From: an uncultured Mucilaginibacter sp.
Lineage (GTDB): Bacteria; Bacteroidota; Bacteroidia; Sphingobacteriales; Sphingobacteriaceae
DNA length: 64,000 bases
Reading direction: 5' to 3'
Assembly (NCBI RefSeq): GCF_913773635.1
Contig: NZ_CAJYGQ010000010.1
Location: forward strand, 186,001 to 250,000
The translations under genes and the position numbers were made by a program. Under the pieces are notes generated by a model. It saw nothing but the letters and a program-made list of their open reading frames with translations, was not told the DNA's origin and searched no databases. This document shows, in pieces, positions 1 to 64,000 of the stretch; positions within the stretch are counted from its first letter, which is position 1; every line of letters begins with the position of its first letter.

Positions 1-3000
1 AATAAAAACCTGTTGCTGGCGTGGTGAGTATTTTATTGCGTTACTTATCAGGTTGAAAATAACAGACTCAATCTTATCAATATCACCTTCAACCATTATC
101 TGGCCAGATGGCTCAAAAATCAGCTCGTGTGAACCAGTCGCACTTGCAGCGTCTTCAACGGTCTCGGCTACCAGTTTGCCAAGGTCGAAGCTTTCCATAT
201 TTAAATGTATTTTTCCTGCTTCTAAACGCGATACATTTAAAAATCCTGAGATAAGCTTATTCATTTTCTTAACCTGAGCCGATATCTTCACCAATTTTTC
301 TTTTGCAAAAACGTCGTCTTTTCGTCCTGCATGAAGCTGTAAAAGTTGCGAGTAACCACTTAATGATGTTAAAGGTGTTTTGAGTTCATGGCTTACCATT
401 CCTATAAAATCATCTTTACGCTGGCTATCTTCTTTAGATTCGGTTATGTCTAAGATGGTTCCTATAACACCAATGACGTTTTCATTATCGTCCAATTCAA
501 CCTTACCTGTTGTGTTGAGCCATTTGCGCCTTGTGCCACCCGGCGGCAAAATTTGATAATCATGGCTAAAGCGCCCTTTTGCGCTTACTGCGTTTTCAAT
601 AGCTTGCAATAATGGCGCTCTATGTTCGGGTGCCACAATCTCCATGGCTTCGCTGAATTTAATTGCTTCGTCAACAGGTATATTCTGTGTCGTTCTTGCA
701 ATATCTGACAGCACAAGATTATCAGTACCCCAATCTGTGCGCCACGTGCCAAGCCTTGCGGCATCTAAAGCAAGCTTAAGCGTGTCAGTGGTCTTCTCTA
801 ATTTACTACGCGAAATTACTTGTTCAGTTACATCGGCTGCCACCACAATCATTCCTGTGATGTTTGCCTGTTCATCTTTCAGCGCTTCAATAGTAAGATT
901 TATAAAGCTTTCTTCTTTACGGCCAAGCTTATTGAAAGTAAGACTAACCTCTGAAGAGACGAACCTTTCGCCGGTTTTGTAAACGTTATCCATAATGTTT
1001 CCAAAACCTTGAGTTTTAAGTTCAGGTATTGCTTCAAGTATTGGTTTGTTAAACGCCTGCTCGGCCGTTAGTCCCCAGTACTCAAGCATGCGCTTGTTGG
1101 CAAACTCAATTACGTGCCATGGAGTGCGGTAAATTGCGATAGCAACCGGAGCCTCAACCAGTAAGTTCCGCAATTGCTGCTCAGCATAATTACGTGTTTT
1201 ACTTATTTTGATTTGTGCACGAATTTTGGTTAAAAGCTCGGCTGCAGAGAATGGCTTCACCAAATAGTCGTCTGCTCCGGCTTCAAGGCCATCAATACGT
1301 GCTTCTTCGCCCGCACGGGCCGATAAAAATATTAGAGGCAGGCGCGAGGTCTCCACCTTGTTTCGTAAATGCTCGAGCATGGCTTTACCGTCCATCACCG
1401 GCATCATAATGTCGCTCAATACCAAATCAGGTGTAAGCTCATGAATTTTTTGTAACGCATCTGCTCCGTTCACGGCAAGCGCAATGGTGAAGTAAGGCTC
1501 CAGCAAACGGGCAAGATAAGCGCGCATATCGGCATTATCATCAACAATGAGTATAACGGTTTCCTTACTTACCGAAAAATCCTGATGTGTTGTAATTCCT
1601 CCGGTTAAAACTTCGTCTTCTGCTGTATATTGGGCTTGCGTAGATTCTTGTAAAAGGCTGAATGCCTCCTGTAAGAAAGCTCCTTTTAAAGCAGTCGAAT
1701 CTGTTTCTTTAGCCGAATCCAAAACGCGGTCTTGAGGCAGGTGGGCTTTACCAGTAGGTAGACGGACGGTGAAAGTACTGCCTGCACCTTCAACGCTTTC
1801 AACTGTAATTTCTCCACCGTGCAAGTGAACTAGCTCATGCACCAGTGATAAACCAATACCTGTGCCTTCGTGTGTTCGTCCTGCTGAATTTTCAACACGG
1901 TGAAAACGCTCAAACATATGAGGCAACTCTTTTGCCGGTATGCCAACGCCTGTATCAGTGACGCTTAATACAGCAAATGCTCCATCTTGCTTAAGTGAAA
2001 CTGTGATGGAGCCGGCAAGGGTATACTTAAATGCGTTTGATAAAAGATTGAGCACAATCTTCTCCCACATTTGCCTGTCAACATACATAGCGCTTTTCAG
2101 CGGTTCGGCATTCACGGCCAGAGTCATGCCAGCCTTTTCGATGATAGATCTAAAGCTGCTTGCAAGGTCGATAGTCAGCTCAGCCAAATCTAATTTCTGG
2201 TAAGCGGCTTGAGCTCGTCCCGCCTCAACGCGACTGTAGTCAAGCAGGTTATTAACTAATTTAAGTAACCTAAGTGCGTTACGGTGCGTTGACTCCAGTG
2301 GCGCTTTAATATCGGCACTTAATGAAGGCTTAGCCAATAAATCTTCAAGCGGGCCTAGCATCAAGGTAAGTGGGGTACGAAACTCGTGGCTTACGTTGCT
2401 AAAGAATGCAGTTTTTGATCTGTCTATTTCGGCAAGTGCTTCTGCACGCTTTTGTTCCTGCTCGTAAGCATAAACGTTAGAGATGGCAGTATTATAAGTA
2501 TTTAAAAGTTGTTCGTAAAAGTTTTCGTAATCTGCATCAAGAGCCCTGCGTGCGCTTACGCCAGCTATAATAAAACCATAAAGGTCATCTTGTCCGCTTA
2601 TTTTAAGCGGAAGAATCATTGCATTCTCAGGTGTTTCGGGGTAAGGTTCGCAGCTATAATTTCCAAAAATACCGGTAAGGTTGTTCACCTGCTCAATTTG
2701 CCCTGAAGCTTTTGCTTTGTGCAAAGGCCATGTGCCATTCACATCATCTAATGCAATTACTGAAGGGGCTAGCTTAGGTGCATTTAACAAGCCTGCGGCA
2801 GAAGTTAAGCGTGCTGTGTTGGTAGAATGGTCCAATTGATACACCATTAAAAAAGGTATATCAAGTTGGTAATCGGTTTCTTTGTCGGACGTTATGGCGT
2901 TAACATCCTGCATGTTTTTGGCTTTGCCCAAGGCTGCGCCTAATTCTTTCAACGTTTGTGTTCGCCGTCCGCTCAGCATTTTTACCGTGGTTTCGGTAAT

Positions 3001-3459
3001 AGGGTGAAATATGCCGCCCACGCCACCTGATTCATCACGTATAGGTGCAAATGAAAACGTCATCCATGATTCTTCAAGGTATCCATACCTGTCTAAAAAC
3101 ATTCGCTGATCGTTGATATATGTTCCCTCACCTTGTTCGCCCCGGCTAAAAGCATCACCCACAACAGGCAAAGCGGTCTCCCAGCAAATTCTGAAGTTTT
3201 GACCCATTGACTCCGGGTGCTTGGCACCGCAAATAGGGCGGTAACTATCATTGTAAATTTGAATAGTTTCGGGACCCCAGGCTATTAAAATTGGAAAGGT
3301 GGAAGATAAACAAAGGCTCACCGATGTTTTTAAACTCTGTGGCCATGACTCTACCGGCCCAAGCGCCGTTTTGGACCAATCCATGCTACGGATCAGTTTG
3401 CCCATCTCTCCTCCACCGGAAAGAAATTGTTCCGTGCTCTCGTTAATACTTTGCTCCAT
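1..3459 (-). CDS. Hybrid sensor histidine kinase/response regulator with two kinase cores (3' end beyond window)
   Basis: The minus-strand frame is open from the ATG at 3459 to base 1, giving 1153 codons with no stop, so the C-terminus lies outside the window. Reading in order: an N-terminal PAS-like sensor (about 1-150), a GAF-like region (about 170-320), a first HisKA with the phospho-acceptor in NVSHEFRTPL (His358) and its ATPase domain (about 400-530), a receiver domain with Asp683 in LSDIMMPVMDG, two PAS segments (about 750-1010), then a second HisKA with SHELKTPL (His1024) and the start of a second ATPase domain (NLISNAIKYSP). There is no signal peptide or membrane segment in the part seen, so it is probably a cytoplasmic sensor. 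The two-kinase layout is seen directly; the ligand is unknown. No regulated target is adjacent. Confidence 0.93.
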   Translation of the reverse strand, partial: MEQSINESTEQFLSGGGEMGKLIRSMDWSKTALGPVESWPQSLKTSVSLCLSSTFPILIAWGPETIQIYNDSYRPICGAKHPESMGQNFRICWETALPVVGDAFSRGEQGEGTYINDQRMFLDRYGYLEESWMTFSFAPIRDESGGVGGIFHPITETTVKMLSGRRTQTLKELGAALGKAKNMQDVNAITSDKETDYQLDIPFLMVYQLDHSTNTARLTSAAGLLNAPKLAPSVIALDDVNGTWPLHKAKASGQIEQVNNLTGIFGNYSCEPYPETPENAMILPLKISGQDDLYGFIIAGVSARRALDADYENFYEQLLNTYNTAISNVYAYEQEQKRAEALAEIDRSKTAFFSNVSHEFRTPLTLMLGPLEDLLAKPSLSADIKAPLESTHRNALRLLKLVNNLLDYSRVEAGRAQAAYQKLDLAELTIDLASSFRSIIEKAGMTLAVNAEPLKSAMYVDRQMWEKIVLNLLSNAFKYTLAGSITVSLKQDGAFAVLSVTDTGVGIPAKELPHMFERFHRVENSAGRTHEGTGIGLSLVHELVHLHGGEITVESVEGAGSTFTVRLPTGKAHLPQDRVLDSAKETDSTALKGAFLQEAFSLLQESTQAQYTAEDEVLTGGITTHQDFSVSKETVILIVDDNADMRAYLARLLEPYFTIALAVNGADALQKIHELTPDLVLSDIMMPVMDGKAMLEHLRNKVETSRLPLIFLSARAGEEARIDGLEAGADDYLVKPFSAAELLTKIRAQIKISKTRNYAEQQLRNLLVEAPVAIAIYRTPWHVIEFANKRMLEYWGLTAEQAFNKPILEAIPELKTQGFGNIMDNVYKTGERFVSSEVSLTFNKLGRKEESFINLTIEALKDEQANITGMIVVAADVTEQVISRSKLEKTTDTLKLALDAARLGTWRTDWGTDNLVLSDIARTTQNIPVDEAIKFSEAMEIVAPEHRAPLLQAIENAVSAKGRFSHDYQILPPGGTRRKWLNTTGKVELDDNENVIGVIGTILDITESKEDSQRKDDFIGMVSHELKTPLTSLSGYSQLLQLHAGRKDDVFAKEKLVKISAQVKKMNKLISGFLNVSRLEAGKIHLNMESFDLGKLVAETVEDAASATGSHELIFEPSGQIMVEGDIDKIESVIFNLISNAIKYSPRQQQVFI

Positions 3460-3652
3460 CAAAAAATTATGTACCGTCGGCTATAATGTATTCGGGTTGA
3501 TGTGTAAAGGTAACCTTTTTAAGTATAAATTATAGTTGCCATAAAGCGGATGAGTTGCAAAGGTGTCAATACGATTAACAGCGTGACTTTTACGTTTACA
3601 CTTAATTTTATCTCTAATTAGGTGGTTGAATTATTGGAAAATCTTAACACCC

Positions 3653-4387
3653 TTACTTTTTCACAAGGCCTTTGGTCGTCAAATTAACTTTGGTCAAGTC
3701 CAGGCCCATGGACTTAAATTGCTGATCGATACCCGACCTGAATTGAGCAGACTGGCCACCCTGTAAGGCGCTTTGCCAACCTAAGTAAAGCACAACGGCC
3801 TGTAGCTTTAGCTCTTCTCCAAGGCGTGAGATGGCTGTTGGAGTTGATAAACGTTTGTTTTGGCTTAATAAGGCAGTTGTTTGGCGTTGTAGTGCTTTAT
3901 CAACCTCGGCCGTTATGCTGGAAGTATTTTGAACGTTATTCACTACAACGTAACCAACTTCAAGGTATGCAGCCAAGGCGGTTGCGGCATTGTTGGCCGG
4001 TAATCCCGACTGTTGCACCATCTGGGCAAATAGTTGGTTATAATCGGCCTTTCCGGGGCCTAGAGCATTGAAAAAAGCTTGGCCGGCTGCTGCGTTACGC
4101 GCCTTTAAGTTATTTCCAAGTTGCTGAACTACCTTTTGCTGTAAGGCTTTATTTGGCGTATAATTAAAATTTACCTTTGTGTTCAAAGCCTTAGCTGATT
4201 TTCCTTTGCGCGCATTGCGCATGGAGCTTTCAATGGCTGAGTTGGCTAAAAGTGTATTGGTTTGCGATATAACGGAACTTGTAAAGTTGTCCATTATAAG
4301 ATCAACAGACTGTTGGGCTTTAGCGGTGCTGTTTGATAGTAGGAGGTAGGCAAAAATACAATTGATCAGAAATAATTTCCGCGCCAT
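3653..4387 (-). CDS. Secreted protein of unknown function (possibly DUF6683-like)
   Basis: A 244-residue protein with a clear signal peptide (hydrophobic residues 5-20, cleavage after AKA near 24). The mature part is alanine-, glutamine- and asparagine-rich and predicted mostly helical, with the recognisable stretch QAFFNALGPGKADYNQLF. I have a weak memory of this pattern in DUF6683-type proteins, but no function is known and I see no catalytic motif. It is probably periplasmic. It stands alone: 193 bp separate it from the kinase start and 116 bp from anmK, all on the same strand. Confidence 0.7.
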   Translation of the reverse strand: MARKLFLINCIFAYLLLSNSTAKAQQSVDLIMDNFTSSVISQTNTLLANSAIESSMRNARKGKSAKALNTKVNFNYTPNKALQQKVVQQLGNNLKARNAAAGQAFFNALGPGKADYNQLFAQMVQQSGLPANNAATALAAYLEVGYVVVNNVQNTSSITAEVDKALQRQTTALLSQNKRLSTPTAISRLGEELKLQAVVLYLGWQSALQGGQSAQFRSGIDQQFKSMGLDLTKVNLTTKGLVKK

Positions 4388-4503
4388 AATTAGTTTATTG
4401 AATTATGCGTATAACATAATTTAAGCAAAAAGGATTTAAGTGCAGCAAAAATTCAAATTAACGTAACATTGAATTAACCAAAAAGCATATCAACACAGTA
4501 GCG

Positions 4504-5697
4504 TTAATGAGGGAAACTAATTTTGCCCATACTCACATTGGGGATGCCGCTTGCCAGATTCATGGTGTTTAAATTTCCCGATACTGCTTCGTTGGCAAGC
4601 AATGCAAATAATACCGCTTCTTTAGCATCTGGATGTATGCCCAAATCGGCAGTTGACTTTATCTGTTTTTTTAAACGATTTTCAATAAGTGATACAAGCA
4701 GTTTGTTGTACATGCCGCCGCCACTTAAATATATTTCAAAGTTATTGATATTACCTGTTGCCTTCTCAATAGCATTGATTATTCCGTGTGCTGAAAAGTG
4801 TGTAAGTGTTGCAATAATGTCCTCATTACTTAACCCTCTTGCACCACTTTGATCAATTGCGTTTTGCAGGTACGCTTTGTTAAAAAGTTCAGGACCTGTA
4901 GTTTTAGAAAATTCGGCAGCAAAAAAGTTGTGGTTTAGCAGGCAATGCAACAGTTGTTTATTTACTTCGCCGCTCAACCCCAACCGTGAGTCTTTGTCAT
5001 AATACAATCCCGGGTAATGGGCTTGCACAAACTGGTCAATCATGGTATTACCCGGACCTACATCTGTTGAAAAGAAATGCTCAGGTCTTCCAGCAGGCAG
5101 ATAGGAAAAATTGGATATGCCGCCGATGTTAAGCATTATGCGATTTTCTTTGTCGTTAGAAAAAATAAGCAAATCGCCGTAAACGGCCAATGGGGCACCT
5201 TCGCCACCTGCTGCTATGTGCTTTTGCCTGAAATCACTTAATGTAATTATTCCCGTTGAAACAGCAATATGGTCGGCATCGCCAATTTGTAAAGTAGCAT
5301 TGTTATATATGCTATTAGGATGGGTGTGTTTAGGAGCGTGAAATATGGTTTGACCATGACTGGCTATTAAATCGATGGATTGATTTTCAACCCCCCATTC
5401 TTGTAAAGCCTCATTGATGAGTCTGGCATGATAGCTGCCTACATAGGCGTTCAGCAGCGTTAATTTTTCTAAGTCAACGTTCTTTTTGGCAAATACAGAC
5501 TTCACTTCCTCTTTAAAAGCTGGCTCGTATCCCTTAGTGATGAAGTTGCTTATGTTGACTTTTGTAGTTAGGCCACTACCGTTGAATTCGCATAATGCAA
5601 TATCCAAACCGTCGAAAGAAGTTCCGGACATTAAGCCGATGATTTTTCTTGCCGGTTTTTGGCCAATTTGATAAAGCTTTTGCAGATCAGAATTCAT
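4504..5697 (-). CDS. anmK: Anhydro-N-acetylmuramic acid kinase AnmK
   Basis: A 397-residue cytoplasmic sugar kinase that phosphorylates and opens 1,6-anhydro-MurNAc recovered from peptidoglycan turnover, giving MurNAc-6-phosphate. The family signature IGLMSGTSFDGLDIALCEF is at about residues 20-38, the catalytic DVGPGNTMID segment near 200, and the nucleotide-binding LSGGGMYNKLL near 320; the length is normal for the family. The start lies 9 bp after the stop of the upstream SusR-like regulator gene, so the two are probably co-transcribed. A functional link between cell-wall recycling and the regulator is not evident. Confidence 0.95.
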   Translation of the reverse strand: MNSDLQKLYQIGQKPARKIIGLMSGTSFDGLDIALCEFNGSGLTTKVNISNFITKGYEPAFKEEVKSVFAKKNVDLEKLTLLNAYVGSYHARLINEALQEWGVENQSIDLIASHGQTIFHAPKHTHPNSIYNNATLQIGDADHIAVSTGIITLSDFRQKHIAAGGEGAPLAVYGDLLIFSNDKENRIMLNIGGISNFSYLPAGRPEHFFSTDVGPGNTMIDQFVQAHYPGLYYDKDSRLGLSGEVNKQLLHCLLNHNFFAAEFSKTTGPELFNKAYLQNAIDQSGARGLSNEDIIATLTHFSAHGIINAIEKATGNINNFEIYLSGGGMYNKLLVSLIENRLKKQIKSTADLGIHPDAKEAVLFALLANEAVSGNLNTMNLASGIPNVSMGKISFPH

Positions 5698-5706
5698 GGG
5701 ACTATG

Positions 5707-7329
5707 CTAAACGTTTTTAACAGCTTTAATACTCATGATGTGCTTGTCAAACTCATCTCCATGAATTTTTGCTTTGGCTTTGATGCGCATTTTATATACA
5801 TAAATTGTTTTCTCGGTGTATTCTAGAATATTAGCCACCGCCTGCACGTCAGTAATCCCTAAACGCATTAAAGCAAAAATTCTTAAATCTGTTGTTAGCG
5901 CCTCATGTTCACGCGGCCAAATCTGGTCTTTTTCTTCAAAGAGTGCATTAAATGAACTAATAAAGTTTGGGAATATCTTTAAGAAAACATGGTCGAAGGT
6001 ATAGAATAGTCGTTCGCGTTCTTTTTTAATGTTAATGTCGTTTATGGTTGCCTTGATATCGTCATACTTTTTAAGGGTAAGCTTAGTGTCAACCGAATGT
6101 TTAAGCTTTTCCAGTTTTGATATATAGCCCGATATTGAATCAAAAAAGTAACCTATGTAATCCTCTTTTATCTTCGCATCCTCCAGTAACTTACTGTTGA
6201 TTGACTTGAGCTCTGCATTCTTGTCTTCAATAACCTTCTCCTGTGCTTGTAGGGCCTTGTACTGTTTGAATAGCAAAATGGTTATCACAATCACCACCGC
6301 GGCCAACACGGTAAGTATTAAAAGATAAGTTAAAAACCGTGTACGTTCTGTTTCCGAGTAATTAAGCTGTTGAGCCGCTACTATAGGCAGTACAGTACTT
6401 ATTTGAAGCTGGCGTAGCCGTGCGCCGTAAAATTCGGCATCGGCCATGGCTTGTTGCAAAAAGTCGTAAGCATCTTTACTATTACCATCTTTGTAAAGCT
6501 GTTCTGACAACCATAACAAAGCCACGGTTTCTTTGGTTGATGATTGTATATCCCCAATCGCAGCGTTTATCAGTAGCTCTGCGCGTTTTTGAGGATTGTT
6601 GTCAACGTACAGGTTACTTAAGGTTGATGTTGCAATGGCGTACTGATGCTGTGTAAGTTTTTGCTTTAGTAGAGAGTTAAATGTGGTTTCCGCAATTTCG
6701 CGCTCGTTATTTTTTAAAGCTTTATAGCCCGATAGATATTCAAAGTTATATGATCCGGGTTTGCTTAACGCTATAGCCGAATCAATAAATTTGTTGGCAG
6801 ATGTGTTGTAGCCTGGTGAGTAATGCGTGTCGCTATTAAAAGCCGCTAAATCATAGTTTGCCCGTGTTAAAAGCGAATAATACTCAAACCTGGCGCTATC
6901 AGTTAAAAGTTTTGCATTTACAGATTTCAGGTTGTCAAACGTTTCTTTAAACAAGCCCGATGACAAGAGAATAAACGCTATTTTCAGTTTAGCCTCGTGT
7001 ACAAGGTCTTTACGGTTTCCATCCTCACTTAGCTGCAAAAATTTATTGGCATATACATAAGCTGAGTCATACTGGTATGACCTGTACTGCTCATATATAG
7101 CATCACAAATTTGTAGTGATTTGCCCGTGTTTGCTTTAGCTGTATTTTGAAGTTGTTTTTTTAAAGAGCCGATGAGAGCTTCTTTTTGCCGGTCGTACTT
7201 TTTCTTATTTGCAATTTCCTGTTTAAGCTTTTGAATAAGTGGTGCTTTACTTTGCGCAATGTTAATTTGCGGCAAAGCAAGCATAACAAGTGCCCAGCAA
7301 AGCAAACTTAATACGTACCTGTTAAACAT
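5707..7329 (-). CDS. SusR-like membrane-bound transcriptional regulator (DUF6377 family)
   Basis: A 540-residue protein: signal or anchor segment (about 1-25), a helical TPR-like sensor region (about 40-320), one transmembrane helix (about 328-350, ending ITILLFKQYKAL), a short coiled coil, and a C-terminal DUF6377 region with an HTH-like stretch (ITDVQAVANILEYTEKTIY, about 485-510). From memory this is the family of Bacteroides SusR, the maltose-responsive activator of starch genes, which is similar in length (about 550 residues). Its position beside a Sus-type operon supports the assignment. The frame stays open upstream to an ATG at 7383, but that codon lies in the loop of a terminator hairpin. 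The ATG at 7329 follows a consensus promoter and is preferred. It is followed by anmK after 9 bp. Confidence 0.8.
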   Translation of the reverse strand: MFNRYVLSLLCWALVMLALPQINIAQSKAPLIQKLKQEIANKKKYDRQKEALIGSLKKQLQNTAKANTGKSLQICDAIYEQYRSYQYDSAYVYANKFLQLSEDGNRKDLVHEAKLKIAFILLSSGLFKETFDNLKSVNAKLLTDSARFEYYSLLTRANYDLAAFNSDTHYSPGYNTSANKFIDSAIALSKPGSYNFEYLSGYKALKNNEREIAETTFNSLLKQKLTQHQYAIATSTLSNLYVDNNPQKRAELLINAAIGDIQSSTKETVALLWLSEQLYKDGNSKDAYDFLQQAMADAEFYGARLRQLQISTVLPIVAAQQLNYSETERTRFLTYLLILTVLAAVVIVITILLFKQYKALQAQEKVIEDKNAELKSINSKLLEDAKIKEDYIGYFFDSISGYISKLEKLKHSVDTKLTLKKYDDIKATINDINIKKERERLFYTFDHVFLKIFPNFISSFNALFEEKDQIWPREHEALTTDLRIFALMRLGITDVQAVANILEYTEKTIYVYKMRIKAKAKIHGDEFDKHIMSIKAVKNV

Positions 7330-7332
7330 GCG

Positions 7333-7364
7333 CAAAAGTATAGGTAAGAACTTATTATACCAAA
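7333..7364 (-). promoter_or_regulatory. Bacteroidota-type promoter of the SusR-like gene
   Basis: On the minus strand TTTG (7364-7361) is followed after exactly 20 nt by TACTTTTG (7340-7333), matching the -33/-7 consensus. Only 3 nt separate the -7 box from the ATG at 7329, so transcription would begin at or next to the start codon. Confidence 0.75.
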
Positions 7365-7367
7365 TGC

Positions 7368-7403
7368 AAAAGCCCCGGTGCAAACTTTTGCACCGGGGCT
7401 TTT
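7368..7403 (-). terminator. Strong intrinsic terminator after the Sus-type operon
   Basis: A near-perfect hairpin: the arms (7368-7383 and 7388-7403) read AAAAGCCCCGGTGCAA and its complement around a 4-nt loop. It sits 16 bp beyond the GH31 stop and ends in a T run on both strands. It isolates the operon from the regulator gene downstream. Confidence 0.9.
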
Positions 7404-7418
7404 AATAGCGTTAATTCC

Positions 7419-9884
7419 TTAATAATTTAGTACCATACGGCCTTTATTATTATCAATAATTAAGCTTTGTACGTTACCTCCTTCAGCAACGTTATCTGTG
7501 CCCTGCGGATCAAATGTTGAAATAGGCGTTAACAGTGATACAAATTCCTTTTTAGCTTTTAAAGATTTTCCGTTCAGGCTTAATTTCTCATTAGTATCAA
7601 ACCCGTGCAGTTGTATTTTTATGTATTTGAATTTTGAGGAGCGGTTACCTTCAGCTTCATTAATTACAATTTGTTTTGATGATGCATTGTAGGTCATCAA
7701 CCTTTTATAATATGAACCTTTTTCGTAGTCGTAACTTTCGCCATCATCTTCGTAATACACAAAGCTATTGTTACGGTTACCTTTATAAATGTGGAGAGTA
7801 AGCGTATCGGTAGGTTTTTCGGCAGTGCTTTGTATAAGCGATTGCATAGGTATAATACTGCTTTCCTTTACAAAAACCGGAAGTTTTGTAACAGTAACCC
7901 TTGTAAGCTTTTCCTGTTTACCGTTTATGCGTTCATCGTTATAAAGGTTATACCAGTTACCTTCAGGGAAATACACTGCTCCAAAGCTATCAGCACCTCC
8001 AAAAGGAGCAACCATGAAACTGTTACCAAAGCCATATTGATTTTGAAATTGTGTTTCATAAATCTTCGGATCGAAGGTATAGTCTATTGCTAATGAGCGC
8101 ACCACTGGGTTGCCGCTTTGCGTTGCCTGGTAAAATGTTGAATAAAGGTATGGCAACAACCGGTAACGCAGATTGATAAAGTTGCGCGAAATCTCCAGCG
8201 CTTCCTCACCAAAGGCCCATGGTTCGGCTGATTTGGTATTTACTGCTGTATGATTACGAAAATACGGACTAAATGCGCCTATTTGCATCCAACGTGAGTA
8301 AAGCGCCACATTGGGGTTGCCGGTAAAGCCACCAATATCCATACCGGTAAAGGCAACGCCGCTTAAGCCAAGGCTACTTAGCAAACGTACGCCTAACAGC
8401 ATATGGTCTTCCTCGGCCCGGTTGTCACCTGTCCAAATTGCAGTGTAGCGTTGCAAGCCTGCATAACCGGCACGCGTTAACATAAACGGACGTTTGTTGC
8501 CGTTAGCTTTCAGGTAGCCCTCGTAACTGGCACGAGCCATTTCCATGCCGTAAATATTGTGCCCCTGCAGGTGAGATACGTTTTTACCCTCATAGCTAAA
8601 CAATACGTTATCAGGTATTTTTTGGCCCCATGTTGCAATCTCGTTCATGTCATTCCAAATACCATCAACGCCTACATCGGCATATTTTTTCACCTGTCTG
8701 TGCCACCAGCTGCGTCCTTTGTCTGATGTAAAATCAGGAAAGTGACACCAGCCCGGCCAAACCTGCCCGGTATAATTCGTGCTGTCGGCGTATTTTATAA
8801 AGATGTTGTTTTTAACGCCGTCTTCATACACTGGGTACCCCGCTTCTGTCTTAACACCGGGGTCAACAATAAGTGTTAAATGCAAGCCCATGTCTTTTAG
8901 CTTGCCCGTTAGCTTAGCCGGATCAGGAAATCGATTTTTATCCCATGTGAACACTTTATACTTGTCCATATAGTGGATGTCGAGCGTTATGCCATCCGCA
9001 GGTATTTTCTTTTCGCGCAGTGTTTGTGCAATGCGGTATACCTCCGTATCAGGGTAGTAGCTGTAACGGTTTTGCTGATAGCCTAGGCTCCACATTGGAG
9101 GCATTTTCATACGGCCGGTTAAAGTGGTATAGGAGCTTATGATATCGGCTAAGTGTTTATGATAAATGAAGTAGTAATTCATTTCGCCACCACGGGCACC
9201 GAATGACGAAAAGCGGTTGTTGCTTGCGCCAAAGTTGAAATCGCTTTGAAACGTGTTATCAAAAAAAATACCGTAGTTTAAATTATGGTGTATGCCTATG
9301 TAAAATGGAATGGTGGAATAAATAGGGTCCTGGTCGGTACGGTAGCCAAATGTATCAGAGTTCCAGTTGGTATAACCGCTACCTTTGCGGTCAAGGTTGC
9401 CGGTTTTTTCGCCTAAGCCTATAAAGCGTTCGCCATCCTGCATGTGCTTGTACGTAGTAACCGATTCATTGACCCATGAGGTAGTAAGTCCTTTTTCATC
9501 TTGACTAATGATGTTGCCATCCAGCGTGTAAAATGTTGCGCTGTATGGTTTTTTACTAATCACAAGCTTAACCGAATCTGTTACAATGTTTAACTGATTC
9601 TCATCTTGATTGATAGATACCTTACTTGGTTGCGGCTTTGTAATTACAGCGTAAGAAAAACTAGGTTGTAATGGTTGCTTATCCATACGCACACGTATTA
9701 CCGATGGGCTGTAAACCGTTACTTCGGCAAATGCGTTTTCGGTAGTTAATTTAACCTGCTGTCCGCTTATTTGCACATTACTCACGTTGCCTGCACTTTT
9801 AACAGCCACGTTTTGTGCATAACCTATAGCAGCTGTACACACTGTTAAAATAGCGAGCGGGAGCACTTTGTTCAATATCTTCAT
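7419..9884 (-). CDS. GH31 family alpha-glucosidase, exported
   Basis: An 821-residue glycoside hydrolase with a signal peptide (cleavage near YAQ, residue 24). It has the GH31 N-terminal beta-sandwich and a TIM barrel. The catalytic nucleophile is Asp412 in GIWNDMNE and the acid/base is Asp487 in WTGDNRAEEDH, followed by C-terminal beta-domains. It probably acts in the periplasm, releasing glucose from the non-reducing ends of maltooligosaccharides brought in by SusC/SusD. An alpha-xylosidase specificity cannot be excluded by reading alone. It is the last gene of the operon, 52 bp after the SusE-like gene, with a hairpin in that gap. It stands where Bacteroides uses the GH97 enzyme SusB. Confidence 0.93.
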   Translation of the reverse strand: MKILNKVLPLAILTVCTAAIGYAQNVAVKSAGNVSNVQISGQQVKLTTENAFAEVTVYSPSVIRVRMDKQPLQPSFSYAVITKPQPSKVSINQDENQLNIVTDSVKLVISKKPYSATFYTLDGNIISQDEKGLTTSWVNESVTTYKHMQDGERFIGLGEKTGNLDRKGSGYTNWNSDTFGYRTDQDPIYSTIPFYIGIHHNLNYGIFFDNTFQSDFNFGASNNRFSSFGARGGEMNYYFIYHKHLADIISSYTTLTGRMKMPPMWSLGYQQNRYSYYPDTEVYRIAQTLREKKIPADGITLDIHYMDKYKVFTWDKNRFPDPAKLTGKLKDMGLHLTLIVDPGVKTEAGYPVYEDGVKNNIFIKYADSTNYTGQVWPGWCHFPDFTSDKGRSWWHRQVKKYADVGVDGIWNDMNEIATWGQKIPDNVLFSYEGKNVSHLQGHNIYGMEMARASYEGYLKANGNKRPFMLTRAGYAGLQRYTAIWTGDNRAEEDHMLLGVRLLSSLGLSGVAFTGMDIGGFTGNPNVALYSRWMQIGAFSPYFRNHTAVNTKSAEPWAFGEEALEISRNFINLRYRLLPYLYSTFYQATQSGNPVVRSLAIDYTFDPKIYETQFQNQYGFGNSFMVAPFGGADSFGAVYFPEGNWYNLYNDERINGKQEKLTRVTVTKLPVFVKESSIIPMQSLIQSTAEKPTDTLTLHIYKGNRNNSFVYYEDDGESYDYEKGSYYKRLMTYNASSKQIVINEAEGNRSSKFKYIKIQLHGFDTNEKLSLNGKSLKAKKEFVSLLTPISTFDPQGTDNVAEGGNVQSLIIDNNKGRMVLNY

Positions 9885-9905
9885 GTATTTAACAGGTTTT
9901 TAAAT

Positions 9906-9933
9906 TACGGGCAGTGTTGTTGCACTGCCCGTA
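9906..9933 (-). other. Intercistronic stem-loop between susE-like and GH31 genes
   Basis: An 11-bp perfect stem (TACGGGCAGTG paired across a 6-nt loop) fills most of the 52-bp gap. No T run follows on the minus strand, so it looks more like an mRNA-processing or stabilising element, or a weak attenuator, than a full terminator. Confidence 0.65.
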
Positions 9934-9936
9934 GCA

Positions 9937-10683
9937 TTATTGTTTAGTTATGGTGTAAGTAAAGGAGTTAAGATCAACGTGCAGTTTAAACGTGCCCGTT
10001 CCAGGAAATACAAGGTTTGCACCGCTTGCACTTAATTGTCCGCTTGCACCGCCAAAGCTTTCATCCCAGTTGGGTTTGGTGGCTACCTTAAATTCAAAAT
10101 TGGTTACCGTTGACGGTACGGTTACAACACCATCGTAAACCTTGTTATCCAAAGGCGATTCCAGCTTTGGTGCCGTAGCCGGCGACCAGCCCTGGTATGC
10201 ACCCGGCAGGTAAACAAAACCTGCAGCCGAGTATGGCGTTACGGTAAGGGTTACCGCGTTTGAATAAGCTGCATCGGTATTGGGAGCAATGCTTGATTTT
10301 AGCCTAACCTCAACTTGTGCTTGGGCATCGATTACAAGACCAAGGTTAAGGAGGGCTTTATTTAAATCGCCCACTTTAACTGCGGTGGTGGTACCTGCGG
10401 CTGCTATCTCGCGTGGAAGTTTGAAATTGTTTCCTTTTTTATCAACCTGCAAGGTATAGGTAACTGTACCTGCCGAACCACTTACCGGTGTTGCAGGCCA
10501 GTTGAAGGTTACAGCAGTGTTTTCAGCAGTAGGTTTTGACAGGGCAGGTGTAGTGGTTGAGGCGGTTAAATTACCTGCATTGCCTAATGAGGAATAAACC
10601 TTTGTTTCATCCTTTTTGCAGGATGAAAGCATGAGCAGCATTATACTACCCGCTGCCATCATTGAAAAAAATATCTTCTTCAT
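9937..10683 (-). CDS. SusE-like outer-membrane starch-binding lipoprotein
   Basis: A 248-residue lipoprotein. The signal ends in LSSC and is followed by KKDE, which resembles the acidic export signal that sends Bacteroidota lipoproteins to the cell surface. An N-terminal SusE domain (fibronectin-like, about 35-150) precedes a C-terminal beta domain (about 155-248) that begins FVYLPGAYQGWSPATAPKL, as in carbohydrate-binding SusE/SusF modules. The expected role is to bind starch or maltooligosaccharide at the surface next to SusC/SusD. It lies 20 bp after the susD-like gene. At 248 residues it is shorter than Bacteroides SusE (387 residues) and probably holds one binding module. Confidence 0.88.
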   Translation of the reverse strand: MKKIFFSMMAAGSIMLLMLSSCKKDETKVYSSLGNAGNLTASTTTPALSKPTAENTAVTFNWPATPVSGSAGTVTYTLQVDKKGNNFKLPREIAAAGTTTAVKVGDLNKALLNLGLVIDAQAQVEVRLKSSIAPNTDAAYSNAVTLTVTPYSAAGFVYLPGAYQGWSPATAPKLESPLDNKVYDGVVTVPSTVTNFEFKVATKPNWDESFGGASGQLSASGANLVFPGTGTFKLHVDLNSFTYTITKQ

Positions 10684-10703
10684 AATAATTATGCTGATGC
10701 TTA

Positions 10704-12296
10704 TTAATAACCTGTGTTTTGTTTTAAATTAGGGTTGTTGTTTAAATCGCTGCTTGGTATTGGAAACAGGGTGCGGAATGATTCAACACCACGGCCGTCA
10801 CGTATGCCGCCTTTCCATGGCCATAGGTAGGTGCCAGAGGTAAACAGGCCATAACGAATTAAATCGGTACGACGGAAACCTTCCCAGTACAACTCACGGC
10901 CACGCTCATCAAGTATGCTATTTAAGTTAATTGATATAAGGTTGCCTGCAGGTGTACCGCTGTAAGCGCGTGTACGTAAGTTGTTTATATACTGTAGCGC
11001 AGTTGCTGCGTTACCTCCAGCGCCACCGCGTAGTGTTGCCTCTGCATAAATCAAATACATTTCGGCCAGACGGAATAGCGGGAAATCGGTAGAGCAATAA
11101 GTGCCACCGGTTGATGGCGCTGCTGTACCGTTTTGCAAAATGTTTTTAAACTTTGTAACGGCTAAACCTTGTGTAAAATCATTTACATTGTTAATCTCCT
11201 GATTGTTGCCGTAAAACAAAGCACGTTTGTCTGTAGTACCGGTACGGTCGGTAAATAGTAAAGGTAAATTGCGCGTACTGCGGTTACCGCCCCAGCCACC
11301 ACTTGGAACACCAAAGCTTGCCGGGTTCATATCCGAGTTTATAGCCGCATTAATAATGTATGTAGTGCCACCATAATTTTGGGTATTAACACCATCATAG
11401 TTTACCGATAAGATAGTTTCAGTGTTGTTAAGGTTGTTATCGGCCAAAAACAAGCGTTGGTAGCTTGGCATTAAGGTATATCCTGCACCAATTACTTTAT
11501 TGGCGTAAGTTATAGCATCTCCATATTTTGCATTTCCGCTGCCTAAATACACTTCAGCATTCAGGTACATACGTGCAAGCAACGCCCAGGCGGCTGCCTG
11601 ATCAGCCCTGCCGTATTCATTTTGGCGCGGTGCAGCCAATGAACTTTCAATAGCTTTTAACTCTGACTCTACATATGCAAATAAACGCGCACGTGTAATT
11701 TGCTCAGGCAGGTATTTGCCAATAGGTGTAGTTTCATCAACATAAGGCGGGTTGCCAAACAAATCCATTAACACCCAGTATTGGTAAGCACGTAAGAAAC
11801 GTGCTTCGGCGCGGTATTTACGTGCGTTATCAGCATCGGCACCGGTAATGCCACGGCTGGCCAGCTTATCATCTGTAGATTCGCGGATGAAAGCATTGGC
11901 TACCGTAATTTGATAAATACAACGGTTGTATAAACCGTTAAGCAGAGTATTGTTTGGACCCCAGTTAAGGTTATGAAAATCGGGAACGTCGGTATTGTTC
12001 CATGCACAAATAGCTTCTTCGGTAGTCCATTCCTGCGCGCTCCAGTATAAGCGGATAAAGTCAGACGTGCCGGCATCAATACCGCCTAGGTCAGATTTAT
12101 CAGCACCAACGCTGCTGGTTAAAGCAAATGCGCCGTAAACCTTTGCAAGCGACTGCTTGTAGCCTATTGGGGTAGCGTACACATCATCAGCCGTGGTGGC
12201 ATTGGTAGGTGTACGGTCTAAATCTTTTTTGCAGGATACCAGGGCAACTGAAACTATGACAGCAACACCCAGATTTTTCCATATATTCTTTTTCAT
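10704..12296 (-). CDS. SusD/RagB-family substrate-binding lipoprotein
   Basis: A 530-residue surface lipoprotein (lipobox ending VSC at about residue 22, then KKDLDR). It shows the helical TPR-type SusD fold: the N-terminal LDRTPTNATTADDVYAT region, RFLRAYQYWVLMDLFGNPP near 170, and the typical C-terminal ILDERGRELYWEGFRRTDL, with a final FPIPSSDLNNNPNLKQN. SusD caps the SusC channel and binds glycan on the cell surface. It follows susC by 20 bp. The substrate is inferred to be alpha-glucan from the neighbouring GH13 and GH31 enzymes. Confidence 0.95.
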   Translation of the reverse strand: MKKNIWKNLGVAVIVSVALVSCKKDLDRTPTNATTADDVYATPIGYKQSLAKVYGAFALTSSVGADKSDLGGIDAGTSDFIRLYWSAQEWTTEEAICAWNNTDVPDFHNLNWGPNNTLLNGLYNRCIYQITVANAFIRESTDDKLASRGITGADADNARKYRAEARFLRAYQYWVLMDLFGNPPYVDETTPIGKYLPEQITRARLFAYVESELKAIESSLAAPRQNEYGRADQAAAWALLARMYLNAEVYLGSGNAKYGDAITYANKVIGAGYTLMPSYQRLFLADNNLNNTETILSVNYDGVNTQNYGGTTYIINAAINSDMNPASFGVPSGGWGGNRSTRNLPLLFTDRTGTTDKRALFYGNNQEINNVNDFTQGLAVTKFKNILQNGTAAPSTGGTYCSTDFPLFRLAEMYLIYAEATLRGGAGGNAATALQYINNLRTRAYSGTPAGNLISINLNSILDERGRELYWEGFRRTDLIRYGLFTSGTYLWPWKGGIRDGRGVESFRTLFPIPSSDLNNNPNLKQNTGY

Positions 12297-12316
12297 TTCT
12301 TCTCTTCTTTTATGGG

Positions 12317-15300
12317 TTAAAAGCCAAGGTTTAAACTCAAGGTATAAGTGCGCGGGCGAGGATAGAATTTATTATCTATACCGCCTGATATTTCAGGATC
12401 AAGTCCTTTATACTTGGTTAGCACAAATACGTTTTGCACGTTAGCGCCAACATTTAGCTTTAAGCCGCGTCCTTTAAAAATATTACCAAAATTGTAGTTA
12501 AGCCCAACGTTATCCATGCGCAGGAATGATGCGTTTTGTACGTAATAGTCTGACAGATAAGTGCTGTTGGTAAAGCCTGTATTAAGCAAATCACGACTGG
12601 CATTATTATTTAAGTTACCTGCAGTGCTAATGATGGTATTTTGAGTGCCAAGATTGGATGCAACATTGTTATACATGTAATTGCCAATGTTTGCACGTAA
12701 TACAGTAGAGGCCGACCACTTTTTATAGTTAAAGTTGGTGCTGAAACCCATAATGTATTTAGGGAAAGGCGATTTATAATGATATAAATCGCTGTTGTTG
12801 ATTACACCATCTTTGTTTTGATCAACAAATACGCCTTGTAGCGGCTTGCCGGTTTTTTGGTCATAAACCTGTTGGTATACGTAAAACGCATTTGGTGAGT
12901 ACCCTACCGATTGTATTTGAACATTGGTACCTGTACCACCTGTAATGCCGCCTACTGCATTACCTACCGAACTATCATTTACACCGGTGGCAGACAGGTT
13001 GGTAATTTTGTTATGGTTGTAAGCAATGTTGTAGTTTACTGTCCAGTTAATGTCCTGAGTTTTTACCGGTACAAAATTTAAGTTCAGTTCAATACCACGG
13101 TTCACCATATTACCTACGTTGGTAACTAAGCCGTTGGTGAAGTTGGTACCGGCAGGCAGGAATATGTATGACAACAGGTCTTTAGTATTTTTATAATAGG
13201 CATCAATGCTACCGCTTATACGCTGGTTCAGGAATCCAAAGTCGAAGCCAACGTTGGTAGTAGCTGTTGTTTCCCATCTTAAGTTTGAATCATAGAAAGA
13301 TGGCGTATACATGTTATAAAACTGATTGCCAAACTGGTATCTTGAATCGTTGTTACTAATAAAGTAAGTAGGCAGATAGCGGTACAGGTAGTCGTTACCC
13401 AAATCCTGCTGACCGGTTATACCGTAGCTCACGCGTAGTTTTAAATCAGATACAGTTTTTGAAGTTTTCAGGAAGTCTTCGTCACTGATGCGCCAGGTAA
13501 AGGCAGCCGACGGAAATACGCCCCAACGCTCGGTTGGTGAAAAGCGTGAAACACCGTCGGTACGAATTGAACCGGCAAATATGTACTTGGTATCAAAAGT
13601 GTAAATCAATCGTCCGTAGTATGATTCAAGCGTATATTGCGGAACATCAAATGCAAATACAGGGGTTGAACCGGCTAACAAGCCACCCGCTGCGTTGTAG
13701 CGCGGATAGTTGCGGTTCACCGTACGGAAATCGTAGTAACCATAACCGGCAGTTGCATTGATGTTGCTTTTAATTGATTTTACATCGGTAACGTAGTTTA
13801 AATAAAACTCGCCGGTCGTGTTATAATTTTTTTGATGCGACTGATAGCTTGAACCGGCAGTAGCATAGGCCTGGGCGGCCGTAGCAGGAACAAATACGCT
13901 GCCACCACTTTTTGACAAATCGTAACCTAAATTTAAGTTAGCCCTCAGGCCGGTTAAGAAAGGGAAGCGATAATCGGCAGTGAAGTTACCAAAGCTGCGG
14001 TAGGTATTGTATACATCTGACTTATCATTTAACAGTGCTACGGGGTTACGCGGCGCATTAGGATTAAGCACAATTGCACCATCAGCCGTTGTATTATACC
14101 ATTCGTTATAGCCATTAAAAGGGCTGCCGGTTTTATAAACAGGTTGCGTAGGGTCAAATGCAATAGATGCACCAATTGCATCCTGATTGCCAAAACGGCT
14201 TTTAGCATAAGTTCCATTTACGTTAAAATCAAGTTTTAAGGCGTCATTGAAAAACTTAGGACTTAAACGAATTGCTGCGGTGGTGCGCTGCAAACGGTCG
14301 GTTTTAAGTAAACCGTTAGCATCTAAATAACCAACCGAAACACGGTAAGGCAGTTTGTGGGTGGTACCCGATACACTGAAGTTATTATCAGATGTAAAAG
14401 CTTTCTGATAGATTTCATTTTGCCAGTCGGTATTGGCATTACCCAAAAATGATGCGCGGTTGGTTCCATTTGCAGCATCATAATTACGAATATAGTTGCG
14501 TACTTCATCAGCCGATAGCACGTCAATTTTGTTACGCATTGATGCTATGGCATTTTTGGTTGAAAATGTGAACTGTGGAGTACCGGCAGTACCTTTTTTG
14601 GTAGTGATTAAAATTACACCATTTGATGCCCTTGAACCATAGATGGCGGTTGATGATGCGTCTTTTAGTACGGTGAATGTTTCAATATCATCAGGATTAA
14701 TCAACGCCAATGGGTTTGAAGCACCTGAAATGGCATTGTTACTCACCGGTACACCATCAATTACAATCAAAGGATCGTTGCTGGCGTTTAGTGAAGCCCC
14801 CTGACGTATACGTATAGTAGCGCCTGCACCCGGTTGGCCACTGTTGGTAGTAACTGATACACCAGCAATTTTACCTTGAATCAATTCGGCAGGTGTGGTT
14901 GTGGTACCTTTTTGAAAATCTTTTGATGAAACAGTTGAAATTGCACCCGTTACTTCTTTGCGGTTTTGCGTACCGTAACCTATAACTACTACCTCCCCCA
15001 AAGCCTTGTTATCGGGCGTTAGTTGGAAATTGGCAGTTGCCATAGCTGTGGCGCTTACAGTAACAGCTTTACTTATTTTTTCGTAACCTATAAATTGCGC
15101 TGCTACAGTGTAGCTGCCAGTTTTTAAACTACTTATCCGGTAAACACCGTCGGGGCCGGTAACGGTGCCTTGAGTAGTGCCAGTGATAACAACACTTACA
15201 CCAGGTAAAGCTTCGCCTTTTTCGTCGGTTACTTTACCGGTTATGCCCCCGGTTTGTGCGAATGCAATGCTCGAAATAAAGAGCAGCAGGCACACCATTG

Positions 15301-15328
15301 CATAATTTTTGAGATAGTTCTTCCTCAT
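12317..15328 (-). CDS. SusC/RagA-family TonB-dependent glycan transporter
   Basis: A 1003-residue outer-membrane receptor: signal peptide (cleavage after IAFAQ), a carboxypeptidase-regulatory-like domain (GKVTDEKGEALPGVSVVITG), a plug domain including VVVIGYGTQ and the RagA signature GASSTAIYGSRASNGVI-like segment, then a long beta-barrel ending YTLSLNLGF with the terminal aromatic residue expected of outer-membrane proteins. The frame is open 24 codons further upstream, but those residues do not resemble the family, so the ATG at 15328 directly before RKNYLKNYAM is chosen. It imports oligosaccharide with the adjacent SusD. A leader of about 160 nt separates it from the GH13 gene. Confidence 0.95.
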   Translation of the reverse strand: MRKNYLKNYAMVCLLLFISSIAFAQTGGITGKVTDEKGEALPGVSVVITGTTQGTVTGPDGVYRISSLKTGSYTVAAQFIGYEKISKAVTVSATAMATANFQLTPDNKALGEVVVIGYGTQNRKEVTGAISTVSSKDFQKGTTTTPAELIQGKIAGVSVTTNSGQPGAGATIRIRQGASLNASNDPLIVIDGVPVSNNAISGASNPLALINPDDIETFTVLKDASSTAIYGSRASNGVILITTKKGTAGTPQFTFSTKNAIASMRNKIDVLSADEVRNYIRNYDAANGTNRASFLGNANTDWQNEIYQKAFTSDNNFSVSGTTHKLPYRVSVGYLDANGLLKTDRLQRTTAAIRLSPKFFNDALKLDFNVNGTYAKSRFGNQDAIGASIAFDPTQPVYKTGSPFNGYNEWYNTTADGAIVLNPNAPRNPVALLNDKSDVYNTYRSFGNFTADYRFPFLTGLRANLNLGYDLSKSGGSVFVPATAAQAYATAGSSYQSHQKNYNTTGEFYLNYVTDVKSIKSNINATAGYGYYDFRTVNRNYPRYNAAGGLLAGSTPVFAFDVPQYTLESYYGRLIYTFDTKYIFAGSIRTDGVSRFSPTERWGVFPSAAFTWRISDEDFLKTSKTVSDLKLRVSYGITGQQDLGNDYLYRYLPTYFISNNDSRYQFGNQFYNMYTPSFYDSNLRWETTATTNVGFDFGFLNQRISGSIDAYYKNTKDLLSYIFLPAGTNFTNGLVTNVGNMVNRGIELNLNFVPVKTQDINWTVNYNIAYNHNKITNLSATGVNDSSVGNAVGGITGGTGTNVQIQSVGYSPNAFYVYQQVYDQKTGKPLQGVFVDQNKDGVINNSDLYHYKSPFPKYIMGFSTNFNYKKWSASTVLRANIGNYMYNNVASNLGTQNTIISTAGNLNNNASRDLLNTGFTNSTYLSDYYVQNASFLRMDNVGLNYNFGNIFKGRGLKLNVGANVQNVFVLTKYKGLDPEISGGIDNKFYPRPRTYTLSLNLGF

Positions 15329-15389
15329 ACAACTTTTGTTTTTTGCTGTAAAACCTTGTTGGTTAAATAAAATTGGTTTGAAATGATGG

Positions 15390-15409
15390 GGTAGAGGCAA
15401 AGCCTTACC
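15390..15409 (-). other. Stem-loop in the susC leader
   Basis: GGTAAGGC-TTT-GCCT(C)TACC forms an 8-bp stem with one bulged base and a 3-nt loop, about 60 nt before the susC-like start. It lies in the only long untranslated gap of the operon, so it is a candidate for leader regulation or for processing of the GH13-susC junction. No function can be shown from sequence. Confidence 0.4.
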
Positions 15410-15490
15410 TGCATAAACTGCGATTGTTTTTTGTTTAGGTTGGTTAGGTTTGAGATACAGTTATTTGCTATGCATATTGGGGATAATTGG

Positions 15491-17338
15491 TTAATTTAAT
15501 TCTAGTATGTATTGCCCTCTGGCGGGGACAGATATGCTCTTAGTGATATTGAATTTATTCCCTGTGATTATATCAAGGCCTTCCGTTCGGTTGCCGGTGA
15601 TTTGCTTGTACCTATCCATTGGCACTTCGCGGTTTGTGTTGGTGCCGTTTAGCATAACCAAAACGGTTTTGTTGCCGCTTATACGTGCGTACACATAAAC
15701 GCCCGTTTCGTCAGGTACATAGTGTACAAGCTTTCCGTTTGCAATTGCTGCATTTTGTTTACGCCATTTGAGCAACTTTTGCAAGTAATTCCAGGCTTCG
15801 TTTTGCTTATCACTGCGGCCATCTGAAGTAAACGCATCTTTTTTATCATTGCTCCAGCCACCCGGGAAGTCTGTACGCACGTAGCCATCGCTTTTGGCTT
15901 TTTTACCATCCATTAAAATTTCGGTACCATAGTAAATTTGTGGAATACCTCGTGTGGTTAATAGGAAAGCTAAAGCTTGTTTGTATCGGCGCAGGTCCTG
16001 ATCGTCTGCACGGGCAAAGCGGTCTAAATCGTGGTTATCTAAAAATGTAAGAATGTTGCTTTGGTCAGGAAACATAAAGTCTTGAGCCAGCTCTTCGTAT
16101 ATGCTGTAAAAAGGACTCCCTTCACCGGTGCGATCTTCTTTACAATAATCGAAAGCGCCTGAGGTTATAAAAGTAAGCGGGAAGTCCATTACGGTTTTAA
16201 GGCCCGTTTTCCCTTGCTTGTTCAACGCAGAACCTTGCTGCCACCATGATGATGCCGATGAACGACCATACCATGATTCACCTACGATATTGAACTGAGG
16301 ATATTCGGCTTGTACCTCGCGGCACCAGCGTGCCATAAAGTCATAGTCGGGATAAGGATATGTGTCCTGACGGATGCCGTCTATACGCGCAAATTCAATC
16401 CACCATATGCTGTTTTGTATTAAATAAGTAGCCAGGTGCCTGTTGCGTTGATTTAAATCGGGCATTTCCTTAACAAACCAGCCGTTAATTAAAATATCTT
16501 TATCAATGGCAGCAGCGTGTGGGTCCATCAAAGTGTACTTGGCATGGTTGGTTTGCACATATTTGCCAGAGTTATTGTTAATCCAGTCTTTTGATGGCAT
16601 GTCGTTCATCCACCAGTGTGAGCTTCCGCAATGGTTAAAAATCATATCCATTACCACCTTCAAGCCGTTTTTGTGCATGTTGGCCGTCAAGGTTTTGAAT
16701 TCACTGTTAGTACCAAAACGCGGATCGATGTTATAAAAGTCGGTAATGGCATAGCCATGGTAGGAGCCACCAGGCATACGGTTTTCCTGTACGGGGTTTA
16801 ACCATACCGTTGTAAAGCCTAAATCTTTAATGTAATTGATGTTTTTAGCAATGCCGGCCAAATCACCGCCATGGCGTGCATTTGGGTCTTCGCGGTTTAT
16901 CTTAACGCCATCTAAATCATCATTAGCCGCGTTGGCATTTGCAAAGCGATCGGGAGTGATCAAATACATAACATCGGCCTGACTAAATCCTGCTGCGCCT
17001 TCTTTTGCTGTACGAGCAAGCAAGGAAAAGTTATGTGTAAGCGTTTGATTGCCTTGTTTAAATTGTAGCCTAACAGTGCCAGGCTTGGTATTAGCAGCAA
17101 TATTTAAATAAACAAACAGATAGTTAGGATTATCGGTATGGGCAACTTCTTTTACAGTTACACCTGGATAATTTACAATCAACCGGCTTAACCCAATCTG
17201 TTTGCCATAAACCATTATTTGAAGCTGCTTGTTAACCATGCCTGTCCACCATGATGATGGCTCAACTCTGGTTATTTCGGCTGCCTGGCTAAGCAAAACA
17301 GAAAGAACAAAAAATAGCGAGAGTACAATTCTTCTCAT
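15491..17338 (-). CDS. GH13 alpha-amylase/neopullulanase-type enzyme, SusA-like
   Basis: A 615-residue exported enzyme: signal peptide (about 1-19), an N-terminal beta-sandwich typical of cyclomaltodextrinase/neopullulanase enzymes (about 20-120, RVEPSSWWTGM), then the GH13 TIM barrel. The conserved regions are VMDMIFNHCG, GIRQDTYPYPD with nucleophile Asp325, VGESW with acid/base Glu354, and FLDNHD with Asp437. A C-terminal beta domain follows. It probably cuts starch-derived oligosaccharides in the periplasm ahead of the GH31 enzyme. It is the first gene of the operon; no exact promoter consensus was found in the 440 bp upstream. Confidence 0.93.
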   Translation of the reverse strand: MRRIVLSLFFVLSVLLSQAAEITRVEPSSWWTGMVNKQLQIMVYGKQIGLSRLIVNYPGVTVKEVAHTDNPNYLFVYLNIAANTKPGTVRLQFKQGNQTLTHNFSLLARTAKEGAAGFSQADVMYLITPDRFANANAANDDLDGVKINREDPNARHGGDLAGIAKNINYIKDLGFTTVWLNPVQENRMPGGSYHGYAITDFYNIDPRFGTNSEFKTLTANMHKNGLKVVMDMIFNHCGSSHWWMNDMPSKDWINNNSGKYVQTNHAKYTLMDPHAAAIDKDILINGWFVKEMPDLNQRNRHLATYLIQNSIWWIEFARIDGIRQDTYPYPDYDFMARWCREVQAEYPQFNIVGESWYGRSSASSWWQQGSALNKQGKTGLKTVMDFPLTFITSGAFDYCKEDRTGEGSPFYSIYEELAQDFMFPDQSNILTFLDNHDLDRFARADDQDLRRYKQALAFLLTTRGIPQIYYGTEILMDGKKAKSDGYVRTDFPGGWSNDKKDAFTSDGRSDKQNEAWNYLQKLLKWRKQNAAIANGKLVHYVPDETGVYVYARISGNKTVLVMLNGTNTNREVPMDRYKQITGNRTEGLDIITGNKFNITKSISVPARGQYILELN

Positions 17339-17778
17339 TTAAGGTCAGTTAATAGTTTTTATCTTCCAGTCAAAAACACACGGCACAGCTAAATTACCGA
17401 TACCGAAATTTCAACTAAGTGTATAATTGGTTTATGGCTGTTTACGATCTTGAGTGATAATCGTTACAGCAATACAAAGTAAAGTCACAAACAGCAAAAA
17501 AGGATTAAGTTGCGGCCGTTTTTAAAATTAATTTACGGAAATTACAAGTTAAGTTACTGTTAAACAATTACATAGGTTAGTATTTTGTCTGTAAAATTTA
17601 ATGGCATTTTGAGGTGTAATTAAGTTTACAGGCGGATTTTTCATTTGATTAAGATGGTAAATTTCTAAATTATGTATTACCAGGCATAGTGTAAGTAATT
17701 AATTTCCAGAAAAAAAAGCGGGCGGTATTTACGTACTCAACTTCCACAAATTGTAATGTTTTATGTTAATATTACAAC
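17339..17778. other. Divergent intergenic region between the GH13 gene and xth
   Basis: 440 bp of AT-rich sequence without a supportable gene. It must hold the promoter of the Sus-type operon (minus) and of xth (plus), but no exact TAnnTTTG box is present on either strand. A short inverted repeat lies just before xth. A SusR-like activator binding region is expected here but cannot be located by eye. Confidence 0.6.
17751..17777 (+). other. Inverted repeat adjacent to the xth start codon
   Basis: TTGTAAT and ATTACAA are separated by 13 nt and end one base before the ATG at 17779. They could form a leader hairpin or an operator. At 7 bp in AT-rich DNA this is only suggestive. Confidence 0.35.
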
Positions 17779-18549
17779 ATGAAAATTGCCACCTATAACG
17801 TCAACGGCGTCAACGGACGCTTGCCTGTCTTACTTCGCTGGCTGGCTGAGGCGCAACCCGATGTAGTATGTTTGCAAGAGCTTAAGGCACCTCAGGAAAA
17901 GTTCCCTGAGGAAGCTATTAAAGATGCGGGGTACAATGCCATTTGGCACGGACAAAAAAGCTGGAACGGTGTTGCCATTTTAGCCCGAGGCATGGAGATT
18001 AAGGAACTGCAACGAGGCCTTCCGGGTGACGATGACGATATACAAAGCCGTTACATTGAGGCTATGGTAAACGATGTAATCATAGGCGGACTGTACCTTC
18101 CTAATGGCAACCCGGCACCCGGACCAAAGTTTGATTATAAGCTAAGCTGGTTTGAGCGGCTGCAAAAACATGCAGCACGCTTAGTTAAACTGGATTTGCC
18201 TGTTATACTTACGGGCGATTTTAATGTGATGCCAACTGAGCAGGATGTTTACAAGCCTGAACGTTGGGTGGATGATGCCTTGTTTCGTCCTGAAACGCGT
18301 GAGGCATTTCAAAAGCTTGTTGCGCAAGGGTGGACCGATGCCATAAGAAAGCTTTATCCTGAAGAAACCATTTATACATTTTGGGATTATTTTCGCAACG
18401 CATACGGACGTAATGCCGGTTTGCGTATTGACCATTTTTTGCTTAATCCTAAAGTATCAGATAAACTTAAAGCAGCTGGTGTTGACAAGCATGTTCGCGG
18501 CTGGGAAAAGACGAGTGATCATGCACCAGTTTGGATTGAGCTGAAATAA
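17779..18549 (+). CDS. xth: Exodeoxyribonuclease III
   Basis: A 256-residue exonuclease/endonuclease/phosphatase-family enzyme that acts on abasic DNA in base-excision repair. Visible motifs are ATYNVNGVNGRL at the N-terminus, VCLQELKAPQEKFP with the metal-binding Glu near residue 34, LTGDFNVMP near 150, and the C-terminal catalytic SDHAPVWIEL. The length is normal for bacterial XthA. It is a single plus-strand gene, followed after 25 bp by an unrelated membrane protein that may be co-transcribed. Confidence 0.95.
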   Translation: MKIATYNVNGVNGRLPVLLRWLAEAQPDVVCLQELKAPQEKFPEEAIKDAGYNAIWHGQKSWNGVAILARGMEIKELQRGLPGDDDDIQSRYIEAMVNDVIIGGLYLPNGNPAPGPKFDYKLSWFERLQKHAARLVKLDLPVILTGDFNVMPTEQDVYKPERWVDDALFRPETREAFQKLVAQGWTDAIRKLYPEETIYTFWDYFRNAYGRNAGLRIDHFLLNPKVSDKLKAAGVDKHVRGWEKTSDHAPVWIELK

Positions 18550-18574
18550 ATACATTATAAGCAACTTTCAACTA

Positions 18575-19114
18575 ATGGGTTTTGGAGTTAATTTGGCGTT
18601 TGTATTTTTAGTAATACCTTCAACTATCATCTTACTAATTATAGCATTTATAGGCAAGAGTAAATTTTATTTGAAAGCTGTGGGTGTTATGTGGGCGGTT
18701 TTACTGTCAATTATGGTGCTTGCTAGCGTGATTAAATGGATGACCTCAATAAAGCAACTTGATAAAAGTGACTATTTCGGGTCTTACATAGTTGATAGGA
18801 GCTACTTTGCCGGCAAACAAGCCGACTGGCAATATGATCACTTTAGGTTTGAAATTAAAAATAACGACTCCATATATTTTTACAAAACTGACGGAGAGAG
18901 CATAACCAAAGTTTATAAAGGCAGCATTACAACTGTGAGGCCTTACGGTTCGGACCGGTTAGTTGTTCATATGGATACCCCAATTCATCATATTATGCAT
19001 GATAGTTATCCTACAATTTATCGTAGTGCATGGAGCTTCAAAGTCGTTTTCCACTCTCCGTTATATAATAACGTATTCTTTAAAAAAGGCGAATGGGCCG
19101 AGTTAAGCAAATAA
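18575..19114 (+). CDS. Hypothetical membrane protein
   Basis: A 179-residue protein that I do not recognise. Two hydrophobic helices are evident (about 5-26 and 33-55), followed by a soluble domain of about 120 residues rich in aromatic residues (YFGSYIVDRSYFAGKQADWQ), probably outside the cytoplasm. It sits 25 bp after xth and 62 bp before a WG-repeat secreted protein. Codon use matches its neighbours. Confidence 0.7.
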   Translation: MGFGVNLAFVFLVIPSTIILLIIAFIGKSKFYLKAVGVMWAVLLSIMVLASVIKWMTSIKQLDKSDYFGSYIVDRSYFAGKQADWQYDHFRFEIKNNDSIYFYKTDGESITKVYKGSITTVRPYGSDRLVVHMDTPIHHIMHDSYPTIYRSAWSFKVVFHSPLYNNVFFKKGEWAELSK

Positions 19115-19176
19115 TTAGTTCAATGAATAATAATTGATTTACAGCTTAATGCTATCGCTAACTTAACGGTACACCA

Positions 19177-19806
19177 ATGAAATATTTAGCCATAATGCTT
19201 TTTTGCTTTGTTTGCTCACCTGTAATTGCACAGTCTAAAATGGATGTGCTGACATTACGTGAAGACACTACTTATAAAAACAGGTACGGATACGCTTTTG
19301 TAAATGCTAAAGGTGATACGGTTCTCAAACTCGACACCGCTAAGTATTCATTTTGCTTTACAACTAGCTTTAAACACTTTGCTGTAGTAGGGTTCAGAAA
19401 AAAACACGGCTGGTATGCTATTGACAGGAATGAAAAAGTATTATTTGAAGTTTATAACACCAGTAAGGGCGAGCCATCACCCGATGAACTGCGCGAAAAT
19501 TTGATACGGGCCATTGGTCATAAAGGGTTAATCGGCTTTGCCAATGAAAAAGGACAAGTAGTAATCAATCCTCAATTTGAAGCCGTTACAAGTTTTTATA
19601 AAGGCAAAGCCATTGTGGGAAAGACATGTAAAGAAGTGTTATGGGGTAGCGAAAGCCAGGCTAATGATGGTGACAAGCATTACACAATTGATTGCAAGCA
19701 GGCGGGCTACATCAACAAAAAGGGCCAGATACTCAAAATGGGTAACTTTACCTTCGAACAAATACAGAAGCAAATTGGTTGGAAATCAGAATTTAATTTG
19801 ATGTAA
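19177..19806 (+). CDS. Secreted WG-repeat protein
   Basis: A 209-residue protein with a signal peptide (residues 1-18, cleavage VIAQ). It contains degenerate WG-type repeats: YGYAFVNAKGDTVLKLD near 30, KGLIGFANEKGQVVINPQFE near 115 and AGYINKKGQILKMG near 180. WG repeats form beta-strand modules, usually in exported Bacteroidota proteins of unknown function. It lies downstream of the xth pair and ends 40 bp from the convergent hscA. Confidence 0.75.
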   Translation: MKYLAIMLFCFVCSPVIAQSKMDVLTLREDTTYKNRYGYAFVNAKGDTVLKLDTAKYSFCFTTSFKHFAVVGFRKKHGWYAIDRNEKVLFEVYNTSKGEPSPDELRENLIRAIGHKGLIGFANEKGQVVINPQFEAVTSFYKGKAIVGKTCKEVLWGSESQANDGDKHYTIDCKQAGYINKKGQILKMGNFTFEQIQKQIGWKSEFNLM

Positions 19807-19836
19807 AAGCGCACACACTTGCTTGTGTGCACGCTT
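19807..19836. terminator. Possible terminator hairpin between convergent genes
   Basis: A 7-bp stem (GCACACA/TGTGTGC, loop 6) with a partly paired AAGC/GCTT flank lies between the WG-repeat gene and hscA. There is no clear T run, so termination strength is uncertain. Confidence 0.45.
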
Positions 19837-19846
19837 CAATCGATAT

Positions 19847-21709
19847 TTATTGTTCGTCAACGCTCTTACCCTTCATAGCCGTTGCAATTGCTTGATCCAT
19901 CACGCGTTCGGCGTAAGGGCGGGTAAGTTCATTGAGCTCGTCAATTTTTTTGTGGATGAGGTCTTTGTCGCCGCTGGTAAGTGCAGCTTTCAAAGCCTGA
20001 ACGTATTGGTGTGTACTACTAACTTCAGCAACACTTAGTAGTGCGCCATGCTTTTCTATAAAGCGTTCAGTAGTATAAACCATTTGTTCACCTTCGGTGC
20101 GCGCTTCAATCAGCATACGTTGAGCCACATCGTCTTTTGCATGCGTAATGCTGTCCATAAGCATTTGTTCAACCTGGTCATCGGTAATACCGTAAGCCGG
20201 CTTTACGTCAACTTCCTGTTTAGTTCCGGAGCGTAACTCAATGGCTTGCACTTTCAATATGCCATCGGCATTAAGTAAAAAGTTAATGTCAACCTTAGGG
20301 AAACCTGCAGGCATAGCAGGTATGCCCTTCAAATCAAACTCCGCCAGTTTGCGGTTTTCTTTAACCAAATCACGCTCGCCCTGGTAAACCGAAATTTTCA
20401 TATTCACCTGGCCATCTACAGAGGTAGTGTACTGCCTGCCTGCTTTGGTGGGCACCTTTGAATTACGCGGAATAATTACGTCCATTAATCCGCCCATAGT
20501 TTCAATGCCCAATGATAGAGGGGTTACATCAAGCAGTAAAATGTCTTTACGGTTACCGGCCAAAATGTCGGCTTGTATTGACGCTCCAAGGGCAACCACT
20601 TCATCAGGATTCACATCGTCATGCGGTGTTTTTCCAAAGTAATCACCAACTCGGCGTTTAACTAAAGCGGTGCGGGTAGATCCGCCAACCATAATAACCT
20701 CGTCAATATCTTTGATGGTTAAGCCTGCATCTGTAAGTGCATTAGTACAAGCTTTAATGGTTTGCTCAACTTTGGGGGCAATCAGTTCTTCAAATGTAGT
20801 GCGGTCAAGCGTGCACCATATATCGCCAATTTTTTCATTGAAAAGACTTTGATGGGCAAACGCTTTTTTAGCTTCTTCTGCTTTCAAGCGCAGCTGCTGC
20901 ATCAACTCGCGGTTATCAGCAAGTTCTGTACGGTTCAGCTGGTTTTTTTCAATCCAGTACTCAAGTATAGCCCGGTCAAAATCATCTCCGCCTAAAAAGG
21001 TGTCGCCGTTGGTAGCTAACACCTCAAATATGCCGTTTTGTATTTGCAGTATTGACACGTCAAATGTGCCGCCACCTAAATCATATACTGCAATGGTTTT
21101 AGTTTCGTCGGCCTTAAGGCCTATACCGTAGGCTAAACTAGCAGCAGTAGGCTCGTTTACAATGCGTAAAACGTCTAATCCGGCAAGCTTCCCGGCATCG
21201 CGTGTGGCCTGGCGTTGCGAGTCATTGAAGTAAGCCGGAACTGTTATTACCGCGCGGTTCACCGGTGTTTTAAGTGCATGTTCTGCACGTTCTTTTAGTT
21301 CCTTTAATATTAAGCCAGATAGCTCAATGGGTGTGTAAAAGCGATCGCCCACTTTAACTTTAACAAGGCTTTCGGTGTTATCATCAATTACTTTGTATGA
21401 AAAGAAGTCTTTGTAATTTTCAATATCGCCATAAGAACGACCCAGCAATCGTTTAACCGAAAATATAGTGTTTTGCGGGTCGGTCACTAGGTGATTTTTG
21501 GCCTCGTTACCTACAGTGATAGTGCCTGTTTTATCAAAATGCACAACCGAAGGTACTAATACGCCCTTGCCTGCATCATTAATAACCTGCGGGTTTTTGT
21601 CAGGGTTGATAAATGCTACCAGCGAGTTGGTGGTACCTAAATCAATTCCTACAATAATTTCTTCCTTTTGCAATGAACCCGTTGCCAGGTTGATGGAAAC
21701 TTTAGCCAT
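19847..21709 (-). CDS. hscA: Fe-S cluster assembly chaperone HscA (Hsp70 family)
   Basis: A 620-residue Hsp70-type ATPase that delivers the IscU-bound cluster to apoproteins. It has IVGIDLGTTNSLVAF near residue 20, AVYDLGGGTFDVSI near 205, MVGGSTRTALV near 345, and a complete substrate-binding domain (LLDVTPLSLGIETMGG). It is shorter than typical DnaK, lacks the long charged C-terminal tail, and has the HscA-like N-terminus MAKVSINLATGSLQKE. ISC ferredoxin and IscX lie about 28 kb away in this window, so the isc genes are dispersed. DnaK is the main alternative. Confidence 0.85.
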   Translation of the reverse strand: MAKVSINLATGSLQKEEIIVGIDLGTTNSLVAFINPDKNPQVINDAGKGVLVPSVVHFDKTGTITVGNEAKNHLVTDPQNTIFSVKRLLGRSYGDIENYKDFFSYKVIDDNTESLVKVKVGDRFYTPIELSGLILKELKERAEHALKTPVNRAVITVPAYFNDSQRQATRDAGKLAGLDVLRIVNEPTAASLAYGIGLKADETKTIAVYDLGGGTFDVSILQIQNGIFEVLATNGDTFLGGDDFDRAILEYWIEKNQLNRTELADNRELMQQLRLKAEEAKKAFAHQSLFNEKIGDIWCTLDRTTFEELIAPKVEQTIKACTNALTDAGLTIKDIDEVIMVGGSTRTALVKRRVGDYFGKTPHDDVNPDEVVALGASIQADILAGNRKDILLLDVTPLSLGIETMGGLMDVIIPRNSKVPTKAGRQYTTSVDGQVNMKISVYQGERDLVKENRKLAEFDLKGIPAMPAGFPKVDINFLLNADGILKVQAIELRSGTKQEVDVKPAYGITDDQVEQMLMDSITHAKDDVAQRMLIEARTEGEQMVYTTERFIEKHGALLSVAEVSSTHQYVQALKAALTSGDKDLIHKKIDELNELTRPYAERVMDQAIATAMKGKSVDEQ

Positions 21710-21729
21710 AATACTTGCTTAACAAGCGG

Positions 21730-21737
21730 CAAATGTA
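21730..21737 (-). promoter_or_regulatory. Probable -7 promoter box of hscA
   Basis: TACATTTG on the minus strand, 20 nt before the ATG at 21709. No TTTG is found at the expected -33 distance. Confidence 0.45.
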
Positions 21738-21905
21738 GCTAGTTTTAGTTTAAGGCTTGTCATACTTGTGTGAATTGCTTTGCAGCATATTGTATAGGTT
21801 TATGATGTAGTGCAGTTCCTGACTGTCGCACATACATTGTCAACTCCTTTTTTGCCTTTATAAATCATTGCGTTAATGCGTATTTCTATTTAATTTCATC
21901 GCATA

Positions 21906-24740
21906 ATGATTAAGGCTAAGTTTTGTAGTGCAGCTATAGCAGCATTGATTTTGATGGCGTTAGGAGCAAATGCACAGCAATTTGGTGGCAATCCGCCGTC
22001 ACTCAAATGGAATCAGCTTAATGATTCGGCGGCCAGGGTAATATATCCGCTGGGCATGGATTCAATTGCAAGGCGGTTAGCAGGCATAATTGATCATGTT
22101 AAAAACAGTACCCAACCAACCATAGGCTTAAAGCAGCGTAAAGTAAATATTGTATTGCAAAACCAGCTGATTACTACTAACGGTTACGTTGGTTTGGCAC
22201 CGTTCAGAAGCGAATTTTACCTTGTACCGGCCCAAAACAGTTTTTCGTTAGGGAGTTTACCGGTGGGCGATCAGCTGGCTATACATGAATTCAGGCACGT
22301 TCAGCAATTCAATAATTCTAATGTAGGGTTAACTGCTTTTTTAAAAGCTGTTTTTGGAGAAGGCGGGCAGGCCTTGGCATACGGTATTGCCGTACCAAAC
22401 TGGTTTGCCGAGGGCGATGCCGTTTATAATGAAACCTACTTAACCAACCAGGGACGGGGCCGCCTACCTTACTTTTTTAATGGATACCGAAGTTTATGGG
22501 CCGCCGGAAAAGACTACAGCTGGATGAAGCTTCGCAATGGGTCATACAGAGACTTTGTACCCGACTGGTATCCGCTAGGGTATATGATGATAGCTTACGG
22601 AAGATATACTTACGGTGATGATGTTTGGCGGAAAATCCACAGAGATGCAGCAGCTTACCATACACTTGTTTATCCTTTTCAAGGCGCGTTAAAACGTTAC
22701 ACAGGCAAAAATTACGCTGACTATCGCACGGTAGCGCTTGATTATTTCAAACAGCAGCTCGTAAGTCCCGAATTGCAAAAAGGCACCTTGAAATACAAAA
22801 GCAATCAGCATTTTATTGGCAGTGAGGAGTTCCCAAACTATGTAAATGACAGCACCATTATTTACAGAAAATCGTCGTACAAGCAACGTGCAACGTTTGT
22901 TGAAAGGAAAGGCAACCAGGAAAGAAAAATACGGCTATCAGACTTTACCGTTGATGGTTACTTTACTTATAACAACGGGAAAATCATTTATGCATCGCGT
23001 CGTCCTGACCCGCGCTGGACTTACCGTGAATATAATGAGCTTAAGATAGTTGACGTGGTAACAGGCCATCAGCAAAGTATTACCCGTAAAACCAAGTATT
23101 TTGCGCCAGCGTTTAACGCCGACAACAGTCGTATTGTTGCGGTTGATGTGCAGCCATCAGGAAAGTACGCCTTACATATATTAAATGCTGCCGATGGCGT
23201 TTTACTTAAAGAGGTTCCTAATCCTAATGGGGTATTTTATACCTATCCCAGGTTTTATTCTGAAACTGCAATTGTTGCGGCTATCCGCAAAACATCGGGC
23301 AATATGAGTATTGCGTTAGTTGACGTTGGAAGTGGAAAGTTAACTGAACTCACACCTGAAGACATAGCACCCAAAGCATTTCCTGTTGTACAGCGCGATA
23401 CTATTTACTTCACAGGCACATCCGGTATCAACGACAAGCTGTTTGCCGTCAGCATACCCGACCGTAAAGTGTATGAACTGCAAGGCGACTCGTTGAGTAA
23501 TTACATCGGCAACTATCAGCCCGCTGTAAGCTCTAATAGAGTAGGGTGGGTAAGCTTTAGCGCGTTTGGTTATCAAATACACCAGACAGAAAGGAAAAAT
23601 CTTCGCTTTAAACCATTTGTTAGAACTTCGCAGTTGCCTGATTTCAATATTTCATCATTAAAAAATGAACCGGCCAGTAACTTAATTGCATCGGCGGCTC
23701 CAGCTGCCACATCTGCCAAAAAGTATTCAAAACTTACTCATCCGTTTAACTTCCATAGTCTGATTCCTAGTATTGATGACCCTGATTACAGTATATCTTT
23801 AATGGGCGAAAACATTTTGAATACCCTGCAAACTGAGCTTTCCTTTGGTTATAACCGTAATGAAGGGTATAAACAATTAAGTTTTAATACTACTTATGGC
23901 GCCTTTTTCCCTTACCTGTTTGGCAGGGTTGATTACACGCTAGACCGGCGCGACTACGGCTTTGATGCCAACCGCAATGTAGTTGAAGTAAACTGGAACG
24001 AAACGAGGTTGCAAACCGGTATTCAGGTGCCGCTACTTTTTGCCGGTGGCAAAAACTATACGCGCCTTACCTTCACAAGCAGCGTTAATCTAAGTATGAA
24101 TAATGTAAGGCAACAGGCTTTCAAAGGTTCGCTTCCTAATTACACTTACATAAATAATTCGTTTACATTCAACAATCAAATTGCAAAGCCATACCAGCTT
24201 ATCAATCCGCGGCTTGCGCAAAGCGTAACGCTAAGCTATCGCAATACAATAAACAGCTTAAATGCGCACCAATGGTTGGCATCCGGTACTTTCTATTTTC
24301 CGGGTATATTAGCTACGCATAGTATTGTAATCAATGCAGCTCATCAGCGTCGGGATAGGGCTTATAGCTTTTTCTCTAATCAGTTGCCGTTTTCGCGCGG
24401 TTATACAGCTGATAATTTATACCGCTTATACAAAGCCGGAATAAGTTATCATTTTCCCGTAGCATACCCTGATGCCGGCTTTGGCAATTTATTATACGTT
24501 ATGCGCCTGCGCGGAAGTATTTTTTACGACTACACCCGTGGTACGGATTTCTATCGAAACGGCACAACGTTTAAGGCAAATTTCAGATCGGCAGGAGCGG
24601 AGTTGTATTTTGATACCCAATGGTTTAATCAAAGCTCCATAACATTTGGGCTGCGCTATACGCGTTTGATGGATGAAGATTTATTTGGAGGAAACGGGCG
24701 TAACAGGCTAAGCCTCATACTGCCCCTGAGTATCTTTTAG
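21906..24740 (+). CDS. Outer-membrane protein fusing HExxH peptidase, beta-propeller and C-terminal barrel
   Basis: A 944-residue exported protein (signal peptide 1-23, GANA|QQ). The N-terminal region (about 35-290) carries IHEFRHVQQF, an HExxH zinc motif at His127-Glu128-His131, and WFAEGDAVYNE with Glu169 as the likely third ligand. This is the gluzincin pattern of MA-type peptidases. Residues of about 290-590 hold TolB/WD40-like propeller blades (IIYASRRPDPRWTYREY and similar). After a low-complexity Ala/Pro linker, about 625-944 alternates like a transmembrane beta-barrel and ends LILPLSIF with a terminal Phe. It is probably a surface or periplasm-facing protease anchored by its own barrel. 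The substrate is unknown. Its 3' end overlaps the convergent cutC by 33 bp. Confidence 0.75.
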   Translation: MIKAKFCSAAIAALILMALGANAQQFGGNPPSLKWNQLNDSAARVIYPLGMDSIARRLAGIIDHVKNSTQPTIGLKQRKVNIVLQNQLITTNGYVGLAPFRSEFYLVPAQNSFSLGSLPVGDQLAIHEFRHVQQFNNSNVGLTAFLKAVFGEGGQALAYGIAVPNWFAEGDAVYNETYLTNQGRGRLPYFFNGYRSLWAAGKDYSWMKLRNGSYRDFVPDWYPLGYMMIAYGRYTYGDDVWRKIHRDAAAYHTLVYPFQGALKRYTGKNYADYRTVALDYFKQQLVSPELQKGTLKYKSNQHFIGSEEFPNYVNDSTIIYRKSSYKQRATFVERKGNQERKIRLSDFTVDGYFTYNNGKIIYASRRPDPRWTYREYNELKIVDVVTGHQQSITRKTKYFAPAFNADNSRIVAVDVQPSGKYALHILNAADGVLLKEVPNPNGVFYTYPRFYSETAIVAAIRKTSGNMSIALVDVGSGKLTELTPEDIAPKAFPVVQRDTIYFTGTSGINDKLFAVSIPDRKVYELQGDSLSNYIGNYQPAVSSNRVGWVSFSAFGYQIHQTERKNLRFKPFVRTSQLPDFNISSLKNEPASNLIASAAPAATSAKKYSKLTHPFNFHSLIPSIDDPDYSISLMGENILNTLQTELSFGYNRNEGYKQLSFNTTYGAFFPYLFGRVDYTLDRRDYGFDANRNVVEVNWNETRLQTGIQVPLLFAGGKNYTRLTFTSSVNLSMNNVRQQAFKGSLPNYTYINNSFTFNNQIAKPYQLINPRLAQSVTLSYRNTINSLNAHQWLASGTFYFPGILATHSIVINAAHQRRDRAYSFFSNQLPFSRGYTADNLYRLYKAGISYHFPVAYPDAGFGNLLYVMRLRGSIFYDYTRGTDFYRNGTTFKANFRSAGAELYFDTQWFNQSSITFGLRYTRLMDEDLFGGNGRNRLSLILPLSIF

Positions 24741-25496
24741 CAAGGGGTAGGGCTCGTTAGCCTTTTCAATTATACTGCGCACGCGGCCTGCATCGGTTTC
24801 GTCTATATCATAATCTTTACCTACGCTACGTCCTAACAATATGTTTTCGTTCATGTAAAGCATGCCCGTTTTACGAATTTTGCGTGCCGATGAATGTATC
24901 TCTGTAGCACCGGTAAAATGCACCAGGTCATTTACGTTATATTCGCTCACACCGCCGCCGGGCATTACGCATATACGCCCGTTTGCTTTTTGTATGAGTT
25001 GAGCAATTTTGCTGGCGCCTTCAATTGCAGTGGTTTTACTGCCTGAGGTAAGTATACAATCATACCCCATTTCAATAATTTCTTCCAATGCCTGAAACAT
25101 ATCTGCACAAAGATCAAAAGCGCGGTGAAAGGTAGCTTTCATGCCTGCATCTTTTGCCATTTTTACCAGCTCCTTACACCTTACTTTATCAATAGTTCCG
25201 TTTGGGTGCAGCATGCCGGTTACTATGGCATGCGCGCCTAGCTCTGCAGCCATCTTTAAGTTTTCTTTCATTACTTCATACTCTGCGTCAGAGTATAAAA
25301 AATCGCCGGTACGGGGCCTAAGCAGTACATGTACAGGTATATTGATTTTATTTAAAGTAACTTTTATTTGTCCGTACGATGGCGTTGTGCCGCCTTCATG
25401 AAGGTTGTCACATAATTCAATACGTGTGGCGCCGCCCTTTTCAGCAGCAATTGCCGATTCTACAGAGTTAGCGCAAACCTCAAGAGCAATATTCAT
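24708..25496 (-). CDS. cutC: CutC family protein
   Basis: A 262-residue TIM-barrel protein of the CutC family. It shows LEVCANSVESAIAAEKGGA at the N-terminus, RIELCDNLHEGGTTPSYG, the LLRPRTGDFLYSD loop, FHRAFD near 135 and the C-terminal GATEIHSSARK. CutC has been linked to copper homeostasis, but its biochemical role is disputed. Its C-terminal codons overlap the end of the convergent peptidase-propeller gene by 33 bp, so the two transcripts run into each other. Confidence 0.93.
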   Translation of the reverse strand: MNIALEVCANSVESAIAAEKGGATRIELCDNLHEGGTTPSYGQIKVTLNKINIPVHVLLRPRTGDFLYSDAEYEVMKENLKMAAELGAHAIVTGMLHPNGTIDKVRCKELVKMAKDAGMKATFHRAFDLCADMFQALEEIIEMGYDCILTSGSKTTAIEGASKIAQLIQKANGRICVMPGGGVSEYNVNDLVHFTGATEIHSSARKIRKTGMLYMNENILLGRSVGKDYDIDETDAGRVRSIIEKANEPYPLLKDTQGQYEA

Positions 25497-25583
25497 ATTA
25501 AATTGACGAAAAAATATAGGTTGTTACTTATTTATGAACTAATAAGTTAAATATAGCGTAAATGTTAATATTATAAGCGTAGG

Positions 25584-26591
25584 TCAATAATAACTTTTCC
25601 CGTCAATTAAGAGGTCTTGCTTGTCCTCATTGCATACAGCAAAGTTAAATCCCTTCTGTAATGCAAAAGCGCCATACTCACCCTTTTTATTTATGGCTAA
25701 AAACCCAACCTGTATTTCCTTGGCAATTTCGGGCTTCTTTTTTACAATGCGCATCACGGCTTCCTTACACGCAGCTTCGGGTGCGTAACCCTGGCGCATA
25801 AGCTCAACCACTAAAAAGCTGCCTACGTTGCGTATTACTTCTTCGCCTACACCTGTGGCTGTTGCACCGCCAACTTCATTATCAACATATAAGCCAGCAC
25901 CTATTATGGGGCTATCGCCCACACGGCCGTGCATTTTGAAAGCCATACCGCTGGTAGTGCATGCGCCTGATATATTGCCTTGCGCATCAATAGCCAGCAT
26001 GCCAATTGTATCGTGGTTATACTCATTGCCGGGCAGGCCTTTTTTGTTTTCGATGTTAATTATTGGTTTGTATTCAGCTTTTTTAAGCCACTCTTTCCAT
26101 GCCTTTTCCGAGCTTGGCAACAGTAGTTTTTCTTTTTTAAAACCCTGTTCAACAGCGAATTGTGTAGCCCCTTCGCCAACCAGCATTACGTGCGGAGTTT
26201 TTTCCATCACCAGCCGCGCGATGCTTATTGGGTGAGCAATGTACTCCATTGCCGCAACCGATCCGCAGTTGCCTTTCTCATCCATAATGCAGGCATCAAG
26301 CGTAACGTGTCCATCTCGGTCGGGGTAACCCGAACGGCCGACAGTATGATTAGTTAAATCAGCTTCGGGAATTTTAACACCGGCCTCAACAGCATCAACA
26401 GCACGGCCACCTTTTGATAAGGTTTTCCAGGCTTCCTGGTTTGCCTGTATACCAAAACCCCAGGTTGATATCACTATAGGCAGGCTATGGGCTTTGGTGA
26501 CCATTTTTGTGTTACCGGCTACAGTTTTTGATATGAGCGAAACTGAAGCCCCTACGGCCGAAAGTTTAACAAATTTACGACGATTGTACAT
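25584..26591 (-). CDS. N4-(beta-N-acetylglucosaminyl)-L-asparaginase-type Ntn hydrolase
   Basis: A 335-residue asparaginase/glycosylasparaginase-family enzyme. The N-terminus (YNRRKFVKLSAVGASVSL) has an RRKF twin-arginine-like signal, so it is probably exported to the periplasm. Autocleavage is expected before Thr195 in NHDTIGML, the nucleophile of the mature beta chain, followed by GRVGDSPIIGAGLYVDNEVG and ATGVGEE. The enzyme would remove Asn from N-linked GlcNAc or act on beta-aspartyl peptides; the motif favours glycosylasparaginase. It lies between pyrC and cutC on the same strand with short gaps. Confidence 0.88.
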   Translation of the reverse strand: MYNRRKFVKLSAVGASVSLISKTVAGNTKMVTKAHSLPIVISTWGFGIQANQEAWKTLSKGGRAVDAVEAGVKIPEADLTNHTVGRSGYPDRDGHVTLDACIMDEKGNCGSVAAMEYIAHPISIARLVMEKTPHVMLVGEGATQFAVEQGFKKEKLLLPSSEKAWKEWLKKAEYKPIINIENKKGLPGNEYNHDTIGMLAIDAQGNISGACTTSGMAFKMHGRVGDSPIIGAGLYVDNEVGGATATGVGEEVIRNVGSFLVVELMRQGYAPEAACKEAVMRIVKKKPEIAKEIQVGFLAINKKGEYGAFALQKGFNFAVCNEDKQDLLIDGKSYY

Positions 26592-26636
26592 TGAATCAGC
26601 AGGTTATTAACGTTGAATAGTCTTTGAAAATACTAA

Positions 26637-27971
26637 TTATCGGTTAAATGTTAAGCGTTTACCTTTTATTGTCTCGTTAAAGTTACCATGTTTATAAATT
26701 AAGTTGCCCGATACTATGGTATGAGTAATACTCGCCGGAAATGTAGTGCCTTCAAAAGGACTCCAGCCACATTTATATAAAGTGTTTTGCCTGGTTACCT
26801 CCCAGGGCTTATTAAGGTCGGTTAACACCAAATCGGCCCAGTAGCCTTCACGTATAAATCCACGCTTTTCAATCTGGAAACAGGTTGCTACGTTGTGCGC
26901 AGTTTTCTCAGCAATTTGTTCAAGCGTCATTTTGCCTTGTTGGTGCAAGGCCAGCAAAGCTGGTAAGGCATGCTGTACCAGCGGCCCTCCCGATGGTGCC
27001 TGCAGATAGGGCTGTGCTTTTTCCTCAATTGTGTGCGGAGCGTGATCAGTTGCAATAACGTCTATGCGTCCATCTAATACAGCTTTTAAAATACCGTCAC
27101 GGTCTTCAGCCGTCTTAACTGCCGGGTTCCATTTTATCAGGTTACCTTTTGTAGCGTAATCGGCGTCGCTAAACCATAGGTGATGCACGCAAGCCTCAGC
27201 AGTAATCTTTTTATCTTTTAGTGGGATGGTATTATCAAAAAGCTCGGTTTCCTTTGCGGTAGAGATGTGCAGAATGTGCAACCTTGCGCCGTGCTTTTTA
27301 GCCAGTTCAACAGCCATTGATGACGAAAGGTAGCAAGCTTCGGTGTTACGAATTCTAGGATGATAATCAATGGTAATATCATCACCCAATAATTCTTTAT
27401 AGTGTGCAAGATTGTTTTTGATGGTTTGCTCATCCTCACAGTGGGTTGCAATCAGCATAGAAGATTGCGAGAACAGGTTCTCCAAAGTTCGGGGGTTGTC
27501 CACCAGCATATTACCTGTTGATGAACCCATAAATACCTTCACACCGCAAACATTGCGGGCATCGGTACGCAAAACTTCTTCAATGTTATCGTTAGAAGCA
27601 CCCATGTAAAATGAGTAGTTAGCGAGCGAGTTTTGCTCGGCTATATCATACTTATCTTGCAAAAGCTGCTGGGTTAACGTGTTTGGTACGGTATTGGGCA
27701 TCTCCATAAAAGAGGTAATTCCACCGGCCACAGCAGCGCGCGCCTCAGTATTTATATCAGCTTTATGCGTTAAACCCGGTTCACGAAAGTGAACCTGATC
27801 ATCAATTGCGCCGGGCAGCAGATGCAGCCCTTCTGCTTTAATCACTTCATCGGCATGAGCATCAATGTTATTGTCTATACGCTCTATTAAACCATTTTTT
27901 ACTAAAACATCGGCAACAAACTTTTGGCCTTCATTAACTACGGTAGCAGATTTGATGAGAATGGATGACAT
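26637..27971 (-). CDS. pyrC: Dihydroorotase
   Basis: A 444-residue cyclic amidohydrolase for the third step of pyrimidine synthesis. It has the metal-binding DQVHFREPGLTHKADI near residue 60, MEMPNT near 90, a candidate carboxylated Lys in GVKVFMGSSTGNM, and VIATDHAPHT with the catalytic Asp near 310. The length fits the larger class I type. Allantoinase or hydantoinase is the alternative, but HFREPG and DHAPHT support dihydroorotase. A box TACCTTTA close to the start codon resembles the -7 element with one mismatch. Confidence 0.9.
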   Translation of the reverse strand: MSSILIKSATVVNEGQKFVADVLVKNGLIERIDNNIDAHADEVIKAEGLHLLPGAIDDQVHFREPGLTHKADINTEARAAVAGGITSFMEMPNTVPNTLTQQLLQDKYDIAEQNSLANYSFYMGASNDNIEEVLRTDARNVCGVKVFMGSSTGNMLVDNPRTLENLFSQSSMLIATHCEDEQTIKNNLAHYKELLGDDITIDYHPRIRNTEACYLSSSMAVELAKKHGARLHILHISTAKETELFDNTIPLKDKKITAEACVHHLWFSDADYATKGNLIKWNPAVKTAEDRDGILKAVLDGRIDVIATDHAPHTIEEKAQPYLQAPSGGPLVQHALPALLALHQQGKMTLEQIAEKTAHNVATCFQIEKRGFIREGYWADLVLTDLNKPWEVTRQNTLYKCGWSPFEGTTFPASITHTIVSGNLIYKHGNFNETIKGKRLTFNR

Positions 27972-28157
27972 GAGGTAAAGGTATGCAGATTTAAATATTT
28001 ATGGCCTATAAGTTTTAATGTGCCTTCAAATATTTGGACAGCGGTGATTACTCAAGAGCGTTATTAATACCCATAGTTACGGGATAAATACCCTAAAGGC
28101 GCCAGAACTGAAACATGTGTTATGTTTATTTCTTATTGAGTAAAATAATTAATCGAT

Positions 28158-28684
28158 ATGAAAAACAAACTTATTTTAGTTATGATGCTTGCGCTAAGTG
28201 TTTTCACATTTTCGGCATGCTCAGATGATGACGATGATGATGCAATGAAAATGCAGAACCAGATTTTTGTAAATGAAGCAGCAAGCGGCAACATGCTCGA
28301 AATTCAGGCTGGTGCTATGGCCGAGCAGAAAGGTGTAAGCCAGCAGGTAAAAGATTACGGTCATCACATGGTTACTGACCATACTACCGCAAGTACTCAG
28401 TTAACCACCTTGGCTAATAATGAAGGTTTTACCGTACCAACGCAATTGCTTGAAAAACATCAAACAAAATTAATGCTTTAATGCCATTAACCGGTGTAGC
28501 GTTTGATAAGGCCTTTGCCACTTTAATGGTACAATCGCACGAGGAGCAGGTGAACTTATTTGAACAAGCTTCAAACAACGTTGAAGATGACGATCTGAAA
28601 GATTTTGCGCGCGAAAAACTGCCGACTTTGAAAGCTCACTTAGAAGAGGCACGCCAACTGAATACAACCGTAAACGCACAATAA
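28158..28684 (+). pseudogene. DUF4142 surface lipoprotein gene split by a one-base frameshift
   Basis: The first frame (28158-28481, 107 codons) encodes a lipoprotein signal ending FSAC, then SDDDDDD and the N-terminal half of a DUF4142 (ferritin-like four-helix) domain. It stops at TAA, 28479-28481. The rest of the domain continues in the -1 frame from about 28472 (reading NALMPLTGVAFDKAF) to 28684. Adding one A in TTAATG near 28472 restores a 175-residue protein of normal family length. The second frame has an ATG at 28481 overlapping the stop (TAATG). The poly-Asp after the cysteine fits the Bacteroidota surface-lipoprotein export signal. Sequencing error, recent pseudogene or two coupled halves are all possible. 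Confidence 0.8.
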
Positions 28685-28700
28685 TAGTAATTGTTGATTT

Positions 28701-28735
28701 GCCCGGGACGCTGGTATGGCCCCCGGGCATTTTTA
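28701..28735 (+). terminator. Intrinsic terminator after the DUF4142 gene
   Basis: GCCCGGG (28701-28707) pairs with CCCGGGC (28722-28728) across a 14-nt loop and is followed by ATTTTTATG. It ends the DUF4142 transcript before the helicase promoter. Confidence 0.75.
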
Positions 28736-28820
28736 TGATTTAACATTAGCTAAATGTTATATTGGCTAATGGTTTTGTTGGTAAAATGACCGCTTGCCGA
28801 CTAACTCAATAACCAAGTAC

Positions 28821-28852
28821 TTTCCCACTTCTTTACTAAAAGCGTATCTTTG
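28821..28852 (+). promoter_or_regulatory. Promoter of the RhlE-type helicase gene
   Basis: TTTC (28821-28824), a 20-nt spacer and TATCTTTG (28845-28852) match the Bacteroidota -33/-7 layout. The start codon follows 6 nt after the -7 box, predicting a leaderless or nearly leaderless mRNA. Confidence 0.65.
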
Positions 28853-28858
28853 CCCGCT

Positions 28859-30202
28859 ATGGGCGTACCTTTCGATGATTTTAAATTTAACCGGCAAATA
28901 TTAAATGCTGTTGCTGATGCCGGCTATACCGAAACCACACCGATACAGGAAAAAGCTTTTCCGCCTATTTTAAACGGTCAGGATGTGATGGGCATTGCGC
29001 AAACGGGTACAGGTAAAACCGCCGCCTACGTATTGCCAATAATCATGAAGTTAAAGTATGCACAGGGTAACGATGCACGTGCGCTAATTCTAGCTCCAAC
29101 GCGTGAGCTTGCAATGCAAATCGAGGAAAACATACGCAGCTTTGCCGCCAATACCGATTTGCGTACCGTTATATTATACGGAGGCTTGGGCCCAAAAACT
29201 CAGATAGAAAATATAAAGAAGGGCGTTGATATAATTGTAGCTACCCCAGGCAGATTTATGGATCTTTATCTTGCCGGGCACATTGTTACAAAGCCACTGC
29301 AGGTACTTGTACTTGATGAAGCCGACAAAATGATGGATATGGGCTTTATGCCGCAAATTAACCGCATTTTGGAAGTGGTACCTCGCAAAAGGCAAAATTT
29401 ACTGTTTTCGGCTACCATGTCTGATAAGGTTCAAACCCTGTCTGGCAATTTTCTTGAATTTCCTACAGTAATTGAAGTTACGCCCCAGGCCACGCCCGCA
29501 CAAACCGTAACGCAATCACTGTTTCACGTACCAAATGTAAAAACTAAAATAAACCTTCTTAAAAAGCTGCTTGACCGTAACGAGGATATCAAAAAGCTTA
29601 TTGTATTTACTAAAACCCGTAATGCTGCCGAAGACGTTTATAAGTTTTTAGTGCGTAAATATGATGATCAGCAGGTTAAAGTGTTGCATGCCAATAAAGG
29701 CCAAAATACGCGTATTAATTCTATCAACTCGTTTAAAAATGATAATATAAAAATTTTAGTGGCAACAGATGTAGCCTCGCGAGGAATTGATGTGAGTGAT
29801 GTAAGCCATGTAATCAACTTTGATGTGCCTATTGTTATTGAAGATTATGTTCACCGTATAGGGCGTACGGGCCGTGCGTATCAAAGCGGTGAAGCGGTAA
29901 CTTTTTGTAACCCGGCAGAAGAATATTACGTTGGCAAAATTGAAAAGCTTATAAGGCAGCAAATTGCCGTGCAGCAAATACCCGAGGATGTTTTTATTGA
30001 AGAGACACCTTACGAGGAACGTCAGGAGCAGGCACGTGAAATTGACCTGCAGAAGCGTAGAGAAGACCCTGATTTCAAAGGTGCCTTCCATGAGAAAAAG
30101 GAGCGTGTAGAAAAGAAGCCAAAGCTTGGCCACAAGCAGCAGTTGGCAAAAAAACATGGTAAACCAAAAACAACCCGCGGTAAGGCCTTGCGCAAAAGAT
30201 AA
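28859..30202 (+). CDS. DEAD-box RNA helicase, RhlE-like
   Basis: A 447-residue ATP-dependent RNA helicase with Q motif (TTPIQEKAF), Walker A AQTGTGKT, PTRELA, DEAD, SAT and HRIGRTGR, then a lysine/arginine-rich tail of about 60 residues (KKPKLGHKQQLAKKHGKP). Such helicases unwind structured RNA in ribosome assembly and cold adaptation. A TTG three codons upstream (28850) is in frame but overlaps the -7 promoter box, so the ATG at 28859 is chosen. It heads a tight plus-strand run of small genes including gldC. Confidence 0.93.
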   Translation: MGVPFDDFKFNRQILNAVADAGYTETTPIQEKAFPPILNGQDVMGIAQTGTGKTAAYVLPIIMKLKYAQGNDARALILAPTRELAMQIEENIRSFAANTDLRTVILYGGLGPKTQIENIKKGVDIIVATPGRFMDLYLAGHIVTKPLQVLVLDEADKMMDMGFMPQINRILEVVPRKRQNLLFSATMSDKVQTLSGNFLEFPTVIEVTPQATPAQTVTQSLFHVPNVKTKINLLKKLLDRNEDIKKLIVFTKTRNAAEDVYKFLVRKYDDQQVKVLHANKGQNTRINSINSFKNDNIKILVATDVASRGIDVSDVSHVINFDVPIVIEDYVHRIGRTGRAYQSGEAVTFCNPAEEYYVGKIEKLIRQQIAVQQIPEDVFIEETPYEERQEQAREIDLQKRREDPDFKGAFHEKKERVEKKPKLGHKQQLAKKHGKPKTTRGKALRKR

Positions 30203-30214
30203 TTTTCGGAAAGA

Positions 30215-30484
30215 ATGAAAATCAGAATAACTCCCCTAAACTTTGCCACAGCATTTTTTTTAGTACTGGCATTAATTACATGGCTGTTTAAACCGGCAAG
30301 TATTATTGATAAGCAGCCACAGCAGCTTACCGGCGCAATTGCTCTGGTTTTTTTGGTTTACGCTGTGGGCTCGGCTTTCCTGGACATGATTTTTCGTAAT
30401 TTTTTTAAAGACCTAAAAGCCCTTTGGCTTATTGAGGGCAGTTTTATAGCGCTTACAGTGGTTATATATTTACTTGTAAAATAA
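30215..30484 (+). CDS. Small hypothetical membrane protein
   Basis: An 89-residue protein with three predicted transmembrane helices (about 8-26, 38-58, 68-87) and little soluble sequence. I do not recognise a family. It lies 12 bp after the helicase gene and 11 bp before gldC, so it is almost certainly part of the same transcript. A run of eight T near 30254 falls inside the coding sequence. Confidence 0.7.
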   Translation: MKIRITPLNFATAFFLVLALITWLFKPASIIDKQPQQLTGAIALVFLVYAVGSAFLDMIFRNFFKDLKALWLIEGSFIALTVVIYLLVK

Positions 30485-30495
30485 TAATAGAATAA

Positions 30496-30825
30496 ATGAA
30501 AAGAGCTGAGATTAAATTAATTGTAGATCTTGACGATAATAACGTTCCTGAAAAAATTACCTGGGAGTCTACTGATGCTGCAAACAAAGATGCAGTTCCG
30601 GTAAAATCTTTTATGCTGGCCCTCTGGGATCATAATTATAAAAATACCATGCGTATTGATTTATGGACCAAAGATATGCCGGTTGATGAAATGAAGAAGT
30701 TTTTCTTCGAAACGCTGCAAACCATGGGCGATAGCTTTTTACGTGCTACAGGTGAAACAAATATTGTGGAAGATTTACGCGATTACTGTGCTCATTTTGC
30801 CGAAAAAATGGAAATTACACGGTAA
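30496..30825 (+). CDS. gldC: Gliding motility-associated protein GldC
   Basis: A 109-residue soluble protein matching GldC: KRAEIKLIVDLDDNNVPEKI at the N-terminus, ALWDHNYKNTMRIDLWTKDM in the middle and FFFETLQTMGDSFLRATG after it. In gliding Bacteroidota, GldC is a cytoplasmic accessory protein with no known enzymatic role; it is also found in non-gliding relatives, so motility cannot be inferred. It is embedded in the helicase operon. gldB, often its neighbour elsewhere, is not in this window. Confidence 0.88.
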   Translation: MKRAEIKLIVDLDDNNVPEKITWESTDAANKDAVPVKSFMLALWDHNYKNTMRIDLWTKDMPVDEMKKFFFETLQTMGDSFLRATGETNIVEDLRDYCAHFAEKMEITR

Positions 30826-30872
30826 TCTTTAACCGCTACGAATCTCTTTACAAAAATTAATAGCCCAAACTT

Positions 30873-31307
30873 ATGTCGCCAAAATCGTTTTTGTCATTTG
30901 TTGGATTTATATTGTTACTAGCCGGTACATGGTGCCCTCTAATTACCGCTTTTGGCTTAAAAACTTACAATTTGTACGGTTTGGAAAAGGCGTTTGGCAT
31001 GGTTGTCTTATTAATGGCGGTAGTAGGCTTAGCCTGCATCATATTGCGAAAATTTACTATTGCGCGCCTTGCGGCCTGGATAGGGTTGGGTTTAGTATTA
31101 TTGGTTTTTACTGCAGCGCAGTTAAAGGTGCATGATTTTTTCAGCTTCATACCATTTAAGGGTATCGCGGGCTTTTTTACACATCAAATAAAATTTAAAT
31201 GGGGCTGGTACTTGCTTTTTGCCGGCCCTGTTTTAAGCATCCTTGCCAACCCGAAAGAAAGATTTTCGCTAACGCAACAAACGACAACAAATGATGTTAA
31301 GTCATGA
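30873..31307 (+). CDS. Hypothetical integral membrane protein
   Basis: A 144-residue protein with about four hydrophobic helices (6-24, 42-60, 67-87, 113-129). The first contains LSFVGFILLLAGTWCPLITA and a short charged tail ends the protein. No family is recognised. It lies 47 bp after gldC and 12 bp before the DUF486 gene, consistent with one operon of small membrane proteins. Confidence 0.65.
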   Translation: MSPKSFLSFVGFILLLAGTWCPLITAFGLKTYNLYGLEKAFGMVVLLMAVVGLACIILRKFTIARLAAWIGLGLVLLVFTAAQLKVHDFFSFIPFKGIAGFFTHQIKFKWGWYLLFAGPVLSILANPKERFSLTQQTTTNDVKS

Positions 31308-31319
31308 AATTGATTTAAT

Positions 31320-31697
31320 ATGCTGGCGCGTGGAATAAAAACAATATTGTTCCTTATCATTTCTAACACGTTCATGACGTTTGCCTGGTACGGGCACTTG
31401 CGGTTCAAAGATTTTCAATGGGCAAAAAATTTACCGCTTATAATGGTGATTTTGCTTAGCTGGGGTATGGCTTTTTTTGAATACCTTTTCCAGGTACCTG
31501 CCAACAGGGCCGGTTTCCAGGAGGAGGGAGGCCCCTTTAGCTTATTACAACTCAAAGTAATTCAAGAGGCACTTACCATTACCATTTTTATGATATTTAC
31601 CACGCTGTTTTTTAAAACCGAGAAAATTGCCTGGAACCATATGGTAGGTTTTGGGTTGATTATGCTTGCCGTATTTGTAGTTTTCAAGAAGTGGTAA
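31320..31697 (+). CDS. DUF486 family membrane protein
   Basis: A 125-residue, four-helix inner-membrane protein. It shows the family pattern FMTFAWYGHLRF near residue 20, MAFFEYLFQVPANR near 55, FSLLQLKVIQEALTI near 78 and a final helix ending FKKW. DUF486 proteins resemble small drug/metabolite transporter-fold proteins, and no substrate is established. It is the last gene of the helicase-gldC run. Confidence 0.88.
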   Translation: MLARGIKTILFLIISNTFMTFAWYGHLRFKDFQWAKNLPLIMVILLSWGMAFFEYLFQVPANRAGFQEEGGPFSLLQLKVIQEALTITIFMIFTTLFFKTEKIAWNHMVGFGLIMLAVFVVFKKW

Positions 31698-31733
31698 CTA
31701 TAATAGGTAATTCCTCGTACGAAAAGATTTTTA

Positions 31734-31765
31734 TTTCAACATATTTTGATTTATTGTTAGCTTTG
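31734..31765 (+). promoter_or_regulatory. Promoter of the CHASE3 hybrid kinase operon
   Basis: TTTC (31734-31737), 20-nt spacer, TAGCTTTG (31758-31765). The predicted start site is about 40 nt before the ATG at 31812, so this gene would have a normal short leader. Confidence 0.6.
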
Positions 31766-31811
31766 ATTCGTTAGTCTCGCAAGGGCTGATATTACATTCT
31801 TATCCTATAAA

Positions 31812-34800
31812 ATGCTTAAGTTAAACTTCCGCACGCAGGTCTTAATTGGCTTTGCGTTATCCATTGTGCTGGTATTTATAGTCGGTATATTCTCTTTCCG
31901 CAGCATCAACCAGCTTCAAGATAATCAAAAATCTGTAGAGCATAGCCAGGAAATTGTAACTACATCACGCAATGTATTACAAAACCTTATTGACGCTGAA
32001 ACCGGTATGCGCGGTTACGTGGCAACAAACAAGCCTAAGTTTTTAGATCCGTATAATGCTGCCTTGCCACGTATCAGTCAAAACTTATCAAAGCTCGAGA
32101 GTTTGGTTATTAACGATGCCGACCAGCAAGGCAACGTAAACATGCTGTTTACGTTAACCAACAACCAGTTGGGGTTAATGAAAACCAATGTTGAGAAGCG
32201 TGACGACTTAGGTCTTGAGTACATGGTGGCTCACGATATGCTCATCAATGGTAAAGCGTTAATGGATAGCATACGCACAACTATTGAAGAAATTAACCGG
32301 GTTGAGACACGTTCTTTAACATTAGGAAAAGCACAAACAACAGAAGCTGCTTATTCAACTATTTTAACTATAACCACGGGTTCAATAATTTTTCTCATCA
32401 TTATTGTTGTATTATTCTTTTATATACAAAAGACATTTGAACAGCAAAAGAAAATTGAGGCAGAGATTAAAGATACCAATATTGAGCTTGGAAAAGTACT
32501 TGCCAATAATGAACAGCAAAACTGGCTGCTCACAGGCATAGGTTTGCTAAACGAGAAAATGCAAGGGCAGCAAAATGAAAAAGAACTTGCCGAAAATGTA
32601 CTAAATGAGGTTTGTAAATATACTAACGCCCTAAGCGGAACTTTGTATTTATACAATGAAAGTGATGAGCATTTAGATCTTTATTCTTACTATGCATTCC
32701 ATGATTTAAGTGTGGTGAAACCCAAAATCAAGCTTTCCGAAGGTTGGATGGGTCAGGTAGCTCAGGATCAAAAGTCGGCCACCATTAAAGGCAATTTGAA
32801 TGATAAGCTAAAGCTGCAAACGTCAATTATTGATCAGGAGCTTGCTGAGATACTTATCGTGCCATTCTTCTTTGACAAAAAGCTTAAAGGCGTAATGGAA
32901 GTTGCGTTCCAGCAGCAGGTTAAGGAAGTTGATAAAGAGTATATTTTAGCTGCAGCCGATGACATAGGCATAGCCATTAACACCGCACAGGCTCGCACCA
33001 TAATGCACGATTTGTTTGAAGAAACGCAGCAACAAGCCGAAGAGTTGGAAGCACAGCAGGAAGAAATGCGTGTAACTAACGAGGAGCTCCTGAACAAAAC
33101 TGAGATGCTGCAGGCTTCGGAAGAAGAGTTGCGCGTTCAGCAGGAAGAGCTGCGTACCATCAACGCCGAGCTTGAAGAAAAGGCCAGCTTGCTTGAAGAA
33201 AAAAATCAAGCTATCGAAGAAGCTCGCGAAGCCATAAACCTAAAGGTTACGGAGCTGGAAACTACCGGCAAATACAAATCGGAGTTTTTGGCCAATATGA
33301 GCCACGAGTTGCGCACACCGTTGAATAGTATATTGGTGTTAGCGCGTATATTAAAAGATAATAAGACAGATAATTTAAGTGAAGATCAGATTAAATACGC
33401 CAGCGTAATCTTTAACGCCGGTAATGACCTACTTACGCTTATCAATGATATTCTTGACTTATCAAAAATTGAATCGGGCAAGCTTGATTTAAATTATGAT
33501 GACATCCGTGTGTCTGAAATCTTGAAAGACATGGAGATGCTCTTTGCCGAAGTTGCCGGTAATAAAAATATAAGCTTCACCAATCAGGTAACTAACGTGC
33601 CTGATGTTATATTCACTGACAAGGTAAGGGTTGAGCAGGTAATTAAAAATCTTCTTTCAAACGCCTTCAAGTTTACTCCTGAAAATGGCAGCATAGCTAT
33701 TAAGGCGCTACCTGGTAAAAATGAGGGAACCATTAGTTTTGCCATTAAAGACAGTGGTATAGGTATAGCTCCCGAAAAGCAACGAATTATTTTTGAAGCA
33801 TTCCAGCAGGCCGATGGATCAACCAGCCGTAAGTACGGCGGCACCGGTTTAGGCCTTTCGATAAGCAGGGAATTAGCGGCGCTTTTAGGCGGAGAAATTA
33901 CGCTAACCAGCGAGGTTGGCCGAGGCAGTGAATTTATTTTAACAATTCCTGTGACAGGTACGCCAACAGCCCGCAGCGAAGAAGAACCACAGGTGCCAAC
34001 GGTTGAAAGCTTTAAACCTGTTTCTGAGCCGCTAAAACCGGCTTCACAGGCCCAAATACTTAAACCAGGCCGCACAACTCCGCTGGTTGTAATTGTTGAA
34101 GATGATAAAAACTTTGCCGACATATTACAAGATTACGCCCGTGACCATGGATATGATGCCCTCATGCTAAATGAAGGTACCAATGCTCCTGAGTTTATCA
34201 AAGACAACATGCCTGATGCCGTAATACTTGATATTATGTTGCCGGGTAAAGATGGCTGGCAAATATTGAAAGAGTTGAAAGCAGATGCTTCTACCAAAGA
34301 TATACCGGTTCACTTAATGTCTGCCGGTGAGGCGGCTGCAAATCGGGTGCGTAAAGAGGGTGCTATAAGCTTTATGAAAAAGCCTATAAACACCGAAACG
34401 CTTGATAAGCTCTTTAACGATATGATGAGCCAAAGTGGTGTTTCGTTTAAACAAATACTACTGGTTGAAGATCACGAGGCGCAAAGTCAGGCATTGAAGG
34501 ACCTGATGCAAAAACAGGGAATTACGGTTGATCAGGCATTCAATGGCCAACAGGCATTCAACATGCTGCAGCAAAATGAATATCAGTGTGTAATACTGGA
34601 TTTGAACCTACCGGATGAATCGGGCCTTGACTTACTTGACCGTATCAAAGCCATTGAGCGTTTTGCCGAGCTCCCGGTAATTGTAAATACAGCTATGGAA
34701 CTGGATAAAACATCAGTTAACCGCCTGATGCAGTATGCCAATGCCATGGTAATGAAAACCAACAAATCGGCCGATAGGTTGATTGATGAGGTTAACTTAT

Positions 34801-35252
34801 TCCTGCACAAGGTAAGCTCGTCACCTTCATTAGAATCAGCTCCAAAAGCCTCTGCTGCAAACAAAGGGAAAGACAGCCTTAAAGGTAAAAAAGTGCTTAT
34901 TGTAGATGATGATATGCGTAACATATTTGCCTTAAGCAGTGCATTGCAACAATATGATTTAATTGTTGAGATAGCCAACGATGGCGATGAAGCGCTTGAA
35001 AAACTTGAAGCTACCGAAGGAGTTGATATTGTGTTAATGGATATTATGATGCCAAAAATGGATGGCTATGAGGCTACAAGACAAATAAGAAAACAAAACA
35101 AATGGAATAAATTACCTGTAATAGCACTAACGGCCAAAGCTATGAAAGAAGATAGAGAGAAGTGTTTGGCCGCCGGCGCTAATGATTACATAACTAAACC
35201 AATTGATATGGATCGTTTGATATCATTGATGCAGTTATGGCTAGAGGGGTAA
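31812..35252 (+). CDS. CHASE3-GAF hybrid histidine kinase with three receiver domains
   Basis: A 1146-residue inner-membrane sensor. TM1 (about 8-30) and TM2 (about 185-207) bracket a CHASE3 periplasmic domain (DAETGMRGYVATNKPKFLDP). A GAF domain (about 240-395) follows, then a long Glu/Gln-rich coiled coil (about 400-485, LQASEEELRVQQEELRTINA), HisKA with His498 in MSHELRTPLNS, and an ATPase domain (ISFAIKDSGIGIAPEK, YGGTGLGLSIS). Three receivers carry phospho-acceptors Asp807, Asp930 and Asp1077. The third receiver is the most canonical (MDIMMPKMDGYEATR). It is the first gene of a run with CheR, CheB and a second kinase, starting 3 bp before cheR. The signal is unknown. Confidence 0.95.
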   Translation: MLKLNFRTQVLIGFALSIVLVFIVGIFSFRSINQLQDNQKSVEHSQEIVTTSRNVLQNLIDAETGMRGYVATNKPKFLDPYNAALPRISQNLSKLESLVINDADQQGNVNMLFTLTNNQLGLMKTNVEKRDDLGLEYMVAHDMLINGKALMDSIRTTIEEINRVETRSLTLGKAQTTEAAYSTILTITTGSIIFLIIIVVLFFYIQKTFEQQKKIEAEIKDTNIELGKVLANNEQQNWLLTGIGLLNEKMQGQQNEKELAENVLNEVCKYTNALSGTLYLYNESDEHLDLYSYYAFHDLSVVKPKIKLSEGWMGQVAQDQKSATIKGNLNDKLKLQTSIIDQELAEILIVPFFFDKKLKGVMEVAFQQQVKEVDKEYILAAADDIGIAINTAQARTIMHDLFEETQQQAEELEAQQEEMRVTNEELLNKTEMLQASEEELRVQQEELRTINAELEEKASLLEEKNQAIEEAREAINLKVTELETTGKYKSEFLANMSHELRTPLNSILVLARILKDNKTDNLSEDQIKYASVIFNAGNDLLTLINDILDLSKIESGKLDLNYDDIRVSEILKDMEMLFAEVAGNKNISFTNQVTNVPDVIFTDKVRVEQVIKNLLSNAFKFTPENGSIAIKALPGKNEGTISFAIKDSGIGIAPEKQRIIFEAFQQADGSTSRKYGGTGLGLSISRELAALLGGEITLTSEVGRGSEFILTIPVTGTPTARSEEEPQVPTVESFKPVSEPLKPASQAQILKPGRTTPLVVIVEDDKNFADILQDYARDHGYDALMLNEGTNAPEFIKDNMPDAVILDIMLPGKDGWQILKELKADASTKDIPVHLMSAGEAAANRVRKEGAISFMKKPINTETLDKLFNDMMSQSGVSFKQILLVEDHEAQSQALKDLMQKQGITVDQAFNGQQAFNMLQQNEYQCVILDLNLPDESGLDLLDRIKAIERFAELPVIVNTAMELDKTSVNRLMQYANAMVMKTNKSADRLIDEVNLFLHKVSSSPSLESAPKASAANKGKDSLKGKKVLIVDDDMRNIFALSSALQQYDLIVEIANDGDEALEKLEATEGVDIVLMDIMMPKMDGYEATRQIRKQNKWNKLPVIALTAKAMKEDREKCLAAGANDYITKPIDMDRLISLMQLWLEG

Positions 35253-35255
35253 TTT

Positions 35256-36095
35256 ATGATGAATGAAAGTACAGACACGCAAGGTTTAACACCTGTAGAA
35301 ATAGATGAGCTTGTTAACGTTGTAAAAAAAATACATGGTTTTGATTTTTCGGGTTATTCAAAAGCTTCACTAAAACGGCGCATAACGCGTATTATGCAGT
35401 TAAAGAAGCTTGAGTTTTATGACCTCAAGCATCTTTTAATTAACGATGCGGCGTTCTTTCAGCACTTTTTGGAAGAGGTTACCGTGAACGTTACTGAGAT
35501 GTTTCGCGACCCTTTGTTTTATAAGGCGCTGAATGCACAAGTTTTACCTTACTTGTCAACCTTTCAGCATGTGAAAATTTGGAGCGCTGGTTGCTCGTCG
35601 GGCGAGGAAGCTTATTCATTAGCTATTTTACTGCGTGAAGCCGGATTACATAAAAAATCTTTTATATACGGTACCGATATAAATACAGAGGTGCTGAAGG
35701 AAGCAAAGAAGGGTATTTATAGTTTGCGTAAAATTAAGTCATACGCGGAAAACTACCAGTACAGTGGACTGCCAGGCACAATTACCGATCATTTCACCAT
35801 TTTATATGATGCAGCAACCGTACAGGCCGAATTGAAGCAAAACACATTGTTCTCGGTTCATAACCTGATATCTGACAATGTTTTCAACGAGTTTCAAATG
35901 ATTAGTTGCCGTAACGTATTCATCTATTTTGAATCGCATTTGCAGGAAAAGATTTTGGACTTGTTTTACAAAAGTTTGTGTCCGTTAGGTTTTTTGTGTC
36001 TTGGCAGCAAGGAGGCCATACGCTCTGATGCATTCAAGAGGCGTTTCAAGACAGTAAATTCTAAAGAAAATATCTATCAGAAAATTGGAGCTTAA
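35256..36095 (+). CDS. CheR-type protein-glutamate methyltransferase
   Basis: A 279-residue SAM-dependent methyltransferase: N-terminal helical CheR domain (FSGYSKASLKRRITRIMQL near 35), then the Rossmann domain with IWSAGCSSGEEAYSLAILL near 110 for SAM binding and ISCRNVFIYFE near 220. CheR methylates glutamates on chemoreceptor signalling helices. No MCP, CheA, CheW or flagellar gene is in the window. The gene starts 3 bp after the CHASE3 kinase and overlaps cheB by 11 bp, so a modification target in the kinase module is likely but unproven. Confidence 0.93.
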   Translation: MMNESTDTQGLTPVEIDELVNVVKKIHGFDFSGYSKASLKRRITRIMQLKKLEFYDLKHLLINDAAFFQHFLEEVTVNVTEMFRDPLFYKALNAQVLPYLSTFQHVKIWSAGCSSGEEAYSLAILLREAGLHKKSFIYGTDINTEVLKEAKKGIYSLRKIKSYAENYQYSGLPGTITDHFTILYDAATVQAELKQNTLFSVHNLISDNVFNEFQMISCRNVFIYFESHLQEKILDLFYKSLCPLGFLCLGSKEAIRSDAFKRRFKTVNSKENIYQKIGA

Positions 36096-36672
36096 TAACG
36101 ATATTAAAAATAGGTGGCATAACTCCAAAGTTTTGTTGCTTGCGGGTTCGGCCGGGTCGTTCAAGCTATTGTTTCATGCAGTTAAAAATTTTCCTGCCGA
36201 CTTAAACAAAACGGTAATTATCATCATTCACCGTAAAAAAAATTTTTTTAGTGAAATTGAAAAACTGTTTGCCGAAAATAGCCGTATGTACCTTCGCGAG
36301 ATAAGCGATAAGGATAAGATAGATAGTAATACTATTTACATAGCACCGGCAAACTACCATACGTTGCTTGAAAATGAAAAACAATTTAGTTTAGATGTAT
36401 CAGAAGCCGTCTGGTATTCTAAGCCATCTATCGACGTAACGTTTGAAAGTGCTGCAGACGTTTTTAAAGACAAGTGCACAGCGGTGCTTTTGTCAGGAGC
36501 CAATCAGGATGGGGCAGAGGGGTTGTTAAAACTGCGTAATAACGGGTCGCTTACTATAGTACAAGATCCGGCTGATGCAGAGATGAAGGATATGCCTGCG
36601 GCTGCGATAAACATTAATGCAGCAGATTACGTATTAAGTTCAAATCAAATATTTCAGTTATTACAGGTTTAG
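36085..36672 (+). CDS. Stand-alone CheB-type methylesterase
   Basis: A 195-residue CheB catalytic domain without the usual N-terminal receiver. The catalytic triad is visible as Ser in LLAGSAGSFKLL (about 19-23), His in IIIHRKKNFF (about 50) and Asp in LLSGANQDGAEGL (about 146). It would hydrolyse methyl esters or deamidate glutamines on the CheR target. The only suitable start is TTG at 36085, inside the last codons of cheR, indicating translational coupling. An A8/T7 run near 36234-36248 lies in the coding sequence. Confidence 0.88.
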   Translation: MELNNDIKNRWHNSKVLLLAGSAGSFKLLFHAVKNFPADLNKTVIIIIHRKKNFFSEIEKLFAENSRMYLREISDKDKIDSNTIYIAPANYHTLLENEKQFSLDVSEAVWYSKPSIDVTFESAADVFKDKCTAVLLSGANQDGAEGLLKLRNNGSLTIVQDPADAEMKDMPAAAININAADYVLSSNQIFQLLQV

Positions 36673-36703
36673 CTTATCATATTTGTACCTTTACCCACTT
36701 ATT

Positions 36704-38650
36704 ATGAGTGTTGTTAATATTTTAGTTGTTGATGATAGGGAAGAAAATATTGTTGCGTTGGAGGCTTTGCTCCGCCGCGATGATATTAATATCATATCTA
36801 CTACATCACCAAATGAGGCATTGCGTATTGCCTGGGAAAACCAGATAAGCATTGCCCTGGTTGATGTGCAGATGCCCGAGATTGATGGCTTCGAGTTAGT
36901 GGAGATGCTTAAGGCAAACCCGCGAACTAAAGACATACTCATCATATTTGTAACAGCAATTTCCAAAGAATCAAAGTACGCAGTAAAAGGGTTTGGTACA
37001 GGTGCAGTTGATTACTTGTATAAGCCACTTGACCCTTATATAACATCAGCCAAAGTTGATGCATTTATCCAGTTAGCCCAATACCAGAAAGACATCAGGG
37101 AAAAGAATGAGGAGTTGCAGAATTATGCCATAATGGTTAAAAATTCTGCTGATATCATTACCACTGTTGATGCTAAAACCTTTCGCATACTTTCAATAAA
37201 TCAGGCTGTTAAAAAGTTGTTAGGCTATCAGGTTAATGAGCTTGAGCAAACAAGTATTGTTGATATGGCCGTGCCGGACGATCAGCCAAAACTGCGTAAA
37301 AAGCTTTCAGAGATTGTGAATAACAACATGAGCTTTGCAGTAGCCGAATATCAATTAGAAACGTTTGACAAGCGTACTATTTGGGCCGAGTGTCGTATTA
37401 CTTATAATAATAAAATATTATTTATTAATATAAGTGATGTTTCTCCACAAAAAAGCTATCAGCAGGAACTCATTAAATCAAAAGAAGCGGCCGAGCACTC
37501 GCGCAAGGTTAAAGAAAGTTTTTTGGCCAATATGAGCCATGAACTGCGCACACCCGTAAATGGTATTGTTGGCCTTACAAACATGCTGCGCAAGGGTGAA
37601 CTTAACGAGCATCAACGAAATATTGTGGATTTACTTGATGTGTCGTCGCAGTCACTATTAGGAGTTATTAATGACGTGCTTGATATCTCAAAAATTGAAG
37701 CCGGTAAATTTAGCATTATTCGTAAGGCTAATGATGTGCGCCAGGTTGTTCAGTCCACATTTGATTTGCTGAAATACAAAGCCGACGAGAAAAACATTGA
37801 TTTGCTGTTGGAGATTGATAGCGATGTGCCTCAATGCTTGCTTTTTGATGCCTTACGTCTCAATCAAATTGTAATGAATTTGCTTAGCAATGCCATTAAG
37901 TTTACGGAGCGCGGCTATGTTAAGCTTGTACTATCGGTGTTGCAAAAGGTTGATAGTAACGTTAAAATCAAATTCAGTGTTATTGATACCGGTATTGGTA
38001 TAGCCAGTGACCGACTTGCTAAAATATTTGATTCTTTTGAGCAAGCTGAAGACGATACACTTATAAAATACGGCGGTACAGGCTTGGGGCTTACCATTGT
38101 TAAAAAGCTTATTGAACTAAAAGGAGGCGAACTTACCGTAAGTAGCCAAATTGGTAGCGGCAGTGTGTTTAACTTCACTAACTGGTATGCTGTTGCTGAC
38201 GCGCCTAAGCCCGAGAAGGCTGGGGGGGGTAAGCAAAGAAGCTTAATGCCATTTACAGATGTACACGTTTTAGTTGCTGAAGATAATCTGGTAAACCAGT
38301 TCATGATGTCTAAAATGCTTAAAGATTGGAACGTAAACTTTGAGATAGTAGACAACGGACAAAAAGTGCTGGATAAATTGCTGGCAAAAGATTTTGACCT
38401 GATATTGATGGATACGCATATGCCCGAAATGAATGGGTACGATGCCGCTAAAAACATCCGTATGAACTTTGCCGAACCTAAGCGCAGTATACCAATCATA
38501 TCGCTATCGGCAGCCACGTTTGACCATGAGCAGCAGCAGGCGCTCTCAGCTGGTATGAATGATATTTTATCTAAACCTTTTCAGCCATACCAACTACACG
38601 AAAAAATGCAACATCTGCTTGAGATATCAAAGGGTAAACAGTTAGCTTAA
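36704..38650 (+). CDS. Hybrid kinase REC-PAS-HisKA-HATPase-REC
   Basis: A 648-residue cytoplasmic kinase. The N-terminal receiver has LVVDDREENIVALEALLRR and VDVQMPEIDGFE. A PAS domain (about 140-250) follows, then HisKA with MSHELRTPVNGIVGL, an ATPase domain (IDTGIGIASDRL, YGGTGLGLTIVK), a Gly-rich linker and a C-terminal receiver (VLVAEDNLVNQFM, MDTHMPEMNGYDAA). The TTG at 36683 is in frame, but the ATG at 36704 gives a normal receiver start. It follows cheB by 31 bp and ends the cassette. Its first receiver could accept phosphate from the CHASE3 kinase. A G8 tract (38222-38229) codes the linker before the last receiver. Confidence 0.94.
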   Translation: MSVVNILVVDDREENIVALEALLRRDDINIISTTSPNEALRIAWENQISIALVDVQMPEIDGFELVEMLKANPRTKDILIIFVTAISKESKYAVKGFGTGAVDYLYKPLDPYITSAKVDAFIQLAQYQKDIREKNEELQNYAIMVKNSADIITTVDAKTFRILSINQAVKKLLGYQVNELEQTSIVDMAVPDDQPKLRKKLSEIVNNNMSFAVAEYQLETFDKRTIWAECRITYNNKILFINISDVSPQKSYQQELIKSKEAAEHSRKVKESFLANMSHELRTPVNGIVGLTNMLRKGELNEHQRNIVDLLDVSSQSLLGVINDVLDISKIEAGKFSIIRKANDVRQVVQSTFDLLKYKADEKNIDLLLEIDSDVPQCLLFDALRLNQIVMNLLSNAIKFTERGYVKLVLSVLQKVDSNVKIKFSVIDTGIGIASDRLAKIFDSFEQAEDDTLIKYGGTGLGLTIVKKLIELKGGELTVSSQIGSGSVFNFTNWYAVADAPKPEKAGGGKQRSLMPFTDVHVLVAEDNLVNQFMMSKMLKDWNVNFEIVDNGQKVLDKLLAKDFDLILMDTHMPEMNGYDAAKNIRMNFAEPKRSIPIISLSAATFDHEQQQALSAGMNDILSKPFQPYQLHEKMQHLLEISKGKQLA

Positions 38651-38660
38651 ATTATTTCCG

Positions 38661-38684
38661 GGTTTTGCTACCTGTAACAAAACC
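38661..38684. other. Intergenic stem-loop between the kinase cassette and ccmB
   Basis: GGTTTTG pairs perfectly with CAAAACC across a 10-nt loop, just after the kinase stop. No T run follows, so it may be a weak terminator or an RNA 3' end structure. Confidence 0.4.
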
Positions 38685-38710
38685 TAAGTGTAGCCGCAAA
38701 AGCTTTTTCT

Positions 38711-38718
38711 TATATTTG
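38711..38718 (+). promoter_or_regulatory. -7 promoter box directly upstream of ccmB
   Basis: TATATTTG lies 5 nt before the ATG at 38724. No good -33 element is seen. If used, the mRNA would start at or next to the start codon. Confidence 0.5.
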
Positions 38719-38723
38719 CAGTA

Positions 38724-39407
38724 ATGAAATTATTGCGCCAAACAGGTTATTTGCTCAGGAAAGAAATATTGTTAGAGTGGCGCTCTAAATATGCATTTAA
38801 CGGGGTACTGCTTTATATTGTATCAACGGTTTTTGTTTGTTACATAGCTTTCAACTTAACACCCGGCTTTACAAAAAGCCAGGGTTACCCGGTAGTATGG
38901 AACGTACTGTTTTGGATAATAATTCTGTTTGCTTCTGTAAACGCCATTGCTAAAAGCTTCCTCCAAGAAAGCCGTAGCCGCTTGCTTTATTACTACACCA
39001 TAGCAAGTCCGCATGCTATAATTTTATCAAAGACTATATACAACGCCTTGCTCATGGCTTTGTTAAGCACATTGGCGCTTGTAGTTTACACCTTGTTTTT
39101 TACTAATAACGTTGGTGATTCCTTATGGTATTTCCTGGTAGTATTATCAGGCAGTATTACGTTTTCTACAGTATTTACCATGGTTTCGGCCATAGCCGCA
39201 AAAGCCGGTAACAATGGAACGTTGATGGCTATATTGAGTTTCCCGGTAATAATACCTGTTATTATGTTGCTGGTAAAAATTAGTAAGAGTGCCATGGATG
39301 GTGTGGAACGCAGTCTTACTTACGGTAATTTTGGTGTGTTGGGTGCTATTAACGTAATTGTTATAGCTGTATCGCTTATATTGTTTCCGTTTTTATGGCG
39401 CGATTGA
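38724..39407 (+). CDS. ccmB: Heme exporter permease CcmB
   Basis: A 227-residue inner-membrane protein with about six helices and the CcmB N-terminal pattern LRKEILLEWRSKYAFNGVLLY, followed by FWIIILFASVNAIAKSFLQE, which includes the conserved Q-E-x-R-S region. CcmB is the permease of the CcmAB transporter that drives heme release onto CcmE in cytochrome c maturation. The ATPase CcmA is not in the window. The stop overlaps the next start (TGATG at 39405-39409), suggesting translational coupling. Confidence 0.9.
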   Translation: MKLLRQTGYLLRKEILLEWRSKYAFNGVLLYIVSTVFVCYIAFNLTPGFTKSQGYPVVWNVLFWIIILFASVNAIAKSFLQESRSRLLYYYTIASPHAIILSKTIYNALLMALLSTLALVVYTLFFTNNVGDSLWYFLVVLSGSITFSTVFTMVSAIAAKAGNNGTLMAILSFPVIIPVIMLLVKISKSAMDGVERSLTYGNFGVLGAINVIVIAVSLILFPFLWRD

Positions 39408-40687
39408 TGACATTTGGTGCCGGTTCTCTTGCATTAAGCAATTATCAGATTTCTACTGCGCGACTATTGCGTGTATACTTCTTGCTTTTACTGAACCTGA
39501 TGGTGTTTGCCGGTGCGCAAGCGCAAACGGGTACCATTAGTGGCAAAATTGTACGGGCAGATACCAAGACTCCCTTAGCTAAAGTAAGCGTTTTCTTAAG
39601 TAATGCTACCGTTGGAGCAACCACGGATGAAGCTGGGAATTTCACACTTCGCAACATCAGGCCCGGCCAGTATGATTTGGTTGCTACGTCAGTAGGATTT
39701 GAAGACTTCACGCAACAGGTTTTGGTTAACGCTACACCAATAGCTATAAACGTGGAAATGAGAGCGCGTGTTATGCAACTGGAGGATGTAGTAGTTACCA
39801 ATAATGATAATTGGAAGGCAAATTATCAAATGTTTCTGGCCGAGTTTTTTGGCACATCTGCTTACGCCAGGCAATGTAAAATATCTAATCCGCATGATCT
39901 AGTACTTATTTACAGCAAATCAAAGCGAACCCTTACAGCTTTATCTTATGATTTCATTAATATTGAAAATAAAGCATTAGGCTACCGCATACGTTTTCTA
40001 CTTAAAAACTTTAAAAGCGATAAATTAAACAATATAATATCCTGGCAAGGAAAGGTATTATACGAGGAGTTACCCGGAAGCGCGGCTCAAAGGAAAATTT
40101 GGGAGCAGCGTAGGCAGGACATCTACTACGGATCGGCAATGCAGTTTTTCCGCTCGCTGGTTGATGGTAATTACGAGCGTGATGGCTTTGTTATGCGCAT
40201 CTTGGCCCGACGACCAAATGCTGAGCGCCCGCCCGACCCGGTTATACAACGCAAGATTGATAAGTTTGACGGTGTAAACAGCGATTCATTAAGATACTGG
40301 GTAAACAAATATCAGTTGCCAAAATATCACGAGCACCTCTACCGCGACCCACTGAAAATTGAGCAGGTTGTTAAAGAGACAGACAGGCAGGGTATATACG
40401 GCATGGCGTTTCCGGAGTGCCTTTACGTCGTTTACACCAAAAAGCGCGAAACGCAGGATTTTAAAGACATTTACCGGCCTCTGGATTGGGAAAATTTTGA
40501 AACAAGTGTGGTAACGCTTTATACGCCATATATACTGTTTGATAAAAATGGCTCAATATTATCAAATCCAAGTCCGCTGCAGGAAGGTACATGGTCCAAA
40601 AATAAAATAGCGGAATTGCTACCTGTAGACTTTGAACCATCTGCAACTTACACACCGCCGTATATAGGTCAACAATATAAGCCTTAG
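39407..40687 (+). CDS. Secreted carboxypeptidase-regulatory-domain protein in the ccm locus
   Basis: A protein of about 426 residues with a long N-terminal signal (hydrophobic LLRVYFLLLLNLMVFAGA, cleavage near AQAQ), then one CarboxypepD_reg-like beta domain (TISGKIVRADTKTPLAKVSV, ending LEDVVV) as found at the start of TonB-dependent receptors. The remaining 300 or so residues are of unknown fold, without plug or barrel. An in-frame ATG at 39395 exists; the ATG at 39407 overlapping the ccmB stop is preferred. Its placement between ccmB and ccmC suggests an envelope role, but a link to heme handling is only inferred. Confidence 0.75.
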   Translation: MTFGAGSLALSNYQISTARLLRVYFLLLLNLMVFAGAQAQTGTISGKIVRADTKTPLAKVSVFLSNATVGATTDEAGNFTLRNIRPGQYDLVATSVGFEDFTQQVLVNATPIAINVEMRARVMQLEDVVVTNNDNWKANYQMFLAEFFGTSAYARQCKISNPHDLVLIYSKSKRTLTALSYDFINIENKALGYRIRFLLKNFKSDKLNNIISWQGKVLYEELPGSAAQRKIWEQRRQDIYYGSAMQFFRSLVDGNYERDGFVMRILARRPNAERPPDPVIQRKIDKFDGVNSDSLRYWVNKYQLPKYHEHLYRDPLKIEQVVKETDRQGIYGMAFPECLYVVYTKKRETQDFKDIYRPLDWENFETSVVTLYTPYILFDKNGSILSNPSPLQEGTWSKNKIAELLPVDFEPSATYTPPYIGQQYKP

Positions 40688-40735
40688 CCTATATGATAAT
40701 TGCTATGTAAGCATAGTAATTTTAAGTAATTGTTT

Positions 40736-40743
40736 TACCTTTG
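40736..40743 (+). promoter_or_regulatory. -7 promoter box upstream of ccmC
   Basis: TACCTTTG, 15 nt before the ATG at 40759. It overlaps a TTG that would otherwise extend the reading frame by six codons, which argues for the downstream ATG. No -33 match is seen. Confidence 0.5.
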
Positions 40744-40758
40744 CGCGTTGAATTTTAT

Positions 40759-41430
40759 ATGAAATTTATATATCAAAGTTGGTGGAAAATTTTAGGTGTT
40801 GTGCTGGTGTTATATACATTGGTAGCCGGGTTCATGCTAACTGTTCCTAAATTACCTATTTTGCACGAGACCATACGCAACGTATACTTCCACGTGCCCA
40901 TGTGGATGGCTATGTTTTTGGTGTTTGGCGTATCGGTTTTTTACAGCGTGCGCTATTTAGCCAGTGGCAAGGAGGAGTATGATTTGATTGCTATTGAGAG
41001 CGTTAACACCGGTATAATATTTTATATTTTGGGATTGCTGAGCGGCATGCTTTGGGCACGATATACTTGGGGACAATACTGGAGTAACGACCCTAAACAA
41101 AATAGCGCGGCAATAGCCTTCTTGCTTTACTGTGCTTACCTGGTTTTGCGAAACGCCATAGATGAAGAGCAGAGGCGTGCACGTATTTCGGCCATTTACA
41201 ACATATTTGCTTTCCCTATAATGTTGGTTCTATTGTTCATACTGCCACGTTTAACCGATTCATTACACCCTGGTAATGGAGGCAATCCGGCGTTTGGTAA
41301 GTATGACATGACTAACGAAATGCGTGCTGTATTATATCCTGCATTTATAGGATGGATGCTTATTGCCTTATGGATTGCAACTTTGCGTTACCGTATACGT
41401 TTAATCGAAAATAAAAACAACTCCTTATAA
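40759..41430 (+). CDS. ccmC: Cytochrome c maturation protein CcmC (heme-handling)
   Basis: A 223-residue inner-membrane protein with six helices of the CcmC/CcsA family. A heme-ligand candidate His lies in RNVYFHVPMWMA near 40, and the WWD-type loop reads WARYTWGQYWSNDPKQ near 115, with Asn in place of the second Trp of the usual WGxxWxWD motif. CcmC places heme on CcmE. Its length fits CcmC rather than the longer CcsA. It is followed after 6 bp by a CcmD-family gene. Confidence 0.88.
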   Translation: MKFIYQSWWKILGVVLVLYTLVAGFMLTVPKLPILHETIRNVYFHVPMWMAMFLVFGVSVFYSVRYLASGKEEYDLIAIESVNTGIIFYILGLLSGMLWARYTWGQYWSNDPKQNSAAIAFLLYCAYLVLRNAIDEEQRRARISAIYNIFAFPIMLVLLFILPRLTDSLHPGNGGNPAFGKYDMTNEMRAVLYPAFIGWMLIALWIATLRYRIRLIENKNNSL

Positions 41431-41436
41431 ATTACC

Positions 41437-41640
41437 ATGAAGAAACTTACTTGTTTAGCCGTATTGTTGATAGGCTATTTAGGCGCATTTGCACAAGATG
41501 TTGAAATGGCTGATACTATGCGGAGCGAAGGAAAAATATACGTTGTTATAGGTACCATAGTTATTGTATTTGTTGGCCTGGCTTTATACCTGTTCAGTAT
41601 GGACAGGCGTTTAAACCGTATTGAAAAGCACAAAGACTAA
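41437..41640 (+). CDS. ccmD: CcmD family protein
   Basis: A 67-residue protein with an N-terminal hydrophobic signal-like segment (about 4-19), a transmembrane helix (about 34-53) and a basic cytoplasmic tail (DRRLNRIEKHKD), the layout of Bacteroidota CcmD-like proteins. CcmD helps release heme-loaded CcmE from CcmABC. The 6-bp spacing after ccmC supports the name more than the sequence, which is short and poorly conserved. Confidence 0.8.
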   Translation: MKKLTCLAVLLIGYLGAFAQDVEMADTMRSEGKIYVVIGTIVIVFVGLALYLFSMDRRLNRIEKHKD

Positions 41641-41725
41641 AACTTTTTTGGCACTTGCAATGTGTTAACTTTTAATTCAACTTCTTATTGCGTAAAACTT
41701 TACCAATTATTAATCAAATTCATAT

Positions 41726-43159
41726 ATGAGCAATTTAATTATATCCGATCAAGACACTCATTTCTTTTCAGATGTGTGCGCCAATTTTGATCACGCAGCT
41801 CAATTTACCAAACACGATGCCGGTTTATTAGATCAAATTAAATCATGTAACAGTGTTTACCGTTTCCGCTTTCCTATACGTAAAGGTGACGGCTTTGAAG
41901 TTATTGATGCATGGCGCGTTGAGCATTCGCATCACCAATCGCCTACCAAAGGTGGTATACGTTACAGCGAAATGGTTAACGAAGATGAGGTAATGGCGCT
42001 TGCAGCGTTAATGACTTATAAGTGTGCTATTGTTAATGTACCATTTGGTGGTGCTAAGGGTGGCATTAAAATCAATCCAAAAAACTACACGGTACAGGAG
42101 TTAGAGAACATTACCCGCCGTTACACTGTTGAACTGACAAAGAAAAACTTTTTAGGTCCAAGCATTGACGTACCTGCACCAGATTATGGCTCAGGCGAGC
42201 GTGAAATGAGCTGGATTGCTGATACCTATGCAACCATGAACCCTAACCAGGGCGATGCACTAGGTTGCGTTACCGGAAAGCCAATTGCGTTGCACGGTAT
42301 TGCAGGCAGGAGAGAAGCTACCGGCCGTGGTGTTGCCATAGCTGCCCGGGAATGTGTTAGCGTTGGCGAAGACATGCAAAAACTTGGTTTAACAGCCGGG
42401 TTAACAGGCAAAAAGGTAATTGTACAAGGCTTAGGTAACGTGGGCTACTACTCGGCCAAGTTTTTGTCTGAATTTGGCGCAACCATTGTTGGCTTGTGCG
42501 AATATGAAGGTGCCATTTATAGTGAAGACGGTCTTGATTACGACGCTGTTTTCCAACACCGTAAAGCCACAGGTTCAATATTGGGTTTCGCAGGTGCTAA
42601 AAAGGAATTTACCCGTTCGGGAGAAGGACTTGAGCAGCCATGTGATATACTGGTACCGGCTGCATTAGAAAATCAAATTACAATAGAAAACGTTCGTAAC
42701 CTGCAAGCTAAAATTATAGTTGAAGGTGCAAACGGACCAACTACACCTGAGGCAGAAGCCATTTTTTACGAAAACGGTGGTATAATTGTACCTGATATGT
42801 ATGCCAATGCCGGCGGTGTAACCGTTTCATATTTCGAGTGGTTGAAAAATCTTTCACACGTTTCATTCGGTCGTATGAATCGCAGATTTGAAGAAAACTC
42901 AAACTTGAACATAGTTAACATGGTTGAAGGCATTACCGGCGTTTCATTAACTCCGCTTCAGCGCGAAACTATCATCAAAGGTGCTACTGAGCTTGAATTG
43001 GTTAACTCCGGCTTGGAGGATACTATGATTCGTTCATACCATGAAATACGCGAAACTTTACGCAATAACCCGGAGGCAAAAACGCTTCGCGTTGCTGCTT
43101 TTGTAGGCGCAATAAATAAAATTGCTGTTTCATACCAAAACTTAGGTGTTTGGCCGTAA
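41726..43159 (+). CDS. gdhA: Glutamate dehydrogenase (Glu/Leu/Phe/Val family)
   Basis: A 477-residue enzyme that interconverts glutamate and 2-oxoglutarate plus ammonia. It has [20 protein letters not shown] near 75, the catalytic-lysine region [11 protein letters not shown] near 108, the [13 protein letters not shown] segment and the Rossmann motif [15 protein letters not shown] near 235. It is longer than the usual bacterial hexameric form, mainly at the C-terminus. It interrupts the ccm genes and has its own strong terminator, so it is probably expressed separately. Confidence 0.93.
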
Positions 43160-43198
43160 ATAATTCCAGCAATACTTATTTGGTTTAAAAACCGTTTT

Positions 43199-43232
43199 AA
43201 TAGCGATAACCCTAATGGTTATCGCTATTTTT
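43199..43232 (+). terminator. Intrinsic terminator after gdhA
   Basis: A perfect 13-bp stem (AATAGCGATAACC, loop CTAAT) followed by TTTG lies 40 bp past the gdhA stop. Confidence 0.88.
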
Positions 43233-43272
43233 GTTTGCTAAATAAGCATTTACAAATTCACTAATCAAAGTA

Positions 43273-43887
43273 ATGAGATTTCTACCGGGCCTGCTTGCAT
43301 TAATGTTATATGCAACCTGTTCATTTGCACAAAACGCTCCCCCCGAGTACTTCGAAACCGGAATAATTAAAACCAAGTTTGGTGCAAGGGTAGCTTACAC
43401 AAGCCGCAAGCGTGCGCTTACCCTGGATGTAGCATCCAACCAGGTTAAGGCCACAGAACACCCATATGTTATATTGGTTGGTACACAGGTTTTGCAGTTT
43501 GCGTTTACACCTGTTATCAATGATACACTATCGCGCACACCTGACAAACAAAAAGAACTTGTTTTAGGATATGTACAATCGGAAGTTGATTACGCTAAGA
43601 AAATTTTAAAGGCTGATAAGTTGATAAGCACAACGGAGTGGCTTACGCTTAACAATAAGCCATATTTATTCTGGACATATTATTTGCCTGAGGGAGACAA
43701 ATCAAACGTAGTAAAACAAACTTACTTGTGCACATACAGTTATGGCAGGGTGTTGAGCATCAATTCACCGCTGATGAAAGGGGAGGATGAGTTACAAAGT
43801 AAAGCCTTATTGACCCAGGTAGGTAAAACTTTCATGCAGTACAATAACTACATCGATCTTGAAAAGATGTATAAGGCTATGCGTTAA
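43273..43887 (+). CDS. Hypothetical secreted protein
   Basis: A 204-residue protein with a signal peptide (about 1-18, cleavage SFAQ). The mature domain has mixed alpha/beta character and no catalytic motif I can recognise; FAFTPVINDTLSRTPDKQKE and LTLNNKPYLFWTYYLPEG are typical stretches. It is probably periplasmic. It lies between gdhA and ccmE with 108 bp before ccmE, where a separate promoter box is found. Confidence 0.65.
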   Translation: MRFLPGLLALMLYATCSFAQNAPPEYFETGIIKTKFGARVAYTSRKRALTLDVASNQVKATEHPYVILVGTQVLQFAFTPVINDTLSRTPDKQKELVLGYVQSEVDYAKKILKADKLISTTEWLTLNNKPYLFWTYYLPEGDKSNVVKQTYLCTYSYGRVLSINSPLMKGEDELQSKALLTQVGKTFMQYNNYIDLEKMYKAMR

Positions 43888-43958
43888 TAGCGTATTGTTA
43901 AGAATAGTTCTAAATAAGATATATCTTCGGTAATAAATTATATTGGTTATACGTTTTG

Positions 43959-43966
43959 TATTTTTG
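43959..43966 (+). promoter_or_regulatory. Probable -7 promoter box of ccmE-ccmF
   Basis: TATTTTTG, 28 nt before the ccmE ATG. No -33 element at the right distance. Confidence 0.4.
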
Positions 43967-43994
43967 TAAATTGTTTTACAACAGGTAATTTTCA

Positions 43995-44405
43995 ATGAAG
44001 AAAAGTTCTATCTTAGGTATTATTGTAATTGCTATTGCTATAGCAGTTATCATCAGTACATATTCAAATACAAGTACTTACGGTTCATTCAAAGATGCAG
44101 GTGCCACTACCGAAGAATTGCATGTGGTAGGCCATTTGGTTAAAAACAAAGAGCTGTACTACGATCCTACTAAAGATGCCAATTACTTTTCATTTTACAT
44201 GCTTGATAATAAGGGTGAAGAATGTAAGGTGGTATTTACCGGAACCAAACCTCAGGATTTTGAACGTTCGGAGCAGATTGTACTTACCGGACAAATGAGG
44301 GGCAGGGAGTTTCATGCCTCAAAAATTTTAATGAAGTGCCCGTCTAAATATACCGAAGATAAGCTTGAGGTAACCGAGGTTTCTGCCAAACAAGCTAACT
44401 TATAA
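43995..44405 (+). CDS. ccmE: Cytochrome c maturation heme chaperone CcmE, CxxxY type
   Basis: A 136-residue protein: one N-terminal membrane anchor (about 5-23), then an OB-fold domain (LHVVGHLVKNKELYYDPTKD, CKVVFTGTKPQDFERSEQIV, GREFHASKIL). Classic CcmE binds heme covalently through His in HxxxY. Here the aligned position reads CPSKY, that is Cys115-xxx-Tyr119, as in the cysteine-type CcmE described from Desulfovibrio (system I*). It would pass heme from CcmC to CcmF. It sits 9 bp before the ccmF-like gene. Confidence 0.9.
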   Translation: MKKSSILGIIVIAIAIAVIISTYSNTSTYGSFKDAGATTEELHVVGHLVKNKELYYDPTKDANYFSFYMLDNKGEECKVVFTGTKPQDFERSEQIVLTGQMRGREFHASKILMKCPSKYTEDKLEVTEVSAKQANL

Positions 44406-44414
44406 TCTTACTTA

Positions 44415-46880
44415 ATGAACACAGTTTTTACAGGGGAGCACCTTTTACCGGGGCACCTTGGGCAGGCATTTGTTATCCTGTCCTTTGGCTCGGCATTGCT
44501 TGCTGCCATCAGTTACTTTTTTTCTGCAAAACAACAGTCTGATCTTTCTGATCAATCCTGGTTCCGCATAGCCCGCGTGGCATTTTTTGTAAATACCTTT
44601 TCGGTGATTGCAATTGGTTGTTGTCTGTTTTATATTATTTATAATAACTTATTTGAGTACCATTATGCATGGGCGCACTCATCACGTACGTTGCCGGTAT
44701 ACTACATTATATCCAGTTACTGGGAAGGGCAGGAAGGCAGCTTTTGGTTATGGACTTTTTGGCAAGCGTTATTAGGTAATGTTCTTATCTGGAAGGCTAA
44801 ATCATGGGAACGGCCTGTTATGGCCGTGGTAAGCTTGTCGCAGGTATTGCTAAGCTCAATGCTGATTGGTGTTGAGATGTTTGGCGAACGCATAGGCAGT
44901 TCACCATTTATTATGTTGCGCGATGCTATTGAAGCTCCAATATTCAGCAGGCCCGATTACTTGCAATATATCAAAGATGGTAATGGTTTAAATCCCTTGC
45001 TGCAAAACTACTGGATGGTTATTCACCCGCCCACTTTGTTTTTAGGCTTTGCTTCAATGATTGTTCCGTTTGCTTATGCCGTGGCAGGTTTATGGCAGCG
45101 CAGATATAAGGAATGGGTTGCTGCTGCAATTCCTTACGCTTTATTTGCGGTAATGATTTTGGGAACTGGTATCATTATGGGATCATTCTGGGCATATGAA
45201 TCGCTTAACTTTGGCGGTTTCTGGAACTGGGATCCGGTAGAAAATGCTTCGCTTATTCCATGGCTGGTTCTTATTGCGGCCGTTCACGTTTTAATTGTTT
45301 ATAAAAACACCGGACACTCATACTTCACCGCCACCCTGCTCACTATGCTAAGCTTCGTATTGGTGCTTTATGCTTCATTTTTAACACGTAGTGGTATTCT
45401 GGGCGAAACATCGGTACATGCTTTTACCGATCTTGGTATGTTTTGGCATCTTGTTATAGATGTGCTGGTGTTCCTTGGCATTATGGTGGGTTTACTCATA
45501 TGGCGTTGGAAAGATCTTCCGTTCTCGAAAAAGGAAGAAGAAACTTACTCGCGGGAATTTTGGATATTCGTTGGCTCATCATTCCTGGCGCTATCATGTT
45601 TGCAACTAGTTATTGTAACATCTTTCCCTGTTTGGAATGCCATGTTTGGGACTAAAATAGCTCCTCCGGCAAATCCTATTACGTTGTATAACATGTTTCA
45701 GGCAGGGTTTGCAGTTGTGGTTACCCTATTTTTAGGTTTTACTCAATTTTTGAAATACAAAAGAACCGAACCTGCCAAATTTTTTATTAGTACTTTGGTA
45801 TGCCTGGTAGTAGCTGCTATTATTAGTGCAATCATCATTTACATAACCGGTTTATACAAGCTTAAGGTTGTATTTATGCTCGCTATGTTTGGATCAGTTT
45901 ACGGGGTGCTAGCCAATGCGAAAATTTTGGCCGATTCACTTAAGGGTAAATTCAAATTAGCTGGTTCGGCAGTGGCTCACATTGGTTTTGCCCTATTGTT
46001 GGTTGGTGCGTTGATAGCTGCAGGTACAAGTAGGGTAGTATCAAAAAATGAAAGCGGTGTTATACAGGTGAAAGACTTTGACAAAGCCGGTGACGCGCGC
46101 GAGAATATAATGCTCTACAAAAATCAGCCGGTTAATATGGGTGGTTACAAAGTAACCTACGTTGGCGATTCACTTGTAGCACCTAACCATTACTTTTTGG
46201 TGGATTACAAAAAAGTTGATGCAACGGGTAATGTAACTGAGCACTTTGTTTTGAAACCTAATTCGCAGGCTAACGCTAAAATGGGTTTGGTTTCATCTCC
46301 TGATACAAAGCATTATCTCTTCCGCGATTTATATACTCACATAACAGCAGCGCCTATTAAGCAGGAACAAGATTTGGCTGCAGGAGCTACCGAGGTTGCG
46401 GAAGATCATGCAGGTGACGATAAAAAATACAATCCACCTGTTGTTCACGAAGTAAGTTTAGGTGACACCATCCGTTTCAGAGAAGGTTACATGGTATTGC
46501 GTAATCTTAACAAGTCTCCTAAATTGCAAAATATACCTTTAGGTAAAAATGATGTAGCAGTTGGTGCTATGCTGGATGTGTTCTCGCACGACAAAACTTA
46601 CAAGGCCGAGCCTGTATTTATGATAAAGGGAGGCAATACATTTGATTTTGCCCGCAAAGTTGACGATGCCGGTTTGAAAATCCGTTTTACTAAAATAATA
46701 CCTTCTGATAATAAATTTGAAATTACGGTATTAGAACAGCCCGAAAGCGAAAAATCATACATTGTAATGCGGGCCATTGAGTTCCCTTACATCAATTTCT
46801 TTTGGTCGGGCACCATTATAATGGTTATTGGTTTCCTGATGTCAATATTCAGAAGAAACAAAGAGCTTAAAACAATCTAA
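44415..46880 (+). CDS. ccmF: Cytochrome c assembly protein CcmF (heme lyase)
   Basis: An 821-residue inner-membrane protein with more than twelve helices. It shows SYWEGQEGSFWLWTFWQALL near 97, the tryptophan-rich heme-handling segment GGFWNWDPVENASLIPWL near 270, LTRSGILGETSVHAF near 325 and a large periplasmic domain (about 545-790) before the last helix. CcmF joins heme to the CxxCH cysteines of apocytochrome c. It is longer than classic CcmF (about 650), mainly through the C-terminal periplasmic domain. The His in VHAF and those in the loop near 645-690 are candidate heme ligands. Confidence 0.92.
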   Translation: MNTVFTGEHLLPGHLGQAFVILSFGSALLAAISYFFSAKQQSDLSDQSWFRIARVAFFVNTFSVIAIGCCLFYIIYNNLFEYHYAWAHSSRTLPVYYIISSYWEGQEGSFWLWTFWQALLGNVLIWKAKSWERPVMAVVSLSQVLLSSMLIGVEMFGERIGSSPFIMLRDAIEAPIFSRPDYLQYIKDGNGLNPLLQNYWMVIHPPTLFLGFASMIVPFAYAVAGLWQRRYKEWVAAAIPYALFAVMILGTGIIMGSFWAYESLNFGGFWNWDPVENASLIPWLVLIAAVHVLIVYKNTGHSYFTATLLTMLSFVLVLYASFLTRSGILGETSVHAFTDLGMFWHLVIDVLVFLGIMVGLLIWRWKDLPFSKKEEETYSREFWIFVGSSFLALSCLQLVIVTSFPVWNAMFGTKIAPPANPITLYNMFQAGFAVVVTLFLGFTQFLKYKRTEPAKFFISTLVCLVVAAIISAIIIYITGLYKLKVVFMLAMFGSVYGVLANAKILADSLKGKFKLAGSAVAHIGFALLLVGALIAAGTSRVVSKNESGVIQVKDFDKAGDARENIMLYKNQPVNMGGYKVTYVGDSLVAPNHYFLVDYKKVDATGNVTEHFVLKPNSQANAKMGLVSSPDTKHYLFRDLYTHITAAPIKQEQDLAAGATEVAEDHAGDDKKYNPPVVHEVSLGDTIRFREGYMVLRNLNKSPKLQNIPLGKNDVAVGAMLDVFSHDKTYKAEPVFMIKGGNTFDFARKVDDAGLKIRFTKIIPSDNKFEITVLEQPESEKSYIVMRAIEFPYINFFWSGTIIMVIGFLMSIFRRNKELKTI

Positions 46881-46900
46881 CAAAGATGGATTGAATAGAT

Positions 46901-46944
46901 CAATATTGCCGATGATGGGTTAACTATCATCGGCAATATTGTTT
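46901..46944 (+). terminator. Intrinsic terminator after ccmF
   Basis: A perfect 16-bp stem (CAATATTGCCGATGAT, 9-nt loop) followed by TTTG, 20 bp past the ccmF stop. Confidence 0.82.
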
Positions 46945-47009
46945 GTATGATATTCATAACCGTATTAAGATTTTTGATTAACAAATAGCAACAAGTAACA
47001 AATTGAATC

Positions 47010-47792
47010 ATGCGTATCACCCTCATCGGCTCAGGTAACGTAGCTACACATTTAGGTGCTGCTCTTAAAAATGCGGGCCATTACATAGTGCAGGTGTACA
47101 GTCGCAATCAGCACAATGCGAATCTTTTGGCGTATCACCTGAAAGCAGAAGCCATTGATGATTTGACGATGATTAATACCGATACAGATTTGTTTATCAT
47201 CAGTACAAGTGACAGCGTAATAGACAGTGTTGCTTCACAACTGGCAGTACATAAAAAACCTATAGTCCATACATCGGGCGCTACACCCATTGAGTCTTTG
47301 TTTAAATACACCGAACATGCCGGAGTTTTTTATCCATTGCAAACGTTCAGCAAAATAAGGGAGGTAAATTTCAGCACGGTGCCATTATGCATTGAGGGTG
47401 CATATGAAGATCTTATCGCTATGTTGAAAGAACTTGCTTATAGCATAAGTAACAACGTGAGCGAGGTAAATTCGGCGCAACGTAAAATATTGCATTTAGC
47501 GGCGGTATTTGCCTGCAACTTTCCTAACTACTTGTATAATGTTGCACAAGAACTTTTAGCCACACATCAGTTGGATTTTAATTTAATGCGCCCTCTTATT
47601 TTAGAAACCGCAGAAAAAGTGCAGGTGCAGTTACCGGCTAAAGTGCAAACCGGGCCAGCTATACGTAACGATAAAAATACGATGGATGCGCACCTTAATT
47701 TGCTGGAAGATAAGCCTGTTTCGAAAGAAATTTATGAGCTGTTAAGTCAGTGTATCATCAAAATGGGAGAGGGGCAATACAGGGTTGAGTAA
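47010..47792 (+). CDS. Rossmann-fold and DUF2520 domain oxidoreductase-like protein
   Basis: A 260-residue protein. The N-terminal Rossmann domain starts RITLIGSGNVATHLGAALK with the GxGxxA dinucleotide motif, and the C-terminal helical DUF2520 domain has HLAAVFACNFPNYLYNVAQE near 165 and TGPAIRNDKNTMDAHL near 220. It resembles pyrroline-5-carboxylate reductase and F420-dependent enzymes, but its substrate is unknown. It begins a plus-strand run of fdx, iscX, kdsC and maf; fdx starts 19 bp after its stop. Confidence 0.88.
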   Translation: MRITLIGSGNVATHLGAALKNAGHYIVQVYSRNQHNANLLAYHLKAEAIDDLTMINTDTDLFIISTSDSVIDSVASQLAVHKKPIVHTSGATPIESLFKYTEHAGVFYPLQTFSKIREVNFSTVPLCIEGAYEDLIAMLKELAYSISNNVSEVNSAQRKILHLAAVFACNFPNYLYNVAQELLATHQLDFNLMRPLILETAEKVQVQLPAKVQTGPAIRNDKNTMDAHLNLLEDKPVSKEIYELLSQCIIKMGEGQYRVE

Positions 47793-47798
47793 TTTTGT

Positions 47799-47806
47799 TA
47801 CTTTTG
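47799..47806 (+). promoter_or_regulatory. -7 promoter box directly upstream of fdx
   Basis: TACTTTTG lies 5 nt before the ATG at 47812, predicting a start at or near the first codon. No good -33 is seen. Confidence 0.5.
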
Positions 47807-47811
47807 CCAAA

Positions 47812-48144
47812 ATGGATATTTTTAAAGTTAAAATAAGCTTTGAGGAGCCCGACCACGCACCGGTTGAACTTCCGATAGCCGCAGGCGAATCTGTACTGGA
47901 TGTTTGCCTTGAGAATGGCATTGAATTACAACACAACTGTGGCGGTGTTTGCGGCTGCAGTACCTGTCATGTTTACGTAACAAAGGGTATGGATAACATA
48001 CAGGAAATTTCAGACAAAGAGGAGGACTTTATTGACCGTGCGGTTAATCCGCGCATCACCTCACGCTTAGGATGCCAGTGCGTAATTATCAATGGTGATA
48101 TAGAGGTGCTTATTCCGGATCAGTCGGCATTTATGGGTCATTAA
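47812..48144 (+). CDS. fdx: ISC-type [2Fe-2S] ferredoxin
   Basis: A 110-residue adrenodoxin-type ferredoxin. The cluster ligands are the cysteines of HNCGGVCGCSTCHV (C-x5-C-x2-C) and the fourth in the later GCQC segment near 92; RLGCQC and SDKEEDFIDRA are family features. It supplies electrons for Fe-S cluster assembly. A TTG at 47785 would add nine residues that do not belong to the family, and the promoter box lies between them, so the ATG at 47812 is used. IscX follows closely. Confidence 0.93.
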   Translation: MDIFKVKISFEEPDHAPVELPIAAGESVLDVCLENGIELQHNCGGVCGCSTCHVYVTKGMDNIQEISDKEEDFIDRAVNPRITSRLGCQCVIINGDIEVLIPDQSAFMGH

Positions 48145-48238
48145 TGGCCTTGGTATAAGCATTAATAATGCTCTACAACAGACCGATGTTGGCTTAAATG
48201 AATTGCGAATCCTTTTATATAGATTACAACATACAATA

Positions 48239-48481
48239 ATGAATAACGATAAATTTGCACTTCCAATTCATTGGAATGATTATGAAGATATTGCCATGGG
48301 GCTTTATGAAAAGTTTGGCGATGATTTTAACGAATCTAAAATTTACCGTATACGCTTTACCGATTTGCTGGAGTGGGTGTTAACTATTCCAAATTTTGCC
48401 GGCACGCGCGAAGAATCAAACGAAGGTCACCTGGAGCAAATACAATCTGCCTGGGTTTACGAATGGCGTGATAATCAATAA
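48239..48481 (+). CDS. iscX: Fe-S assembly protein IscX
   Basis: An 80-residue acidic protein with the IscX pattern PIHWNDYEDIAMGLYEKFGD, RFTDLLEWVLTI and the C-terminal QSAWVYEWRDNQ. IscX binds IscS and tunes iron delivery in cluster assembly. It is slightly longer than the E. coli protein (66) at the N-terminus. A TTG at 48203 is in frame but the ATG at 48239 fits better. It lies 94 bp after fdx; hscA is far upstream on the other strand. Confidence 0.88.
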   Translation: MNNDKFALPIHWNDYEDIAMGLYEKFGDDFNESKIYRIRFTDLLEWVLTIPNFAGTREESNEGHLEQIQSAWVYEWRDNQ

Positions 48482-48547
48482 TTTTAAGTAGGATTTATTC
48501 AACTATTTTCTTAAAATTGTTTGATTTGATATAAACTTTACAAAACA

Positions 48548-49060
48548 TTGCTTACAAAATTTAAAGACATTACCACGTTTATATTTGACGTTGATGGTGT
48601 ATTAACCGATGGGTCGGTATATGTGAACGAAGCCGGCGAACAAACGCGTTCGTTCAATATAAAAGATGGATACGCATTACAATTAGCCGTAAAATGCGGT
48701 TATAATGTATGCGCCATATCTGGCAGCCGCTCAAAAATAGCTATACATCGTTTAAGCAGTTTAGGTATTAAAGATATATTCTTAGGTTGCAGCGTAAAAA
48801 CTGACACCTTTAAGCTTTACATTAATGAGCGTGGTATTAGCCCGATGAACGTGATGTATATGGGCGATGATATACCTGATTTGGAGGTGATGAAAATGGT
48901 TGGCATGCCGGTTTGTCCGGCAGATGCCGCTGAAGAAATCAAAGAGCTTTGTGAATACATCTCTCCACTAACTGGCGGTAAAGGGTGTGCACGTGACGTT
49001 ATTGAAAAAGCATTAAAAATTCAGGGTAAATGGATGGGTGCTGAAGCTTACAGCTGGTAG
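48548..49060 (+). CDS. kdsC: KDO-8-phosphate phosphatase KdsC
   Basis: A 170-residue HAD phosphatase (class C0) that removes phosphate from KDO-8-P for lipid A-core synthesis. It has IFDVDGVLTDGSVYV with the nucleophile Asp near residue 13, CAISGSRSKIA near 57 and MGDDIPDLEVMKMVGMPVCP near 106. No ATG occurs between the preceding in-frame stop (48527) and the domain, so translation must begin at TTG 48548 or another rare start. kdsD and kdsA lie 7-9 kb downstream on the other strand. Confidence 0.93.
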   Translation: MLTKFKDITTFIFDVDGVLTDGSVYVNEAGEQTRSFNIKDGYALQLAVKCGYNVCAISGSRSKIAIHRLSSLGIKDIFLGCSVKTDTFKLYINERGISPMNVMYMGDDIPDLEVMKMVGMPVCPADAAEEIKELCEYISPLTGGKGCARDVIEKALKIQGKWMGAEAYSW

Positions 49061-49111
49061 TTCAGTTTTGAAATTAATCCATCTTCATAAACATTTCAAC
49101 TTTAAACAGTC

Positions 49112-49678
49112 ATGAGCTTACCTAAAATCATTCTGGCATCAAAATCACCACGCCGGCAGGAGTTGTTGAAGCAAATGGATGTTGATTTTGAAATTGTACT
49201 TAAAGAGGTTGACGAGTCATATCCGGAAGGGCTGACGCCTGAGGAAGTTGCCGTTTACATTGCCCGTAAAAAAGCTGAAGCTTACGATGGTACAGTCAAC
49301 AACGAGATAGTACTTACAGCAGATACTATTGTGACAATCGATAACCTTATTTTAGGCAAGCCCAATAATGAGGCTCATGCTGTTGAGATGCTTAGAGTAC
49401 TCTCAGGAAGGGTTCATAAAGTAGTAACAGGCGTTTGCATACTGCACAAAGGCAATTATAATTTATTTCATGACGTATCGGAGGTGTTTTTTCGTGAGCT
49501 TACCGAGCAGGAGATTGTAAACTACGTAAGTAAGTATAAACCCATGGATAAAGCTGGTTCATACGGTATACAGGAGTGGGTAGGCATAACAGCAATTGAG
49601 CGAATAAACGGTTCATACACAAACGTTGTTGGCCTACCTACCGAAAAGGTATACCAGCAGCTAAAACGTTTACAATAG
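49112..49678 (+). CDS. maf: Maf family nucleotide pyrophosphatase
   Basis: A 188-residue Maf/YhdE-type enzyme that hydrolyses dTTP/UTP or modified nucleotides. It shows ILASKSPRRQELLKQM at the N-terminus, VLTADTIVTIDN near 68, the catalytic-lysine region KPNNEAHAVEMLRVLSGRVH and DKAGSYGIQEW near 148. The SPRR and ADTIV motifs fit the dTTPase/UTPase subgroup. It closes the plus-strand run that begins with the DUF2520 gene. Confidence 0.93.
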   Translation: MSLPKIILASKSPRRQELLKQMDVDFEIVLKEVDESYPEGLTPEEVAVYIARKKAEAYDGTVNNEIVLTADTIVTIDNLILGKPNNEAHAVEMLRVLSGRVHKVVTGVCILHKGNYNLFHDVSEVFFRELTEQEIVNYVSKYKPMDKAGSYGIQEWVGITAIERINGSYTNVVGLPTEKVYQQLKRLQ

Positions 49679-49720
49679 TTGTTACTGCTGGTAAATTTAC
49701 AACGAGGACTAACTCCAATA

Positions 49721-50125
49721 TTATTTGATCATTACGCCAACCTTGTTTAATACAGGCAGCTTTATAAAGTTTCCATCAACAATGCTTTCGGGCAAAAAGA
49801 TGAACTTCTTGTCATATATATCTTTCCCAATATAGTAGCTTATCCAGTACTCATTGTTCAGGCCAAAAGTTTGTTCATCAATCGGTTCTATTAATGCAAA
49901 CTTTCCGGCCTCAATCAGCGGTATCATATGACGTAAGGTAGATGTCTTCACCTGCTCACCGTCTTTTTCTCCATATCCTTTTGAGGTAATCAATACATTT
50001 TCAATGGCCTGCTGCTTTAAGTTTATTATATAAACGTACCAAACCTTACTTTCAATACTCTCTTTTTCAAGCGCAACGGCTACGGCAATATCTTCAACAA
50101 TGTTTTGTGGCAAATCTTTTATCAT
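49721..50125 (-). CDS. Conserved hypothetical protein
   Basis: A 134-residue soluble protein without recognised domain. Visible stretches are LPQNIVEDIAVAVALEKE near the N-terminus, VWYVYIINLKQQAIENVLI and LNNEYWISYYIGKDIYDKKF. The open frame extends upstream into topA, but the ATG at 50125, after the topA terminator hairpin, is the plausible start. It is transcribed in the same direction as topA and ends 42 bp from the convergent maf gene. Confidence 0.7.
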   Translation of the reverse strand: MIKDLPQNIVEDIAVAVALEKESIESKVWYVYIINLKQQAIENVLITSKGYGEKDGEQVKTSTLRHMIPLIEAGKFALIEPIDEQTFGLNNEYWISYYIGKDIYDKKFIFLPESIVDGNFIKLPVLNKVGVMIK

Positions 50126-50130
50126 ATAAC

Positions 50131-50152
50131 TAAAAACGCCTGTCTCCAGGCG
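50131..50152 (-). terminator. Intrinsic terminator after topA
   Basis: On the minus strand CGCCTG-GAGA-CAGGCG is followed by TTTTTAG, 8 bp past the topA stop and just before the 134-residue hypothetical gene. Confidence 0.78.
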
Positions 50153-50159
50153 CGTTGTA

Positions 50160-52499
50160 TTATTTTTTCTTAGAAAATTTCTTTCCTGCAGGCTTCTTTG
50201 CTTTTGGATCTTTCTCCATTGCATCAGCAAGGGCTTTACACTCTTCGTAAGTAAGTTCCTTAGGCTCTTTACCTTTAGGTATTTTAACGTTTAACTTCCC
50301 AAATTCAATATACGGTCCCCAGCGTCCGTTTAAAATTTTAACATCGGAGTTTTCATCAAACGTCTTGATGAGCTTTTCGGCGTCTTTTTTACGCTTATCC
50401 TCGATAATTTCTATAGCTTGGGGTTCAGTCACGCCCATAGGGTCAACGCCTTTAGGCAACGAATAAAAAGTACTGTTGTGGCGAATGTACGGGCCAAACC
50501 TGCCAATGGCAACAGTCATGTCTTTATCTTCAAACACACCCACTTTCTTAGGAAGCTTAAACAATTCTAAAGCTTCTTCTAAAGTAATGGTTTCAATCAT
50601 TTGACCGGTCCGCAGGCTTGCGTATTGAGGTTTCTCCTCTTCATTTTCGGTATCACCAATTTGCACAAACGGACCAAAACGACCTATGCGTACTGATATC
50701 TTTTTACCGCTTTCAGGGTGTACACCTAAGTCGCGTTCGCCACGGGCTTTATCTGCCGTTTGTATAGTACTTTCAACACCTTCATGAAAAGGCGTGTAAA
50801 AGTCTTTAAGCATAGCTGTCCATTCGGTAAGTCCTTGCGCAATCTCATCAAACTGCTTTTCAACGTTTGCAGTGAAGTGGAAATCGACTATACCGTTAAA
50901 ATGCTGCACTAAAAAGTCATTCACTACGGCACCAATGTCAGTAGGGAAAAGCTTATTTTTTTCGGCACCGGTGTTTTCCGTTTTTTGTTCCTGTTTAACT
51001 GCCTTATCTTTAAGAGTGAGTACCCGGTAATTGCGGGTTTTGCCTTCGCGTTCCTCTTTGACTACATACCCACGGTTTTGCACGGTTGAGATTGTAGGCG
51101 CGTAGGTAGACGGGCGGCCAATACCTAACTCTTCAAGCTTTTTTACAAGGCTTGCCTCGGTATAACGGGCCGGCGGACGTGAATAGCGCTCGGTTGCCGT
51201 CATTTCCTGCAAAGTTAGCTGCTGGCCTTTTGTTAAAGGTGGCAGTATGGCATTATCACCATCCTGGTTGCTATCGTCATCTTCATCATTTGATTCCAGA
51301 TACACTTTTAGGAAACCATCAAACTTCATAACCTCTCCGTTGGCTACTAAACCTTCGGGCCGGGTTGATATGCCAATTTTTGCTGTTGTTTTCTCAAACT
51401 GCGCTTCACTCATTTGTGAGGCTATTGCCCTCTTCCAAATTAGTTCATACAAACGCTTTTCGGCGTTATCACCATCAATGGTATGCTCATTGAAGTAAGT
51501 AGGCCTTATAGCTTCGTGAGCTTCCTGCGCACTGGCTGACTTTGTTTTGTATTTGCGTGATTGATGGTAACGCTCGCCATAAGCGGATGTAATTTCTTGT
51601 TGAGCAGCATTCAAAGCCATTTCAGACAGGTTCACACTATCAGTACGCATATAGGTAATCTTACCCGATTCATATAGCTTTTGCGCTACAGACATGGTAC
51701 GTGATACCGAAAAGCCCAATTTACGGCTTGCTTCCTGTTGTAAGGTAGAGGTTGTAAAGGGGGCCGCAGGCGAACGTTTGGTGGGGCGGGTTTCAAGCGA
51801 ATTTACTGTAAAAGAAGCATCAATGCAGTCTTGTAAAAACTTTTCTGCCTGTGCCTGCTCCGCAAATCTTTCAGCAAGCTCAGCTTTAAAGGCGTCGCGG
51901 CCTTTACCAAATATGGCAACAATTCTAAATGCAGCTTCGGGAGTAAAACGGTTAATTTCACGCTCACGCTCTACTATTAGCCTAACGGCTACAGATTGCA
52001 CTCGTCCTGCAGATAAGGATGGCTTAACCTTTTTCCATAAAACTGGTGACAACTCAAAACCTACAAGCCTGTCTAAAACGCGGCGGGCCTGTTGTGCATT
52101 AACCAGGTTATAATCAATGGTGCGCGGGTTTTCAATAGCTCTTATAATGGCCGGCTTAGTAATCTCATGAAAAACAATACGTTTAGTTTTATCATTTTTA
52201 AGCCCAAGCGTTTCAAACAAATGCCATGAGATGGCTTCTCCCTCACGGTCTTCATCGGATGCTAGCCAAACCATCTCTGCTTCTTTAGCAAGTTTCTTTA
52301 ACTCGCTTACTACCTGCTTTTTATCGGCAGGTACCTCATATCGTTGTGCAAAGTTATTTGGTATATCAATGGCATCTTCAGACTTTACCAAATCACGGAT
52401 ATGACCGTAACTTGATTTAACCGTAAAGTCTTTACCAAGATAGCCTTCGATAGTTTTGGCTTTCGCCGGAGATTCAACAATGAGTAGATTTTTAGCCAT
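50160..52499 (-). CDS. topA: DNA topoisomerase I
   Basis: A 779-residue type IA topoisomerase that relaxes negative supercoils. The Toprim domain starts AKNLLIVESPAKAKTIEGYL with WLASDEDREGEAISWHL near 80. The catalytic Tyr is in GKITYMRTDSVNLS near 300, followed by GIGRPSTYAPTISTVQNRGY. The C-terminus has repeated Topo_C/crypt modules (RIGRFGPFVQIGD, AIGRFGPYIRHN, NGRWGPYIEFG) in place of Cys4 zinc fingers, then a Lys-rich tail. The ATG at 52499 is chosen over one 11 codons upstream because the protein begins MAKNLLIVESPAK in this family. Confidence 0.95.
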   Translation of the reverse strand: MAKNLLIVESPAKAKTIEGYLGKDFTVKSSYGHIRDLVKSEDAIDIPNNFAQRYEVPADKKQVVSELKKLAKEAEMVWLASDEDREGEAISWHLFETLGLKNDKTKRIVFHEITKPAIIRAIENPRTIDYNLVNAQQARRVLDRLVGFELSPVLWKKVKPSLSAGRVQSVAVRLIVEREREINRFTPEAAFRIVAIFGKGRDAFKAELAERFAEQAQAEKFLQDCIDASFTVNSLETRPTKRSPAAPFTTSTLQQEASRKLGFSVSRTMSVAQKLYESGKITYMRTDSVNLSEMALNAAQQEITSAYGERYHQSRKYKTKSASAQEAHEAIRPTYFNEHTIDGDNAEKRLYELIWKRAIASQMSEAQFEKTTAKIGISTRPEGLVANGEVMKFDGFLKVYLESNDEDDDSNQDGDNAILPPLTKGQQLTLQEMTATERYSRPPARYTEASLVKKLEELGIGRPSTYAPTISTVQNRGYVVKEEREGKTRNYRVLTLKDKAVKQEQKTENTGAEKNKLFPTDIGAVVNDFLVQHFNGIVDFHFTANVEKQFDEIAQGLTEWTAMLKDFYTPFHEGVESTIQTADKARGERDLGVHPESGKKISVRIGRFGPFVQIGDTENEEEKPQYASLRTGQMIETITLEEALELFKLPKKVGVFEDKDMTVAIGRFGPYIRHNSTFYSLPKGVDPMGVTEPQAIEIIEDKRKKDAEKLIKTFDENSDVKILNGRWGPYIEFGKLNVKIPKGKEPKELTYEECKALADAMEKDPKAKKPAGKKFSKKK

Positions 52500-52537
52500 T
52501 AAATGCTTTTTATTTTCTGCAAATAAACACAAAGAAT

Positions 52538-52675
52538 ATGAAACACAAATTCTCTGCTGCTATTATTTTCATAATTGCAACAGCAATTGTACACAATTGT
52601 TCGGTTTGCTTATTGAGAGGCGGGGTTGATTTCTACATTAAAAAGCCACCGCCAAGCAGGTCGCTTCCTTCATAA
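52538..52675 (+). CDS. Possible 45-residue small ORF divergent from topA
   Basis: An ATG at 52538 opens a 45-codon frame beginning MKHKFSAAIIFIIATAIV, which looks like a signal peptide or single membrane helix, followed by HNCSVC. The first two thirds lie in the topA-mnmA gap, but the last 14 codons are antisense to the mnmA 3' end. No promoter box is evident. It could be a small secreted or membrane peptide or chance; confidence is low. Confidence 0.25.
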   Translation: MKHKFSAAIIFIIATAIVHNCSVCLLRGGVDFYIKKPPPSRSLPS

Positions 52676-53721
52676 AATACAGCCGACTGACCAGGAGCAA
52701 TGCCAGAAACGTGGTGATGAAAATCAACCTTCATGTGTTCGCCCATTTGAACAATACTACTTTCTGAGCCGGCATCCTTATAGCGTATTTTGGTGACTGC
52801 CTGCAGCGGTTCGGTTATACTTTCGTATTTAACAAGATTAAGATCTCTTACCCAGGCTTCCTTGCGTTGTAACTCTTCGGCAACGCCTAACACAACCGTA
52901 TTATTATGCGGGTTTATTTGCGTAACAAACATAGGCTGCCCTAAAGCTATGCCTAAACCCTTGCGTTGACCGATGGTGTAGAACGGGTAGCCCTGGTGTT
53001 TACCAACTATAGTGCCGTCAGTTAAAATGAAGTTTCCGGGTCCAACACGTTGATCAAGGTCTTCAACTTTGTGACGCAAAAAGGCACGGTAATCATTGTC
53101 TGGTACAAAACAGATTTCATAGCTCTCGCTTTTACCGGCAAGCTCAACCTGGCCGTAATCAAGCGCCATTTGCCGTATTTCGGCTTTAGTAAAGCTTCCT
53201 AACGGAAACTTGGTACGTGCCAGATTTTCTTGCGATACACCCCAAAGCACGTATGATTGGTCTTTATTTTCGTCTCTGCCCTTTGATACCACATAACGGC
53301 CATTATCCTGCTGGCGAATGTTGGCGTAGTGCCCGGTAGCGATAAATTCACAATCTAGTTTATCAGCACGTTTAAGCAATGCTTCCCATTTGATGTGCGT
53401 GTTACAAAGTACACAAGGATTAGGGGTACGGCCGGCTAAATATTCGTCAACAAAATTGTCAATAACATAATTGCCAAACTCGTTACGTATATCTAATATG
53501 TAATGTGGAAAGCCATAACCAACGGCTAAAGCCCGTGCATCGTTAATACTATCAAGGCTGCAGCAGCCGGTTTCTTTGGAGCTGCCACCAGATGAAGCGT
53601 AGTCCCATGTTTTCATGGTAAGGCCAATAACTTCGTAGCCCTGTTCATGTAACATTATTGCTGCTACCGAACTATCAACACCACCACTCATGGCTACTAA
53701 AATTCTACCGTGCTTACTCAT
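52633..53721 (-). CDS. mnmA: tRNA-specific 2-thiouridylase MnmA
   Basis: A 362-residue enzyme that thiolates U34 of tRNA Lys, Glu and Gln. The ATP-binding PP-loop is VAMSGGVDSSVAAIML. The catalytic cysteines lie in TPNPCVLCNTHIKW near 102 and ESYEICFVPD near 200. The C-terminal beta domain includes IGQRKGLGIALGQPMFV. It has its own promoter on the minus strand. Confidence 0.95.
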   Translation of the reverse strand: MSKHGRILVAMSGGVDSSVAAIMLHEQGYEVIGLTMKTWDYASSGGSSKETGCCSLDSINDARALAVGYGFPHYILDIRNEFGNYVIDNFVDEYLAGRTPNPCVLCNTHIKWEALLKRADKLDCEFIATGHYANIRQQDNGRYVVSKGRDENKDQSYVLWGVSQENLARTKFPLGSFTKAEIRQMALDYGQVELAGKSESYEICFVPDNDYRAFLRHKVEDLDQRVGPGNFILTDGTIVGKHQGYPFYTIGQRKGLGIALGQPMFVTQINPHNNTVVLGVAEELQRKEAWVRDLNLVKYESITEPLQAVTKIRYKDAGSESSIVQMGEHMKVDFHHHVSGIAPGQSAVFYEGSDLLGGGFLM

Positions 53722-53729
53722 ATAGTTGA

Positions 53730-53761
53730 CAAAGATAATATATAAGCACGGTAGGATAAAA
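53730..53761 (-). promoter_or_regulatory. Promoter of mnmA
   Basis: TATCTTTG (53737-53730, minus) with TTTT (53761-53758) after a 20-nt spacer. The ATG at 53721 is 8 nt from the -7 box, so the leader would be about 2-3 nt or absent. Confidence 0.55.
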
Positions 53762-53807
53762 TATGCACAGTCAGGGTAGGGTAAAAGCTGAAAGGAGGCT
53801 GATTTGC

Positions 53808-55175
53808 TTACTTTATATAAACGGTTTTGATGTTTACAAATTCATGAATGCCAAACATTCCTAATTCTCGGCCATAACCAGATTGTTTGATGCCACCAAA
53901 AGGTAAGCGCGGATCTGATTTAACCAATGAATTAACAAAGCATGAGCCTGCCTCTAAATCGTTAGCAGCCAAATGCTCCCCGCGTTTAATATCTTGAGTG
54001 AATATAGCACCTCCAAGACCGAATACACTGTCGTTAGCTATCTCAATGGCTTCCACGTCATCTTTAGCCACAATTATAGCGGCTACCGGGCCAAATAATT
54101 CTTCATCATGAGCCGGCATACCTTTCTTTACATTGGTAAGGATTGTGGGTGGATAAAAAGCATTTTCACCTTCAGGAATCGTGCCACCTAAAATACATTT
54201 TGCGCCCGCAGCAACAGACTTTTGTACTTGCTCATGTAATTCGTTGCGTAAGTCAACCCTGGCTTGTGGGCCCACCTCAGTTTCTTGTTCTAAAGGATCT
54301 CCAACGCGTTTGCTTTCCATTTTTTCTAGCATTAGTGCTGTAAACTTGTCGGCAATGGCTTCAACTACAATAAAACGCTTGGCGGCAATACAACTTTGTC
54401 CGCTATTGATTAAGCGGCTATCCGTACAGGTAGTGGCGGCTAATTCAAGATCAGCGTCTTTTAATATAATATAAGCATCGCTGCCTCCCAACTCAAGCAC
54501 ACTTTTTTTAAGTAAAGAGCCAGCCTTTTGTGCCACCTTTATACCAGCGTTTGTACTGCCTGTTAAGGTAACCGCTTTAATGTACTCGTTTTCAATGATG
54601 GCATCAACCTGGGTATTACCGGCAAGTAGCGTTTGAAATACGTTATCAGGAAAACCAGCCTCGCGCACCATATCTTCAATAACAAGCGCACAGCCCGGTA
54701 CGTTTGAAGCGTGTTTTAGCACCCCGCAGTTGCCTGCAGCTAACGCCGGCGCTAAAAACCGGAATACCTGCCAAAACGGAAAGTTCCAGGGCATAACGGC
54801 GAGCACCACCCCGATAGGATTAAACGTAACATAGCTTTTTTGAGCTTCCGTTTCAATTATCTGTTCCTGTAAGAATTTAGCAGCGTTATCAGCATAATAC
54901 TCGCAAACAGCCGCACATTTATCGATTTCTGATGCACCCTGTTTGACCGGCTTGCCCATTTCAACGGCCATCAGTTCTGCAAGCTCACTTTTGCGTTTGT
55001 TTAGCACTGCCGCTAACTTAAGTAGTAAATTGGATCGTAAACTACTATCACTTTTGCGCCACCGTAACCACGCGTCATAAGTCTGTTTTATTTTGTAGGC
55101 CACCTGTTCATCAGTGTGCGCTTCATAAACTTTAATAACCTGGCCATTGGCAGGATTTACTGATTGGATTGACAT
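53808..55175 (-). CDS. Aldehyde dehydrogenase, succinate-semialdehyde type
   Basis: A 455-residue NAD(P)-dependent aldehyde dehydrogenase. It shows VMPWNFPFWQVFRFLAPALA near 120, the catalytic Glu in LELGGSDAYI near 225, the catalytic Cys in NSGQSCIAAKRF near 258 and the C-terminal PFGGIKQSGYGRELG. The short form and the N-terminus IQSVNPANGQVIKVYE are closest to Sad/GabD-type succinate-semialdehyde dehydrogenases, but substrate range cannot be read from sequence. It is a single gene between mnmA and a 385-bp gap. Confidence 0.9.
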   Translation of the reverse strand: MSIQSVNPANGQVIKVYEAHTDEQVAYKIKQTYDAWLRWRKSDSSLRSNLLLKLAAVLNKRKSELAELMAVEMGKPVKQGASEIDKCAAVCEYYADNAAKFLQEQIIETEAQKSYVTFNPIGVVLAVMPWNFPFWQVFRFLAPALAAGNCGVLKHASNVPGCALVIEDMVREAGFPDNVFQTLLAGNTQVDAIIENEYIKAVTLTGSTNAGIKVAQKAGSLLKKSVLELGGSDAYIILKDADLELAATTCTDSRLINSGQSCIAAKRFIVVEAIADKFTALMLEKMESKRVGDPLEQETEVGPQARVDLRNELHEQVQKSVAAGAKCILGGTIPEGENAFYPPTILTNVKKGMPAHDEELFGPVAAIIVAKDDVEAIEIANDSVFGLGGAIFTQDIKRGEHLAANDLEAGSCFVNSLVKSDPRLPFGGIKQSGYGRELGMFGIHEFVNIKTVYIK

Positions 55176-55462
55176 AATTTAACTTTTAATATAAAGGCGG
55201 CAGCAATTGATTTAAGCTTGTTTGTAGCATATCTCACCTAAAAAGGATGTTTTCGTTGAAAATATCAGGTTAAAAAACCAGTCACATTGTACTTAATTAA
55301 TCCTTCATTTTGGTTCAAATCATAACACCTGTTTAAAAAAAATAAGTGTTTACTGAAAAAAATTTATCTAGATGGTCAAACAACTAAATAATTCTTAAAA
55401 ATGCTGTAAACCCTTGCAAAAAAGTACGCCAGGCCTATATTTGCTATATATCCCCTAATAAA
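55176..55462. other. AT-rich intergenic region upstream of the 30-residue ORF
   Basis: Holds the start region of the aldehyde dehydrogenase gene (minus) and, at its right end, a plus-strand promoter for a very small ORF. Otherwise only A- and T-runs are visible; no RNA gene or repeat could be identified. Confidence 0.5.
55414..55443 (+). promoter_or_regulatory. Consensus promoter of a 30-residue ORF
   Basis: TTG (55414-55416), 19-nt spacer, TATATTTG (55436-55443). Both elements and spacing match the Bacteroidota consensus, in a gap with no other plus-strand gene to serve. Confidence 0.65.
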
Positions 55463-55555
55463 ATGAACATAACTAATTTAACCATCGAACAAAAAATGCA
55501 GGGCTGCATATTGGCTCTTATTTGCTTTGCCGCAATTATAAACTGGATTATATAA
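55463..55555 (+). CDS. Small membrane peptide ORF (30 residues)
   Basis: ATG at 55463, TAA at 55553-55555. The N-terminal third is polar (NITNLTIEQK), and the rest (GCILALICFAAIINWII) is one hydrophobic segment long enough to cross a membrane. The predicted start site lies about 14 nt before the ATG. The ORF ends 5 bp from the convergent DUF3140 gene. No family is known to me. Expression as a small membrane protein is plausible; alternatively the promoter makes a non-coding or antisense RNA against DUF3140. Confidence 0.5.
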   Translation: MNITNLTIEQKMQGCILALICFAAIINWII

Positions 55556-55560
55556 AGTAT

Positions 55561-55896
55561 TTATTTTTTGGAATAATCATGCCCCCAGTTTTTTAGGGAG
55601 TAATTCCATTTTGAATCTTTTAAGTTACCTGATGGTTGCTGGGCTGTATGCCTTTTAATATAGCCCACAACCTTTTGCATATGCTTATAATCGGTACCTG
55701 TTAATTCATCTTTCTTTTTGCGGAGGATGTCTACAATCTTAACACCTGACTTATGCCCAACAGATTCACCGTTGCCGCTATCCCATCCCGCATCTTTCGA
55801 TTCATCAGTCTTCAGCCATTTTTCTAACACTGAAGCCGACATATTTACAAGCTCCTTAAAGTCTTTATAAACATCCTGTTGCTCGTCCTTTTCCAT
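55561..55896 (-). CDS. DUF3140 family protein
   Basis: A 111-residue, highly charged soluble protein with the DUF3140 pattern VYKDFKELVNMSASVLEKWL, SVGHKSGVKIVDILRKKKDE and HMQKVVGYIKRHTAQQP. The family is small, cytoplasmic and of unknown role, sometimes described as a DNA-binding-like protein on weak grounds. It lies alone between kdsD and the 30-residue ORF. Confidence 0.85.
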   Translation of the reverse strand: MEKDEQQDVYKDFKELVNMSASVLEKWLKTDESKDAGWDSGNGESVGHKSGVKIVDILRKKKDELTGTDYKHMQKVVGYIKRHTAQQPSGNLKDSKWNYSLKNWGHDYSKK

Positions 55897-55951
55897 AGTA
55901 CTGTATTTAGAAAGGGTAACAACGCGACACTGATTTTTGTTGACGATACTA

Positions 55952-56887
55952 CTACCGGGTGTAAATTTGATAAATCCCTAAAACAGTACGATTGGTAGGT
56001 GAGCCAACAAGTATGGTAGTAATTTTACGTTCAATCATAAGCTGCTCTGCATGGTTTATTGATTCATCGGCGGGTATTATAACCGGATTAATGCTCATCA
56101 TGCTGCTTACAGTTTGTGTAGATGTATCGGGGTTGCGTAAAAGCGCCCTCCTTAAGTCGCCATCGGTAACAACACCTTTAACGTAGGTTTCATTGCCAAC
56201 TATTACCATTCCTAGCCGGCCCTCTGACATGCGTAGCAGCACATCAGTGAACGAAGCATTTTCATGAATAAACGGTAACTGTTCTGTACGCATCAAATCT
56301 TTTACCTTAACAAGTAGTTTACGGCCAAGGCTTCCGCCGGGATGAAAACGTGCAAAATCTTCCGGCTGAAATTTTCTTGCCTCCATAAGTGCTACCGCCA
56401 AAGCATCGCCCATTACCAGGGTTGCTGTAGTAGATGAGGTGGGAGCAAGTTTAAGTGCGCAGGCCTCGTGCGTTATACGTACGTTTAAGTGATGATTAGT
56501 ATTCTTAGCTATAGTTGAATTTGGATTGCCCGTGATACTGATAGTTATGTTATCATTCCACTTTAAAAAAGGGATTATTTTGATTACTTCATCAGTTTCG
56601 CCTGAGTAGGATATGAGTATCAACACATCATCCTTACCAACCATACCTAAATCACCATGGAATGCCTCGGTTGGATGCATGAAAAAACTTGCGGTGCCGG
56701 TGCTTGCCAGCGTTGCTGAGATTTTTTTACCAATCAAGCCAGATTTGCCTGCTCCGGTAATTATCACCTTTCCCTTACTTTGCAAAATAACGTCAACGGT
56801 TGCAGAAAAGTGCTCATCAATAAGTGCAGCAGCCTCTTTAAGCGATTCAATTTCATCATTAAATACACGTTGCGCGATGTGTTGCAT
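55952..56887 (-). CDS. kdsD: Arabinose-5-phosphate isomerase KdsD (KpsF/GutQ family)
   Basis: A 311-residue enzyme that converts ribulose-5-phosphate to arabinose-5-phosphate, the first step to KDO. The SIS domain has KVIITGAGKSGLIGKKISAT near 40, FFMHPTEAFHGDLGM near 70 and VLILISYSGETDEVIK. The two CBS domains follow (about 200-311, LMRTEQLPFIHENAS, GVVTDGDLRRALLR). The length and domain order are those of E. coli KdsD. It lies 90 bp after kdsA on the same strand. Confidence 0.93.
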   Translation of the reverse strand: MQHIAQRVFNDEIESLKEAAALIDEHFSATVDVILQSKGKVIITGAGKSGLIGKKISATLASTGTASFFMHPTEAFHGDLGMVGKDDVLILISYSGETDEVIKIIPFLKWNDNITISITGNPNSTIAKNTNHHLNVRITHEACALKLAPTSSTTATLVMGDALAVALMEARKFQPEDFARFHPGGSLGRKLLVKVKDLMRTEQLPFIHENASFTDVLLRMSEGRLGMVIVGNETYVKGVVTDGDLRRALLRNPDTSTQTVSSMMSINPVIIPADESINHAEQLMIERKITTILVGSPTNRTVLGIYQIYTR

Positions 56888-56977
56888 AATTAAGACTTGG
56901 TTTAACGTACTAACCGATACACAACTTATAACATAATACCGGCTGAAACTTGATTTCGATTTATAGAGAAGAGAAAA

Positions 56978-57757
56978 TTAGCTTAGTAAGGATTCAATTA
57001 CCTTATCTAGGTCATGCAGTTTTACCATGTTAGGGCCATCACTTAGGGCGTTGTCAGGGTCGGGGTGGATTTCCATAAAGTAACCATTCGTGCCAAATGC
57101 TTTTGCAGCCAATGCCATCATAGGTACAAAGGTACGGTCGCCCCCGGTTTTACCACCTGCACCGCCCGGGCGTTGCACAGAATGTGTACAATCCATACAA
57201 ACAGGGTAACCAAAAGCTTTCATGTCGAATATATTCCTGAAATCAACTGCTAAATTATTATAGCCGTACATGTTGCCACGCTCGGTTAATATAATTTGCG
57301 TGTTACCGGCCTCGGCCACTTTTTGTGCCGGATAAAACATATCCTGCCCCGACAGGAACTGTGCTTTTTTTACATTTACAATTTTGCCGGTATTTGCCGC
57401 AGCTACAAGCAAATCTGTTTGGCGGCACAAAAACGCAGGAATTTGTAAAATGTCACAAACCTCGCCAGCTGTTGCTGCCTGATGGCTCTCATGTATATCG
57501 GTAGTAACAGACAACCCGAACTTTTCTTTTACGTTTTGCAGCATTTGCATACCCACTTCCAAACCAGGACCGCGGTATGAGGCAACTGACGTGCGGTTGG
57601 CCTTATCAAAAGATGATTTGAATACAACCGGAACATCATACTTTTCCTTTACGCGTGCAACCTGTTCTGCAACCTGATAAAGCAAATCCTGACTTTCCAT
57701 AACACAAGGACCCAAAATAAAAAAAGGCTTGTGCTGTATTTGTTCGTAAAGCGTCAT
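56978..57757 (-). CDS. kdsA: 3-deoxy-8-phosphooctulonate synthase KdsA
   Basis: A 259-residue TIM-barrel enzyme that joins phosphoenolpyruvate and arabinose-5-phosphate to make KDO-8-phosphate. It shows FFILGPCVMESQDLL, FKSSFDKANRTSVASYRGPG near 45, VTTDIHESHQA near 80, LCRQTDLLVAAANTG near 108 and HSVQRPGGAGGKTGGDR near 190. The N-terminal Cys in GPCVME and the absence of the metal-free Asn signature suggest the metal-dependent class, but this is a weak reading. It lies upstream of kdsD, likely in one transcript. Confidence 0.94.
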   Translation of the reverse strand: MTLYEQIQHKPFFILGPCVMESQDLLYQVAEQVARVKEKYDVPVVFKSSFDKANRTSVASYRGPGLEVGMQMLQNVKEKFGLSVTTDIHESHQAATAGEVCDILQIPAFLCRQTDLLVAAANTGKIVNVKKAQFLSGQDMFYPAQKVAEAGNTQIILTERGNMYGYNNLAVDFRNIFDMKAFGYPVCMDCTHSVQRPGGAGGKTGGDRTFVPMMALAAKAFGTNGYFMEIHPDPDNALSDGPNMVKLHDLDKVIESLLS

Positions 57758-57762
57758 GCCGG

Positions 57763-57770
57763 CAAATTTA
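57763..57770 (-). promoter_or_regulatory. -7 promoter box directly upstream of kdsA
   Basis: TAAATTTG on the minus strand, 5 nt before the ATG at 57757. No -33 element at 19-21 nt. Confidence 0.45.
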
Positions 57771-57811
57771 TAATTTTTTAATCAAGTAAGCCCTTCAGGT
57801 ACGCTTGATTA

Positions 57812-58894
57812 CTAATGCTCAAGTCTTTTTGCTTCGACCTTAAGCTCCTGAAGGCGGCTATCCATATTTAAGAAATCGTTTTTTGGAATGGCATAGTTGA
57901 TATTAAGTTTTGTAGAAGCTGTGGCAGCTGATGCAGCATCTTCACGCAAAAAATTTTCAAAGCTATAAGTGACGCCGGTTAGCATTAAAATGCGTTTTAC
58001 AATTGCTTCGCGGCTGGGTGCGTTGAAGTTTAGACTATTTAAACTCGACATTAAGCTATTATTTTCTGGCCGGTACATACCTTTGCTACGGTAGTAAGCA
58101 CCTTCAAAAGAACTTACGCCACCGTACCCGGCACGGCCAACAAAGTGTGACCACTTGGCTTTTGATGCATCGGCAGTTACATCAATGTTAGCCATCATTG
58201 GTAGCCGGCTTAACGGGTAATTATCTGCAATTTCTTCTTCGATGTACTCATCGCCCAGGCCGCAAAAGGTATGACCCACCTCATGGACCATTACATACCT
58301 GGAGGCTTCATTTGTTGATACTACAGCAATGTTGCCACCGGAACCACCGTACTTACTGTCGTTTACCACAAGCACTACAAGGTGAGCAATTGCGCGCGGA
58401 ATAGCCTTATCAACATATTCGTAACAGGTGTTGTAGTTTCCTGCTATCAGCAACCTGTCTGTAACAGACGAAAAATAGGAACCGAATTTATTATCGGATG
58501 ATGTTGAGCCTACGGCAGCTCCTTGCTTGGCCGACTCGGCATATACTACGTAAGTATTAAAATATTGTTTGTATTGCTTAAACGGAGCTACGGTAAAAAG
58601 ATAATCAATCACCTTTTTTACCTGCGTGTCAAATACCCCATTCTTTTTTAAGTCTTCCTTAACAAAGCCATCACCAAGTACAACTATGTTAACACCATTG
58701 GCCATGTTATAATATAACTTGTTTACGTCACCGTCTTTATGGTAAAGCACATCTTCGGGAGTTGTGCCACCGCCTCCTGGGTTTGAGCCGGTAGTTGGGG
58801 GCGTTGTGGTTGCCTGCTTAGGTGCTTCTGTTTTTTTGCCACAAGCCGATATCAGCAAGCAAAAAATAATTGTGATAATTGAGTTTAGTTTCAC
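57812..58894 (-). CDS. M64-type (IgA peptidase-like) metallopeptidase lipoprotein
   Basis: A 360-residue lipoprotein (lipobox LISAC, then GKKTE) with a Pro/Thr/Gly-rich linker to about residue 50 and a peptidase M64 domain: VNIVVLGDGFVKEDL near 70, FNTYVVYAESAKQGAA near 112, and the zinc site HEVGHTFCGLGDEY near 205. HExxH followed by GLxDEY is the M64 signature. It is probably outer-membrane anchored. IgA cleavage is only the historic family name; the substrate here is unknown. It is transcribed divergently from the GH28 gene. Confidence 0.92.
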   Translation of the reverse strand: MKLNSIITIIFCLLISACGKKTEAPKQATTTPPTTGSNPGGGGTTPEDVLYHKDGDVNKLYYNMANGVNIVVLGDGFVKEDLKKNGVFDTQVKKVIDYLFTVAPFKQYKQYFNTYVVYAESAKQGAAVGSTSSDNKFGSYFSSVTDRLLIAGNYNTCYEYVDKAIPRAIAHLVVLVVNDSKYGGSGGNIAVVSTNEASRYVMVHEVGHTFCGLGDEYIEEEIADNYPLSRLPMMANIDVTADASKAKWSHFVGRAGYGGVSSFEGAYYRSKGMYRPENNSLMSSLNSLNFNAPSREAIVKRILMLTGVTYSFENFLREDAASAATASTKLNINYAIPKNDFLNMDSRLQELKVEAKRLEH

Positions 58895-58910
58895 TGTTAT
58901 GATAAGATCA

Positions 58911-58934
58911 GTGCAGAGCCATATAGTTCTGCAC
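58911..58934. other. Inverted repeat between the M64 and GH28 genes
   Basis: GTGCAGA and TCTGCAC (7 bp, 10-nt loop) lie 17 bp from the M64 start. They could be a leader hairpin or operator for the divergent pair. Confidence 0.35.
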
Positions 58935-58972
58935 CACTAATATACGTCACACTTTGTTAAATTAAAATGATG

Positions 58973-59007
58973 TTTGCATGCACTCTTAGTTTCTCATTTA
59001 TAGTTTG
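58973..59007 (+). promoter_or_regulatory. Possible promoter of the GH28 gene
   Basis: TTTG (58973-58976), 22-nt spacer, TATAGTTTG (58999-59007), a -7 box with one extra base. It lies about 50 nt before the ATG at 59056. Weaker than the other promoters listed. Confidence 0.35.
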
Positions 59008-59055
59008 TAGCTTAAATGTTTCTTGTGGTTAGCGCATCAACCTGTATATTCGGCT

Positions 59056-60489
59056 ATGTTAAAATCATTTTTTAAATACGTTCTGCTGTTTGTACTCGTT
59101 ACCGGCTGCGCAAACCTGTATGCACAAACAGACCCGTGGAGTCAGTTAGATGATGTTCTTTCCAAGATCAAGCGTCCGAGTTTTCCTAAGCGCATATTCT
59201 TTGTTAAAAATTATGGCGCCGATGCCACGGGTAAAAAGGATTGTAGCGCAGCTATAAAGGCTGCTATTGATGCCTGCCATAAAGCTGGTGGGGGTAGAGT
59301 AATTATACCAGCGGGCCGCTACTTAACAGGGCCGGTATATTTAAAAAGTAATGTCAACCTGCATCTGGAAAAAGGTGCAACTTTATTATTCTCAACCAAA
59401 CCTGATGACTATTTGCCATTAGTACCTACCCGGTGGGAGGGTATTGAGCTGATGAATTATTCCCCGCTGATTTATGCATACAACGAGAAAAATATAGCAA
59501 TTACCGGCGAGGGAGTACTTGACGGACAAGCCACCACTCAAAACTGGTGGCCTTGGAAGGGCAAAAAAGAATATGGATTTAAAGCGGGTAGTGCAAGCCA
59601 GGTAGACAAAGGTAACAGGCCAGCTTTATTTGCCATGGCTGAAAAAGATGTGCCTATGGCCGAAAGACGTTTTGGAAACGGCTTTTACCTACGCCCTCAG
59701 TTTGTGCAACCTTACAAGTGCAATAACGTGCTTATTGAGGGGGTGCGCATCATTAACTCGCCAATGTGGATACTTAACCCGGTGTTATGCAATAATGTGA
59801 CCATTAATAAAGTGACAGTTGAAAGTGAAGGCCCTAATACAGATGGCTGCGACCCCGAATCTTGCAAGAACGTTTTAATTAAAGACTGCTATTTCAATAC
59901 AGGTGATGACTGCATTGCTTTAAAATCTGGCCGCAACCGCGATGGGCGTAGAATAGGTATACCATGTGAAAATGTAATAATACAAGGTTGTACCATGGCT
60001 AACGGACATGGGGGCGTAGTAATAGGCAGTGAGATTTCGGGCGGTGCTAAAAATATTTTTGCCGAAAACTGCACCATGAATAGCCCTGAGCTTGACCGTG
60101 CCTTACGTATCAAAACCAGCTCGGCGCGTGGCGGCATAATTGAAAATATTTACATGCGCAACATCAAGGTGGGGCAAGTTAAACAGGAAGCTATTTTGGT
60201 GACTATGTTTTACGAAGACACAGGCAACTATATGCCGCTGATTAAAAACATTGAGGTGAGTAATATGCAAGTGGAAAATGGAGGAAACACCGGTGTGGTA
60301 ATTGAAGGTTATAAAGAGCAACCAGTTCAAAACCTAAAGCTTACCAATGTTACTATAAACAATGTTAAAAAGGCTTATAATATAGCCAACCTAAAAGGTC
60401 TACAACTAAAGAACGTAGTTGTTAATGGAACCAGATTATCAACAGATCAGATTAAGATGACGGACGAAGAGAAGAATCTTAATTATTAA
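59056..60489 (+). CDS. GH28 polygalacturonase, exported
   Basis: A 477-residue enzyme with a signal peptide (about 1-23, ending LYAQ). The right-handed beta-helix carries the GH28 catalytic motifs: NTDGCDPESC near 268, TGDDCIALKSGRNRDG near 290, NGHGGVVIG near 325 and RALRIKTSSARGG near 360. It would cleave alpha-1,4-galacturonan or rhamnogalacturonan in the periplasm or at the surface. The extra sequence before the ATG at 59056 is not signal-like, so that start is chosen. No pectin SusC/D pair is adjacent in this window. Confidence 0.93.
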   Translation: MLKSFFKYVLLFVLVTGCANLYAQTDPWSQLDDVLSKIKRPSFPKRIFFVKNYGADATGKKDCSAAIKAAIDACHKAGGGRVIIPAGRYLTGPVYLKSNVNLHLEKGATLLFSTKPDDYLPLVPTRWEGIELMNYSPLIYAYNEKNIAITGEGVLDGQATTQNWWPWKGKKEYGFKAGSASQVDKGNRPALFAMAEKDVPMAERRFGNGFYLRPQFVQPYKCNNVLIEGVRIINSPMWILNPVLCNNVTINKVTVESEGPNTDGCDPESCKNVLIKDCYFNTGDDCIALKSGRNRDGRRIGIPCENVIIQGCTMANGHGGVVIGSEISGGAKNIFAENCTMNSPELDRALRIKTSSARGGIIENIYMRNIKVGQVKQEAILVTMFYEDTGNYMPLIKNIEVSNMQVENGGNTGVVIEGYKEQPVQNLKLTNVTINNVKKAYNIANLKGLQLKNVVVNGTRLSTDQIKMTDEEKNLNY

Positions 60490-60492
60490 TAC

Positions 60493-60524
60493 AAAAAGGC
60501 TGCCTTTGTGGGGCAGCCTTTTTT
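60493..60524. terminator. Bidirectional intrinsic terminator
   Basis: AAAAAGGCTGCC pairs with GGCAGCCTTTTTT across a 7-nt loop, with T runs on both strands. It serves the convergent GH28 and L,D-transpeptidase genes. Confidence 0.9.
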
Positions 60525-60528
60525 ATGT

Positions 60529-62076
60529 TTATGCGGTTAAATATTTGTTTAAATGTGCGAATAACACAATGTCTAACCCGTAAATGTCGGGTCTGAATTG
60601 TAAGGTGCCGCTTTCATCTGCCCAACAAGTTGTGTAGGTTAAGTACACGGGCACTTTCTTAGGCAGTGCAATATCTTTTGGTTCTGGGCTTCCTGCTTCC
60701 ATGTCTGATTTAATGGTCTCAAATTTGTTACCGTCGCCAAATAAAGCATGGGCAAGGTCAAGCGGACGTTCAACACGAACACAGCCATGGCTTACTGCAC
60801 GCATTGGTTTATCAAACGCAAGTTTTGCAGGGGTATCATGTAAATAAACACTGCTACTATTTTTAAACAGGAATTTGATTTTACCAAGCGCGTTATTATC
60901 GCCCGGACGCTGTTTAAATTCATAGTCGTTAGGCCCGGCAGATGACCAATCAATTGTTTCACTGTCTTCAATTTCTTTTCCGTTTTGATAAACAGCCATA
61001 TTATGATTTGAAAGGTAATATGGGTCCTGGGCTGCTGCAACCATGATTTCTTTTGTGGCAATACTTTTTGGTATGTTCCAAATTGGATTTACTTGCACGG
61101 TATATATCGCACTGTTAAGTTGTGGTGTTTCGCGTGAAAACGGTCTGTCTACTTTATCGCTTTCATCATATTCAACCAGGTTATCAGTACGGTCAATGTT
61201 GCGACCTTCGCCCACACATACTTTCATATTCATAACCGATTTGCCGTTTTGCATTACATCCAAACGGTAATCAGGAATATTTACAATAACGTACTTATTG
61301 TCAGCAGGCTTGTTTTTCCAACGCAGGCGTTCAAGATTTACTTTTAAAATCCTGTCAGTTTCTTCAGCAGTTTTACCCGGAACCTGTACGTTTGATGCAA
61401 GTGCTTTTTGTAAAGCAACATATTGAGCACTTTTAGGCTGAATGCTATCTAAAAATGATTTCATATCGGCAATGCCAAACACTTTTTTCATTGAGGTGCT
61501 ATCAGGACGCAGGGTTTGAGTGAAATAGCGTGCGTAAATTTTACGCGGACTAATCAAGCCATACTGGAGAGCGTTGGTATAGTTAATAAGTGAGTTAGCA
61601 AGTGCAACTTCAAGGCGGGCCATAGTTTCGTAAGCTTCTTCCGGAGTTTTAATGGCGTCTTTGCTGTAAAATTTGTCAACCAGATTGTTGATGTCATCAG
61701 CCTGGAATATTTTAGGATCAAGGCCGTGCTCACCAGACTTTTTCAAATAAGCCGCAAGAGTTTTAAGGTCTTCACCTTTCATGTGATCAAGTACCAGCAC
61801 GGGGTCGTAACCGTTGCTTTCGTAAAATCCGGTTATAACTTTTGGGTTTTTAAGTTTGGCTTTCTTTTCGGCAAGTATTTTCTGAAATACCGGCTGAAAG
61901 CCTTCTTCAGTAACTTTATTAAAAGCTTTGTTTTTGTTTACTTCATATATGGTTTGCGCCATATCAGAACGTTTGGTATGCTTACAGCTTGTAAACGTAA
62001 TTACCAAAAGTGCACATAACCCAACGGATAGGGTATGCCACTTACTCTTAAAACTAAATGTGTTGAGTATTTTCAT
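60529..62076 (-). CDS. L,D-transpeptidase (YkuD family) lipoprotein
   Basis: A 515-residue cell-wall enzyme. The lipoprotein signal ends ITFTSC (Cys near 30), then KHTKRS without acidic residues, so it probably faces the periplasm. A helical scaffold domain (about 60-280, GEHGLDPKIFQADDINNLVD) is followed by the YkuD domain (about 290-460) with the catalytic SHGCVRVERPLDLA near 415. The architecture resembles E. coli LdtD (YcbB), which forms 3-3 peptidoglycan cross-links. The open frame extends 31 codons upstream, but the signal begins at the ATG 62076. Confidence 0.92.
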   Translation of the reverse strand: MKILNTFSFKSKWHTLSVGLCALLVITFTSCKHTKRSDMAQTIYEVNKNKAFNKVTEEGFQPVFQKILAEKKAKLKNPKVITGFYESNGYDPVLVLDHMKGEDLKTLAAYLKKSGEHGLDPKIFQADDINNLVDKFYSKDAIKTPEEAYETMARLEVALANSLINYTNALQYGLISPRKIYARYFTQTLRPDSTSMKKVFGIADMKSFLDSIQPKSAQYVALQKALASNVQVPGKTAEETDRILKVNLERLRWKNKPADNKYVIVNIPDYRLDVMQNGKSVMNMKVCVGEGRNIDRTDNLVEYDESDKVDRPFSRETPQLNSAIYTVQVNPIWNIPKSIATKEIMVAAAQDPYYLSNHNMAVYQNGKEIEDSETIDWSSAGPNDYEFKQRPGDNNALGKIKFLFKNSSSVYLHDTPAKLAFDKPMRAVSHGCVRVERPLDLAHALFGDGNKFETIKSDMEAGSPEPKDIALPKKVPVYLTYTTCWADESGTLQFRPDIYGLDIVLFAHLNKYLTA

Positions 62077-62218
62077 GGATCGATTGTTAATGCCAGGCTT
62101 ATTGCAATTGCTATACCATACCTCAGTTACACCTGTAAATGGCTGTTTAATCATCAATACATATATCATGTTAGATTGAAATGATACGCTATTGTATAGT
62201 TTAGCATAATTTTACAGT

Positions 62219-62734
62219 ATGAAAAGTAAACAACCAGAGGTTTGGCTGCGTGGACCGCTTGATGATGTTCCGGCGTTATTGCAGCCCGTGGCGCATGCTT
62301 TACTGCAGGCAAGGGAAGAAATTACAGATTTAATGAATGGCTTTCCCGAGCAAGCATTATGGACGAAACCCGCTAGCCTTGCATCGCCTGCATTCCATCT
62401 GCAGCATTTAACCGGTGTGCTTGACAGGCTATTTACTTACATTCGGCAAGAACAACTTAGCCAGCGGCAACTTGATTATCTTGCAGCTGAGGGTAACCCT
62501 AATGCAAACAGTACCAATGTAGCTGGCTTGGTTCAATCGTTTTCGAACCAAATAGATTTAGCTTTAGTGCAAATAAAAACCCAAGACCCCCAAACTCTTA
62601 TTGAATTTAGAGGTGTTGGGCGTGCGCAATTGCCATCAACCGTAATTGGTTTGTACACTCATGCTGCTGAGCACACTATGCGGCATCTTGGGCAATTGCT
62701 GGTTACTGTTGGCGTATTAAGGCACCAGGCCTAA
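62219..62734 (+). CDS. DinB superfamily protein
   Basis: A 171-residue four-helix protein of the DinB/YfiT type: LLQPVAHALLQAREEITDLM near 22, SPAFHLQHLTGVLDRLFTYI near 60 with a metal-ligand His candidate, and HAAEHTMRHLGQLLVT near 143 with two more. Members are metal-dependent transferases, often thiol-related, but the reaction here is unknown. A TAATTTTA box lies 4 nt before the ATG (one mismatch from the -7 consensus). The end overlaps the convergent HAD gene by 4 bp. Confidence 0.85.
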   Translation: MKSKQPEVWLRGPLDDVPALLQPVAHALLQAREEITDLMNGFPEQALWTKPASLASPAFHLQHLTGVLDRLFTYIRQEQLSQRQLDYLAAEGNPNANSTNVAGLVQSFSNQIDLALVQIKTQDPQTLIEFRGVGRAQLPSTVIGLYTHAAEHTMRHLGQLLVTVGVLRHQA

Positions 62735-63366
62735 GCGTACTGCTCAATAACCTTGGGTAACTCTTTAAAATTACTGATACGATGATCGGCTTTTTGCTGA
62801 GCATATGCACTGTTACGGTCATAAAACACCGTTGGTATACCTAAATCAAGTGCAGCTTTTATTTCCGATTCAGGGTCATCGCCAATAACCAAAATTTCCT
62901 GAGGTTTAAAGGTATATTTAAGCATTATATCCTGAAAAACTTCCTTTTTCGTGTCTTTAGTCAGCTCAGGATCGTTGATGTGGATCTCCATGAAATCGTT
63001 GCTGATGTTAAGTTGCTTAACTTTGCTTTGCTGCATATTAGTAAAACCCATGGTAACCAAAAACTTTGGAAGGTCGATTAACTTTAACTCCTTGTAATCG
63101 GCAAAAGTTTGCATTGGCTTATCATAAGTCAACTCACGCAGCATTTCGGTGCCTGCTTGTTTTAGCTCAGTGCTCAATTCAAAGTCATCTGCTACCTTTT
63201 GCCACGCCCTCCGCATAATCTCAGCCTTAATCTGTTTTATTTTTACAGCATCAATTTGGGGTTTGCTGTTTTCTAAAAGCTGCAGCAAAGGTTCAAAAAG
63301 TTCAGTGCCTATTGAGCTTACCGGGTAAAGGGTGTTATCTAAATCAAGTATCAACGCTTTAATCAT
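62731..63366 (-). CDS. HAD-superfamily hydrolase
   Basis: A 211-residue HAD-IA-type phosphatase: nucleophile motif LILDLDNTLYPVSS at the N-terminus, a helical cap, VTMGFTNMQQSKVKQL near 108 as motif II, and LVIGDDPESEIKAALDLGIP near 165 as motif IV. LDNTLYP resembles pyrimidine 5'-nucleotidase and phosphoglycolate phosphatase subfamilies, but the substrate cannot be decided. It starts 19 bp after the stop of the MFS transporter gene and may be co-transcribed with it. Confidence 0.88.
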   Translation of the reverse strand: MIKALILDLDNTLYPVSSIGTELFEPLLQLLENSKPQIDAVKIKQIKAEIMRRAWQKVADDFELSTELKQAGTEMLRELTYDKPMQTFADYKELKLIDLPKFLVTMGFTNMQQSKVKQLNISNDFMEIHINDPELTKDTKKEVFQDIMLKYTFKPQEILVIGDDPESEIKAALDLGIPTVFYDRNSAYAQQKADHRISNFKELPKVIEQYA

Positions 63367-63385
63367 ACTTACTTAACCATTTAAC

Positions 63386-64000
63386 TTACGTTGGGTTTAC
63401 ATCAGCCGCTTTTATTACGTTACCGCATTTCGGTTTAAAGCGATAATAATATAATGCGGCTAAACCCGTAGCCGATACAATACTTATAAGCCCAAGTGCC
63501 CACCACAAAAAACTATAGCCGTTAAAATCAACTAAAAAGCTACCCATTGCAGGTGCTACAATTTGTGCGGTTGACCACGCCATGCTATACAGCCCGGCGT
63601 ATTGCCCGGTATTACCATCTCCGGCCCTTGATATCCAAAAGGCGTTCATAAACGGCATACTTAAAATTTCGCCCATGGTTAAAAAAACTATAATTATTAC
63701 TCCTGCAAACGCAACCCCTGGTAAAATATCAGTTAGGACAAACCCTGCGCCCGTAAGTAACACACCGAAGGGTATGTACACCAATGGATGACGCCTTCCA
63801 TCAAGTTTATGCACTAAAACCATTTCAATAAGAATGATTAGCAAACCGTTCATTGACATTAGCATGCCTATGAACATTTCATTATAGTGCCATTGCGTTT
63901 TAAAAAAAACCGGCTGTATAGTAAAAAGCTGAAAAAAGCAAGTTGCAAACAATGTAGTAAAAAGCAGGAACAGCAGGTAAGGCACATCTTTATAGGCTGA
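63386..64000 (-). CDS. MFS transporter, C-terminal part (5' end beyond window)
   Basis: The minus-strand frame is open to base 64000, so the N-terminus lies outside the window. The visible 204 codons hold about six membrane helices (LFLLFTTLFATCFFQLFTIQ, MLMSMNGLLIILIEMVLVHK, IIIVFLTMGEILSMPFMN and others), matching the second half of a major facilitator. The stretch SRAGDGNTGQYAGLYSMAWS is typical of MdtH/YttB-like efflux members. A GTG at 63985 is in frame but is not a likely start, because the domain would lack its first half. Confidence 0.88.
   Translation of the reverse strand, partial: SAYKDVPYLLFLLFTTLFATCFFQLFTIQPVFFKTQWHYNEMFIGMLMSMNGLLIILIEMVLVHKLDGRRHPLVYIPFGVLLTGAGFVLTDILPGVAFAGVIIIVFLTMGEILSMPFMNAFWISRAGDGNTGQYAGLYSMAWSTAQIVAPAMGSFLVDFNGYSFLWWALGLISIVSATGLAALYYYRFKPKCGNVIKAADVNPT

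Follow-up and report, generated by a model that had tools for sequence, protein, structure and literature searches.

Zinc-peptidase and TolB-like propeller domains ahead of a predicted Omp85-type outer-membrane barrel in Bacteroidota

The Omp85 family builds the outer membranes of diderm bacteria, and a protein family found across the Bacteroidota adds what is apparently an intact zinc peptidase to such a scaffold. The member described here is encoded by a single gene in a stretch of 64,000 nucleotides from an uncultured Mucilaginibacter sp. (hereafter the window). In the AlphaFold2 (AF2) model of this protein, a putative signal peptide is followed by a zinc-peptidase domain, a TolB-like propeller, a linker and a 16-stranded C-terminal barrel. 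Computation supports the order in which the three main parts follow one another, the folds assigned to barrel and propeller, the conservation of the active-site residues and the phylum-wide spread of the fused form. Omp85 proteins in which enzyme or propeller domains replace POTRAs are described as not well characterised (PMC11116518). An initial annotation had read the gene as peptidase, propeller and barrel in one polypeptide; the sequence features noted in it are confirmed, and its interpretation as a whole is partly supported. The open reading frame runs from ATG to TAG on the plus strand, and the full-length model of its 944-residue product has a pLDDT of 88 and a pTM of 0.87. Its features are given below in window coordinates.

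21906..24740, plus strand: whole gene, peptidase-propeller-Omp85-type barrel protein of 944 residues (ORF listing, translation, AF2 model)
21906..21974, plus strand: putative Sec/SPI signal peptide, residues 1-23 (hydrophobic stretch ending ANA ahead of Gln24)
21975..22805, plus strand: predicted gluzincin-type zinc-peptidase domain, residues 24-300 (domain model, nearest folds, weak ColG profile match)
22284..22298, plus strand: HEFRH zinc-binding/catalytic motif, residues 127-131, on helix 120-136 (conservation, model helix)
22410..22412, plus strand: Glu169, inferred third zinc ligand, on helix 165-179 (conservation, model helix)
22569..22571, plus strand: Tyr222, probable transition-state tyrosine (conservation, weak profile alignment to collagenase G)
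22821..23615, plus strand: TolB-like beta-propeller, read as six blades, residues 306-570 (model strands, TolB fold match, NCBIfam)
23616..23717, plus strand: linker from propeller to barrel, residues 571-604 (AF2 model, only two 4-residue helices)
23751..24719, plus strand: predicted 16-stranded Omp85/BamA-type outer-membrane barrel, residues 616-938 (strand count, BamA fold match, hhalign)
24354..24422, plus strand: long loop between strands 11 and 12, residues 817-839, at the position of Omp85 loop L6 (AF2 model)
24396-24404, plus strand: RGY, residues 831-833, inside the long loop (model, conservation)
24528..24530, plus strand: Asp875 on strand 13, candidate partner of Arg831 (conservation)

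The mature protein probably begins at Gln24. This column is invariant in a 65-sequence alignment, and a start at Gln24 fits the Bacteroidetes Q-rule as presented in PMC5837995. No Pfam family matched the window protein when it was searched alone, PHROGs and a tblastn search of a plasmid collection gave no match, and a search of PDB sequences with the protein by itself returned one irrelevant match only. An Rfam scan of the window found nothing that reached the gathering threshold.

The peptidase domain carries the zinc site that the initial annotation had described, with HExxH as His127-Glu-Phe-Arg-His131 and Glu169 within WFAEGDA. When the protein was shuffled 20,000 times, HExxH arose in 0.66% of the shuffles, and HExxH with W..EG no more than 80 residues downstream arose in none. 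Among the window protein and 109 relatives, His127, Glu128 and His131 are kept in every sequence with letters at those positions (109/109), and Glu169 and Tyr222 each in 110/110. All five residues are also invariant in a divergent set of 41 phylum-wide members that are 15-25% identical to the window protein. Such conservation, retained at so low an identity, is well above chance, and the combination that defines gluzincins, HExxH with a downstream Glu ligand, is present throughout both sets.

Fold comparison points to the same class. A separate model of residues 26-302 (pLDDT 84.7) has its best match in an M9 collagenase (210 residues, rmsd 3.4) with a Z of 12.6, a value in the range for which the comparison tool cautions on helical domains; M30 (Z 12.5) and M1 (Z 11.9) peptidases lie less than one unit away, and all 50 matches listed are gluzincin-type by title (M9, M30, M1, LTA4 hydrolase). 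Foldseek returned a best E of 1.1e-3 for this domain, with a transcription-factor chain of the TFIID complex in fifth place. At the profile level there is a weak match to the M9 collagenase ColG (E 0.037), which sets Tyr222 opposite a collagenase G tyrosine, presumably Tyr607 with the role assumed for Tyr222 above. Pfam Peptidase_M9 was seen in one of the 41 divergent members (E 0.003, below its cut-off) and Peptidase_MA_2 in four, below its cut-off in the four matches listed. From sequence and model, the peptidase appears to be complete, intact and of gluzincin type. Alternatively, the domain could bind zinc for mainly structural or regulatory ends, making the protein an envelope scaffold. 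Propeller proteins are frequent scaffolds, and peptidase activity is here a prediction. Nonetheless, five catalytic-type residues that stay invariant in 41 divergent members, at identities down to 15-25%, argue for catalysis under selection, and we consider a scaffold role very improbable.

The propeller-like repeats of the initial annotation correspond to 24 modelled strands over residues 306-570, read as six blades of four. Structure comparison places the TolB propeller 3iax on them with Z 22.1 over 235 residues (rmsd 2.6), and the family profile matches TolB structures at E 1e-17. The NCBIfam TolB model matches the window protein itself at E 1.1e-5, with a score of 24.5 bits against an equivalog cut-off of 343.15. 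The linker that follows had been called low-complexity; a linker does occupy residues 571-604, but its complexity is only mildly low.

The C-terminal barrel had been proposed from residue pattern and without a named family. The barrel stands, and it can be named after all: by modelled fold and by phylum-wide profile it is of the Omp85/BamA type. The AF2 model has 16 strands of at least six residues between 616 and 938, plus 3-residue strands at 605-607 and 857-859. VIA-align matched this predicted barrel to BamA (8xnb) with Z 21.2 over 302 residues and an rmsd of 4.0, and to FhaC, TamA and the SAM complex with Z about 19, the range including BamA being 18.7-21.2 over 275-304 residues. To judge from the BamA match, the modelled barrel is probably closed.

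A barrel profile of the 41 phylum-wide members aligned to 28 Omp85 barrels with an hhalign P of 2.8e-7 over 286 columns (2.7e-7 on repeat; the reference set covers 28 of 30 loci, two with frames too short being left out). The reversed profile gave P 0.32 and the best of 15 shuffles 0.1. Control sets of other barrels, built from the frame spanning the middle of each locus, gave P 0.12 for TonB receptors (30/30 loci), 0.15 for FadL-type barrels (29/29) and 0.29 for PorP/SprF (29/30). Barrel profiles of near relatives did not match Omp85 significantly (P 0.049 and 0.087) and lay closer to TonB receptors (P 0.0051 and 0.0009; 0.0022 and 0.00078 on repeat), so that sequence homology to Omp85 is decided by the phylum-wide profile only. 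Current barrel models are nearly blind to the family: Pfam Omp85 matches none of 19 near relatives and one of the 41 divergent members, and the NCBIfam BamA model likewise matches one of the 41. At 24.2 bits against a cut-off of 24, the relative L183 is accepted by Pfam Omp85 (PF01103), and the same chain holds a weak Peptidase_M9 match (E 0.003, below cut-off). For the 19 near barrels, a Pfam search up to E 10 found no barrel family and, in one, a weak outer-membrane efflux (OEP) match; a PDB sequence search with the barrel profile gave no match.

Loop L6 of Omp85 proteins carries a VRGF/Y-type motif. RGY at 831-833 in the long loop of the window protein is of this type, with a weaker signal phylum-wide: Gly832 is found in 108/108 and Arg831 in 93/108 sequences with letters there, compared with 36/41 and 20/41 in the divergent set. 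Asp875 is kept in 103 of 107 sequences with letters, and 23 of the 41 divergent members are acidic at this position (Asp 10, Glu 13). Following the Omp85 pattern, Arg831 may pair with Asp875. The terminal phenylalanine noted initially ends 41 of 110 sequences and is not fixed across the family, where the last residue is otherwise L (27), I (22), a gap (18), V (1) or S (1).

POTRA domains are absent from the Pfam matches of the 19 near and 41 divergent members, and none is present in the AF2 model, where a short linker joins propeller to barrel directly. This bears on the possibility of a BamA- or TamA-like insertase or assembly factor with an inbuilt protease checkpoint, one that folds or surveys outer-membrane proteins at the barrel seam and degrades the failures. 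BamA is indeed the nearest barrel fold, and the TolB-like propeller belongs to a fold class that, according to PMC4104836, includes the BamA partner BamB. We nevertheless regard such a role as unlikely: in addition to the missing POTRA, nothing found supports seam opening or BAM binding, and the BAM subunits of F. johnsoniae, compared by description only, are not described with such a make-up in the part of PMC12611786 consulted, which terms BamP and BamM 'periplasmic' and 'metal ion-containing'.

The distribution of the family bears on the same question. On sequence evidence the architecture is no one-off, as the family occurs across the phylum. The peptidase-domain profile matches 107 of 198 Bacteroidota genomes, a count of that domain, the propeller and barrel having been checked singly in a minority of genomes. 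Among the matches listed, open frames with the domain are 706-1282 residues long, and the domain never stands alone. Named strains of Mucilaginibacter and Chitinophaga have the family. Several genomes of the class gave no match in the profile search, which argues that the protein is not a core assembly factor. An operon partner was sought and rejected, as no neighbour is widely common: the most frequent across 21 phylum-wide loci is an ABC-ATPase-like group (5/21). Around 80 near loci, a convergent valyl-tRNA-synthetase-like gene was seen in at least 33, a DnaK-like gene in at least 19, and CutC-like and asparaginase-like genes in at least 16 each, gene names that we presume from the sequences. 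These counts are lower bounds because many contigs are short, and an antisense frame inside the gene (18 loci) was left out.

We think it fairly likely that the protein is an outer-membrane-anchored protease at work in the periplasm, carried on an Omp85 barrel with a propeller and a gluzincin in place of POTRA. Sec would export the polypeptide and the Omp85-type barrel would insert into the outer membrane. In Omp85 proteins the chain leads into the barrel from its periplasmic side, so that propeller and peptidase would remain in the periplasm just beneath the membrane, as does the enzymatic domain of the patatin protein PlpD in the account of PMC11116518. The peptidase could then cut envelope proteins arriving at the outer membrane's inner face, while the propeller would serve as an adaptor or gate for substrate. 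As a guess, its substrates would most likely be exported precursors or outer-membrane proteins that have stalled or misfolded.

A Type V-like secretion route, in which the barrel would export propeller and peptidase and the peptidase would digest external protein at the cell surface, seems to us improbable. Collagenases, which are secreted, are among the nearest peptidase folds; against export, some 570 residues, mostly in folded domains, precede strand 1 in the AF2 model. PlpD, a patatin-Omp85 protein, was itself once modelled as such a secretion system, yet PMC11116518 located its enzyme domain exclusively in the periplasm. As one gene that lacks a fixed operon partner and occurs in named Mucilaginibacter and Chitinophaga strains, it offers a chance to ask whether an Omp85 barrel can host outer-membrane proteolysis. 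A bolder and doubtful extension is self-contained, phylum-wide quality control, in which the barrel seam would engage clients and the propeller would pass failed ones to the zinc protease. If it held, the tasks of BamA, of a BamB/TolB-like partner and of a protease like BepA would be united in one chain.

Peptidase, propeller and Omp85 barrel together were found in no description in the open-licence PMC literature, and the excerpts of PMC12045153 and PMC13067283 contain nothing about this architecture. The initial annotation had claimed a new type of outer-membrane machine. Its three-part anatomy holds and came through both refuting checks proposed with it: the model does have a 16-stranded C-terminal barrel, which matches BamA, and the HExxH residues are retained in all homologues examined with letters there. 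The type is not wholly new, however, because PMC4104836 already describes one Omp85 subfamily with a WD40-like propeller and a separate one termed 'metalloproteases'. WD40-Omp85 proteins (Heinz and Lithgow 2014, PMC4104836) likewise have a TolB-like propeller ahead of a non-POTRA Omp85 barrel, the arrangement seen in the model of the window protein. A peptidase domain is not part of their description there, whereas the window protein has one, a contrast by description only. Members of that subfamily were gathered by conserved barrel sequence (PMC4104836), whereas Pfam Omp85 finds 0/19 near and 1/41 divergent members of the window family.

Proteins of the BamA, TamA and FhaC type bear POTRAs, unlike the window protein as judged from its model and Pfam matches. 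We take PF00149 to be the calcineurin-like metallophosphatase family and not an HExxH peptidase. This is the domain given for 'Metallo' Omp85 proteins, labelled metalloprotease in PMC4104836, which likewise place a metal enzyme domain before an Omp85 barrel; that of the window protein is a predicted HExxH peptidase. PlpD also sets an enzyme domain on an Omp85 barrel, and its own has been shown to be periplasmic (PMC11116518). PlpD is homodimeric and combines a patatin-like domain with a single POTRA, whereas the window protein has a peptidase and a propeller, with no POTRA found. Gluzincins of the M9 (collagenase), M30, M1 and Peptidase_MA_2 groups have HExxH and a downstream Glu in common with the window protein, which remains without a Pfam match despite the fold matches to M9, M30 and M1 given above. 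Finally, TolB has the same propeller fold, which in the window protein forms the middle of a longer chain.

The ORF listing and the translation agree on the 944-residue plus-strand frame that the initial annotation had claimed. The gene and its neighbours in the window are as follows:

19847-21709, minus strand: gene that we take to encode a DnaK/HscA-like chaperone, adjoining the next gene divergently
21906-24740, plus strand: peptidase-propeller-barrel gene under study
24708-25496, minus strand: presumably a CutC-like gene, tail to tail with the preceding gene and overlapping its end by 33 bases
28158-28481: small lipoprotein-like gene, assumed to be DUF4142-like

The last of these appears to be broken by a frameshift, because it ends early at residue 107 and another frame downstream stays open with a continuation of like character. 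A DnaK-like gene also lies upstream of the family gene in 19 of 80 near loci. A genome search found a single full-length copy of the gene under study, and a profile search found one further match in the same genome, to the propeller part only. The nearest named relative is L039, a locus of Mucilaginibacter aquatilis (92% identity). Residues 1-23 resemble a signal peptide, and the Gln24 column is invariant in a 65-sequence alignment. At the level of sequence, this arrangement fits the rule described for Bacteroidetes that the N-terminal Gln is exposed (PMC5837995).

An AlphaFold2 model built from these 65 sequences (mean pLDDT 88, pTM 0.87) contains a mainly helical domain up to about residue 300, 24 strands at 306-570 that we interpret as six blades, and 16 strands of at least 6 residues each at 616-938. 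Residues 315-567 match TolB (3iax; Z 22.1, 235 residues, rmsd 2.6) in a PDB structure search. The initial annotation had read a C-terminal barrel from residue pattern; the model bears this out as a 16-stranded barrel matching BamA. The best agreement of residues 615-941 is with Deinococcus BamA (8xnb; Z 21.2, 302 residues, rmsd 4.0), followed by BamA of Flavobacterium johnsoniae (9n2f; Z 20.5) and E. coli (Z ∼20), FhaC (Z 19.4), TamA (Z 19.1) and the yeast SAM complex (Z 19.1). Since these matches come from different branches of one superfamily and keep the same order of barrel ranges, we assign the predicted barrel to the Omp85 fold. A long loop at 817-839, joining strands 11 and 12, contains Arg831-Gly-Tyr833.

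Sequence comparison of close relatives was less decisive. Pfam Omp85 matched none of 19 near relatives, and a PDB profile search with the family barrel gave no match. In hhalign, near-relative barrel profiles were not significant against 28 Omp85 barrels (P 0.049 and 0.087) and scored better against TonB receptors (0.0051 and 0.0009; on repetition, 0.0022 and 0.00078). Because these profiles gave no significant Omp85 match, 40 distant relatives were picked for spread over the phylum, yielding a divergent set of 41 sequences. Its barrel profile matched Omp85 at P 2.8e-7 across 286 columns, and a pooled profile of 59 near and distant sequences did so at 9.2e-7. Controls for the 41-sequence profile came out at 0.32 with the Omp85 profile reversed and at 0.1 for the lowest of 15 column shuffles; TonB receptors (30 of 30 loci used), FadL-type barrels (29 of 29) and PorP/SprF barrels (29 of 30) gave 0.12, 0.15 and 0.29. 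In L183, one of the relatives, residues 747-956 barely exceed the Pfam Omp85 cut-off (24.2 versus 24 bits), and the same chain has a weak Peptidase_M9 match at residues 133-251. The NCBIfam BamA model finds one of the 41 divergent members (E 0.0055). Genome G000 has six Pfam Omp85 matches; those at C4:35994-36572 and C7:72336-73019 belong to frames 962 and 868 aa long.

Folded alone, residues 26-302 reach pLDDT 84.7. All 50 structural matches listed are, judged by title, gluzincin-type zinc peptidases. They include M9 collagenases (Z 12.6), M30 lugdulysin (12.5) and, with Z no higher than 11.9, M1 aminopeptidases and LTA4 hydrolase, although for helical domains Z below ∼13 may be uninformative. 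Foldseek was modest (best E 1.1e-3), with a TFIID complex chain in row five. For peptidase identity, conservation in the alignment carries more weight. The proposed zinc-site residues His127, Glu128, His131 and Glu169 are kept in all 41 divergent members, and the only other invariant columns are N92, P164, G170, A172, Y222 and G225. A weak profile match (E 0.037) places Tyr222 opposite a collagenase G tyrosine, which we take to be Tyr607, counted from zinc ligand His523, and presumably the transition-state residue. Four of the 41 divergent members match Peptidase_MA_2, below its cut-off among the matches listed.

Relatives occur in 119 of 395 phylum genomes by single-protein search, some distant matches being propeller-only, and 107 of 198 match when counted by peptidase-domain profile. 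Several listed genomes of the window's own class lack a match in these searches, so the protein cannot be part of the core assembly machinery. Among the matches listed, the open frame that holds the peptidase-domain match is always 706 to 1282 residues long, and the TolB model matches 40 of 41 divergent members, so that the parts appear to stay together. At 21 phylum-wide loci the frame spans 782-1147 residues, the shortest reflecting the chosen start codon. The commonest neighbour occurs at five of these loci, indicating a gene without a fixed partner. Outside the window's class, a second, longer branch is seen among the matches listed (L174, L185 and other frames of ∼1030-1180 aa); this branch shares the HExxH, and in L174 and L185 a longer insert stands ahead of the downstream Trp/Glu part.

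Computation supports the three parts, the fold of each, and a conserved, intact active site. The protein would be exported via Sec and its Omp85-type barrel inserted into the membrane. The propeller and peptidase would be periplasmic, since chains enter Omp85-type barrels from the periplasmic side and since the enzyme domain of PlpD, a patatin-like Omp85 protein, is located in that compartment (PMC11116518). There the putative peptidase may cut envelope proteins close to the membrane, its substrate class being a guess, with the propeller as a possible adaptor.

Heinz and Lithgow described ten Omp85/TpsB subfamilies, among them a 'Metallo' group carrying PF00149 and a WD40-Omp85 subfamily compared to a BamA-BamB fusion (PMC4104836). 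The PlpD paper describes the metalloprotease, WD40-like and patatin-like subfamilies as not well characterised (PMC11116518). A combination of HExxH peptidase, propeller and Omp85 barrel was not found in the open-licence PMC literature, and some published WD40-Omp85 proteins may hold such a peptidase unnoticed. The window protein has its propeller and Omp85 barrel in common with the WD40-Omp85 subfamily, for which Heinz and Lithgow's subfamily description mentions no peptidase domain.
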